Assembly: GCA_026418115.1 (NCBI GenBank)
Contig: JAOABY010000015.1
Location: 1-41,744 of the forward strand
Direction: 5' to 3'
Length of the DNA: 41,744 bases
Source of the DNA: Spirochaetaceae bacterium
Lineage (GTDB): Bacteria > Spirochaetota > Spirochaetia > Treponematales > Rectinemataceae
Part shown: positions 1 through 41,744 of the stretch, in pieces
Position numbering within the stretch: position 1 is the stretch's first letter
Layout of the letters: each line of letters begins with the position of its first letter
The notes under the pieces: model-generated
The model's database searches: none
What the model was told of the DNA's origin: nothing
What the model saw: only the letters and a program-made list of their open reading frames with translations
Made by a program: the position numbers and the translations under genes

Positions 1-1
1 T

Positions 2-430
2 CTGAACACGGCGAGCGAGGTCGGCTATGGTAATGTCGTCAAGACACTCTCTGCATTCGCCATCGTGCAGGCTGCACTGCTCTCGATCTCCGACAACCCA
101 CTGATCACCTCGGCTATTGCGACGAACGTACTCGCCGGTATCACCGGTTCGGCTTCCGGCGGCATGAGCATCGCACTCGGTGCCATGGGTGAGACCTTCT
201 ACCAGCAGGCACTTGCGAAAGGCATCAATCCAGAGGTCCTGCACAGAGTCGTGGCGATCGCCTGTGGCGGTCTTGACAGCCTGCCGCACAACGGTGCCGT
301 AGTCACGCTGCTTGGCATCACCCAGATTACCCACAAGGAAGGGTATGCCGATGTCGGCATGGTGTCCGTCGTCATCCCCGTGCTGACCTGTGTGATCGCC
401 ATCATTCTCGGCAGCATCGGCATCGTTTGA
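2..430 (+). CDS. GntP-family permease, C-terminal part
   Basis: This is the 3' end of a gene that begins before the window; the frame is open from base 2 to the TGA at 428-430, about 142 residues. The visible protein is hydrophobic with several membrane segments. It carries the glycine/serine-rich stretch [12 protein letters not shown] and the later LPHNGAV segment, both typical of the C-terminal half of GntP/gluconate:H+ symporters. Members of this family import gluconate, and related carriers import hydroxy acids such as 3-hydroxybutyrate. Only 22 bases separate it from the CoA-transferase gene, so it is probably the first visible gene of a catabolic operon with that gene and the dehydrogenase at 2041. 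I infer that the substrate is a hydroxy or keto acid handled by these two enzymes; the sequence alone does not settle it. Confidence 0.85.
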
Positions 431-452
431 AATTCTGACAAGGAGAGATGCA

Positions 453-2012
453 ATGGCATGCATTGTAACTGCTGAAGAGGCGGTACGGCACATCGCGTCG
501 GGGACAACCCTGGCTACTGAAGGATTTGTGGGCAATGGCTTTCCCGAAGAACTTGCCATTGCTCTCGAAAAGCGATTTCTGGAGACGGGCGAGCCTCGTG
601 ATCTGACGCTGATCTACGCTGCAGGGCAGGGGGATGGCAAGGAGCGCGGTCTCAACCACCTTGCACACGAGGGACTGGTCAAGCGCATCATTGCCGGTCA
701 TGTCGGCCTTGCTCCCAAGCTCGGCAAGCTTGCGCTGGAAAACAAGATCGAGGCCTACAACCTGCCGCAGGGATGCGTGTCGCACCTGTTCAGGGCAATT
801 GCTGGCAAGAGACCGGGGCATATCACCCATGTCGGTCTCAAGACCTTTGTCGATCCCCGCTTTGGCGGCGGCAAAATCAATGAAAAGACGAAGGAAGACA
901 TTGTCGAGCTTGTGACGCTGGGCGGCAAAGAGTACCTCTGGTACAAGGCGATGCCGATTCATGCAGCGATCATAAGGGCGACGACTGCGGATGAGAATGG
1001 CAATCTCAGCATGGAAAAGGAAGCCCTTTTCCTGGAAAACCTCGCCATCGCACAGGCTGTGAAGAACAGCGGCGGCATCGTCATAGCCCAGGTCGAACGC
1101 GTGGCAGAGAAGGGATCGCTCAATCCCCGTGAGGTGAAGGTTCCCGGTATCCTGGTCGACTACATCGTCGTTGCAAAGCCGGAGCATCACTGGCAGACCT
1201 TCGCCGAGCCCTACAATCCGGCCTATTCGCATGAGATTCGCATTCCGGTGTCGGCCGTGCCTCCGATGCCGCTTGATGAGCGCAAGGTAATCAGCCGGCG
1301 TGCAGCCTTTGAATTGCGCAAGGATGCCGTGGTCAACCTTGGTATTGGTGTGCCGGAAGGTGTCGGCATGGTCGCAGCCGAAGAGGGCATTCTGCATCAC
1401 TTCACCCTCACCGTGGAGCCGGGCATCATAGGCGGTATTCCAGCAGGTGGGCTTTCCTTTGGTGCAGCGAGCAACATCGAATGTCTGGTAGATCAGCCAG
1501 CCCAGTTCGATTTCTATGATGGAGGCGGAATCGATCTCGCCTTCCTGGGACTGGCTCAGGCGGATGAAAAGGGCAATCTCAATGTCTCCAAGTTTGGTCC
1601 GCGGTTTGCAGGAGCAGGGGGCTTCATCAACATTACGCAGAATGCAAAGAAAGTGTTCTTCCTCGGCACCTTCACGACCGGCGGACTGGAATTGGCGATT
1701 GGCGATGGCAAACTGAAGATCGTCAAGGAAGGCACAACGAAGAAATTCGTCAAGGCGGTGGAGCACAGAACTTTCTCGGGCGAATACGCCAATGACGTAG
1801 GGCAGATGGTACTCTATATCACCGAGCGGGCTGTGTTCAGGCTGTGCCCTGAAGGACTCGAGCTCATTGAGGTTGCTCCTGGCATCGATATCGAGCGCGA
1901 TATTCTTGCGCAGATGGAATTCAAGCCTGTTATCAGGGGCGAACCGAAACTCATGGATCCGAGGATTTTCATGGAAGGTCCGATGGGCATTGCCCATGAA
2001 TTTGGAGTGTGA
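453..2012 (+). CDS. Acyl-CoA:acetate/3-ketoacid CoA-transferase, fused alpha-beta type
   Basis: A 519-residue family I CoA-transferase with both subunits in one chain, the size usual for YdiF and propionate CoA-transferases. The N-terminal half (about 1-275) is the alpha-like domain. The second half begins near [10 protein letters not shown] and contains GIGVPEGVG followed by TVEPG, in which Glu322 matches the catalytic glutamate that forms the glutamyl-CoA thioester. The family moves CoA from acetyl- or succinyl-CoA to short carboxylic or keto acids in the cytoplasm. An AAGGAGAG ribosome site lies just before the ATG. It sits between a GntP-type permease and a short-chain dehydrogenase, so I infer a role in activating an imported hydroxy or keto acid such as 3-hydroxybutyrate/acetoacetate. 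Substrate choice cannot be read from sequence. Confidence 0.88.
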
Positions 2013-2040
2013 TGCAATAGAATGCAGGGAGGAATAAGCA

Positions 2041-2838
2041 ATGAAATTGAGTGATGTGGTTGCCGTCGTAACCGGCGGCGCAAGCGGCATCGGCGAAACG
2101 GTTGCCAAGTACTTTGCGGCGAATGGCGCAAAGGTCATGATTGGCGACGTGGTGCAGGAGAGCATCGATCGGGTGGTGGGAGAGATCAAGGCAGCAGGCG
2201 GAGCAGCAGCCGGTCTCAAGACAGATGTCACCAAGGATGCTGATGTTGCAGCGCTTATGGATGCAGCGGTGGCCAATTTCGGCGCCATCAACGTCGTAGT
2301 GCCCTGTGCGGGCATCATCCGTGATGGTGTCATGATCAACACCGATAAGGAGACAGGCAAGGTCAAGCGCGTGATGGAAACCGACCAGTTCCGCGCGGTC
2401 ATCGAAGTCAACCTCATTGGTTCGTTCATCACCCTTCGTGAAGCAGCACGCCGCATGGTCGACAACAAGTGGCAGGGTGTGCTCTTTACAATCTCCAGCG
2501 TCAACAAGGTGGGCCAGGTCGGACAGATCAACTATTCTTCTACCAAGGCAGCCGTTGCCATCTGGCCACGCATCATTACCGGCGAATTCCAGCTCAAGGG
2601 GATCAAGGGCATTCGCTGTGTCGGCATTGCACCTGGCTATGTCGGTACTCCCATGGTGAAGGGCATGAACCAGGATGCGCTCAATGAAATCCTCAAGGAT
2701 GTGCACATCGGACGCCTCATCGAGCCTGAGGAAATCGCCCGTGCGATTGCAGCGGTTGTCGAAAACGAAGCCTTTGATGGCACCTGCCTGGAAATCACTG
2801 GTGGAGTGACCTTCGGAAGGGCTGCAATAGCCAAGTAA
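2041..2838 (+). CDS. Short-chain dehydrogenase/reductase (hydroxyacyl or 3-hydroxybutyrate type)
   Basis: A 265-residue classical SDR. The cofactor-binding TGGASGIG is at residues 11-18, the NNAG-like position reads PCAG, and the active site is a serine in TISS followed by Tyr165 and Lys169 in the YxxxK motif. The family reduces or oxidises hydroxyl/keto groups with NAD(P). An AGGGAGGAA ribosome site precedes the ATG, and the gene lies 28 bases after the CoA-transferase, so the two are likely co-transcribed. With the GntP permease upstream, a 3-hydroxybutyrate or similar hydroxyacid dehydrogenase is the simplest reading. An insertion-like stretch around residues 97-110 (MINTDKETGKVKRVMETD) is longer than in FabG and supports a catabolic SDR over fatty-acid synthesis. 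Confidence 0.82.
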   Translation: MKLSDVVAVVTGGASGIGETVAKYFAANGAKVMIGDVVQESIDRVVGEIKAAGGAAAGLKTDVTKDADVAALMDAAVANFGAINVVVPCAGIIRDGVMINTDKETGKVKRVMETDQFRAVIEVNLIGSFITLREAARRMVDNKWQGVLFTISSVNKVGQVGQINYSSTKAAVAIWPRIITGEFQLKGIKGIRCVGIAPGYVGTPMVKGMNQDALNEILKDVHIGRLIEPEEIARAIAAVVENEAFDGTCLEITGGVTFGRAAIAK

Positions 2839-2886
2839 TCACCACGCTGCAGCATGCCTTCCCTCCAGCATGCTGCAGCACGTGAT
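2838..2886. repeat. Long inverted repeat after the SDR gene
   Basis: GCTGCAGCATG (2846-2856) is followed after 12 bases by its exact complement CATGCTGCAGC (2869-2879). Outside a small bulge, ATCAC (2838-2842) can pair with GTGAT (2882-2886). The stem begins at the SDR stop codon. No T-run follows, so it may protect the 3' end of the message or act as a weak terminator. Confidence 0.55.
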
Positions 2887-2953
2887 ATGGTGTTCAGGAT
2901 TGGTTCGGCTTCCGTGTAGTCGTTTCCTGAAAAGCCTCCAGACGCGCGGAAGC

Positions 2954-2986
2954 GGCGCAGTCGTCGGCACGGCGGCTGCGCCTTTT
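2954..2986 (+). terminator. Probable intrinsic terminator of the CoA-transferase/SDR operon
   Basis: GGCGCAG (2954-2960) pairs with CTGCGCC (2976-2982), and TTTT follows directly. The operon to its left runs into it, and the convergent transporter gene ends at 3002. The U-run is short, so efficiency is uncertain. Confidence 0.5.
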
Positions 2987-3001
2987 GCATCTGTGAGCTT
3001 T

Positions 3002-4699
3002 TCATGAGCTGACCGCGTCATTCGGGGCGAGGGAGGAGCAGGTTCCCTTCTCGAGCTCTACGAGAGTCCTTGCCATATGGCTTATGTGCTTGTTGATGCG
3101 GTACAGATGGCTCAGCAGATCAATGTGAATTTCGGTTGTTTCCAGTGAAACTGCCAGGCCATCATTGAGTCGTCTGAAGTGTCGTTCTCTCAGATCATGC
3201 AGGAGTTGCCGCATATGGTCTGCCTCTTCGAGCACTGCTATGGCAGGCGTGAGATCTTCAGTCTCAAGGGCCTGCATGAACCTGCTGAACCGCGACCGTG
3301 TCATGCTGAACAAGGAAAGAATATCCTCACATCCTTCGTCTGAAAGACGCATGTCCCTGTTGAGAAGCTTTTTTATGCGATCAAGCACATTCCGTTCCAC
3401 GACATCAGCCAGGTTTTCCAGCTCCGAAGCCAGAAAGAGATAGGCAATCTGGGTCTTGCTTTCCTGCTCGCTCAGCGGATGTTTGGCAATTCTGGTGAGA
3501 TAGCTGATACTCGCCATCCGCAGGGTATCAACCATCTTGTCGGCTTTCTTGATCTGCTTTCCCAGTTCAGGATCTCTTGAAACCAGCATCGATGCAGCAT
3601 GTTCGAGCATGGAACCGACAATGGTTCCCATTCTGATGATTTCCTTTCTGGTTTGAATGAGTGCAACTGCGGGTTCTACCAGCATGGTTTCGTTGAGAAA
3701 CTGCGGGCCGAAAACCTCGGCAGGGGGTTCTGGCGGCATTACTCTGTTGAAGGCCTTTACAATCCAGGGAAGCAGGGGAAAGACGAACGCATGATTGATT
3801 AGTGGCATCAGGGTGTGCGCCATGGCGATCTGGCGTGCTACATTGGATCTGCTGCCCGTTATCAAGGCAGTGAGTTCCTTAGCGAGTACAATGTAGAGTC
3901 GTTCGCCCTGCCAGGGGATCATGAGCAGCAGAAACGCAAAGGTGACCCCCATGGTCTGGAATGCCAGATGGATGTAGGCGCTCCTCTTTGCTTCCCGGTT
4001 GAGGCTCATACTCCCAAGAATTGCCGTAATGCAGGTGCCTATCGATGCTCCCAGATTGATGGGCACTGCCTGCTCGACGGTAATTGCACCTGAAATCGCC
4101 AAGGCAATCACCAGTCCGCTTGTTGCGCCAGAAGACTGGATGATCATGGTGAACACCAGGCCTACCAGAATACCGAGAATGGGTTCCTCGATGTTCTTCA
4201 TGAGATCCAGGAAGAGAGGCGCATGGCGGAGGGGTTCCATGGATTTTGTCATGATATCCATGCCGAGAAAGAGCAGCCCGAATCCCAGCATGGTATTCGC
4301 CAGGCTCTTCTGTTTTTTATTCTTGGAAAGCAGAAAGGCGAAGAATCCCGCAGCGACGAACAGTGTGGCCAATCTGGTAATCTTGGGAAAGGCGAAGAGC
4401 TGCCCCAGTACCGTAGACCCCAGTTCGGCACCCAGCGTGACAGGGATGCTCTGCTCGAAAGTCATCAAGCCGGCGCCGACCAGAACGGCTTCCAGTACGG
4501 TAGTAGCCGAGGAGGACTGATTGAGGATAGTGACCCCGAACCCCGTCAGATAGCCTCTCAACTTGTTTTTTGTCAGCTTGGCCATGATGTCGCGCAGCCT
4601 GGAACCTGCAAAGGCTGTGAGGTTGTCATTCATCATGAGCATGCCGAAAAGAAAAACCGCCAGGCCTCCCAGAAGATCAAAAATATTGAATACCTTCAC
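3002..4699 (-). CDS. Na/phosphate cotransporter family protein with PhoU-like C-terminal domain
   Basis: About 565 residues. The N-terminal half has the two inverted membrane repeats of the Na/Pi-cotransporter (NptA/YjbB) family, each with its serine-rich signature: NQSSSATT near residue 55 and IQSSGATS near residue 190. From about residue 340 onward the protein is helical and soluble, with the pattern of PhoU-like domains that accompany bacterial members. The family exports or imports inorganic phosphate with sodium across the cytoplasmic membrane. I chose the GTG at 4697-4699, four bases after the ZIP gene's stop with GGGG upstream. A TTG at 4715-4717 would add six residues and overlap that gene. 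It is likely translated with the metal transporter. Confidence 0.85.
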   Translation of the reverse strand: MKVFNIFDLLGGLAVFLFGMLMMNDNLTAFAGSRLRDIMAKLTKNKLRGYLTGFGVTILNQSSSATTVLEAVLVGAGLMTFEQSIPVTLGAELGSTVLGQLFAFPKITRLATLFVAAGFFAFLLSKNKKQKSLANTMLGFGLLFLGMDIMTKSMEPLRHAPLFLDLMKNIEEPILGILVGLVFTMIIQSSGATSGLVIALAISGAITVEQAVPINLGASIGTCITAILGSMSLNREAKRSAYIHLAFQTMGVTFAFLLLMIPWQGERLYIVLAKELTALITGSRSNVARQIAMAHTLMPLINHAFVFPLLPWIVKAFNRVMPPEPPAEVFGPQFLNETMLVEPAVALIQTRKEIIRMGTIVGSMLEHAASMLVSRDPELGKQIKKADKMVDTLRMASISYLTRIAKHPLSEQESKTQIAYLFLASELENLADVVERNVLDRIKKLLNRDMRLSDEGCEDILSLFSMTRSRFSRFMQALETEDLTPAIAVLEEADHMRQLLHDLRERHFRRLNDGLAVSLETTEIHIDLLSHLYRINKHISHMARTLVELEKGTCSSLAPNDAVSS

Positions 4700-4703
4700 T
4701 GGT

Positions 4704-5510
4704 TTACCCCAGCGCAACGTCGAGCGTCATCATGACTGCAAATCCCAGCATGGTGCCGATGGTTGCAAGGTGGCCATTGGTGCCACGGCTTGCCTCTGGC
4801 AGCACTTCTTCCGCAACAACATAGATCATGGCACCGGCAGCAAAGGCGAGAGCGTAGGGTAGTATGGGACGCATGGCACCCACCAGTACCGCACCGATGA
4901 GACCTGCGATGGGCTCGACAATGCCCGATGCCTGGCCATAGAGAAAACTTCGAGTTCTGCTCAGACCTTCACGACGCAGCGGAATGGCGACTGCAGCGCC
5001 CTCCGGAAAATTCTGCAGTCCAATACCGAGCGCGAGTGCCATGGCTCCTGTCAGGGAGGCGGATGGAATACCGGCAGCCACTGCTCCGAATCCCACGCCT
5101 ACCGCCAGACCTTCCGGGATGTTGTGCAACGTAATGGCAAGTACGAGCAGAACGCTGCGTTTCCATGTGGTATGGATGCCTTCAGCTTCCTCCATCTCTC
5201 CGCCAATGTGGAGGTGCGGCAGGAGATGGTCCACTGCAAAGAGAAATGCTCCTCCTGCGAGAAAACCAATGACTGGCGGCAGCCATGGCAGAAGCCCCAT
5301 GCTCTCGGAGAGATCGATTGCCGGTGCCAGCAGCGACCAGTAGCTTGCGGCAATCATGACGCCGGCAGCAAATCCCAGCATGGAATCAAGCACTTTCTTG
5401 TTGATTTCCTTGAAGAAGAAGACCATGGCGGCACCCAGAGCAGTGACACCCCAGGTGAACAGGGTGGCCAGAAGAGTCTGAAGAACAGGCGAAATTTCTG
5501 ACAGTTTCAT
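4704..5510 (-). CDS. ZIP-family divalent metal transporter (GufA-like)
   Basis: A 268-residue membrane protein with about eight transmembrane segments. The two metal-binding helices carry [11 protein letters not shown] and [14 protein letters not shown], the HN.PEG and NxPEG signatures of the GufA/ZIP subfamily. A charged, His-containing loop ([19 protein letters not shown]) separates the two helices on the cytoplasmic side, as in other ZIPs. The family imports zinc, iron or related metals. The start is the ATG at 5508-5510, preceded by AAAGGC; a longer open frame to 5924 runs antisense over the next gene and has no support. It is the first gene of a two-gene minus-strand unit with the phosphate transporter. 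Confidence 0.88.
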
Positions 5511-5601
5511 GATCGGCCTTTGCCTTTGCAAAAAAAGTATACTATTGTCGACTTGAAGAGGGGAAGTGCGATTCTGAGTTGCTGCGGCAAGGAGCAAGGG
5601 A

Positions 5602-6867
5602 GTGCAATCGGGAAAGACATTGAGGGTATTCATTGGTGTTGTCATCATGGGTCTGGCGCTTGCGGGTGCTTTTGAAGGGAAACCGGACTCTGCGTTCAAG
5701 GGATTTCTGCAGCTCCAGATTATGCCGGCCAGGCTGATTACGGACTTCACCATGGTGATGGGAGTGGGCGCCACGCTCATGAACGTTGCTGCGGTAGGAG
5801 CATTGGGCCTGCTCTTTTTGAGATTGACAGGACTGTATCCAACTGGTGCGTCTACCGCCGCGCTCTTTACCATGATGGGATTTGCATTTTTTGGCAAGAC
5901 AGTACTCAATTGTCTGCCTTTCATGGTGGGAGTTGCACTCTCGGCATTGCTGGTAGGGAAAAAGCCTCGGGACTATGCGCTGATTGCGATGTTCGGCACC
6001 GCAATGGGGCCTCTGGTCTCTTTTCTTGCCTTCGAGCTCGGAGTTCCAGCGGCATGGGCTCTGCCAGGGTCCATCCTCATTGGTGTGGTAATAGGCGTCA
6101 TCATGCCACCCATCGCAATCGAGATGCTCCGTCTGCACCAGGGCTACTGTCTGTACAACACCGGGCTTTCAGTAGGATTCATTGGATTGTTTACAGCTTC
6201 CATCTCACACGCAGCCGGCGCGAATATGTCACCCCTGCTCGCCTGGAGAACTGAGCCGGCGCCGTTAATGTATGCCATAGTCCCTGCCATTGCACTGATT
6301 GCCCTGGGATGCATCGTGCTGGAAACAAGAGGAGGCAGTTATTCCTTGCAAAAACTGTACAGAGATTACCGTTCCATGCTTCGGCTCAACGGAAGGCTGC
6401 CCAGCGATTTCTGTGATCTGGTGTCTGTGCCGGCAGCCTTGCTGAATGCGGCACTGCTTTCCATGATGTATGTAGTGATCATGCTGCTGATTGGAGCACC
6501 CTTCAACGGACCGGTGCTGGGCGGCCTCTTTACGATCATAGGATTCAGTTTCTTCGGCAAGCATGCAAGGAACGTTCTCGCAATACTGGCGGGTATTTTC
6601 CTTGCAATTTTGGTGTTTGGCAAATCTCTGCAGGCGCCGGGCGTGATTCTGGCTATTCTCTTCAGCACTGCACTGGCACCTCTAGCTGGCGAATTCGGTC
6701 CTGTTGTCGGCATAGTAGCAGGCTTTCTGCATCTGGTCATGGTCGAGAGGACGGGAGGATGGCATGGGGGTCTGGATCTCTATAACAACGGATTTGCAGG
6801 CGGGCTGACCGCAACCCTGATCATATCCATACTGGACTGGTATCGCTCGAATCGAAAACTGCAATGA
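5602..6867 (+). CDS. DUF1576 family integral membrane protein
   Basis: A 421-residue, very hydrophobic protein with about ten to twelve membrane segments. It is built from two similar halves: [23 protein letters not shown] (half 1) is echoed by [23 protein letters not shown] (half 2), so the fold is an internal duplication. It matches my memory of the DUF1576 family, whose function is unknown; a transporter is a reasonable guess from the repeat architecture. The GTG start at 5602 has AAGGAG seven bases before it. A 25-base gap leads to the small unknown gene at 6893, so this may head the long plus-strand operon that ends with the adenylate cyclase. Confidence 0.75.
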
Positions 6868-6892
6868 TGGAAGGACGAAAGGAGCAAGGTAC

Positions 6893-7270
6893 ATGCAGCG
6901 GCAGGAATTGTATATTGTGCTGATCAGTGAGCTCGCCCACTTCGTGCTTGAGGGGAATCCGCGCAAGATGGTGATATCGCTGCATCAGGAAGCCGATGGC
7001 ATCCATATTGCGATAATGGATGACAGACCGCGGACTGACAAAGAAATGGAAGAAATCGAGCATCGCCTGCACATGCAGCAGAGACCGGAACTTGCCGCAT
7101 ACTACGGTACGATGATGGGTCACGACCTGCTTGGTTCGGCACGGCTCGAGATGATCGGCTGGCAGGTCAAGGGTGTCAAGGTAGAGCGCATCCCCGATGG
7201 CGGTGTGATGATCAATCTCTGGATGGGCTCGGAGGGATTCAACCCGCGCGAATTTTCACTCTCATCCTGA
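6893..7270 (+). CDS. Conserved-looking small protein, faintly GHKL-ATPase-like
   Basis: 125 residues, soluble, with no signal peptide. An AAGGAG-type ribosome site and the tight fit between the DUF1576 gene and exonuclease I support it as a real gene. I do not recognise the family with certainty. The order of elements (HIAIMDDRP, then MMGHDLLGSARLEMIGWQVKGVKVERIPDGGVMINLWM) resembles the D-box, G-box and last strands of histidine-kinase/anti-sigma ATPases, but the asparagine-bearing N-box and glycine-rich lid are not convincing. It could be a degenerate nucleotide-binding or regulatory domain. The function is open. Confidence 0.6.
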   Translation: MQRQELYIVLISELAHFVLEGNPRKMVISLHQEADGIHIAIMDDRPRTDKEMEEIEHRLHMQQRPELAAYYGTMMGHDLLGSARLEMIGWQVKGVKVERIPDGGVMINLWMGSEGFNPREFSLSS

Positions 7271-7287
7271 AAGAGAAGGCGTCTCGT

Positions 7288-8823
7288 ATGCCTGCAAGCA
7301 TTCTCTGGTACGACCTCGAGACGTTTGGTCGTGATCCGGCTCATGACCGCATCGCTCAGTGTGCAATGCTGCGTACTGACGAGAACCTGGTCCAGATGGA
7401 AGAGCCTCTGGTGTTGTATTGCAAGCCTCCGCTGGACTATCTGCCGGATCCCGAAGCCTGCTTCATTCATGGGTTGAGTCCATCTCGTCTTGCAGAGACA
7501 GGGCGAACCGAATATGAGTGCGCGCGCGCAATCCTCCAGCAGATGTCACAGCCCGGGACTACGGTGGCGGGCTATAATTCCATTCAGTTTGATGATGAAT
7601 TCATCAGGTATCTGCTGTACAGGAATCTTTTCGAGCCATACCGCCGCGAATGGGAGCATGACAACGCACGGTGGGATGTGCTCAATCTCATGAGGGCAGT
7701 GCATGATCTGAAGGGCGATGGCCTGGTCTGGCCTGTCCGTGAGGATGGCATGATCTCGTATCGGCTTGAGGATCTTGCCCGGGAGAACGGTATTGTAGAA
7801 CATGCTCACGATGCGCTGGGTGATGTGCGTGCGATGGTGGAGCTGGTGCGCAGGGTCAGAGAACGGCATCCGAAACTCTATGCATGGTACTACAGGTTCC
7901 GGCGAAGGAGTGAGCTGCAGGAACTGGTCAATCTTCCTGATCGTTCCGGCATGTTGCTGCATACGGCTCCCTATGCCGGTGAAGGCATCTGGAATACTAC
8001 CATTATTGCGCCCCTTGGGATGGTTGATGGCTCCCGCCATGATCTTGCTGTCTTCGATCTGCGGCATGATCCATCAGGCCTGGTGGATCTGTCCGAGGAT
8101 GAGCTGGTAGAGGCACTTGAGGAGGCTGAACGTGCTGGCAGCATGCCGGTGTATTCGATCAGACTCAATCGATGCCCCTACCTTGCGCCTCCGGTGGTCC
8201 TGGAGGAGGGCCGTGCGAGGATAATGGGTATAGACCGGAAACTCTGCAATGCCAGGCGGCGCATACTCGATGAGAGCAGAGGGCTGCGCGAGAGGCTGGT
8301 TCGGGCGCATGTGCGTCGCCAGGAACGCTACCTGCTCCAGGAAGATGATGGCACAGGTTTTGCTGCGGATGCGACTGATCCAGAGTATGCCTTGTACGAA
8401 GGTTTCTTTTCGAACGAAGCCAGAGCCGGACTAGGCCGTTTTCACAGTATTCTGGAACGCGATGGACCAGAGGCTGCCAAACGCTGGTTTGTTGCAGAGC
8501 TTGCTGCCTACCGGCAATGGCAGACCTCGGATACCCCCTCGACGCTGCATCCCTTCTCTGACAGGAGGCTTCCGCCTCTTATCGGAAGATTTCTGGCAAG
8601 AAATTTTCCGGATACACTCACTGCATCGGAAAAGGCCAGATGGCTGGAATATTGCCGTGCGAGGCTGCAACTGCCACCGCGTGCCAAGGCTACTCAGCTT
8701 GCCGACTATGACCGCCTTGAGGAGAAGTACCGGGACTTGGCTCCTGATGATACAAGGCGTATCATGATTGGAGAGCTGCTCGCATGGAGACGGAGAGTAA
8801 CCGAGGCTCTTGAACCTGCTTGA
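7288..8823 (+). CDS. sbcB: Exodeoxyribonuclease I (SbcB-like 3'-5' exonuclease)
   Basis: A 511-residue protein close in size to E. coli ExoI (475). The DEDDh exonuclease core is present: YDLETFG gives Asp9/Glu11, followed by AGYNSIQFDDEFIRY (second Asp), and EHAHDALGDVRAM gives the H-x4-D pair near residue 175. The family-specific stretch with YCKP, DYLPDPEAC and HGLSP near residue 50 matches ExoI of proteobacteria. It would digest single-stranded DNA 3' to 5' in recombination and mismatch repair. The ATG has AGAAGG upstream. The stop codon TGA overlaps an ATG at 8823, although I place the next gene's start at 8898. Its linkage to exported protease and signalling genes is unusual. Confidence 0.9.
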   Translation: MPASILWYDLETFGRDPAHDRIAQCAMLRTDENLVQMEEPLVLYCKPPLDYLPDPEACFIHGLSPSRLAETGRTEYECARAILQQMSQPGTTVAGYNSIQFDDEFIRYLLYRNLFEPYRREWEHDNARWDVLNLMRAVHDLKGDGLVWPVREDGMISYRLEDLARENGIVEHAHDALGDVRAMVELVRRVRERHPKLYAWYYRFRRRSELQELVNLPDRSGMLLHTAPYAGEGIWNTTIIAPLGMVDGSRHDLAVFDLRHDPSGLVDLSEDELVEALEEAERAGSMPVYSIRLNRCPYLAPPVVLEEGRARIMGIDRKLCNARRRILDESRGLRERLVRAHVRRQERYLLQEDDGTGFAADATDPEYALYEGFFSNEARAGLGRFHSILERDGPEAAKRWFVAELAAYRQWQTSDTPSTLHPFSDRRLPPLIGRFLARNFPDTLTASEKARWLEYCRARLQLPPRAKATQLADYDRLEEKYRDLAPDDTRRIMIGELLAWRRRVTEALEPA

Positions 8824-8897
8824 TGAAAATCAGTCAGCGTGCCATGGTTATGCATGGGGAGATATGTCCGGCCGGACCCGGCCGGCGGGAGTTTGCC

Positions 8898-9476
8898 ATG
8901 AAACCTTGCAGGATCATGATTTTCGTGCTCTTGCTGGCATCGCTGGCTGGAGTGTCTGCCATGGCACCGACACAGACGCACACCATGACAGTGGCAGTTG
9001 AAAAGGCTGCCATACGGGATGCGCCTTCGTTCGTGGCACAGGTGGTGGCGACCGTACCGTTCGGTACCAGAATTGTGGCACTCGGCCAGGAGGGAGGCTG
9101 GGTCAGAGTAGTCGTGCCAGGATCACTCGCTGCCGGCTATCTGCCCTTGCAGACGCTTGTGTCACCCCGCATCCCTGGAACCGCCGGCGGAACCACAGAG
9201 TCTGGTACAAAGCCGGCCGGGAGCACCACACCGCCTCCGCCTCCCGGCGCTGCGCCAGCCGGAGCGCTGCCTCCCGAGATCGTGCTTGCCGGCAAAGGAT
9301 TCGGTACCACCCTGGAATCCCTGTTGGGAGGAGGCAAGTCGGATAGTTCCTTCTGGGAACAGCAGCTTGAAGGCTTCAATTTTGCGGCGGTCGATACCAT
9401 GGAGTCGCTGGCACTGGAGCCGGAGGAATGCCTGGCTTTTCTTCTGGGGCTGGAGACTGTGGAAGGAGCACGATGA
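8898..9476 (+). CDS. Exported SH3-domain protein
   Basis: 192 residues from the ATG at 8898, which has GGAG six bases upstream and begins a clear signal peptide (positive MKPCR, then IMIFVLLLASLAGVSAMA). Residues about 30-85 form a bacterial SH3-type domain (AIRDAPS, then GTRIVALGQEGGWVRV). It is followed by a Pro/Gly/Thr-rich linker (about 95-125) and a short C-terminal helical region. Such proteins usually act in the cell envelope, often by binding peptidoglycan. An ATG at 8823 in the same frame would overlap exonuclease I, but it would put the hydrophobic segment 25 residues inside. Its stop overlaps the next start by four bases (ATGA), so it is translationally coupled to the M48 protease, possibly as its partner. 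Confidence 0.72.
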   Translation: MKPCRIMIFVLLLASLAGVSAMAPTQTHTMTVAVEKAAIRDAPSFVAQVVATVPFGTRIVALGQEGGWVRVVVPGSLAAGYLPLQTLVSPRIPGTAGGTTESGTKPAGSTTPPPPPGAAPAGALPPEIVLAGKGFGTTLESLLGGGKSDSSFWEQQLEGFNFAAVDTMESLALEPEECLAFLLGLETVEGAR

Positions 9477-10561
9477 GATCTTTCCGGCGCCGGTTGGTGA
9501 CCCTGAGCTGCGCGCTGGCCTTGAGTCTGAGCCTGCTGACATCATGCAATGCGACCGACGCCCAGGTACGATTCTTCATCGACAGGGCAATCGAAGAAGG
9601 TCTGCTCACCCCCTCGCAGGCACAGTTTGCTGCGCTCGCACTTTCGCAATTCGTCTCTTCAGCGCAGCCTATGAGCGCCGAGGAACGATACCAGATTGGA
9701 AGAGTGGTTGCGGCAGCATTGCTCTCGATCTATCCACCATATGACAATCCGGAAGTATCTCTCTATCTTAACAGGCTGGCGCAGGGTATTGCGCTGTTCA
9801 CGGGAGACCGCCGATTCGCTGGAGGTGTTCGCGTACAGGCTCTTGATAGTCTTGAAGAGCATGCATTTTCAACTCCTGGCGGACACATCCTCATTACGCG
9901 GGGGCTTCTGCGAAGGCTTGCTTCGGAGGACGAGCTTGCAGCCCTTCTCGCACACGAAATTGCACATGTCGTGCTGGGACATGGCATCGAGACACTCATG
10001 AATGCCCGGATGAGTGAGCTGGTGACCCGCTATGCCAGTCTTTCCGCCGCAGTCGCAGCCAATCCCGAAAGTGAAGCGGCAATCAGGCTGTTTTCGGCTC
10101 TGGTGGCGGATATTACGACTTTCTACGCGATGCAAGGCTACTCTCAGGTCATGGAATTCGAGGCTGATGAGCTGGCAATCGTGATCCTGCGGAGGGCAGG
10201 CTATTCGCCATCAGCTCTTCTGGCATTGATTCAGAGGCTCAATCCTTCTGTATCCGGCAGCGCTGCCGATGCTGCAAACTATTCCATGCTGCATCCTCTG
10301 CCTGATCAGAGAATAGCGAGAATCGCCGGCATTCTGGCAGTGCCCAGACAAGGAGAAACGCCGGGAGATCGCCTGCCCCGTCTTCTGCTTGAAGATCGCG
10401 CATCGAAGGACGGAAGCGGCAATATTCGCAATATCGGGATGGACTGGGAGAGCGTGAGAGAAGACCTTCTTGAGGGGCTTCCAGCCATACCGACCGAGAG
10501 GTTGACACAGCTTGCAGCAAGGCGACAGGAACGCTTCGAAGCGATGAGGAGCCTATGGTAG
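9473..10561 (+). CDS. M48-family metalloprotease, lipoprotein
   Basis: 362 residues from the ATG at 9473. A signal peptide ends in the lipobox LTSC, so Cys25 is the likely lipidated residue. The zinc motif HEIAHVVLGH gives His161, Glu162 and His165, and the third ligand is the glutamate of MEFEADELA about 70 residues later. HPLPDQRIARI near residue 280 is typical of the BepA/YfgC-like M48 group that degrades or chaperones envelope proteins. It overlaps the SH3 gene by four bases and the cyclase gene by seven, so the three are made together. I infer envelope quality control outside the cytoplasmic membrane. Confidence 0.87.
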   Translation: MRSFRRRLVTLSCALALSLSLLTSCNATDAQVRFFIDRAIEEGLLTPSQAQFAALALSQFVSSAQPMSAEERYQIGRVVAAALLSIYPPYDNPEVSLYLNRLAQGIALFTGDRRFAGGVRVQALDSLEEHAFSTPGGHILITRGLLRRLASEDELAALLAHEIAHVVLGHGIETLMNARMSELVTRYASLSAAVAANPESEAAIRLFSALVADITTFYAMQGYSQVMEFEADELAIVILRRAGYSPSALLALIQRLNPSVSGSAADAANYSMLHPLPDQRIARIAGILAVPRQGETPGDRLPRLLLEDRASKDGSGNIRNIGMDWESVREDLLEGLPAIPTERLTQLAARRQERFEAMRSLW

Positions 10562-12594
10562 GCACAAGGACTACATCATGGAAGGTGCATGTTCTCTCGG
10601 TGCTTGCGGGCGTATTGGCTGCCTTGCTGGTAGTGCTGACCGGCGCGGGAACAAGACTCTCCTTTGCCCTGTATGACGCGGCAATGCGGAGACTTGCCGC
10701 GGCAACCTCTGTAAATGCAGAGGCTGGAAGGATCGCACAAGGGCTGGATGATCCAGCATCCCTAGTGCTCGTGGAGATTGATCAGCAAAGCCTGGAGTGG
10801 GTGCAGCATGAACTGGCGCTTGGCTGGCCATGGCCGCGGGAACTGTACGGTGTGATGGCCCGATTTTTCAGATTCGCCAGGGTGCAGACTTTTGACATTC
10901 TGTTTTCCGAAACCTCGGTGTATGGTCCAGATGATGATGCACGCTGCGCTGCAGCAATGGAGGAGGCAGGCAATGTGGTGGTAGCGCGCACCCTTGCTGC
11001 TCCTTCCAGGATTGCGGCACCGCATATAGCGTCGGGGCATGTTCAGGCAGTCCTTGATCAGGATGGCATGGCGAGGCGCTATATGCTCTGGATTGCACGG
11101 GATGGAGAACGTCTGCCTTCTCTGGGGCTGGCAAGCCTTCAGAAAGCCGGCTGGACCATACCCGAATCCCTGGCCTCAAAGCAGCACGTCAGGCTCCGTT
11201 TTGATGAAGATGTCAGATTCAGAAAGCTGTCGGCAGCCGAGGTGCTGCATGCCGCAATGCATCCTGCAACGTCCTCTCTCACACCGGAGGGATTCAGAAA
11301 TGCCATTGTGGTTGCAGGTTTGACTGCACCCGGCCTTCTCGACCGACAGGCTGTGCCCGTCTCAGCTGCCTATCCAGGTATGCGGATCCATGCGACCTTT
11401 ATCGGCAACGCGATGCGTGGGACGTTCATTGAAGAAGCCCCGTGGCCTGCTCGTGGTTTGGTTGTGATCATGCTGGCAGTCGCAGGTGCGGCACTCGCCA
11501 TGGCGCTCGCTCTGGGGCTCGAGCAATCGGTACGTCGCCATGCACTGGCCAGACAGAGGCAGGTTTCGCAAGGAGCGCAGGCTGCAGCCACAGTCGGCTC
11601 AGGCGCGAATTCCCAAGGGGATGCTGCTCTTGCGCATGCAGAACTGCACAGGGGTCGTGCACAAACACCGGCAACCGCACCATTGCTGGCTGCAGGCATG
11701 GCAATCAGTATCGTAGCCGCCGCCGCAGCCACCAGTGAACTTCTGTTCAGAAACGGCATCTTCCTTGATATTGTGCCGGGAGCCTTCGCTGCACTGGTCT
11801 CGTTTCTTGTGATGATCGTGCTCTCAGTGCGTCGTGAACAGGCGCGCAAGGCATTTCTGGAAAAGGCGTTCGGTCTCTACCTTGCTCCGGAAGTCATCAG
11901 CGAGATGGCTGCAAGCGACCAAGCACTGGAGCTTGGTGGTACACGCAGAGTTATCACGGTGCTGTTCAGCGATCTCCAGGGATTCACCAGTATTGCCGAG
12001 ACCTTGCCGCCCGAGCGCCTGACGGCCTTCATGAATCGCTACCTGGGGCTCATCAGTGAAGAGATCCTGGCTCGCCGCGGTACGCTGGACAAGTATGTAG
12101 GCGATGCGGTCATGGCATTCTGGAATGCACCCCTCGCTGAGCCCAGGCATCCCTTGCTCGCCATTCTGGCGGCTGCTGCAATCCAGGAACGTCTGGCCAG
12201 AGAAGCGCAGTCATTCTTGCAGGAATTCGGCGTGCAGCCCGTTACCCGCATCGGTATTGCGACCGGAGAGGCAGTGGTAGGCAACCTCGGTTCTCGATCG
12301 CGATTCGCCTACACGGCAATCGGCGACTGTGTGAATGTTGCCAGCAGGCTCGAGGCTGCCAACAAGCTGCTTGGTACACAGGTCCTGGTGGCAGATGCAA
12401 CCGTTGAGCATGCAGGTGCAGCTCCTGATGGTCAGCTTACGATTGATGATGGATCCCGCCAATGGACGTTGCGTGCTCTGGGGTTGGGACTTCTGGAAGG
12501 GAAACAGATCCCTGTCAGGGTCTGGAGTTTTCATGGCGAGGAATGGAGCGGGGGCTGTACACCATGGGAAGGGGTCACCAGCCTCTCAAAATAG
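10555..12594 (+). CDS. CHASE2-domain class III adenylate cyclase
   Basis: 679 residues. One N-terminal membrane helix (about 12-32) precedes an extracytoplasmic CHASE2 sensor domain (about 45-295, with VLVEIDQQSLEW and GWPWPRELY). Further membrane helices lie at about 300-320, 375-395 and 400-425, and the class III cyclase domain is at about 465-640. Metal-binding Asp473 (LFSDLQGF) and Asp517 (GDAVMAFW), Lys513 in DKYVGD and the IGDCVNVASRLE segment are all present, so it should be active and specific for ATP. A hydrophilic Ala/Gln/Gly-rich loop of about 45 residues sits between the second and third helices. The ATG has GAGGAG upstream. The CHASE2 ligand is unknown. The gene's 3' end overlaps the convergent ecfT by nine bases. 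Confidence 0.9.
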   Translation: MVGTRTTSWKVHVLSVLAGVLAALLVVLTGAGTRLSFALYDAAMRRLAAATSVNAEAGRIAQGLDDPASLVLVEIDQQSLEWVQHELALGWPWPRELYGVMARFFRFARVQTFDILFSETSVYGPDDDARCAAAMEEAGNVVVARTLAAPSRIAAPHIASGHVQAVLDQDGMARRYMLWIARDGERLPSLGLASLQKAGWTIPESLASKQHVRLRFDEDVRFRKLSAAEVLHAAMHPATSSLTPEGFRNAIVVAGLTAPGLLDRQAVPVSAAYPGMRIHATFIGNAMRGTFIEEAPWPARGLVVIMLAVAGAALAMALALGLEQSVRRHALARQRQVSQGAQAAATVGSGANSQGDAALAHAELHRGRAQTPATAPLLAAGMAISIVAAAAATSELLFRNGIFLDIVPGAFAALVSFLVMIVLSVRREQARKAFLEKAFGLYLAPEVISEMAASDQALELGGTRRVITVLFSDLQGFTSIAETLPPERLTAFMNRYLGLISEEILARRGTLDKYVGDAVMAFWNAPLAEPRHPLLAILAAAAIQERLAREAQSFLQEFGVQPVTRIGIATGEAVVGNLGSRSRFAYTAIGDCVNVASRLEAANKLLGTQVLVADATVEHAGAAPDGQLTIDDGSRQWTLRALGLGLLEGKQIPVRVWSFHGEEWSGGCTPWEGVTSLSK

Positions 12595-13437
12595 GAGAAG
12601 CAGGAGGAGGGGGACAGCCATCACTGCCCAATCTGCCGCATTGAATGGGCGAAGGCGCAAGGCTCTGTCAGGGTTGTAGCCACGTACCTCCATCGCCAAG
12701 GAAGTACGATACGCCTGGCGCATGCCGGCAAACACAAGCTGTTGCAGCATGCCGAGGGAACGCAGTACATTCCTGCGACGCAAGCGTATGCCTCTTATCT
12801 CGCCAGCCTCGTCGATGCGCGTGTACAGATCGAAGATCCTTGGCAGAAAGAGAAGGGTCAGAGTGATAAATATGCCTGGATCATCAGCTATATCGGCATG
12901 GGGCGCAGAGCCATCCGTATCAACCTCGATTGCATCACCTGTTCCACCAGGTGAGGTCACCGAACCTCTGGCTGAGGCAATCACGTTGCCGGTGCGCCTG
13001 CTCGGTCGGATTCTGATGAGAGCCTTTCTCAGCAGCCGCCAGCCTGCCGTGATCCAGTCTCCTATCTCGGCGATTCGTGTCGTCGCATAGAACGCGCGGG
13101 AGAAGAGAAACACTGCCACAAGTCTGAGAGCATAGTATGCCGATGGACCCAGTGTGGCAGGATCGAACAGCCTTCCGTCGCCAGGCAGCACACCTCGAAC
13201 GATGGCCGCAAAAAGGCTCAGCCACAGCACAAAGCCTATCGAAGCGCCTCCATGTAACGGCAAACCCCATTGCAGCACTGTTGCTGCCAACGCCAGCGCG
13301 AGCAGTAGTGTCACCCCGGACTTCATGACCAGCGAAGTAATCGCAAGCAGAAATATCAGTTTTGCAACCGGATGCAATCTGGCAAGAGGGCTCGCGCCCG
13401 GCTCGAAGGCAAAGGGATTCAGCCTCTGACGAGCCAT
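12586..13437 (-). CDS. ecfT: Energy-coupling factor transporter transmembrane subunit EcfT
   Basis: 283 residues with N-terminal membrane helices (about 25-120) and a cytoplasmic coupling region. The two short Arg-Gly coupling motifs that dock on the ATPase are visible: IRG near residue 215 and EVRGYN near 250. EcfT links the ATPase to the substrate-binding S component, here BioY, for biotin import. Residues about 145-186 (SRRTGNVIAS through ADIADD) are polar and absent from usual EcfT proteins, making an insertion before the coupling helices. The ATG at 13437 overlaps the end of ecfA, with GAGGA upstream. It is the last gene of the bioY-ecfA-ecfT unit and overlaps the cyclase gene tail to tail. 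Confidence 0.8.
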   Translation of the reverse strand: MARQRLNPFAFEPGASPLARLHPVAKLIFLLAITSLVMKSGVTLLLALALAATVLQWGLPLHGGASIGFVLWLSLFAAIVRGVLPGDGRLFDPATLGPSAYYALRLVAVFLFSRAFYATTRIAEIGDWITAGWRLLRKALIRIRPSRRTGNVIASARGSVTSPGGTGDAIEVDTDGSAPHADIADDPGIFITLTLLFLPRIFDLYTRIDEAGEIRGIRLRRRNVLRSLGMLQQLVFAGMRQAYRTSLAMEVRGYNPDRALRLRPFNAADWAVMAVPLLLLLLF

Positions 13438-14165
13438 GGGAAATGGTCCTCATAGGGGCATGCAAGCCCGCACCGATCGAAAATATCGAGTGAAGCACTG
13501 AAGGGTGCATCGTCGAACACAAGATTGCCGGCGTCGAGCACGATCATCCGGCTGGCCAGTCTGAACATTTTTTCGATTTCATGGGTGAGGACGATGATCG
13601 TTTTTCCTTCGGATCTGAGCCGTGTGAGCACCTCAAGCACATCCCGTACCGAAGGGAGATCCAGATTGGCAAAAGGCTCATCCAGGATGATGCAGGAAGG
13701 GCTCATTGCCAGCACGCCTGCGAGCGCGAGCCTGCGGCGCTCGCCTCCCGAAAGAGTATGAGGACGGCGGGATGCAAATCCTGCAAGATTTGCTTCTTCA
13801 AGCGCTCTCTCAACCAGGGCATCAAGTTCCTTGCCAGTCATGCCCAGGTTGGCAGGGCCAAAGGCAACATCCTCAGCTACGGTCTGGCCGAAAATCTGCG
13901 ATTCTGTATCCTGGAATACGTAGCCTACTTCCCGCCGTACACGCGGGATAGAGGTGTGGAGCGGCACACCCCTGAAATACACCATACCTGATGTGGGTCG
14001 TGACAGACCTACAAAATGCCGCATGAGCAGTGACTTGCCTGCTCCATTTCTGCCTGCTACCAGAATGCATTCGCCATCGCTGATGCTCAGAGATAGAGCG
14101 TCCAGGCCTTTTCTGCCATCAGGGAAGACATGGCAGAGATTTTCGGCTCTGAACAGCTCAGGCAT
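13419..14165 (-). CDS. ecfA: Energy-coupling factor transporter ATPase EcfA
   Basis: 248 residues, a single ABC ATPase of the CbiO/EcfA type. Walker A is AGRNGAGKS, the Q-loop lies in YVFQDTESQIFGQTVAEDVAFGP (the QIFG variant is typical of EcfA), the signature is LSGGE, Walker B is IILDEPFANLD, and the switch histidine is in LTHE. It powers the ECF biotin transporter at the inner face of the membrane. The ATG at 14163-14165 overlaps the bioY stop by eight bases; a TTG at 14183 would add six residues. With only one ATPase gene beside bioY and ecfT, this resembles a dedicated BioMNY system in which the ATPase acts as a homodimer. Confidence 0.88.
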   Translation of the reverse strand: MPELFRAENLCHVFPDGRKGLDALSLSISDGECILVAGRNGAGKSLLMRHFVGLSRPTSGMVYFRGVPLHTSIPRVRREVGYVFQDTESQIFGQTVAEDVAFGPANLGMTGKELDALVERALEEANLAGFASRRPHTLSGGERRRLALAGVLAMSPSCIILDEPFANLDLPSVRDVLEVLTRLRSEGKTIIVLTHEIEKMFRLASRMIVLDAGNLVFDDAPFSASLDIFDRCGLACPYEDHFPWLVRG

Positions 14166-14712
14166 GATGGTCCGGCGAGTCAAGCATCTGAAGGCCCTTT
14201 ACCAGGGCAGGGGTGAGTGCGGATGCGATGGCAATCTTGATCGCATCGCCCAGAAGGAAGGGGAAGAAGCCTGCTGCCAGCGCTTTTGCCCAGGTTGCAT
14301 TGAGTACCATCCTGAGCCTGACAACACCGAAGAGATAGACAATCAACATAGCTGCGAGGCCGGCAAGAGCATTCCAGTACCATGCTCGCTTTCCGAAGCG
14401 GGCGATGAGCCCGGCAGCAATGACGGCAGGGATATAGCCTATCAGATACCCACCTGTAGGACCCGCGAATTTGGCGAGTCCCCCGGTACCTCCCGAAAAT
14501 ACCGGCAGTCCTGCCGCTCCCAGAAGAAGGTACAACGCGACCGAAACAAGTCCCCAACGTGGGCCGAGCACCATTCCGGCAAGGAGGATGAACATGTTCT
14601 GCAGAACGATAGGCACGGGAGTGCCAGGGATGGGAACCGCGATATATGCTCCTACCGAAATCAATGCCGCGAAAAGGCATGCCATGATTGCTCTGGTTAT
14701 CTTGCTGTCCAT
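14158..14712 (-). CDS. bioY: Biotin ECF transporter substrate-binding component BioY
   Basis: 184 residues with six membrane segments. Family features seen are VPIPGTPVPIVLQNMFILLAG near the N-terminus, LGPRWGLVSVALYLLLGAAGLPVF, and GPTGGYLIGYIPAVIAAG, the biotin-binding loop of BioY proteins. It captures biotin and delivers it into the cell with EcfA and EcfT encoded just downstream. The ATG at 14710-14712 has GGAAGG seven bases upstream; an in-frame TTG at 14730 is less likely. The gene starts the operon. About 100 bases upstream are AT-rich and hold a plausible promoter near 14770. Confidence 0.92.
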   Translation of the reverse strand: MDSKITRAIMACLFAALISVGAYIAVPIPGTPVPIVLQNMFILLAGMVLGPRWGLVSVALYLLLGAAGLPVFSGGTGGLAKFAGPTGGYLIGYIPAVIAAGLIARFGKRAWYWNALAGLAAMLIVYLFGVVRLRMVLNATWAKALAAGFFPFLLGDAIKIAIASALTPALVKGLQMLDSPDHHA

Positions 14713-14810
14713 GCGATACCTTCCTTTCAAGGGCGCACAATGCCAGAATTCGGGAAGTTGGTCAAGTCAGATATACACGTGTAAAGATTGCAGAAACCTT
14801 GCTATTAAGA

Positions 14811-14850
14811 TAAAAAGCCACGGACGGCATTGACCTCCGCCCGTGGCCTT
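14811..14850 (-). terminator. Intrinsic terminator after the AOR gene
   Basis: On the minus strand GCCACGG pairs with CCGTGGC (plus-strand positions 14841-14847 and 14817-14823) and TTTTTA follows. It begins 20 bases after the AOR stop codon and separates that operon from bioY. Confidence 0.78.
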
Positions 14851-14869
14851 CAGCAGCAGCGTCCGTACG

Positions 14870-17035
14870 TCAGATGCGGCCGGCGATGCGTGCTTCTGCA
14901 GTCTCGATTGCCTCCGGTACATCCATGCCAATCTTCCGCAGATGCTCCGGCGTGGGGCAGCCATCCATGGTCCAGCCGCGCCGGGCAAAGACGGCATCGA
15001 CCAGCGATTCGTACTGCTTCATGCGGTATTCGCGGATGACTTTGAGTTTTTCCTCTACCGTCATGGTTGATGGATCAAGGCCGATCTTTTCGCGAATCTG
15101 CTTGTCGTAGCGCTCCTGTCGGGCAAAGTATTCATCGGGGAGCACAGGGCCGACAGCACGATATGGTGGATAGTCGTCCTTGCGGTGCCCGTACCCGCGC
15201 CTGATATTGAACAGACGCTGGAAATTGTACACGCGCTCGGATTGCAGGATGAGACCTTCCGGTGTCAGCGGCTCGCCCGTAATGGCGGTGTACAGGTCGC
15301 AGTAGTTCTGCACATGCTCAGGAACCTTGTTCGGCTCGGCATACTTGTGGTTGTCTGCAGGTTCGATGTCGTTCCATGGCAGCTTGCACAGACCCTGGAG
15401 ACCGAACCAGGTGCGGAACATGGGGAAGTAGTGCAGCGCTTCGGCCTTCTTTTCGAAGGTCGGCAGGTGGTTGTTCACCATGTCCATGAAAATGAGCCAT
15501 GCTTCGTCATGCTGGGGGCCTTTGTTCGTCAGGTAGTAGCCGCCTTGCTGAGCAAGCGATTCCTTGGAGATGTACTGGGACTGCTCGAGGCCCTTGCCAT
15601 GCAGCGCGATATCCTTCATCAGCTGGGGATCCGCGCCAAGCTCGCTGACGAAATACTGGGAGAGGAATTTGACGCCCTTGCCAGCAAGCACGCCGAACGG
15701 CTTGCGCTCGACCATGTCATGGAGAATCTGCGCGGCGCCTTTCCAGTTGCCCCAGCTGAGGTCAATGCCCCCTGTGAATTCCGCATTGATGATACCGAGT
15801 TCCCAGCACTCCATGAGGAAGGAGGTGGTGGTGCCGAAGCTGATGGTGTCGATGCCGTAGGTATCGCAGTAGAAATTCAGCTCGAGGATACCATGGGGGT
15901 CATAGACATAGAGGTTTGATCCAACGCCTGCAGCTGTCTCGTATTCGGGGCCATCGACGCAGACTTTCTGGCCTTTGTAGGGACCGGTCTGGAGCTCGAA
16001 ATGATCGACCGCATGGGCGCATGCCAGTGTACAGCCATACCAGCAGCCATCGGGGAGATGCTGGCTGAGCAGTTTTTCCCACACCCAGCTCGCTATTTCC
16101 GGACCCTTGGGATCCTGGCCATAGCGATGGTTCTTGGTGGGAAGGAGGTCGTAATCATTCATGACCTCCATGAGGTGTGCAGTACCCTGGCGGCGCATCT
16201 TGCACTGGCGGTCATCATTGACCACTATCTCGCGATGCAGCTTGAGGCCGATGCGCTGGACTTCTGCAGGATTGGCGGCGCCGTTTGAGTCCTGATGCAC
16301 GCCGGCGTACCGAACGACCAGCGCCTTGAGCTTCTTGTCTCTGAAGACATGGCCAATGCCGCCTCTGCCTGCCTGCTTGACGCGAACGCCCTGGCGACGC
16401 TTGTCGTACAGCGAGAAGTTGAGCAGACCAAGCGGGCTCACTTCCGCGCCACGGCCCGAACTCACCACGGATACGTTCTGCAGATCCTTTTCATCGTGTG
16501 CGAAGGCATGGGTAAGCAGTTCTGCGAGTACGTGCGTGTCGGTGGGGAGATCGGCAGGGGCTTCCAGCAACTGGATGGTACCTTCATTACCGTCGATGAA
16601 GACAATGGTTTCCTTCTCCGCCTTTCCCTGGAGTTCGAGAGCATCAAAGCCGGAGAATTTCAGGAAGGGACCGAAGAAGCCTCCGACATTGGAGTCGATG
16701 GGGATATCGGTGAGTGGCGAGATCGAGACGACCAGGCTCTTGCCCGATCCGGGATAGTTCGTATTGCCGCAGATGGGGCCCATGGCAATGACGATTTCGT
16801 TCTCGGGGTCATTCCATTTGGTGGTTGGTCTGGTTCCATCCCAGAGAAGCTTGAGGCCAAAACCCTTGCCACCGACAAATTTGGCCTTCATGGTCTCGGA
16901 GACGGGTTTTTCGGCAATAGTGCGCGTCCCGACGTTGACGTACAGGGTACGCATGTTGTAGCCCCGTTTCACAGGCCTGAGTTCGTAGTGCTGTTCCGCG
17001 AGGACATTGAAGTCTTTTCGGGTGTAGGTGCTCAT
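14870..17035 (-). CDS. aor: Aldehyde:ferredoxin oxidoreductase (tungsten/molybdopterin enzyme)
   Basis: 721 residues. The N-terminal domain has GGKGFGLKLLWD and SGRGAEVSPLGLLNFSLY, and RGGIGHVFRDKKLKALVV is the pterin/cluster-binding region. The [4Fe-4S] ligands are Cys331, Cys335 and Cys339 in CWYGCTLAC plus Cys550 in GLCKLPWND. The family oxidises aldehydes to acids with ferredoxin as acceptor, or reduces acids in the reverse direction, using a tungsto-bis-pterin cofactor. It is longer than the archaeal enzymes (about 605), with a 27-residue N-terminal extension and a C-terminal tail from about residue 620. The ATG has AAGGAG seven bases upstream, three bases after the ferredoxin stop. The ferredoxin is its likely redox partner. 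Confidence 0.93.
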   Translation of the reverse strand: MSTYTRKDFNVLAEQHYELRPVKRGYNMRTLYVNVGTRTIAEKPVSETMKAKFVGGKGFGLKLLWDGTRPTTKWNDPENEIVIAMGPICGNTNYPGSGKSLVVSISPLTDIPIDSNVGGFFGPFLKFSGFDALELQGKAEKETIVFIDGNEGTIQLLEAPADLPTDTHVLAELLTHAFAHDEKDLQNVSVVSSGRGAEVSPLGLLNFSLYDKRRQGVRVKQAGRGGIGHVFRDKKLKALVVRYAGVHQDSNGAANPAEVQRIGLKLHREIVVNDDRQCKMRRQGTAHLMEVMNDYDLLPTKNHRYGQDPKGPEIASWVWEKLLSQHLPDGCWYGCTLACAHAVDHFELQTGPYKGQKVCVDGPEYETAAGVGSNLYVYDPHGILELNFYCDTYGIDTISFGTTTSFLMECWELGIINAEFTGGIDLSWGNWKGAAQILHDMVERKPFGVLAGKGVKFLSQYFVSELGADPQLMKDIALHGKGLEQSQYISKESLAQQGGYYLTNKGPQHDEAWLIFMDMVNNHLPTFEKKAEALHYFPMFRTWFGLQGLCKLPWNDIEPADNHKYAEPNKVPEHVQNYCDLYTAITGEPLTPEGLILQSERVYNFQRLFNIRRGYGHRKDDYPPYRAVGPVLPDEYFARQERYDKQIREKIGLDPSTMTVEEKLKVIREYRMKQYESLVDAVFARRGWTMDGCPTPEHLRKIGMDVPEAIETAEARIAGRI

Positions 17036-17038
17036 GGT

Positions 17039-17494
17039 TTACTCCTTGGGCTGTGCTACGGCCGCAATGACTTCGGCCCAGGCGCGGGATTCCGCTGTCT
17101 CTTCTTTTTCGGCGATGCTGAGCGCATCCTTCGGGCACTCCTTGGCGCAGGCGCCACAGGCGATGCACTTGAAAGGATAGCGGTGACCGGGGAAGAACCG
17201 CATGGCACCAATGGGACATACAGCAACACAAGCCAGGCAGCCGACGCAGAGATTCTTGTTGATCATGACTACGCCGGTTTTTGCTACGGTGATTGCCTGA
17301 GTGGGGCATTCCTGTACGCACTTGCGGCATTCCTGGTCACAGGCGACCAGATGGAACTCGCCTCGGCCCTTGTCCTGTACCTGGATTGCGGATTTTGCCG
17401 GATTGTCTTCCTTGAAGTAAAGCGTGGAACACACCGCGGTGCAGGTCATGCAGCCGACGCATTTCGAATCGTCGGTCTTGAGATATTTGATCAC
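17039..17494 (-). CDS. Polyferredoxin with four [4Fe-4S] clusters, AOR partner
   Basis: 151 residues from the GTG at 17492-17494, chosen because AAGGAGG lies nine bases upstream and the encoded protein begins just before the first cluster. Four cysteine sets are visible in order: CVGCMTCTAVC, CDQECRKCVQEC (a variant with three residues in the first gap), CVGCLACVAVC and CIACGACAKEC. It is an electron-transfer protein of the HycB/AorA-like type that would carry electrons between AOR and other carriers in the cytoplasm. It is the first gene of the two-gene operon, three bases before AOR. A longer frame reaching 17662 would cross the promoter and is not supported. Confidence 0.9.
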   Translation of the reverse strand: MIKYLKTDDSKCVGCMTCTAVCSTLYFKEDNPAKSAIQVQDKGRGEFHLVACDQECRKCVQECPTQAITVAKTGVVMINKNLCVGCLACVAVCPIGAMRFFPGHRYPFKCIACGACAKECPKDALSIAEKEETAESRAWAEVIAAVAQPKE

Positions 17495-17593
17495 GGCCTC
17501 GTACCTCCTTCGTGTTCGGACTCTTTTCCCGCGCATGTGCCGGAAGGCGCCTGCGAGGATCGAACTGCTGAAGCTATCGGATGTATCCGCAGT

Positions 17594-17622
17594 AGTATAC
17601 ACGTGAATTTTGTAGCCGGCAA
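17594..17622 (-). promoter_or_regulatory. Sigma-70-type promoter of the ferredoxin-AOR operon
   Basis: On the minus strand TTGCCG (17622-17617) and TATACT (17599-17594) are separated by exactly 17 bases, with TG just before the -10. Transcription would start near 17587, about 90 bases before the GTG. The palindrome CACGTG lies within the spacer next to the -10 element. Confidence 0.65.
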
Positions 17623-17725
17623 CGAAAAAAAGTGTGCCAGGGTGGCTGGATCCAAAGGACATGCTTCACCTGTCAGAGGCGGCTGTTGCTTCGGGTTGCC
17701 ACCCATGCCGTCCTCAAGGTATGTT

Positions 17726-18322
17726 ATGCATATGACAAGAGAGAGCATACGCCAGAGGCTGGCAGAAGCTCGTGTCGGCATCGCCGGTCTCGGCGGGCTC
17801 GGATCCAATTGCGCTGCAGCCCTGGTCCGCGCAGGCGTCGGTTCACTGGTCCTGGTCGACTTCGATATCGTTACCGAAAGCAATCTGGACAGGCAGTTCT
17901 ATTTTCATGATCAGATAGGGCAACCCAAGGCTCATGCTCTTGTGGAGAATCTGAAGCGCATTGATCCAACAGTGCATCTCGAATCCTATGTGCTCGAGCT
18001 CGATCCTGCGACCGTGCTGGCTCTCTACCATGACTGTGACGTAATTGTCGAAGCGTTTGATCTCGCCGAGGCGAAAGAAATGATTATCGAGACTGTATTG
18101 ACCCGAATGCCTGAAAAGTGGCTTGTTGCAGCCTCGGGAATTGCTGGCTACGGTCGTTTCGAAGCCCTCCACGTCATGAAAAGCGGGCAGCTCGTGCTGT
18201 GCGGAGATGAAGAGAGCGAGGTCGGTCCGGAAGCTCCCCCGCTCGCTCCCAGGGTGGGTATTGTTGCAGCAATGGAAGCCGATGCCGTGCTTGAAATCTT
18301 ACTCTCGGACAACAGATCGTGA
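17726..18322 (+). CDS. thiF: ThiF/MoeB-like sulfur-carrier adenylyltransferase
   Basis: 198 residues, the short ThiF type without a C-terminal rhodanese. The nucleotide-binding GLGGLGSNCAAALVRAGVG leads to LVDFDIVTESNLDRQ, in which the Asp, Asn and Arg that bind ATP in E1-like enzymes are conserved. The zinc-binding CxxC pairs of MoeB are not seen. The family adenylates the C-terminal glycine of ThiS- or MoaD-type carriers so that sulfur can be loaded. The start is ATG 17726 with AAGG six bases upstream; ATG 17732 is possible. Two such carriers follow directly. With no thiG or thiH here and AOR next door, I infer a role in tungsto/molybdopterin rather than thiamine synthesis, but both are possible. 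Confidence 0.82.
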   Translation: MHMTRESIRQRLAEARVGIAGLGGLGSNCAAALVRAGVGSLVLVDFDIVTESNLDRQFYFHDQIGQPKAHALVENLKRIDPTVHLESYVLELDPATVLALYHDCDVIVEAFDLAEAKEMIIETVLTRMPEKWLVAASGIAGYGRFEALHVMKSGQLVLCGDEESEVGPEAPPLAPRVGIVAAMEADAVLEILLSDNRS

Positions 18323-18336
18323 TGCCGGAGGACATC

Positions 18337-18540
18337 ATGAAACTCGTGGTGAACCATGCAGAAGAGTCATTTTCAGAAAAAACAATGACGGTACGCGACC
18401 TGCTCAAGGCCAAGCGATGGTCTTTCCCTTTGATCATCGTGAAGGTCAATGGCAGACTTGTCGAGCGGACTGAGTACGATCATTACAGGCTTGCAGATGG
18501 CGACAATGTCGAGCTGTATCATCTGGTGAGTGGTGGCTGA
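18337..18540 (+). CDS. ThiS/MoaD-like sulfur carrier protein 1
   Basis: 67 residues with the ubiquitin-like pattern: a first strand (MKLVVNHAEE), then VRDLLKAK, then VKVNGRLVER, then LADGDNVELYHLVSGG ending in Gly-Gly, the site of adenylation and thiocarboxylate formation. The ATG at 18337 has GGAGG five bases upstream; an earlier in-frame ATG at 18322 overlaps the thiF stop. It lies 14 bases after thiF, the enzyme that would activate it. It is 32/67 identical (ungapped) to the second carrier at 18552, so the pair arose by tandem duplication. Confidence 0.85.
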   Translation: MKLVVNHAEESFSEKTMTVRDLLKAKRWSFPLIIVKVNGRLVERTEYDHYRLADGDNVELYHLVSGG

Positions 18541-18551
18541 GGAGCAGTGTC

Positions 18552-18755
18552 ATGAGATTGGTTATCAATGCCAGAGAAGAGCATTTTCCCCATGAGAGCA
18601 TGACCGTGCATGATCTGATCGAGCATCGCCGCTGCATGACTCCTTTCCTGCTCGTAAAGGTCAATGGGCAAGTCATCGAACGCACACGGCACGCCGATTG
18701 CATTTTGAAAGATGGTGACCAGGTGCTGCTCTTCAATCTTGTGGGTGGCGGATGA
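18552..18755 (+). CDS. ThiS/MoaD-like sulfur carrier protein 2
   Basis: 67 residues, the same length as its neighbour and 32/67 identical to it. Conserved parts are the first strand, MTVxDL, VKVNGxxxERT and the C-terminal LV-x-GG, here LVGGG. The ATG at 18552 follows the previous stop by 11 bases, and GAGGAG lies just upstream. Having two distinct carriers beside one activating enzyme suggests either two sulfur acceptors (for example thiamine and metallopterin) or a division of labour, which sequence cannot decide. About 20 bases after its stop begins the promoter of the asparagine leader. Confidence 0.83.
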   Translation: MRLVINAREEHFPHESMTVHDLIEHRRCMTPFLLVKVNGQVIERTRHADCILKDGDQVLLFNLVGGG

Positions 18756-18772
18756 TTTTTTCAAAGTACCTG

Positions 18773-18802
18773 TTGACAACCCCCTGGTGCATGCATTAAA
18801 AG
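18773..18802 (+). promoter_or_regulatory. Probable promoter of the asparagine attenuator
   Basis: A consensus -35 TTGACA (18773-18778) is followed after 18 bases by TAAAAG (18797-18802), a weak -10. This would start RNA near 18808-18811, at or just before the leader-peptide ATG, so the leader could be leaderless. Otherwise transcripts come from further upstream and use the AGGGA at 18801-18805. Confidence 0.5.
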
Positions 18803-18810
18803 GGATAGCA

Positions 18811-18897
18811 ATGAAACTGCATATTGGCTCCCTGAATAATCGCCTCAATAATAATCCCGACAGAATGGCGGGATCGGAGCCATGCATGCAGTCATGA
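18811..18897 (+). CDS. Asn-rich leader peptide of a transcription attenuator
   Basis: A 28-residue open frame (ATG 18811, TGA 18895-18897) with AGGGA five bases upstream. Five of its 28 residues are asparagine, grouped as LNNRLNNNPD at residues 8-17, and all are AAT codons. It is too short and too far from any family to be a functional enzyme. Its position between a promoter and a strong terminator, upstream of an asparagine-synthetase-like gene, marks it as a regulatory leader like those of trp and his operons. Scarce Asn-tRNA would stall the ribosome over bases 18835-18855. The stop codon lies about 15-25 bases after the antiterminator's left arm, as expected if a terminating ribosome masks it. 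Confidence 0.75.
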   Translation: MKLHIGSLNNRLNNNPDRMAGSEPCMQS

Positions 18898-18935
18898 AGT
18901 AGAGTGTCTGGCATGCAGAAGGCAAGGCCGGTCCC
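18826..18935 (+). promoter_or_regulatory. Attenuator RNA: protector (1:2) and antiterminator (2:3) pairings
   Basis: Segment 2 is GGGATCGGAGCC (18870-18881). It can pair with segment 1 in two blocks: GGCTCC (18826-18831) with GGAGCC (18876-18881), and ATCCC (18854-18858) with GGGAT (18870-18874). Alternatively, GGGATCGG (18870-18877) pairs with CCGGTCCC (18928-18935), eight pairs with one G-U, which is the left arm of the terminator. GCC (18879-18881) can then also pair with GGC (18921-18923). The Asn codons sit within segment 1. Confidence 0.7.
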
Positions 18936-18962
18936 GTTAGGGGCCGGCCTTTTTCTTTTTCT
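18925..18962 (+). terminator. Attenuator terminator (3:4) before the asparagine synthetase gene
   Basis: AGGCCGG (18925-18931) pairs with CCGGCCT (18944-18950) and CCC (18933-18935) with GGG (18940-18942), with a T-G pair between and a GTTA loop. TTTTTCTTTTTCT follows. This is a very stable hairpin between the leader peptide and the gene at 19181. Confidence 0.88.
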
Positions 18963-19180
18963 GCAGTGGTCCAGGCAGGCAGAAACGCGAGCTTCCAGGG
19001 GACCTTACAGTCCTTGCATGGACAGCCACACGGCAGGAGAAGACTGCGGGAGGTGCAGGGGATGTACGACAGACAACACATCCCCGGTGGCAATGGTGGT
19101 GTTGGAGTTTGACTGGCATCAGAAGCGGCGTTGCCGCGGCTATGCCGGCGCACGACATTCCATCCATCGAGGAATTTGCC

Positions 19181-20425
19181 ATGAGACAGTTCGAAAGCCT
19201 GCCCAGACAGGAAACCACCATCGGAGCATCCCTGGCTTCATTTCAGAAGCACCTGCAACAGTGCGGCACTTCATTTTCAGAGCATCTGCGTGCCGCCCAT
19301 GTGAATCGCTGGCAGAGCGACACGCTTCGCCATGCCCTCACGGTCAGGACAGCGTTGGTCCTAGGTTTGCAGGAATTTCTGGTAAGCCGTGGCATACTCA
19401 ACATCGATCGAGTCTCGCTGTCTCCTGTCACCGATCCGCTGTGTCATGATGTTGAGCACGTGCCTGTGATCTCGTATCAGGGTACCGCCTATCGCACTAC
19501 CCATTCGATGATCTACTCCAAAATGCTCGCCTGCGTTGCACCTGGCATCAAAGGCGTCTATATCGATTCACCCAACATACGACTGGAGCTTCCCTCTTCC
19601 AGCATGCGGGGCAAGTACCTCATCGATTTTTCCCAGATGGACATAGAAGTCAAACGCGCATCCATGCTCTCCGAAGATGACTATTTCGACCAGCCCGAAG
19701 CGATCGCCGCGTCGCTCGCCGAGGAAAGAGACCGTGCGCTCGATTTCTTTGAGGACATGATCATTCATGCAGTGCGGAAGATACTGGCTCTGGCCTCGGA
19801 GTCTCTTGAGGCACTTGGCGTGCAGCTTGCGATACCTGCTAAGCCCTTCCCGCGATTCTATAAGGACGAGGAGCCGGATCACCAGGATCCCATGCTCGAA
19901 GCCCGCCTGGGAGGCAAGGCGAAGGCGCAGTTCTTCTGGGTGCTGGGGCTTCTGAGGGAAAACTATGATCTGGTGTATCCCTATCTGCAGCGTGATGGGT
20001 CGAGAATAGCGAAATCATCAATCAGATCAAGGCAGGTGTACAACTATGACCTCTGCGCGGCACCACTGTATGCCGACGGCAGTCTGGGGAGAGCATACGA
20101 GGTGCTGTCTGGTGGGTTGCGTGAATGGGTCCATTCGGCAATCGTGGCAAGGCTGCTGGACAACGGCATACTGCAGGAACCGCCGCGCTTTGATGATTCC
20201 GGCAACATCCTCAACATGGAAGCGCTGGATGGCTACGGCCCATTTCTGGCGGTGACCGCGATGCGTGACAGTGATGGCAGGCCGATATTCCCCCAGACCT
20301 TTGGTGGCGGTCTTGGTATAGAGCGAACGCTGTTTGCGCTGCTGCACGGTCCACAAGCGCAGACAATCGACCAGCTGACCTGCTTCGGCAAGAACCCTGA
20401 CAGGGAGCTTCCTTTCCTGTTCTGA
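19181..20425 (+). CDS. AspRS/AsnRS-like stand-alone asparagine synthetase
   Basis: 414 residues from the ATG at 19181 (GAGGA seven bases upstream; ATGs at 19109 and 19142 have poorer sites). It has the class II aminoacyl-tRNA-synthetase core of the Asp/Asn group: motif 1-like TVRTALVLGLQEFLVSRGI with SPVTDP, the substrate region THSMIYSKML and YIDSPNIRLE, LIDFSQMDIEV, and motif 3 GGGLGIERTLFALL. The N-terminal OB-fold that binds the anticodon is absent. Such paralogs in archaea are ammonia-dependent asparagine synthetases that make Asn from Asp, ATP and NH3. The Asn-codon attenuator directly upstream independently supports asparagine formation. A tRNA-charging role is less likely without the anticodon domain. 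The 220-base region before the ATG holds an eight-pair hairpin (19058-19065 with 19078-19085) and no other gene that I can see. Confidence 0.78.
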   Translation: MRQFESLPRQETTIGASLASFQKHLQQCGTSFSEHLRAAHVNRWQSDTLRHALTVRTALVLGLQEFLVSRGILNIDRVSLSPVTDPLCHDVEHVPVISYQGTAYRTTHSMIYSKMLACVAPGIKGVYIDSPNIRLELPSSSMRGKYLIDFSQMDIEVKRASMLSEDDYFDQPEAIAASLAEERDRALDFFEDMIIHAVRKILALASESLEALGVQLAIPAKPFPRFYKDEEPDHQDPMLEARLGGKAKAQFFWVLGLLRENYDLVYPYLQRDGSRIAKSSIRSRQVYNYDLCAAPLYADGSLGRAYEVLSGGLREWVHSAIVARLLDNGILQEPPRFDDSGNILNMEALDGYGPFLAVTAMRDSDGRPIFPQTFGGGLGIERTLFALLHGPQAQTIDQLTCFGKNPDRELPFLF

Positions 20426-20480
20426 GCATTGCCGGAAAGTCGCCGGCCATGCGACCATGAAGCGTGGTGAAGCCATATAC

Positions 20481-20509
20481 AGGCGCTCGAAGGACGGCTT
20501 CGAGCGCCT
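20481..20509. repeat. Perfect 12-bp inverted repeat between convergent genes
   Basis: AGGCGCTCGAAG (20481-20492) and its exact complement CTTCGAGCGCCT (20498-20509) are separated by five bases. It lies between the ends of the asparagine synthetase gene and the DUF438 gene. There is no T-run on either side. It could be a bidirectional 3' end structure. Confidence 0.6.
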
Positions 20510-20558
20510 GCGTGACTTGCTCAGCTTGCAGATTCGTCAGCCACGCAATCAGACGGGA

Positions 20559-21821
20559 TCAATCCCAGTCCAGCAGCCTCCGCTGACCTTCGAGTGCGCG
20601 AAGCTCCGTAAGGTCCTGGCTGAATTCCAGGGTTCCCACGTACCTGCCCTGCGCATCGTAGAGTGCGTGGTATTCAATCAGGATGAATCTGCCGCCCATT
20701 TCGAGCCAGAATCTTGCCTTGCTTTTTTCCTTCTTTCTGAATGCTTCCAGTATTCTGTTGACGGTTGCGACCGATTTCTGAGGGTGGCAGTTCTGCACCG
20801 CCCGGCCGATGACAGCGGGGCTTCTGGGGAACAGCCGATGTGGCGAGTCGGAATAGTACACTACTCGATCCTGATCATCGACGATCGAAATATCCACTGG
20901 CATGGTCGTGAGTGCCAGATTGAGCAGCTCTCTGGGGACCTGCCCAGTAGCCAGCTCGAGGAGCGGCTGCACTGCAGTGTCTGCATCGCCTGGGGCGGGT
21001 ACCGGCGCTGAAGGAGCAGGCGCGGAACTACCTGGCTCTCCGGCCTTTCCTGGACCAATGGCTCCTGCCAGCACCAGATGAGGATCGTACAGCGCACCTG
21101 GCCTGATCCATGCAAATCCTATCGCGTCCTCGCCCAGTCTGATCTCGGCCCAATCCCGGTCGCTCAGACGGCGCTGTGCTTCCGGAAAGAGGATGTGCTC
21201 CTCCATGAAGATCATTCGGCTCATCGCGTGCACCAACTGATGCAGCACGCCTATTGCGGATTTGTCATGACGGCTGAGCCTCTGTCTGGCCTCCTTGAGC
21301 ATGGTGCGGATCTCATCGTGCTTGCCCCACATAACTCTTGAAGGGCCGGTAAACTGTACGCGCTCAAGATAGGGGAAGAGCTGGTTTTCCTTTCTGGTGT
21401 AATGGATGATGATCGGGGAGAGCGCTTCGAGTGCCTGGGCAACAGCATCAGCTTCGCCAAGTCCCAGACGCCAGGCGATCACAGCTTTTTTCAACGCCCT
21501 GATGTGTCTGCGTGCCTGTCGGTTTTCCTCCTGCATGGTGTGCAGCGGGTGTCCGGGGGTCGTCACGGATGTGCCGCTCTTCCCTAATGACGACCTGAAT
21601 ACCTCAACGTGCACCTCACAGAGTCTCTGGACTTCCTCGACGGGCATGCCGCCTTCGATCAGCGCCTGTTCCATTTCAGCGACTTCCGCAGCGCTCACGC
21701 CGTCAATGAGCCGTGCAAATTCCTTCTTGACTTCCGCAACCGGCTTCCCTGCATGCAGAGACTGTATGATGTGCTGAAGTCTGGCCTGTTTTTCCCTGTC
21801 GATTGTCAAATGTTCACTCAT
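20559..21821 (-). CDS. DUF438 / hemerythrin / PAS domain protein
   Basis: 420 residues. Residues about 20-90 match the DUF438 domain (a helical region with FARLIDGVSAAEVAEMEQALIEGG and LCEVHVEVF). Residues about 100-240 form a hemerythrin HHE-like four-helix domain with ligand-type residues in HPLHTMQEEN, HYTRKENQLFPYLE, WGKHDEIR and FMEEHILFPEA. A Pro/Ala-rich linker lies at about 265-290, and a PAS-like domain occupies about 305-415 (DISIVDDQDRVVYYSD, then NCHPQKS). Proteins with this order are thought to sense oxygen, nitric oxide or redox state in anaerobes, but their outputs are unknown. The ATG has GAGGAG seven bases upstream. It follows the FAD oxidoreductase on the same strand with a 57-base gap. 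Confidence 0.87.
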   Translation of the reverse strand: MSEHLTIDREKQARLQHIIQSLHAGKPVAEVKKEFARLIDGVSAAEVAEMEQALIEGGMPVEEVQRLCEVHVEVFRSSLGKSGTSVTTPGHPLHTMQEENRQARRHIRALKKAVIAWRLGLGEADAVAQALEALSPIIIHYTRKENQLFPYLERVQFTGPSRVMWGKHDEIRTMLKEARQRLSRHDKSAIGVLHQLVHAMSRMIFMEEHILFPEAQRRLSDRDWAEIRLGEDAIGFAWIRPGALYDPHLVLAGAIGPGKAGEPGSSAPAPSAPVPAPGDADTAVQPLLELATGQVPRELLNLALTTMPVDISIVDDQDRVVYYSDSPHRLFPRSPAVIGRAVQNCHPQKSVATVNRILEAFRKKEKSKARFWLEMGGRFILIEYHALYDAQGRYVGTLEFSQDLTELRALEGQRRLLDWD

Positions 21822-21878
21822 CTCGTGCTCCTCGATCCAGAAGATAGCGGAAGCGCGGGATGAGTGCTGTAACCTGTG

Positions 21879-23165
21879 TTACAGATTTCTTTCCTGAATG
21901 ATGCCGTCTGCTGCGCGCATACCGGAAGCCCAGGCGGCCGTGATGCCCCTGCTGGTGCCTGCTCCGTCGCCGGCAAAGTATATACCTTCCTTGACCCGGA
22001 AGAATGCATCAACGAAGGAAGGGCGGTTCGCATAGAGCTTGATTTCTGGGTAGTACATGATGGTCGAAGGATGCAGCAGGCCGGGTACGATCGAGTCTAG
22101 CAGCTTCATGGCGTTCCAGATGGCACGCATGATCTTGGCAGGCATGCAGAGGCCGATATCGCCCGGGGTACAGGAGGGAAGGGTAGGCTCAAAATCGTAG
22201 AGGTCGCCAGTGAAGGATTCGGCAAAGGAGCGCTTGCCAAGCCTGAAATCGCCGATTCGCTGCATGATGGGTTTGCCGCCGCCCAGCAGCGATGCCTGCC
22301 GCCCCAGCATTTCTGCGTAACGCTGGCCGGACGCAAGTGGCTGAGTGAGGGTGACGGTCTTGAGCATGGCGAAATTGACCAGACCATTGGCAGGCCTGTT
22401 GGCCGACCAGGCGTGGCCATTGACGGAATACCAGTAGCCTTCCTCTTCGTTGCCGTATTTTTCCTGCACGACATGTGCCGCCCGCGAATTCGTGCAGAAG
22501 GTTCTGGTTTTCTTGGGGAAGAGAAACTTGGGATCGTAATAATCGCGTACGATGGGATAGTGCTCTTCCCGTGTCTCAATGCGGACACCTATATCGACTA
22601 CGTTGTCGCGGAATTCGATGCCAAGCTCTTCCATGAGTCTCTGAAGGAAGGAAAAACCGCCACGGCCGGGAGCGATGATGCAGTCCCGATAGGAAAGCTC
22701 TCTCCTGTCGGTGAAAATGGTTCTGGTTGTGTTGTCGATGCTCAGCATCTCCTCGCCCAGGCTGATTTCTGCCCCCATGGTCTGGAGGCGCGCCGTGAGC
22801 TGTCTGATGAGTTCGAGTCCGCCATCTGTTCCAAGATGGGTCTGTCGTATGTCGAGGAGGGTGACGCCTATTTTTTCCGCGCGTTTGCTGTAGGTGTGCA
22901 GGTTCTGCTTCTGCATGATGCGGGGCTGGAGGAATGCTTCCACTCTGGCGAGATAGTGTTCTGCAGTCTTCTGATCCCAGCACTCGAGAGGAAAGCCGAT
23001 GGGATAGGTAAAATTCATTTTGCAATCGTTGCGCAAGCCGCCCGAGGAAACCTGCAGTCTGTCCAGCAGGAGAATCCTGAGCTGTGATGCGCGCTCGAGC
23101 AGCGCAAAGGCTGCACCGAGTCCTGCCGGCCCGGTGCCTACAATGACAACATCATAGTGTTCCAT
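21879..23165 (-). CDS. FAD-dependent oxidoreductase (COG2509-like)
   Basis: 428 residues. The N-terminal FAD-binding motif is VGTGPAGLGAAFAL, and the C-terminal FAD motif is YFAGDGAGTSRGITAAWASGMRAAD. It belongs to the uncharacterised flavoprotein family related to geranylgeranyl reductases and GidA-like dehydrogenases. Family members often carry a KMNFTYP-like segment after GGLRND, as seen near residues 42-55. A flavin-dependent redox reaction in the cytoplasm is expected, but the substrate is unknown. Upstream of its ATG lies a 310-base non-coding region shared with the divergent ABC transporter operon. Downstream is the DUF438 redox-sensor-like protein, which hints at a shared redox role. 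Confidence 0.82.
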   Translation of the reverse strand: MEHYDVVIVGTGPAGLGAAFALLERASQLRILLLDRLQVSSGGLRNDCKMNFTYPIGFPLECWDQKTAEHYLARVEAFLQPRIMQKQNLHTYSKRAEKIGVTLLDIRQTHLGTDGGLELIRQLTARLQTMGAEISLGEEMLSIDNTTRTIFTDRRELSYRDCIIAPGRGGFSFLQRLMEELGIEFRDNVVDIGVRIETREEHYPIVRDYYDPKFLFPKKTRTFCTNSRAAHVVQEKYGNEEEGYWYSVNGHAWSANRPANGLVNFAMLKTVTLTQPLASGQRYAEMLGRQASLLGGGKPIMQRIGDFRLGKRSFAESFTGDLYDFEPTLPSCTPGDIGLCMPAKIMRAIWNAMKLLDSIVPGLLHPSTIMYYPEIKLYANRPSFVDAFFRVKEGIYFAGDGAGTSRGITAAWASGMRAADGIIQERNL

Positions 23166-23217
23166 CGATATTCCATTACAGCACAGGAAGACAGGGTTTG
23201 CAATCAGCCTCGCGGCA

Positions 23218-23323
23218 GGGCTGCCGCCATCCCATGTTCATTATTCTTGAAACTAACAGCTGCCAAGGCTGACCATGTTCACCGGGCTGCCGCCATCTCA
23301 TTTTCCTCATTCTTGAAACATAC
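23218..23323. repeat. Two 40-bp direct repeats upstream of the liv operon
   Basis: Positions 23218-23257 and 23284-23323 are the same 40-base unit, with 34 of 40 bases identical. Each starts GGGCTGCCGCCATC and contains ATTCTTGAAAC, and the copies are 66 bases apart. They lie between the divergent FAD oxidoreductase and transporter genes, just before the transporter's promoter, so they may be paired regulator-binding sites. The rest of the 310-base gap shows no gene. Confidence 0.7.
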
Positions 23324-23395
23324 CGAAAAGACTCGCCGGCAACCCCTGCCGCTTCAAGAATATGCAGAATCCGGCACAATTCATGCAAAAAATAT

Positions 23396-23424
23396 TTGAC
23401 AGAATCCAAGATGCGTTCTACCAT
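23396..23424 (+). promoter_or_regulatory. Promoter of the liv-type ABC transporter operon
   Basis: A consensus -35 TTGACA (23396-23401) with a -10 TACCAT (23419-23424) after 17 bases. The start would lie near 23431, about 45 bases before the ATG at 23476. Confidence 0.6.
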
Positions 23425-23475
23425 TCAAAAAGTCCTATCAGAATTTGAAATGGACGAATCTCCAGGAGGTATTTC

Positions 23476-24624
23476 ATGAAGAAAGCGGTAGGTTTCGCCC
23501 TGCTGGCTGCTGCCCTCGCGGCTCTGGTACTCGCGTGCGGCCCGGCAGCACCGAAGACTGTGAAATTCGGCGTGTTCGAGCCTCTCACTGGCGCGAACGC
23601 CGGTGGTGGCGCCCTCGAAGTTGAAGGCATCAAGCTCGCCAACGAGCTCTATCCCACCGTCAAGGTAGGCGACAAGGAATACAAGATCGAGCTCGTGCTC
23701 GCCGACAACAAGTCCGATAAGGTCGAGGCGGCGAATGCTGCTCAGCGTCTTGTCGACAAGGACAAAGTCAATGTGGTTCTCGGTTCGTGGGGCTCTTCGC
23801 TCTCCATGGCTGCCGGTCCCATTGTCAAGAACGCGAAAGTCTCCGCCATCGGTCTGTCCTGCACCAACCCGCTCGTCACCAAGGGTAATGAGTATTACTT
23901 CCGTGTCTGCTTTATCGATCCCTTCCAGGGCACGGTTATGGCCAACTATGCCGTCAAGAATCTTGGTGCCAAGAAAGCGGTCATCATCCGCGAAGTGTCC
24001 AATGACTACTCGGTTGGTCTGGCCAAGTTCTTCGTCGACAGCTTCAAGCAGCTTACCGGCGATGAGAATTCCATTCTTGCCGAGCTGAACTACAACACCG
24101 GCGACACGGACTTCTCCGCACAGCTCACCGAAGTCAAGAAATTCAAACCCGATGTCATCTTCGCACCCGGCAACTACACCGAGAGCGCCCTGATCATCAA
24201 GCAGGCCAAAGAGCTCGGCATCAATGTGCCGTTCCTCGGTGGCGACACTTGGGAAACCCCCGAGTTCATCGATGTGGGCAAGCAGGCAGTCGAGGGCGTG
24301 GTCTTCTCCACCTTCTTCGCGACCGAGGTGCCCATCACCGAGACTTCAAAGGTATTCCTCGACGAGTACCGCAAGAAATACAACAAGGAGCCCGCGGCGG
24401 TTACAGCACTTGGCTTTGACGGTTATCTTGTCGCCCGCGACGCAATCCAGCGCGCTGGCAGCCTCGACAAGGACAAGATCCGTGAGGCTATTGCTGCCAC
24501 CAAGGACTTCCCCGGTGCAGCTGGCATGATCACCTTGAATGAAGACGGCGACGCAGTGAAGAGCGCCGTCATCAAGACGATCAAGAATGGCCAGTTCACC
24601 TACATGGCCACTGTTGAGCCATAA
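23476..24624 (+). CDS. livJ: Branched-chain amino acid-type ABC transporter substrate-binding lipoprotein
   Basis: 382 residues. A signal peptide ends with a lipobox before Cys21 (LVLAC), so the protein is probably a lipoprotein held at the outer face of the cytoplasmic membrane. The mature part has the Leu/Ile/Val-binding-protein layout: VKFGVFEPLTGANAGGG, then ANAAQRLVDKDKVNVVLGSWGSS, and VIFAPGNYTESALIIKQAKELG in the second lobe. AGGAGG lies before the ATG. Codons here are strongly biased to a few choices (GGC, AAG, CTC), which suits a highly expressed gene. All other transporter parts follow. The exact ligand (branched-chain amino acid, or another amino acid or amide) is not certain. Confidence 0.93.
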   Translation: MKKAVGFALLAAALAALVLACGPAAPKTVKFGVFEPLTGANAGGGALEVEGIKLANELYPTVKVGDKEYKIELVLADNKSDKVEAANAAQRLVDKDKVNVVLGSWGSSLSMAAGPIVKNAKVSAIGLSCTNPLVTKGNEYYFRVCFIDPFQGTVMANYAVKNLGAKKAVIIREVSNDYSVGLAKFFVDSFKQLTGDENSILAELNYNTGDTDFSAQLTEVKKFKPDVIFAPGNYTESALIIKQAKELGINVPFLGGDTWETPEFIDVGKQAVEGVVFSTFFATEVPITETSKVFLDEYRKKYNKEPAAVTALGFDGYLVARDAIQRAGSLDKDKIREAIAATKDFPGAAGMITLNEDGDAVKSAVIKTIKNGQFTYMATVEP

Positions 24625-24637
24625 CCGGATGCAGGAT

Positions 24638-24681
24638 ATGCGCATGGTCTGCTGCAGGATGCTGTGCAGTGCCATGCGCAT
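24638..24681 (+). repeat. 10-bp inverted repeat after the binding-protein gene
   Basis: ATGCGCATGG (24638-24647) and CCATGCGCAT (24672-24681) can form a stem just after the binding-protein stop codon. It probably protects the 3' end of a separate, abundant message. Confidence 0.55.
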
Positions 24682-24693
24682 TGTTCAGAACAG

Positions 24694-24744
24694 AAAGGGG
24701 TTGCCCCATGCCGGATGAGTCTTGAAGGCAGGCGCCCCTTTTTT
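24694..24744 (+). terminator. Internal terminator between binding protein and permease genes
   Basis: AAAGGGG (24694-24700) pairs with CCCCTTT (24735-24741), and more T follows to 24744. The loop is long, so only partial termination is likely, giving more binding protein than permease and ATPase. Confidence 0.6.
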
Positions 24745-24761
24745 CGTAATTCAGAGGGCTC

Positions 24762-25655
24762 ATGACACTTTCACTGCTTCTCCAGCACATAGTGAATGCA
24801 TTGTCGCTCGGCAGCCTGTATGCCCTTATAGCCATCGGCTATACCATGGTGTATGGCATCCTCAGGCTCATCAATTTTGCGCACGGCGATGTGTTCATGC
24901 TTGGTGCGTATGTCGCCTTTTACGGCATTACTCTTGTTTCTCTGCCCTGGTGGGCAGCGCTCCTGATTGCAATAGTGTTGACAGCCATGTTTGGCATCGG
25001 TCTGGAACGGGTCGCATACAAGCCGCTCCGCGACTCTCCCCGAATTTCCATAATGATAAGCGCCATTGGTGCTTCCTTCCTGCTGGAAAGCCTTGGCGTG
25101 CTGATTTTCGGCGGCAGACCGAAAGGCGTGCCGGTTCCTGAAGTCCTTTCGAGGGTTATCCGGATCGGTCCAGTCTCCACGGTCGTCATCAGTCTCATAA
25201 TCCCGCTGTTTACATTCGGTCTGCTTGCAGTGCTTGTCTATATTGTCAATCGCACCAAGACCGGTATGGCGATGCGTGCAGTTTCGACGGATATCGAGGC
25301 ATCACGACTGATGGCGGTTGATGTCAATCGCATTGTCAGTTTTACGTTCGGCATCGGCTCGCTGCTTGCTGCATTCGGCGGCATCATGTGGTCCTTCAAG
25401 TATCCACAGCTGAATCCGCTGATGGGCGTCATGCCGGGTCTGAAGTGTTTCATTGCTGCGGTCATCGGTGGTATCGGCAGCATTGGCGGCGCAGTGCTCG
25501 GCGGCTTCCTGCTCGGCGGTATTGAAATCATGATTGTTGCATTCCTGCCGACACTTTCCGGATATCGCGATGCTTTCGCGTTTGTGCTTCTTATCGTGGT
25601 TCTTCTGGTGAAGCCCACGGGACTGCTCGGCAAGCGGCAGACTGAGAAGGTGTGA
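24762..25655 (+). CDS. livH: ABC transporter permease LivH
   Basis: 297 residues with about eight membrane helices. LivH features are GSLYALIAIGYTMVYGILRLINFAHGDVFMLGAY near the N-terminus and GGIGSIGGAVLGGFLLGGIE in the C-terminal half. It forms half of the membrane pore of a branched-chain amino acid-type importer with LivM. It follows the binding protein after a 137-base gap that contains hairpins and an internal terminator. Its stop is three bases before the livM ATG. Confidence 0.94.
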   Translation: MTLSLLLQHIVNALSLGSLYALIAIGYTMVYGILRLINFAHGDVFMLGAYVAFYGITLVSLPWWAALLIAIVLTAMFGIGLERVAYKPLRDSPRISIMISAIGASFLLESLGVLIFGGRPKGVPVPEVLSRVIRIGPVSTVVISLIIPLFTFGLLAVLVYIVNRTKTGMAMRAVSTDIEASRLMAVDVNRIVSFTFGIGSLLAAFGGIMWSFKYPQLNPLMGVMPGLKCFIAAVIGGIGSIGGAVLGGFLLGGIEIMIVAFLPTLSGYRDAFAFVLLIVVLLVKPTGLLGKRQTEKV

Positions 25656-25657
25656 CC

Positions 25658-26740
25658 ATGAAAACCAATGCAACTGCTTCTCCTTTGAAGATAACACGGA
25701 ACAGGCTCTACACCTTGATTGCCCTGGGCGCGTTTGTCGTGCTGGCGATTGTGGCCGACCTGTTCTTCGATGCCTTTACGCTCCGCGTATTCAATCTCTG
25801 CGCCATCTACATCGTGCTGGCGCTGTCACTGAACATGCTCAATGGCTTTACGGGACTGTTCTCCCTTGGGCATGCAGGCTTCATGGCGGTTGGTGCCTAT
25901 GTCTGCGCGCTTCTCACCATGTCGCCACAGCTCAAGGACATGAATTTCTTTCTCATGCCCATGGTGCCCTGGCTGCGCAATGTCACGATTCCCTTCCTGC
26001 CCGCCATCATCATCGGTGGCCTGGCAGCGGCATTTGTCGGTTTTCTCATTGGCGCACCCGTGCTGAGGCTGAGAGACGACTACCTGGCAATCGCTACGCT
26101 TGGATTTGGTGAGATCATCCGCGTGCTCATTACCAATGCCCAGCCCATTACCAATGGCGCGCAGGGGCTCAAGGGGCTTCCGCGCTTCTCTACTACTTTT
26201 ACAGTGTGGATTGCTGCAGCGCTGGTGACGCTCTTCATGGTGCTGCTTATGCGCTCGAGCTACGGGCGAGCCATGAAGGCAGTCCGTGATGATGAGCTTG
26301 CCGCAGAAGCGATGGGCATCAATGTATTCAAGGTCAAGGTAACATCATTTACCGTGTCCAGTTTCCTTGCCGGTATCGGCGGAGCGCTGCTGGGTCACAT
26401 GATCACGACCATTGACCCGAAGATGTTTACCTTTATGCTCACCTTCAACATCCTGCTGATTGTGGTGCTGGGCGGCATAGGCTCGATTTCCGGCTCCGTC
26501 ATAGCGGCAGTGGTCGTCACTATCCTGATGGAGGTTCTCCGTTTCCTGGATGAGCCTCTGAATTTCATCGTCTTCAAAACGGCCGCAATGCCGGGCCTGC
26601 GCATGGTGGTGTTCTCCATTCTCCTCATGGTGGTGGTGATCTATCGTCAGCGTGGCCTGATGGGCAATAAGGAATTCAGCTGGGACATGCTCACGGGACT
26701 CTTCGTGCGCAAAGGCCGGAAAGGAGGCACCAATGTCTGA
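25658..26740 (+). CDS. livM: ABC transporter permease LivM
   Basis: 360 residues with an N-terminal membrane helix (about 13-35) followed by LSLNMLNGFTGLFSLGHAGFMAVGAY, the LivM signature. ILLIVVLGGIGSISGSVIAAVVV in the second half is the ATPase-coupling region. It forms the second half of the importer pore with LivH. I use the ATG at 25658 with an AAGG-type site just upstream; a GTG at 25652 overlaps the livH stop. Its end overlaps livG by eight bases. The loop between the third and fourth helices (LKDMNFFLMPMVPWLRNV) is longer than in E. coli LivM. Confidence 0.94.
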   Translation: MKTNATASPLKITRNRLYTLIALGAFVVLAIVADLFFDAFTLRVFNLCAIYIVLALSLNMLNGFTGLFSLGHAGFMAVGAYVCALLTMSPQLKDMNFFLMPMVPWLRNVTIPFLPAIIIGGLAAAFVGFLIGAPVLRLRDDYLAIATLGFGEIIRVLITNAQPITNGAQGLKGLPRFSTTFTVWIAAALVTLFMVLLMRSSYGRAMKAVRDDELAAEAMGINVFKVKVTSFTVSSFLAGIGGALLGHMITTIDPKMFTFMLTFNILLIVVLGGIGSISGSVIAAVVVTILMEVLRFLDEPLNFIVFKTAAMPGLRMVVFSILLMVVVIYRQRGLMGNKEFSWDMLTGLFVRKGRKGGTNV

Positions 26741-27512
26741 ACCCACATCCGACCTGATGCTCCGTACCGACCATGTGTTCATGCGGTTTGGCGGCCTGAC
26801 GGCGGTCAATGATCTCAATCTTGAAATCCGCAAGAATGAAATTGTAGGTCTGATCGGCCCCAATGGTGCCGGCAAGACAACGGCATTCAACGTGATTACC
26901 GGCATGTACCGGCCGAGTGAAGGCAAGGTGTTTTTCGGCAGCGATGACATCACCGGTCTCAAACCCCATCAGATTACAGCAAAGGGCATTGCGCGCACCT
27001 TCCAGAACATCCGCCTCTTCAAGGAAATGAATGTTCTGGAGAATGTGCTGGTTGCCTGCGACATGAGCATTGCGACAGGCATGTTCGGTGCCACGCTGCA
27101 TCTGCCGGGTTATGTAAAGCGGGAGAAGGAAGCCAGAAAATTTTCCATGGAGCTGCTGGAGAAGGTTGGCCTGAAGCACCTGGCATTCGAAAAAGGCACG
27201 AGCCTGCCATACGGCCAGCAGCGCCGCCTCGAGATCGTGCGCGCGCTTGCGACCAGGCCAAAGATGCTGCTCCTGGATGAGCCTGCTGCCGGCATGAATC
27301 CCCAGGAATCGGTGGAGCTCATGGAGTTCATTCGCAAGATCCGTGATGAATTCGATCTGACCATACTGCTCATCGAGCACCATATGCAGGTAGTCATGGG
27401 GGTATGCGAACACATGTATGTGCTCGACTATGGTGTCACGATCGCTCATGGCGACCCTGCTTCGATCCAGAAGAACCCGAAGGTAATCGAAGCATATCTG
27501 GGGGTTGACTGA
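26733..27512 (+). CDS. livG: ABC transporter ATPase LivG
   Basis: 259 residues. Walker A is GPNGAGKTT, the Q-loop is in ARTFQNIRLFKEM, the signature-like segment is LPYGQQRRLEI (the LivG variant without LSGG), Walker B is LLLDEPAAGMN, and the switch histidine is in LLIEHHM. LivG pairs with LivF to power uptake. It overlaps livM by eight bases and livF by one base, so translation is coupled along the operon. Confidence 0.95.
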   Translation: MSEPTSDLMLRTDHVFMRFGGLTAVNDLNLEIRKNEIVGLIGPNGAGKTTAFNVITGMYRPSEGKVFFGSDDITGLKPHQITAKGIARTFQNIRLFKEMNVLENVLVACDMSIATGMFGATLHLPGYVKREKEARKFSMELLEKVGLKHLAFEKGTSLPYGQQRRLEIVRALATRPKMLLLDEPAAGMNPQESVELMEFIRKIRDEFDLTILLIEHHMQVVMGVCEHMYVLDYGVTIAHGDPASIQKNPKVIEAYLGVD

Positions 27513-28222
27513 TGCTGGAAATCAAGAAACTTTCTGTGCATTACGGAGGCATCCACGCTCTGCAGGGTATCAGCCTGTCGGTGCCCGATGGCAGCATCGT
27601 GACGCTGATTGGTGCAAATGGTGCGGGCAAGAGCACTACCCTGCGCTCAATTGTCGGCCTGGTCAAACCCTCGGGCGGCGAGATCGTATGGAATGGCAAG
27701 ACCATTTCCGGTCAGGGTACCAAAGAGATTGTAGAGCAGGGTATCGTGCTTGTGCCGGAAGGCCGGCGCATTTTCCCAAATCTCACCGTTGAGGAAAACC
27801 TGTTTCTGGGCGCCTATGCACGCAATGACAAACCAGGCATCAAATCCGATATGGATCGCGTGTATGAGCTTTTCCCGCGCCTCAAGGAGCGTCGTCTGCA
27901 GAAGGGCGGTACACTCTCGGGAGGCGAACAGCAGATGCTGGCAGTGGGCAGGGCGCTGATGTCCAGGCCCAAGCTGCTGATGATGGATGAACCTTCGCTG
28001 GGTCTGGCGCCACTGGTCGTCAAGATGATTTTTGAAATCATCAGGCAGATCAATGCGCAGGGTACCACAGTCCTGCTGATTGAGCAAAATGCCAAGGCAG
28101 CACTCGAGGTAGCGCATTATGGTTATGTGCTCGAAACTGGACGCATTACCCTGGAGGGCAAGGGCAGGGATCTCCTGAATGATGACCGGGTACGGAAGGC
28201 CTACCTGGGCGAAGGGCAATAA
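27512..28222 (+). CDS. livF: ABC transporter ATPase LivF
   Basis: 236 residues. Walker A is GANGAGKST, VPEGRRIFPNLTVEENL follows the Q-loop region as in LivF proteins, the signature is LSGGEQQMLAVGRALM, and Walker B is LLMMDEPSLGLAP. It forms the ATPase heterodimer with LivG. It is the last gene of the five-gene transporter operon and is followed 37 bases later by a clear terminator. Confidence 0.95.
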   Translation: MLEIKKLSVHYGGIHALQGISLSVPDGSIVTLIGANGAGKSTTLRSIVGLVKPSGGEIVWNGKTISGQGTKEIVEQGIVLVPEGRRIFPNLTVEENLFLGAYARNDKPGIKSDMDRVYELFPRLKERRLQKGGTLSGGEQQMLAVGRALMSRPKLLMMDEPSLGLAPLVVKMIFEIIRQINAQGTTVLLIEQNAKAALEVAHYGYVLETGRITLEGKGRDLLNDDRVRKAYLGEGQ

Positions 28223-28259
28223 CATCACCTTGCATCTTCAAACAATGGTCATGGGAGAG

Positions 28260-28285
28260 GGCGGTGCGCAAGGCACCGCCTTTTA
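28260..28285 (+). terminator. Terminator of the liv operon
   Basis: GGCGGTGC (28260-28267) and GCACCGCC (28273-28280) form an eight-pair stem with a five-base loop, followed by TTTTATTATT. Confidence 0.88.
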
Positions 28286-28357
28286 TTATTATCTCCACGC
28301 CTTGGCCCGGCGCCAAAACACCGCGCTTTCCATAAGAGGAGGGGAAGGGTTGCAAGC

Positions 28358-29848
28358 CTATTGCCGCCGAAGCCGGGCATGCCAGACCAGCCGGCTGGTG
28401 TTTCTCAGGCTGCCGAAAAGCATGCATCCCATGAAAATCGTTGCGAAACCCGGTTCGAAGGAAAAAATGTCACCGAACGTGATGGCTCTGCCACTGAGCA
28501 TGCTGAGTACGGTGGGAGCGAGGGCCACTGCAGCAATTCTGCACAGTATGCCAAGGATTGTCCGCAGGTAGGCAAAACGGGCATAGAGCTGAGAAAGGTT
28601 GCTTTCCCTGTATTTCAGCAGGTCCCGTGCCCACGCATACGCTGCCAGCGTCTGTGCAAAAAGGCTCAGTATGTAGATGGTGAAGGCAAAAGCAGCGAGT
28701 ATGAGCACTCTGCGTGTGGGGAAGAGCCGTGTGCTCACCTTGCCGAAGAGAATGCGTTCCGCACCTGCAGTGAGCATAGGCAGCACGAAGTTCGAGATGA
28801 TGACACCATCCTGTGCGCACAGTATGGCTATTGCAGCATTCCGTTCAGGATAGATGGTAATTCTCGATGAATATCCTTTTACCGATCCACCCTGATAGAT
28901 CAGCCGTGCTCCATCGATTTCCCCGATGCGCCAGCCGAAAGCGGTATCTCCGTCCTTGTAGAGCGGCTGATAGAGGTTGGTAACATCAGCCGGCTTCATG
29001 CCCGGCAGTGCCTCGCCTGGTCGCGGGGCGACCAGAAAGCGGAGAAATCTGGCGATGTCGGCACCGGACGAGACGATCCCGTCGGATGCCGCCGCTGCAA
29101 AGGGAAGCTGCTCGCGATAGGGAAAGGCAATGCCGAAGAAAGAGCCGGCCCCCGGTGCGATGGTCGCAATTGATGATGGTTTTGCAGTAGTTACGTACAT
29201 CTCGAGAGGGATGGTGATGTACTGCTCAAGCAGTTCCGGGAAGGACTGACCGGTAGCCCGTTCCATGGCGGCTGCAAGAATCCTGTAGGAAAGCCTGCTG
29301 CGCGTATACTGCTGAGTAGGGAAATGGGTTTCAAGAAAGAAACGTGGATCCGGCAGCCCCGCTTCAAGCCCTGAGGCGCTCGGCGTGAACATTGCGAGAT
29401 CTCTTTCCGGAAAAGCCACTCTGTGCGCGGCGAGCATTCGAAGAGTGAGCTGCGCTCCGGTCTGCTTCTGACCGGCAAGTCTGCCCTGGATCTCTGCAAA
29501 TTCAGGCAGATAGAAGTCCAGATGGGTGTCCAGTTCGATTCTTTTCTCGTTTGAGAGCTGATAGAGCAGGAAACCTGTCAGAATTTCGGAAGAGGGACCT
29601 ATGTAGAGAGGCGTGTCTATTTCCAGAGGCTGATGCGTACCATCGAAGCCGAATGCCTTGTTGAGCGCGACCTTGCCATCCTTGATGACGACGATTTCAT
29701 AGCCCACGCATCCCTGCCGTACACGCTCATTTGCAAAATAGCTCTCAAAGTCCCTGTATGCCTCAGGTCCAAAGTCCGGCAGATAGAATGCGAGCGCGGC
29801 GGCAAGCGCAATCACGATCCACGGCAGGAGTCGGCGCAGGAACTTCAT
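28358..29848 (-). CDS. Membrane protein with degenerate serine beta-lactamase (class C/PBP4*-like) domain
   Basis: 496 residues from the ATG at 29848; a TTG at 29866 with GAGG upstream is the alternative. A signal anchor (IVIALAAALAFYLP) leads to a beta-lactamase-family domain (about 30-365), then about four membrane helices (380-490), a layout seen in exported beta-lactamase-related esterases. The fold pattern is clear (NEKRIELDTHLDFYLPEF, ERATGQSF, YQGGSVKGYSS), but the catalytic residues are not. The SxxK motif reads P85-S-S-E88, so both nucleophile and lysine are lost, and the YxN position reads R-S-R. I infer a non-enzymatic, perhaps peptidoglycan- or ligand-binding, protein. It lies downstream of glnN on the same strand but after its terminator. 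Confidence 0.78.
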   Translation of the reverse strand: MKFLRRLLPWIVIALAAALAFYLPDFGPEAYRDFESYFANERVRQGCVGYEIVVIKDGKVALNKAFGFDGTHQPLEIDTPLYIGPSSEILTGFLLYQLSNEKRIELDTHLDFYLPEFAEIQGRLAGQKQTGAQLTLRMLAAHRVAFPERDLAMFTPSASGLEAGLPDPRFFLETHFPTQQYTRSRLSYRILAAAMERATGQSFPELLEQYITIPLEMYVTTAKPSSIATIAPGAGSFFGIAFPYREQLPFAAAASDGIVSSGADIARFLRFLVAPRPGEALPGMKPADVTNLYQPLYKDGDTAFGWRIGEIDGARLIYQGGSVKGYSSRITIYPERNAAIAILCAQDGVIISNFVLPMLTAGAERILFGKVSTRLFPTRRVLILAAFAFTIYILSLFAQTLAAYAWARDLLKYRESNLSQLYARFAYLRTILGILCRIAAVALAPTVLSMLSGRAITFGDIFSFEPGFATIFMGCMLFGSLRNTSRLVWHARLRRQ

Positions 29849-29930
29849 GTACTGCCATGATACCAAGTGATGCCTCGATCAGGCAACTCTCGGCAGCCTT
29901 CCTGCATGGGGTTTGCATTGATATTCCTGT

Positions 29931-29972
29931 AAAATACCACACGCCGGCATCATGCATTCCGGTGCCGGCGTG
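29931..29972 (-). terminator. Terminator of glnN
   Basis: On the minus strand CACGCCGGCA pairs with TGCCGGCGTG (plus-strand arms at 29940-29949 and 29963-29972), ten perfect pairs, followed by TGGTATTTTA. It begins 18 bases after the glnN stop. Confidence 0.75.
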
Positions 29973-29990
29973 CAGGATATCTGGGACGCA

Positions 29991-32147
29991 TCAGAGGGTG
30001 AACAGAAGATCACCGTAAGTGGGCAGCGGCCAGTCCTCCCTGGGCACCACCCGTTCTACCTCGTCACAGGTGTTTCTGAGCTCATCCATCTGGGGCACCA
30101 CTGCATCTCTGAAAACTCTGGCGCGGTCCAGCGGCTGTTCAGCCTTGAGCGCCTCGGCGAGGACTTTCTCCAGTTTTTCCGTGAGTTCGCTGAGCCTGCC
30201 GCCATACTGGGCAAGTTTTCTGGAAAGAGTTTCCGCCGTAAGAGCAGATGCGCCAACCGCGGAGAGGTCCGCTGCATTCCTCGCATAGCGGGCAGCCGCC
30301 CCGACCACGGCAGGAAGAATCGAACGCTTGATCATGTCCAGCATGAGTCCGGCTTCGATTTTTATCTGCTTGGAGTAGCGGTCAAGATAGATGGTATAGC
30401 GGGCTTCAACTTCTTCTGGCAGGAAGACGCCAAGCGAGGTCAGCATGCCGAGATTCTCCGGCCGGACAAGCTCCTGAATGGCGTCAACTGCCGACCTGAA
30501 CATGGGCAGCCCGCGACGCGCCGCTTCCCGTGCCCATTCCTCCGAATAGCCATTGCCGTTGAAGACGACTCGGCGATGTTCCTTCCACGTTTCCGCAGCA
30601 GTGATGCGGGCAGCCTCAAGCAGCGGTCTGCCTTCTGCAATTAGCTGCTCCATGCGGGTGGCAAGTCTGTTCAGCGCTTCGGCTACTGCGGCGTTGAGCA
30701 TGGTGAGCGGTGTGGAAACCGACTGAGAGGAACCCACCATGCGGAATTCGAACTTGTTGCCGGTAAAGGCGAAGGGGCTCGTACGGTTGCGGTCGGAGAA
30801 GTCCTTCGGGAGCTTGGGCAGGCTTCTGATTCCCAGCTCGATGAATTCCTTGTCCAGGTGGTTCCTTCCACCGCCATTCTCCAGTGAATCGAAAAGATCG
30901 AGCAGCGGCTCGCCAAGGAAGACGGAGAGGATGGAGGGAGGCGCTTCATGGCCTCCAAGACGTCGGTCATTGCCGGCGGTCGCCGTAGCAGCACGGAGCA
31001 AGCCGGCTCGCTTGTCGACAGCCTCAATGACTGCCATTGAGAACAGGACAAAGCGCAGGAAGGCCAGAGAGGCTTCTGCCTCATCCTTTGCAGCGGCAAT
31101 CAGACCCGGATCGAAGGGGTTCACTCCTCGGTCCGTCGCTACAGACCAGTTGATATGCTTGCCCGAGCCGTTGATGCCATCAAAGGGCTTCTCATGGAGC
31201 AGCGCAGCGAGTCCGTGATGCGCGGCAACCTTCCTGATTGTCTCCATCACCAGCTGGTTCGCATCGGCAGCAATATTGGCTTCCGAATAGATGCAGGCAA
31301 TTTCGAACTGATTCGGGGCGACTTCATTGTGCTGGGTTTTGGCGGCAATACCCATTGCCCAGAGCTCGCTGTTCAATTCATTCATGAAGGTAGCGGCTTT
31401 TTCATCAATGGCACCGTAGTAGTGGTCCTCGAGTTCCTGCCCTTTGGCTGGCATGCTGCCCAGCAGGGTGCGGCCGCACAGCATGAGATCAGGTCTGCGG
31501 GCATAGAGCGATGCATTGACCAGGAAGTATTCCTGTTCGGGACCGGCTGCGGTGATGATGCGCCTTGTTCTGGTATCGCCCAGCGTGCGGAGCAGTCTGA
31601 GCCCAGCTCTGTTGAGCGCTTCCATGGAGCGGAGCAGCGGCACCTTCTTGTCGAGCGCATGGCCGGTATAGGACACAAAGGCTGTGGGGATGCAGAGAAT
31701 GTAGCGATCGGCATTTCGCTTGAGGAAGGCAGGGCTCGTGACGTCCCATGCAGTGTAGCCGCGCGCCTCGAAAGTGGCACGCAGTCCGCCCGAGGCAAAG
31801 CTTGAGGCGTCGGGCTCGCCTTTGACCAGCTCCTTGCCGGAGAATTCCATCAGAATACCGCCATTGGGCTGGGGCGAAACAAACGATTCGTGCTTTTCGG
31901 CGGTGAGGCCGGAGAGAGGGTGAAACCAGTGGGTATAGTGGGTTGCGCCATGATCCGATGCCCATTCCTTCATTGCGGCTGCAACGACTTCCGCCAGATC
32001 GAGGGTGAGCTCGCGGTTGCCCGCCTGTACTTCGAGAATCGCTTCAAACACCGAGCGGGGCAGGCGCTCGCGCATCACATCGTTGGAAAAACAGCGTGTT
32101 CCGAAATGTTCCGGCAGATTGAAAGCATCTGGAGTTGATGAGTTCAT
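29991..32147 (-). CDS. glnN: Type III glutamine synthetase GlnN
   Basis: 718 residues, the large size of GSIII (about 700-730), far longer than GSI. Family features include THWFHPLSGLTAEKHESF near residue 75, AGPEQEYFLV (metal/glutamate-binding), AKTQHNEVAPNQFEIA, and HEKPFDGINGSGKHINWSV for substrate and ATP binding. It makes glutamine from glutamate, ammonia and ATP in the cytoplasm. The ATG at 32147 has GGAGGA just upstream; a longer frame to 32237 would read through the sigma-54 promoter and is rejected. A consensus sigma-54 promoter lies 22 bases before the ATG, and the gene of a sigma-54 activator lies directly upstream, so expression is probably tied to nitrogen status. Confidence 0.95.
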   Translation of the reverse strand: MNSSTPDAFNLPEHFGTRCFSNDVMRERLPRSVFEAILEVQAGNRELTLDLAEVVAAAMKEWASDHGATHYTHWFHPLSGLTAEKHESFVSPQPNGGILMEFSGKELVKGEPDASSFASGGLRATFEARGYTAWDVTSPAFLKRNADRYILCIPTAFVSYTGHALDKKVPLLRSMEALNRAGLRLLRTLGDTRTRRIITAAGPEQEYFLVNASLYARRPDLMLCGRTLLGSMPAKGQELEDHYYGAIDEKAATFMNELNSELWAMGIAAKTQHNEVAPNQFEIACIYSEANIAADANQLVMETIRKVAAHHGLAALLHEKPFDGINGSGKHINWSVATDRGVNPFDPGLIAAAKDEAEASLAFLRFVLFSMAVIEAVDKRAGLLRAATATAGNDRRLGGHEAPPSILSVFLGEPLLDLFDSLENGGGRNHLDKEFIELGIRSLPKLPKDFSDRNRTSPFAFTGNKFEFRMVGSSQSVSTPLTMLNAAVAEALNRLATRMEQLIAEGRPLLEAARITAAETWKEHRRVVFNGNGYSEEWAREAARRGLPMFRSAVDAIQELVRPENLGMLTSLGVFLPEEVEARYTIYLDRYSKQIKIEAGLMLDMIKRSILPAVVGAAARYARNAADLSAVGASALTAETLSRKLAQYGGRLSELTEKLEKVLAEALKAEQPLDRARVFRDAVVPQMDELRNTCDEVERVVPREDWPLPTYGDLLFTL

Positions 32148-32168
32148 AGTTCCTCCTGCTGAAATATA

Positions 32169-32184
32169 TGCAAAAAGCGTGCCA
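32169..32184 (-). promoter_or_regulatory. Consensus sigma-54 promoter of glnN
   Basis: The minus strand reads TGGCACGCTTTTTGCA (32184-32169), a full match to the -24 GG / -12 GC consensus (TGGCAC, five bases, TTGCA). The transcript would start about 12 bases beyond the GC, near 32158, leaving a short leader that contains GGAGGA before the ATG. Confidence 0.88.
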
Positions 32185-32322
32185 AATGATGTTGATTTTT
32201 TAATGTTCGCGCCAGTCTGGTGGTATTGTGGGTGCAAGTTTAAGCGGTATAAGGATAAAGTGTTGTGATGAGTTGCACGGACAGCAGCTGCGGATTTGAC
32301 TGTGGCTGTCCGATGGTAGTAG

Positions 32323-32369
32323 AAAAATTACAAAATTGTAATTTTTTAAATAGAAAATTACAATTTTGT
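32323..32369. promoter_or_regulatory. AT-rich palindromes, probable activator-binding sites upstream of glnN
   Basis: AAAAATTACAA (32323-32333) and TTGTAATTTTT (32336-32346) form an 11+11 palindrome with a two-base centre. A second copy of AAAATTACAA starts at 32354, exactly 30 bases after the first, with a partial partner half. CAAAATTGTAATTTT (32331-32345) and its exact complement (32354-32368) could also form a hairpin that ends the activator's message. The spacing of about 140-185 bases from the sigma-54 promoter suits an enhancer. Confidence 0.6.
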
Positions 32370-34031
32370 TCTAAATCGCTTGGGATCCAGTTTGTATTTC
32401 TGCAAGGCATACCGCAGACGGCGCTCGGTAATGCCCAGCCGTCTCGCTGCAGGGGCCGTCTGACCTCGCTCCAGCTTCAATGCCTCCATGATGAGCTCCC
32501 GTTCTACGCGTGCGACGGCAGCATCAAGGCCGCTGGCCGGCTCGGTACCGCTGGAAATGGCCGACTGCAGACTTGGAGGGAGATGGTAGGCGTGAATGAC
32601 ACCATCAGAGGCCAGGATGGCTGCCCGCATGATGCAGTTTTCGAGCTCGCGGACATTGCCCGGCCAATGGTACATGGTCAGCAGATCAAGGGCCGGCGTG
32701 GAGATGCGTCTGATTTTTCTTGTATTGGCACGATTGTGCAGCCCTACGAAATGATCCGCAAGCAGGATGATGTCCGCGCCTCGCTCCCGAAGCGGGGGCA
32801 CCACAATGGGGAATACCGCCAGGCGGTAGTAGAGGTCGGCTCTGAATGTGCCTTCTTCTACTGCTCTCTGGAGATCGCGGTTGGTAGCGGCAATGATCCT
32901 GACATCGGAGGCAACAGGCTCGCCACCGCCAACTCGCTCGAAGATGCGTTCCTGCAGAAATCGGAGCAGCTTGATCTGGATGGAAGGTGAAAGTTCGCCG
33001 ATCTCATCCAGAAAGAGTGTGCCGCCATTGGCGAGCTCGAAGCGGCCTTTTCGGCGCTCGGTAGCGCCGGTGAACGAGCCTTTTTCATGTCCAAAGAGTT
33101 CGCTCTCGATAAGGGATTCCGGAAGCGCTGCACAGTTGACTGCAAGGAAAGGACCCCCTGCACGCCTGCTCAGCGCATGAATGGCGCGTGCAGCGAGTTC
33201 CTTGCCGGTGCCGCTCTCTCCAAGCAGCAGGACAGTGGCATCGGTATCAGCTACGCGCTCTATGAGGCTGTACATCTGTCGCATGACCTTGGAGGTGCCA
33301 ACCATCCCCTGCCAGCTCACCTGGGATTCATCCATGGACAGAGGTTCGAGACCTGACAGGGTGGCAAGAGTGTCTGTACCCGTGCTGTCGGTGGGGTCGG
33401 ATACGGGGAAATCTCTCAGTACGAGCTGGTCTTCAAGCGCCTGGGCCAGATTTTTCATCGCCGCAAGAGCCCTGGATTTTTCGGATGCGATATCAGGCGC
33501 TGCTGTATCTGTCTCATCCTCGTTCGGAGACAGCGCCAGCGAGGCACTCACCACGAACTGTACCCGAGATTTGCTCCAGCAAGGCGCCTCACACCAGAGA
33601 CGCGAGCCCTGCAAACGCAGCACAGGCTGTTCAGCCTCAAGACCTATGCCGCAGGGTCCTGCTCCCAGCACAACTTCGTTGCCCGCGGAACATCCGGATG
33701 CGCCACCAGCATGGACGGCGATCAGCCTGAGTCCTTCGGCATCCGCAGTCCTGCCAGCAATCGCAAAAGTCCAGCGGGGAAGGGCTTCATGCAGGTATTG
33801 CAGGACTTCCGGAAAGGCCTGCACCAGGTCCCTGCACCTGCTCATGGCATGGATGGCCTTGAGCACTGCAGATGCAACCGTCGCGTCGATCGAGCCAGAC
33901 CATGGTGGCAATCCTTCAATATTGCCCATGTCTCTCTGCATACTCCAAAGCCATGGGAAAATCAATGGTGAGATGGGACTTGCCATGCTGCATTTCCGGG
34001 GAGCATTCGTCTGTTCCGACTCCTGTGCCAT
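32358..34031 (-). CDS. Sigma-54-dependent transcriptional activator (NifA/NtrC-like, non-receiver N-terminus)
   Basis: 557 residues. The N-terminal region (about 50-235) looks like a GAF-type sensor and has no phospho-acceptor receiver domain. The AAA+ domain has Walker A GESGTGKE (271-278), the sigma-54 loop GSFTGA (318-323, Ser in place of the usual Ala), and Walker B FLDEIGE (340-346). A Fis-type helix-turn-helix lies near the end ([25 protein letters not shown]). It would bind enhancer DNA and drive sigma-54 promoters. It ends 174 bases before the glnN sigma-54 promoter on the same strand, and AT-rich palindromes overlap its 3' end, so glnN is a likely target. The start is uncertain: ATG 34031 has no clear ribosome site, and ATG 33986 is possible. 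Confidence 0.9.
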
Positions 34032-34054
34032 GCATAAATATGCATGCTGATGTC

Positions 34055-34083
34055 TTGCACTGAATCAACCGCTATGGTACAGT
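34055..34083 (+). promoter_or_regulatory. Promoter of the lysine riboswitch/operon
   Basis: TTGCAC (34055-34060) and TACAGT (34078-34083) are separated by exactly 17 bases. The predicted start, near 34090, coincides with the first base of the riboswitch P1 stem at 34091, which supports both assignments. Confidence 0.7.
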
Positions 34084-34090
34084 GAGGCCT

Positions 34091-34271
34091 GCCGAAGGAG
34101 GAGCGGTCCCCAAGAGTACCGCACATGAAGCGCCGGAAGCTGATGAAGGTGCGGGAAAGGGGAGGATCGCCGAAGGAGCAGTCATGGTTCCGGCAGGCTG
34201 TTCTTGGACGTCCGGGCTAATACCCGGCGGCTGTCGCGGGAATTCCACAGACCCGCGGAGCGCCTTGCGGC
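34091..34271 (+). ncRNA. Lysine riboswitch aptamer (L-box)
   Basis: About 181 bases, the normal size. P1 pairs GCCGAAGG (34091-34098) with CCTTGCGGC (34263-34271, one bulge). The hairpin GCGGT/ACCGC encloses the conserved CAAGAGTA (34111-34118). The core GAAAGGGG (34155-34162) followed by ATCGCCGAAGG (34166-34176) matches the Bacillus lysC leader, which has GAAAGGGGAGCGUCGCCGAAGC. GGCTGT and a CGCGGG/CCCGCG stem close the three-prime part. Binding of lysine would shut off the lysine biosynthesis genes that follow. Confidence 0.9.
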
Positions 34272-34284
34272 TGCCCATGATGCA

Positions 34285-34406
34285 GGTGCCACTCAGGGAC
34301 TCGCTGGTCCCGGGCACCGGTCTATCCGCACCCTGCGGGCAGGGATCGGTGCAACCAGAGGTACTTTTCATGCATAGCGGCAGGCGGGTCTCCTTCGGAG
34401 CGGAGG
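34285..34406 (+). promoter_or_regulatory. Riboswitch expression platform with alternative hairpins and a sequestered ribosome site
   Basis: GGTGCC (34285-34290) pairs with GGCACC (34313-34318), and GCACC (34328-34332) with GGTGC (34348-34352). The arms can also swap partners, giving a built-in switch. Next to the gene, CTCC (34390-34393) can cover the GGAG of the ribosome site at 34402-34406. No hairpin has an adjoining U-run, so control is more likely at translation than at termination. Confidence 0.5.
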
Positions 34407-34410
34407 CATC

Positions 34411-35514
34411 ATGACCTGCAGGCAGCAGCATGAAAGGGGAGCAGCACCCCAGTCAAAAATTCCCGTTACCATTCTTGGAGCTACCGGCGTTGTAGGCCAG
34501 CGATTCCTGCGCAGGCTCGCCAATCATCCCTGGTTCGAGGTGCAACACCTTGCCGCAAGCGACCGTTCAGCCGGCAAAGCCTATTCCCATGCATGTCAGT
34601 GGCATCTCGGCGGCGAACCCTGGGCCGGTTTTGGAGACAAGCCCGTGCAGCCGTGTACGCCGGAAGCTGCATTCGCCCCCGTGGTCTTTTCTGCGCTTGA
34701 TACCGGTCCTGCAAAGGAAATCGAACCGCTGTTTGCTCAGGCGGGTGCCATGGTCTTCTCGAATGCGAGCGCCTTCAGAATGGAACCGGATGTGCCACTG
34801 CTCATCCCCGAGCTCAATGCAGCCCATCTGCGCCTGATCGAGGCGCAGCAGCGGAGAAGAGGCTGGCCGGGCGCTATCATCACCAATCCGAACTGCACGA
34901 CAGTCATGCTTGCATCTGCCCTGGCTCCACTGCATCGAAGTTTCGGTCTGCAGGCTGTTCTTGCCACGAGTATGCAGGCGATCAGCGGGGCTGGCTATCC
35001 CGGTGTTGCTGCAATGGATATCGTCGGCAATGTCATTCCTTTTATCAGAAATGAGGAACCCAAGGTCGAGACGGAATCCAATAAGATCCTGGGATCGCTC
35101 CTGGAGCATGAAAATGGGCCTGGCCTCACGCCTGCTCCTTTCAAGGTATCCGCTACCTGCACCAGAGTTCCTGTCCTGGAAGGACATACACTCTCGGTCT
35201 CGGTGAAACTTGCCAGACCTGCGTCGCTGCAGGAAGTACGCCAAGCCTTTGAGGCATTTGTGCCCGATACCGCAGGCTACGGCCTTCCAAGCGCACCTGC
35301 TCGCTTCCTTGTGCTGACCGATGCAGAAGACCGTCCCCAGCCAAGACGTGATGTAGAAGAAGATGAAGGCATGCGCATCCATGTCGGCCGCCTGCGAAGC
35401 TGCAGCATTCTTGACTGGAAGTTCGTGGTACTGGGTCACAATACCGAACGGGGCGCAGCCGGAGCCTCGGTACTCAATGCCGAGCTTGCACTTGCGCAGG
35501 GAGTTCTCCGATGA
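34411..35514 (+). CDS. asd: Aspartate-semialdehyde dehydrogenase
   Basis: 367 residues of the archaeal/fungal-type ASADH branch. Features are ILGATGVVGQRFLRRLANHPWF (NADP binding), ASDRSAGKAYSH, NPNCTTVMLASALAPL with the catalytic cysteine, TSMQAISGAGYPG, and GHTLSVSV near the C-terminus. It reduces aspartyl phosphate to aspartate semialdehyde, the branch point for lysine, threonine and methionine. The ATG has GGAGG four bases upstream, inside a possible hairpin of the riboswitch. The first about 15 residues (RQQHERGAAPQSK) are an extra polar leader compared with relatives. The lysC ATG overlaps its stop (ATGA). Confidence 0.93.
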   Translation: MTCRQQHERGAAPQSKIPVTILGATGVVGQRFLRRLANHPWFEVQHLAASDRSAGKAYSHACQWHLGGEPWAGFGDKPVQPCTPEAAFAPVVFSALDTGPAKEIEPLFAQAGAMVFSNASAFRMEPDVPLLIPELNAAHLRLIEAQQRRRGWPGAIITNPNCTTVMLASALAPLHRSFGLQAVLATSMQAISGAGYPGVAAMDIVGNVIPFIRNEEPKVETESNKILGSLLEHENGPGLTPAPFKVSATCTRVPVLEGHTLSVSVKLARPASLQEVRQAFEAFVPDTAGYGLPSAPARFLVLTDAEDRPQPRRDVEEDEGMRIHVGRLRSCSILDWKFVVLGHNTERGAAGASVLNAELALAQGVLR

Positions 35515-36848
35515 GTCTTGTCGTGATGAAATTCGGTGGAACGTCGGTAGGCAGCGCTGCACGAATGCGGGAAGTCGCTTCGATTGTGGCATCCAGAAGC
35601 GGCGAGCAGCGGCTGGTGGTGGTCTCAGCAATGGCAGGCGTCACGAATCAGCTCTTCGAGATTGCCGACCTTGCAAAACGGCATGAGACTTCCAGAGCAA
35701 GGGAGATCCTGCAGCTGATGGAAGATCGTCACGTGGCTACGGCGCGCGAGCTTGGCCTGGATACTCCAGAGGTGCTCAGTACGCTTCGTGGCATTCTGGA
35801 AGGCATTGAGCGCAGGGTGCAAGGCATCGATCTTCTTGGAGAGCTGAGTGCAAGGACCATGGATGAAATCGCTTCTTCCGGCGAACGCATGTCCTCGGTG
35901 CTGGTGGCAGGGCTCCTTGGATGCCCTCTTCTGGACGCACGAACAGTGGTGCGCACGGACAACCATTTTGGGGCTGCCCGGCCCAGGTACCAGGCAATTC
36001 GCAAGCTGGCCGAACAGCTGCTTATGCCTCTCCTTGAAACGTCAGAGATAGTGGTGACGCAGGGGTATATCGGTTCTGATGAGGCGGGAGATACCACAAC
36101 CCTTGGCCGTGGCGGATCCGATTTCTCTGCGGGCATATTCGGAGCCGCACTGCAGGCACGGGAAATCGAGATCTGGACCGATGTCGAAGGGATCATGACT
36201 GCCGATCCACGCATCGTCTCCAATGCCAGAACCGTGGATGTCCTGAGCTATGAAGAAGTCGCGGAACTTGCTTCCTATGGAGCAAAAGTGCTTCATCCCG
36301 CGACGGTTCGGCCTGCGGTGGAGGCTGGCATTCCCGTTACGATCCGCAATACCATGAAGCCGGATGGCAATTTCACCACCATCAGTCCTGGAGCCTCGAG
36401 TGGCAGGCCATGCGCAGCGCTCGCAATGCGGCGCAACGTAGCCATTCTCTCGGTGGTGCAGGAAGCCATGACCGATCAGTCAGGATTCCTGGCCAGGCTT
36501 TTCGAAGTCTTTGGGAGGCGAGGTGTGTCGGTGGATCTTGTGTCCACCTCCGAGGTTTGTGTGTCGGTATCGCTGGACAGCAGTGCTCCTCTCGATGCGC
36601 TGGTAGAGGATCTGCACCGGCTGGGCCGGGTGTCGGTAGCATCGAATCGTGCAGTGATTGCAGTGGTGGGAGATTCGCTCCGCCAGACGCCGGCAGTGCT
36701 CCGAACGGCCTTCAGCGCCATCGATGGGGTGTGCGTCGACCTCATCAGTATGGGTGCAAATGCCATCAACCTCAGCTTTATCGTGCAGGAACAGGCTGCC
36801 GAAGAAGTCATGCGCCGCCTCCACGCGGCATTCTTTGAGGCAGCATGA
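35511..36848 (+). CDS. lysC: Aspartate kinase
   Basis: 445 residues with the N-terminal kinase domain (MKFGGTSVGSAARM; SSGERMSSVL; TTLGRGGSDFSAGIFGAAL; WTDVEGIMTADPRIV) and a C-terminal pair of ACT domains (from about residue 310, including QSGFLARLFEVFGRRGVSVDLVSTSEV). The size and spacing resemble lysine-sensitive LysC/AK III of E. coli. It phosphorylates aspartate in the first step of the pathway and is probably inhibited by lysine through the ACT region (inference). It overlaps asd by four bases, so it shares both transcription and translation control from the lysine riboswitch. Confidence 0.95.
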   Translation: MSLVVMKFGGTSVGSAARMREVASIVASRSGEQRLVVVSAMAGVTNQLFEIADLAKRHETSRAREILQLMEDRHVATARELGLDTPEVLSTLRGILEGIERRVQGIDLLGELSARTMDEIASSGERMSSVLVAGLLGCPLLDARTVVRTDNHFGAARPRYQAIRKLAEQLLMPLLETSEIVVTQGYIGSDEAGDTTTLGRGGSDFSAGIFGAALQAREIEIWTDVEGIMTADPRIVSNARTVDVLSYEEVAELASYGAKVLHPATVRPAVEAGIPVTIRNTMKPDGNFTTISPGASSGRPCAALAMRRNVAILSVVQEAMTDQSGFLARLFEVFGRRGVSVDLVSTSEVCVSVSLDSSAPLDALVEDLHRLGRVSVASNRAVIAVVGDSLRQTPAVLRTAFSAIDGVCVDLISMGANAINLSFIVQEQAAEEVMRRLHAAFFEAA

Positions 36849-36915
36849 AGACGGGGCGGCCAAGGGAAATACCGGGCACGGTTGCGGCTTCCGGCAAGCC
36901 GCAGGGAGCGTGATG

Positions 36916-37647
36916 ATGCATCTGGGTATTTTTGGAGCAGGCAGGCTGGCTGCAGCAATAGCTGATGAGGCAAGGGCAGAGGGCCATACGGTCGCATGGT
37001 CCCTCCATCGGCTTGAGGAACCTTCGACCACCGACATCGATGTTGCCATTGATGCAAGTGCTGCCGAAGCGGTCGAAGGGCATGTGCGATGGGCAGTCAA
37101 TGCAGGCGTACCACTCGTCATAGGTACCACCGGCTGGGTAATCCCCGACCTTGCAACCATAGTGGGAACTCGCACAGGTGTGCTGACAAGTTCCAATTTC
37201 TCATTCGCCGTTGCGCTCATGAGGCGATTTGCCGAGGAGCTAACGCGTTTTGCCGACTGGTATGGTGAAGGAGATCTTGCAATCTTCGAACATCACCACA
37301 AGGCCAAGCGAGACGCACCAAGCGGTACCGCCCTCAGCATGGCGCAGGCCATTGTCAGAGCCTCGCAGCGCTACCACACATGGTCTGCGGCGGAATACCG
37401 TCATGATGCCCTGCCTGTGGCATCACTGAGGGCTGGCGCGGAAACTGGCTATCATGCCTTGTACTTTGATGCACCACATGAAAAGCTCGCCATTACCCAC
37501 CAGGCCAGAGACAGAAAGCTCTTTGCCGCCGGAGCCCTGAAGGCTGCAGCATGGCTGCAGGGGAAAAAAGGTGTGTACACGATGGATGATCTCGTCGCCT
37601 CGGTACTGGCAGAGGCAGAGCATGGCAATCTGCAAAGTGGAGGATAA
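36916..37647 (+). CDS. dapB: 4-hydroxy-tetrahydrodipicolinate reductase
   Basis: 243 residues from the ATG at 36916, seven bases after GGGAG; the ATG at 36913 is equally possible. The N-terminal MHLGIFGAGRLAAAI binds NAD(P)H, IGTTGW is conserved, and EHHHKAKRDAPSGTAL carries the catalytic His and Lys of DapB. It is shorter than E. coli DapB (273) because the cofactor domain is trimmed, like the short forms of several anaerobes. It reduces the product of DapA in lysine synthesis. It follows lysC after a 67-base gap and precedes dapA by three bases. Confidence 0.93.
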   Translation: MHLGIFGAGRLAAAIADEARAEGHTVAWSLHRLEEPSTTDIDVAIDASAAEAVEGHVRWAVNAGVPLVIGTTGWVIPDLATIVGTRTGVLTSSNFSFAVALMRRFAEELTRFADWYGEGDLAIFEHHHKAKRDAPSGTALSMAQAIVRASQRYHTWSAAEYRHDALPVASLRAGAETGYHALYFDAPHEKLAITHQARDRKLFAAGALKAAAWLQGKKGVYTMDDLVASVLAEAEHGNLQSGG

Positions 37648-37650
37648 AGC

Positions 37651-38637
37651 ATGCGTGCGATGATGGAAGGGCTGGGTGTTGCCATTGCCACACCTTTTGA
37701 TGATCAGGGTGGACTCGACATAGAAGCATTTGAACGTCTCCTCGCCTTCCTGTGCGGTGATGCGTTTGAGCCGGCAGCGGGAAAGTATGCCGAACAGACT
37801 TTCAGGAGCCAGGAAAGGTATCTGGCTTTCCGAAGTTTCTGGGAAGCTGAATCGGGGGGTGCCGACTTTATTGTAGTGCTCGGTTCCACAGGTGAGGGAG
37901 CCACGATCGAGCCTGATGAGCGCAGGCTCCTTCTTGAGCGCGCAGTGGCTGCCAGCCGTGGCCGGCCCATCGTTGCAGGAACCGGCTCGAACAGTACCGC
38001 AACCTGTGTCCGTCTGACACGTGAAGCGGTCGAGCTTGGAGCTGATGCCGTGCTGGTCGTAGTACCTTACTACAACAAGCCGAATCCGGATGGCCTGGTA
38101 GCTCATTTCTCGGCAGCTGCGGAGGCTGCCGAAGGCAAACCGGTCATTGTGTACAATGTTCCGGGACGGACAGGACTGAATCTCACACCTGCCGTGCTGG
38201 AGCGGCTCTGGCGCATTGACGGAATTGCGGCAGTCAAGGAATCGTCGGGCAATCTGGCACAGATAGGCGAAATCTGCCGCACCCTGCCTGAAGGAAAGCT
38301 TGTGTTTTCCGGAGATGACGCGCTTGCTCTGCCTTCAATTGCGGTAGGGGCTGAAGGGCTCGTGAGTGTGGCAGCCAATGTGTTGCCCCGCCGTTGCAAG
38401 GCGCTGGTCGATGCCGCGCGCGAAGGGAAAAGAGATACTGCCAGAAAGCTGCATGCATCGCTCCTGCCATTCATGGATGCACTCTTTGTCGAGAGCAATC
38501 CGATTCCTCTCAAGGCGGCCCTTGGCTTGACAGGTTTGTGCGGCGAGATGGTCAGACTGCCGCTTGCACCTGCTTCTCAAGCCACAAAAGAGCGCCTGAA
38601 AACCAGCCTTGGCATGCTCGGCGTGCAGGTGAGTTGA
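37651..38637 (+). CDS. dapA: 4-hydroxy-tetrahydrodipicolinate synthase, with internal insertion
   Basis: 328 residues against about 292 in E. coli. The barrel motifs are present: GSTGEGATIEPDE (active-site Thr), PYYNKPNPDGL with the catalytic Tyr, NVPGRTG with the substrate-binding Arg, and AVKESSGN with the Schiff-base Lys. It condenses pyruvate with aspartate semialdehyde. The extra length comes from about 35 residues between the second helix and the GSTGE strand (about 35-69, with YAEQTFRSQERYLAFRSFWE), where ordinary DapA has only a short loop. This inserted part is polar and helical and could affect oligomer contacts or lysine inhibition. It follows dapB by three bases. Confidence 0.93.
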   Translation: MRAMMEGLGVAIATPFDDQGGLDIEAFERLLAFLCGDAFEPAAGKYAEQTFRSQERYLAFRSFWEAESGGADFIVVLGSTGEGATIEPDERRLLLERAVAASRGRPIVAGTGSNSTATCVRLTREAVELGADAVLVVVPYYNKPNPDGLVAHFSAAAEAAEGKPVIVYNVPGRTGLNLTPAVLERLWRIDGIAAVKESSGNLAQIGEICRTLPEGKLVFSGDDALALPSIAVGAEGLVSVAANVLPRRCKALVDAAREGKRDTARKLHASLLPFMDALFVESNPIPLKAALGLTGLCGEMVRLPLAPASQATKERLKTSLGMLGVQVS

Positions 38638-38666
38638 GCCGGCGATTGGTCTCAGGAAAGGATGGC

Positions 38667-39491
38667 ATGATGGCAGACATCGAGGAACTCAGAGAGTGGT
38701 TTGAACGGGAAGGATCCTTTGATACCGAACACTGGGAACTTTTCCTTGCAGCGCTGGAATCGGGAGTGCTCAGTGTCGTCAGCCAGGATGGCTCAGGTGC
38801 CTGGCAGGTCCATGCATGGGTCAAGGCAGCGATTCTGAGCGGTTTTCGCAGGGGCGGACTGCATGGCTGGCCCTGGCCCGAGGAGACCACGCGTGATCGC
38901 TGTGCCTTTTTTGATCGCCCCGCATTCCCTCCCCGCCGTTTCCATCTCGAGGATGGCATACGCATGGTCCCAGGAGGGAGTTCCGTGCGGCGAGGTGCCC
39001 ATGTTGCAAAGGGAGTCATCATCATGCCACCTTCCTATATCAATGTTGGAGCATGGATTGGCGAGGGGACGATGGTGGACAGCCATGTGCTGGTTGGATC
39101 CTGTGCCCGTATTGGGGCTGGTGTGCATCTGTCGGCTGGCGTGCAGATAGGTGGAGTGCTGGAACCGCCGCAGGCATCCCCTGTCATTGTTGAAGACCAT
39201 GCTTTCATCGGTGGGCTGTGTGGTCTTTTTGAAGGAGTTGTCGTACGTCACCACGCCGTGCTGGCTCCCGGCGTCATTCTCTCAAAAGGCACCCGGATAT
39301 ATGATCTTGTGGAGGGCAGGGAACTGGCAGGTGAAGTGCCCCCCAGGGCGGTAGTGGTTCCGGGAACCAGGCCGGCCCGTGGCTCCTACGCGCAGGAGCA
39401 TGGTCTGTCTCTTGCCGCTCCCTGCATTGTCAAATACCGTGATGAAAAGACAGACAGCGCACTGGAACTGGAATCGGCACTCCGGGTGTAG
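38667..39491 (+). CDS. dapD: Tetrahydrodipicolinate N-succinyltransferase
   Basis: 274 residues, the same length as E. coli DapD. After a helical N-terminal domain come the left-handed beta-helix hexapeptide repeats with the family signature MPPSYINVGAWIGEGTMVDS, GSCARIGAGVHLSAGVQIGGVLEP and IVEDHAFIG. The Asp of TMVD (E. coli Asp141) is conserved, but the stretch ARSEV with Glu189 in E. coli is GLCGL here, as in what I remember of a DapD subgroup with GGNCG. It succinylates tetrahydrodipicolinate from succinyl-CoA, so the organism uses the succinylase route; dapC and dapE are not in this window. ATG 38667 or 38670 follow AGGAAAGG. A longer upstream frame overlapping dapA is rejected. Confidence 0.93.
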   Translation: MMADIEELREWFEREGSFDTEHWELFLAALESGVLSVVSQDGSGAWQVHAWVKAAILSGFRRGGLHGWPWPEETTRDRCAFFDRPAFPPRRFHLEDGIRMVPGGSSVRRGAHVAKGVIIMPPSYINVGAWIGEGTMVDSHVLVGSCARIGAGVHLSAGVQIGGVLEPPQASPVIVEDHAFIGGLCGLFEGVVVRHHAVLAPGVILSKGTRIYDLVEGRELAGEVPPRAVVVPGTRPARGSYAQEHGLSLAAPCIVKYRDEKTDSALELESALRV

Positions 39492-39545
39492 ACATATGAT
39501 TCTGGCAGGTGGCGGTCTGCAACATCTGAGAAAAGGAATGCGACT

Positions 39546-40355
39546 ATGAAGTATCAGCTTGGTATCATCGGGGCTGGCAAGATTGGCGAGGCAATCCTCT
39601 CGGGCGTGCTCTCCCAGAAACTGTATGCCCCTTCCGATCTCATTCTTTCTGTCAGGACCGAACAGCATCGCCAGGATCTTGAGCGCAGATATGGTGTCAG
39701 AGCAGTACTTGCCAATCGCGAGGTGGCACGGGAGGCGGCTCTGGTGCTGCTTTCCGTCAAGCCGAGGAGCGTGATCGAAACATTACAGGAAATCGCTGAT
39801 CTTCTGCATGAAGGATCAGTGCTGGTGTCGGTTGCTGCCGGCGTGCCGCTGGAGGCAATTCAATCACGTCTGGCAAAAAAGGTTCCTGTAGTACGAGCCA
39901 TGCCCAACCTGGCGGTATCGGTGGGTGAGGGCATGACAGTGCTTACGCCATGCCGTTTTATCGACCCTGCGGCCCTCGATTCGGTGATCAGACTGTTCAG
40001 GACCGTCGGCAGAGTACTTGTGCTCGACGAACAGTACATGGATGCCGTAACCGGACTTTCAGGATCTGGACCTGCCTATGTCTATCTCATAATTGAAGCG
40101 CTTGCCGATGGTGGCGTGAAAATGGGCCTTTCGCGGGAGGTTGCCATCGAGCTTGCAGCACAGACCGTACTCGGCGCTGCCAAGACTGTGCTGGTGAGCG
40201 GGGAGCATCCCGCCAAGCTGAAGGATCAGGTAACCACACCGGCAGGTGTCACTATCGATGGCTTGATGGAGCTCGAGGACGGTGGCCTGCGGGTGACGCT
40301 TATAAAGGCTGTTGTCAAGGCAACGGAACGAGCCCGCCAACTGCTGCACAAATAG
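39546..40355 (+). CDS. proC: Pyrroline-5-carboxylate reductase
   Basis: 269 residues. The N-terminal GIIGAGKIGEAIL binds NAD(P)H, and LLSVKP and VVRAMPNLAVSVGEG are conserved. The C-terminal signature SGSGPAYVYLIIEALADGGVKMGL and the VTTPAGVTIDGL segment form the active site and dimer core. It makes proline from pyrroline-5-carboxylate. AAAGGA lies before the ATG. It follows dapD by 54 bases with no terminator that I can see, so it may belong to the lysine-riboswitch operon, although it is not a lysine gene. It converges on the FliG-like gene with a seven-base gap. Confidence 0.94.
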   Translation: MKYQLGIIGAGKIGEAILSGVLSQKLYAPSDLILSVRTEQHRQDLERRYGVRAVLANREVAREAALVLLSVKPRSVIETLQEIADLLHEGSVLVSVAAGVPLEAIQSRLAKKVPVVRAMPNLAVSVGEGMTVLTPCRFIDPAALDSVIRLFRTVGRVLVLDEQYMDAVTGLSGSGPAYVYLIIEALADGGVKMGLSREVAIELAAQTVLGAAKTVLVSGEHPAKLKDQVTTPAGVTIDGLMELEDGGLRVTLIKAVVKATERARQLLHK

Positions 40356-40362
40356 CAGAGGA

Positions 40363-41511
40363 TTATTCCCGGCTCAGAATTGCGCTGATGTGTGCGCGCA
40401 CCGATGCAGGAATATCGAGCGTCTCGCCGGGCTTGAGCGGTCGCGGGGCATAGGCGGCAAGCAGTTTCTGGGCAAAGAATTGAGCATCGCGCACGAGCCG
40501 TATGCTGCCTGCAGTGCCAAGCTCTTCCAGTGCTTCCAGCACACGTTTCTGCCTTCCCGGGGGCATGATCGACAGCACCCGCTCATGCGCAAGCGCCTCC
40601 AGACATCGCAGCATGCTGGCAACCTCGGTATTCTGCATGGTTGCGAGCGTTGACCGCAATATCTTCGCGTCGAGTTCCATGACAAGCTCGCTCATGGTCC
40701 GTATCAGTTCGGCATCCGTTGCTTCGTCGGTGAGGGGTTGTTCCTCTGAAGAGGTTTCCTCACTTTCTTCTGCCGTCAGCATCTCGCTTCGTGCAGTGAC
40801 GATTTCCATGAACGCCTGCAGGGCTGCCGCGATTTCTTCGGAGGTGAGTTTTTCGCGTGCCGACTGAATCAGCTCGCGCAGCAGGGCGCTACCTATAGGC
40901 CCCATGAGCTGCAGGATCCGCTCGATGTGATAGAGAGGCATGCCGGCGATGGCCGAGGCTGCTAGCGGCATGCCGGCAATACGGAGGGATGTTTCTATGA
41001 GTCGGGGATTTTCCAGTGCATCGGTAAGCATGTCGGCCATTTCGCTGGGCACGATGAACTCTGCGAGTTCAGTGTGCTGTGCTGCCGCCAGTTCCTTGAG
41101 CCAGGAATAGGATGCTTCGGCCTGTTCGAGTCCCATCCATGCCGACATCATGAGGAGCACGAGCCATGGGTGCAGGCCTTCCAGAAGGGCAGAGGTCCCC
41201 TCGAGCCACATGAGTGCCTCATGTTTGGGTACGCGGGAGGAAGGCGCAAAGAAACCTGCTTTTCGAAAGGAATCCTCTGCCGACCATGGAGGTCCTGCGT
41301 CTGCCAGGAGGAGATAGGCAAGCTTGATGATTTTTCTTCTGGACTGCCGGGAAAGCAGGTAGAATTCCTTGCGATTCTCACCTGTTTCATGGACAGACTG
41401 AATGAACTTGTGAAGCGGGAGAGTATGCTGCTGTGTTCGTTCATGAGGCGGTGCCTCCATCTGAGGTGAGCCCCATCGTTCATGCAGCAGTGCCAGCTTT
41501 TCAATGAGCAT
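40363..41511 (-). CDS. FliG-like helical protein, divergent
   Basis: 382 residues from the ATG at 41511, which overlaps the upstream gene's stop. The C-terminal about 120 residues follow the pattern of the flagellar switch protein FliG: LVMELDAKILRSTLATMQ, then SMLRCLEALAHERVLSIM, PPGRQKRVLEALEELG and DAQFFAQKLL correspond to FliG's IQALLREVDSE, LREKFLRNMSQRAADIL and VENEQKAILLIVRRL segments. An acidic linker (TAEESEETSSEEQ, about 250-262) separates this part from an N-terminal region I do not recognise. The usual FliG charged torque-helix residues are not convincing. It may be a second, specialised FliG relative or an unrelated armadillo-like helical protein. It is co-directional with the partial gene upstream. 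Confidence 0.5.
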   Translation of the reverse strand: MLIEKLALLHERWGSPQMEAPPHERTQQHTLPLHKFIQSVHETGENRKEFYLLSRQSRRKIIKLAYLLLADAGPPWSAEDSFRKAGFFAPSSRVPKHEALMWLEGTSALLEGLHPWLVLLMMSAWMGLEQAEASYSWLKELAAAQHTELAEFIVPSEMADMLTDALENPRLIETSLRIAGMPLAASAIAGMPLYHIERILQLMGPIGSALLRELIQSAREKLTSEEIAAALQAFMEIVTARSEMLTAEESEETSSEEQPLTDEATDAELIRTMSELVMELDAKILRSTLATMQNTEVASMLRCLEALAHERVLSIMPPGRQKRVLEALEELGTAGSIRLVRDAQFFAQKLLAAYAPRPLKPGETLDIPASVRAHISAILSRE

Positions 41512-41744
41512 TGACCTGTTTCTCCCCAGCACGCGAAAGCGCAACATCTATGCCACAGTAGGGCAGGAGCCGGCGCCTCAGCTCCATGCTTTCCGCACCT
41601 TCTGCCATGGCGAGCAGCGTTTCTGCTATGATGCAGCGCTTCAGGAACAGCTGACCCTTCTCTATGCCCACATAGAGCAGCTTTGCCAGAATTTCCTCAA
41701 GAATTTCGCCTGCCAGGCCATCGGCAAGCAAATGCATGCCATAG
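41501..41744 (-). CDS. Partial unknown helical protein, 5' end outside the window
   Basis: The frame stays open to the window edge, and the stop (TGA, 41501-41503) overlaps the start of the FliG-like gene by 11 bases. About 80 C-terminal residues are visible. They are alpha-helical and Leu/Glu-rich (EILEEILAKLLYVGIEKGQL, AMAEGAESMELRRRLLPYCGI), and I do not recognise the family. The overlap suggests translational coupling, so it may act together with the FliG-like protein. Confidence 0.55.
   Translation of the reverse strand, partial: YGMHLLADGLAGEILEEILAKLLYVGIEKGQLFLKRCIIAETLLAMAEGAESMELRRRLLPYCGIDVALSRAGEKQVNAH

Follow-up and report, generated by a model that had tools for sequence, protein, structure and literature searches.

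The single-gene transcript of AS-AR, a predicted archaeal-type asparagine synthetase A, is very probably controlled in a Rectinema-like spirochaete by a ribosome-mediated transcription attenuator responsive to charged tRNA-Asn; from the sequence analyses presented below we place the probability of this reading at about 0.92. The window, by which we mean the whole stretch of 41,744 nucleotides that was analyzed, belongs to a draft genome (G000) of 2.17 Mb that is 96% complete. Within it, the regulatory cassette sits between thiS, which ends at 18755, and a 414-amino-acid gene at 19181-20425, and all features of the cassette lie on the forward (+) strand.

The stalling, the termination and the response to asparagine that we infer would depend on alternative pairings among four regions of the leader RNA. 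When Asn-tRNA is plentiful, the translating ribosome would reach the stop codon of the leader and cover region 2, which would let region 3 pair with region 4, and RNA polymerase would stop near 18955. When Asn-tRNA is scarce, the ribosome would stall in the Asn run and cover region 1, such that regions 2 and 3 would pair, the terminator could not form and the synthetase would be made. Where the leader is not translated, the 1:2 and 3:4 pairings would both form and transcription would stop.

Layout and conservation of the leader cassette

The putative promoter (18773..18801) comprises, as read in the sequence, the -35 box TTGACA (18773-18778) named in the initial annotation and a weak -10 box, TTAAAA (18796-18801), separated by a 17-nt spacer. 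A simple promoter scan of the window did not report it because the -10 box is weak, and the promoter is supported by conservation rather than by consensus score, with TTGAC found 35-40 nt 5' of the leader ATG in 16/16 loci. Assuming the 17-nt spacer and initiation 6-7 nt beyond the -10 box, the transcript start is predicted at ~18807-18811, or 0-4 nt before the leader ATG, and spacing places it 0-4 nt 5' of the ATG in most other loci as well. No Shine-Dalgarno sequence precedes the leader ATG in genus members other than the window; the window has AAGGGA, which would fall at the predicted start or 5' of it. The leader ORF is probably translated from an essentially leaderless transcript. This ORF (18811..18897) has 28 codons, MKLHIGSLNNRLNNNPDRMAGSEPCMQS, and was correctly read in the initial annotation: its five Asn codons, all AAT, form two groups (AAT AAT, 18835-18840, and AAT AAT AAT, 18847-18855).

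To follow the cassette beyond the window, AS-AR orthologues were collected from relatives, the order, the phylum and GTDB species, with minus-strand loci reversed. Sixteen genomes with upstream sequence, all from one spirochaete clade, were compared: the window, L016, L017, L018, L019, L020, L021, L023, L024, L025, L026, L027, L082, L088, L091 and G014 (L194). An Asn-rich leader of 25-30 codons followed by a GC hairpin with a T-tract is found at 16/16 loci, and the cassette is kept while AS-AR identity falls to about 56%. The check that had been proposed, namely that relatives keep the Asn run and the competing stems while the rest drifts, is borne out for the leader, the Asn run and the terminator in all 16, among which no orthologue lacking the Asn codons or the stems was seen. 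Leaders from related loci include MARVFFGNNGNLLNNNAAPGAGPEPNI, MKRNANNVNLLNNNIRTAAAVPASRA, MSKSAPLVLRTNNNNNRTAAAAEPVPRA and MLKDILSAAIIINNNPNNNSKRCSRHWSFF; the weakest, that of L026 (MTKRALRQANLLNSNPTAAAAGPEPRA), has only three separated Asn codons. Inspection of L027 (genome G416, L122; 2566-2948) reveals two Asn-codon leader and terminator cassettes in tandem ahead of the same gene, the second of which contains DNNNF.

A protein tree was built from 79 rows, without the fragmentary L091, and in it the attenuator loci fill one clade with support of 100/100. The sole unlabelled row in that clade, L022, represents the gene of G014. That gene is cut by the start of its contig, and the G014 leader lies on another contig, 206 bases from its end. 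AS-AR loci of Desulfobacterota or Myxococcota MAGs, and those of Fibrobacterota and other spirochaete classes, have no Asn-rich ORF with a terminator. Likewise, none of about 40 asnB or asnS loci of relatives has an Asn-rich ORF with a terminator behind it; they come from a set of 45 in which L127, L131 and L164 were left uncounted for too little upstream sequence. A covariance model built from the genus leaders returned only these leaders below E 1e-6 across 394 genomes of the order, and the weaker matches that were inspected comprise, besides known leaders, plain terminators without an Asn ORF.

Codon usage in the leaders is distinct from that of the gene they precede. Asn accounts for 11-27% of codons in the leaders (9% in the leader of the second L027 cassette) versus 1-6% in the AS-AR genes. 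AAT and AAC occur at 67:25 in the leaders versus 48:108 in the AS-AR genes (Fisher p 1.3e-10), a preference for AAT that is also seen in GC-rich genomes (L026, L027) and that may reflect either slower decoding of AAU or the avoidance of pairing.

Whether these triplets act as codons at all bears directly on the mechanism. A/U-rich loops are common in RNA switches, and the protector hairpin does hold the Asn codons in its loop, so the AAT run might instead form the unpaired loop of a ligand- or protein-binding RNA switch. The reading frame makes this very unlikely: the Asn triplets share the frame of the ATG that follows TTGAC by 35-40 nt in 16/16 loci, whereas AAT repeats in the other frames would give Ile or stop. 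In addition, AAC and AAT interchange synonymously at leader Asn codons among loci, the Asn run shifts its place (GNNGNLLNNN, NNNNN, INNNPNNNS) with Asn retained, and no Rfam family reaches its gathering score at the leader. Some leader regulators act as ribosome-arrest peptides, whose own sequence stalls the ribosome in response to a small molecule. It is highly improbable that this is such a peptide, since outside the Asn residues the leader is not conserved between clades; parts of its C-terminal half are conserved in the genus, but there the codons coincide with RNA region 2, which accounts for that conservation.

It is scarcely credible, finally, that the hairpin is an ordinary terminator of thiS standing next to a chance small ORF. 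Strong terminators are common and thiS lies directly upstream, yet a promoter motif separates thiS from the ORF at a constant distance from the latter in all loci, and the ORF, the Asn run and the hairpin recur together in 16/16. For the attenuator, by comparison, the ORF, the Asn run and its frame, the promoter spacing and a covarying terminator are all established by sequence comparison.

Alternative pairings and ribosome position

The best single-strand fold of the window leader (-59.4 kcal/mol) combines a protector around the Asn codons with the terminator. In folding and in the genus consensus helix, region 1 (GGCTCC, 18826..18831) forms the 5' arm of the protector and pairs with GGAGCC at 18876-18881, such that the two arms flank the Asn codons and the 1:2 pairing encloses them. 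Folding assigns region 2 (GGCGGGATCGGAGCC, 18867..18881) to the 5' arm of the antiterminator; it overlaps the 3' arm of the protector and falls within the final codons of the leader ORF. Region 3 (CCGGTCCCGTT, 18928..18938) is common to the antiterminator, where it pairs with region 2, and the terminator, where it pairs with region 4. In the antiterminator, GGCGGGATCGG (18867-18877) pairs with region 3, and this 2:3 alternative has 10 contiguous pairs and 3 more, at -20.7 kcal/mol. The intrinsic terminator (18924..18960) consists of a 12-pair GC stem (18924-18951) and the T-tract TTTTTCTTTTT (18950-18960).

Each pairing was then judged by covariation or against shuffled sequence. The strong GC hairpin with T-tract that had been noted is well supported: across 15 loci, 95.7% of terminator cells are paired, 6/11 pairs have changed on both sides, and its covariation score was matched by 0/500 shuffles. 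The protector, also part of the initial annotation, holds up in the window (z -2.3, p 0.03 against dinucleotide shuffles), and the consensus fold of the genus recovers the 1:2 helix with changes on both sides. Taken jointly, protector and terminator are 94% paired in the genus with four pairs changed on both sides, a result equalled by 1/500 shuffles; outside the genus, pairing of the protector is weaker.

The antiterminator of the initial annotation stands for part of the clade. It surpasses dinucleotide shuffles in the window (z -3.1, p 0.010), and p is below 0.05 for the window, L017, L018, L019, L020, L082 and L091. In the genus, 90% of its cells are paired versus 33-54% when the arms are slid; covariation is uninformative there because the pairing barely varies. 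L019 carries a compensating change (GGAGCCGG/CCGGTTCC) seen in single-sequence analysis only, which alignment A2 missed because it places this sequence a base off in region 3. L091 is the most telling case: its regions 1, 2, 3 and 4 have changed together, with the terminator arm now GGCCGATGC and region 2 now GCATTGGTC, and a 12-pair antiterminator is kept (z -4.2). In L021 and L023-L027, by contrast, a mismatch or bulge interrupts the antiterminator, which is no better than shuffled sequence. The protector and antiterminator are thus demonstrated by sequence comparison within the genus, and the details of the mechanism have their best support in the genus and in L091, since the antiterminators of these six outside relatives are indistinguishable from shuffles. 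The compared sequences are related, and combined p-values overstate their independence.

To relate pairing to translation, the nascent leader up to region 3 was folded thermodynamically with an assumed footprint of the ribosome placed on each codon in turn. In the window, modelled 2:3 pairing is 0.73 with the ribosome at any position as far as the last Asn, codon 15; it stays at ~0.7 to codon 16 and is ~0 from there through the stop. The same modelled fall in 2:3 pairing is present in L091 and in all eight members of the genus. Averaged over all loci, modelled 2:3 pairing is 0.62 with the ribosome at Asn codons, compared with 0.36 at non-Asn codons; at the stop it is 0.14. L025-L027 agree partly with the model, and in L023, L024 and L194 the expected fall at the stop codon is absent. 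Because the model is thermodynamic, assumes the footprint and was applied to related sequences, the folding supports the mechanism and does not prove it.

The predicted target gene and a second short ORF

The gene downstream of the leader (19181..20425) is, by homology, an archaeal-type asparagine synthetase A related to AsnRS, in keeping with the asparagine-synthetase-like gene of the initial annotation. Its start is best placed at 19181; the frame has an alternative opening at a TTG, 19109. By sequence, the protein matches 1nnh (E 7e-16) and 3p8t over the catalytic AsnRS-like core, and the family profile matches archaeal AsnRS-related asparagine synthetase A at E 2.5e-17. An AlphaFold model of moderate confidence (pLDDT 69.6) retrieved 3rl6 and 3reu with Foldseek (E below 1e-8), together with AspRS or AsnRS chains. 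The protein belongs to a bacterial subfamily that also has members in Desulfobacterota and Fibrobacterota, and no Pfam family matches it at E 0.001. It scores under the NCBIfam equivalog cut-off for asparagine synthetase A (NF005054, 123 vs 309 bits) and, compared with the archaeal enzyme, contains a long insertion; synthesis of asparagine by AS-AR is therefore what we infer from homology.

In the genome, AsnRS is present (620 bits), while GatB, AsnA and an AsnB above cut-off (best 54 bits) were not found, absences that are provisional because the genome is a 96%-complete draft. From this combination, Asn-tRNA is likely to be supplied by free asparagine made by AS-AR, and it is Asn-tRNA that the leader ribosome would read. 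The transcript probably holds AS-AR alone, since the downstream neighbour (20559-21821) lies on the opposite strand. Elsewhere in the window, a lysine riboswitch at 34088-34273 (Rfam RF00168, 93.7 bits) precedes ORFs whose translations resemble aspartate-semialdehyde dehydrogenase, aspartate kinase and lysine-pathway genes.

Between the terminator and the gene lies a second short ORF with a Shine-Dalgarno sequence, MYDRQHIPGGNGGVGV (19062..19112, + strand), which is present in the window, L016-L021, L082, L088 and L194. Its homologues are MTERVCVPSGNGALFR-like and share an invariant Gly10-Asn11. The start codon lies inside a conserved hairpin, and a covarying stem (TTTGTTC/GAACAAA, TTTGGTT/AACCAAA, ATCGTTC/GAACGAT) comes after the ORF. 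The structured element of this ORF, captured in a model termed R2, was found at the AS-AR gene only, in the genus, and looser homologues of the ORF occur in L021 and G014. In folding models, the second ORF did not affect the AS-AR ribosome-binding site in a consistent way. A two-layer control by asparagine, in which the attenuator would be followed by the second ORF as a translational check, with the tandem attenuator of L027 in its place, is a tentative and rather doubtful proposal; it covers the genus and two further genomes.

Comparison with known systems

Known attenuators read trp, his, leu, thr, ilv, phe and cys codons. The initial annotation named none for asparagine. No asparagine attenuator was found in open-licence full texts, so that an earlier report in a subscription journal is possible, and no asparagine-specific attenuator family was found in Rfam. 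No earlier report of a ribosome-mediated attenuator in a spirochaete was found in the open-licence literature. T-box RNAs of asparagine genes also sense the charging of tRNA-Asn and can control termination; they bind the tRNA directly and have no leader ORF, in contrast to the cassette described here. No T-box covariance model matched the window leader or related loci, and no riboswitch or other Rfam leader family matched the cassette at gathering score. The best leader-family match was Thr_leader at 20.3 bits against a gathering threshold of 55; ar35, sbrA and Thr_leader gave low scores near the terminator that are far below their thresholds, and in ten related loci no Rfam leader family reached threshold.

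The mechanism of attenuation of the E. coli type has been modelled (PMC1183508). With the trp, his, leu, thr, ilv and phe attenuators, the present cassette shares a leader ORF with a run of the cognate codon; it has the same three alternative pairings and T-tailed terminator as attenuators of the E. coli type, and the same placement of the stop codon, by which a finishing ribosome would cover region 2. It differs from them in its asparagine codons, its spirochaete host and a leader ORF that starts at, or a few nt from, the predicted transcript start. The same principle operates outside Proteobacteria in trp, leu and ilv attenuators of Actinobacteria (PMC1262725) and in his leaders surveyed in Firmicutes (PMC2965389); neither comparative survey mentions asparagine or spirochaetes.

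The principle is classical, so the cassette does not represent a new type of system. Its novelty, as far as checked, lies in the asparagine specificity, in the group of hosts, in AS-AR as the target and in a start that is probably leaderless. The nearest precedent is provided by the leaderless polycysteine ORFs of mycobacteria, which Canestrari in 2020 reportedly described as attenuators (cited in PMC13236596). These ORFs reportedly share with the present cassette a run of a single amino acid and an amino-acid pathway operon downstream, and have no 5' UTR, as is probable here; the mycobacterial ORFs read cysteine and belong to Actinobacteria, whereas the present cassette has a strong intrinsic terminator and an antiterminator. 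The constant spacing from promoter to ATG suggests that attenuation can also make use of leaderless translation in bacteria other than Actinobacteria. The attenuator would control what appears to be the sole asparagine synthetase encoded in the genome and would therefore be a clean, testable sensor of Asn-tRNA. A natural attenuator reading asparagine would fill a gap in the known codon set and extend the mechanism to spirochaetes.
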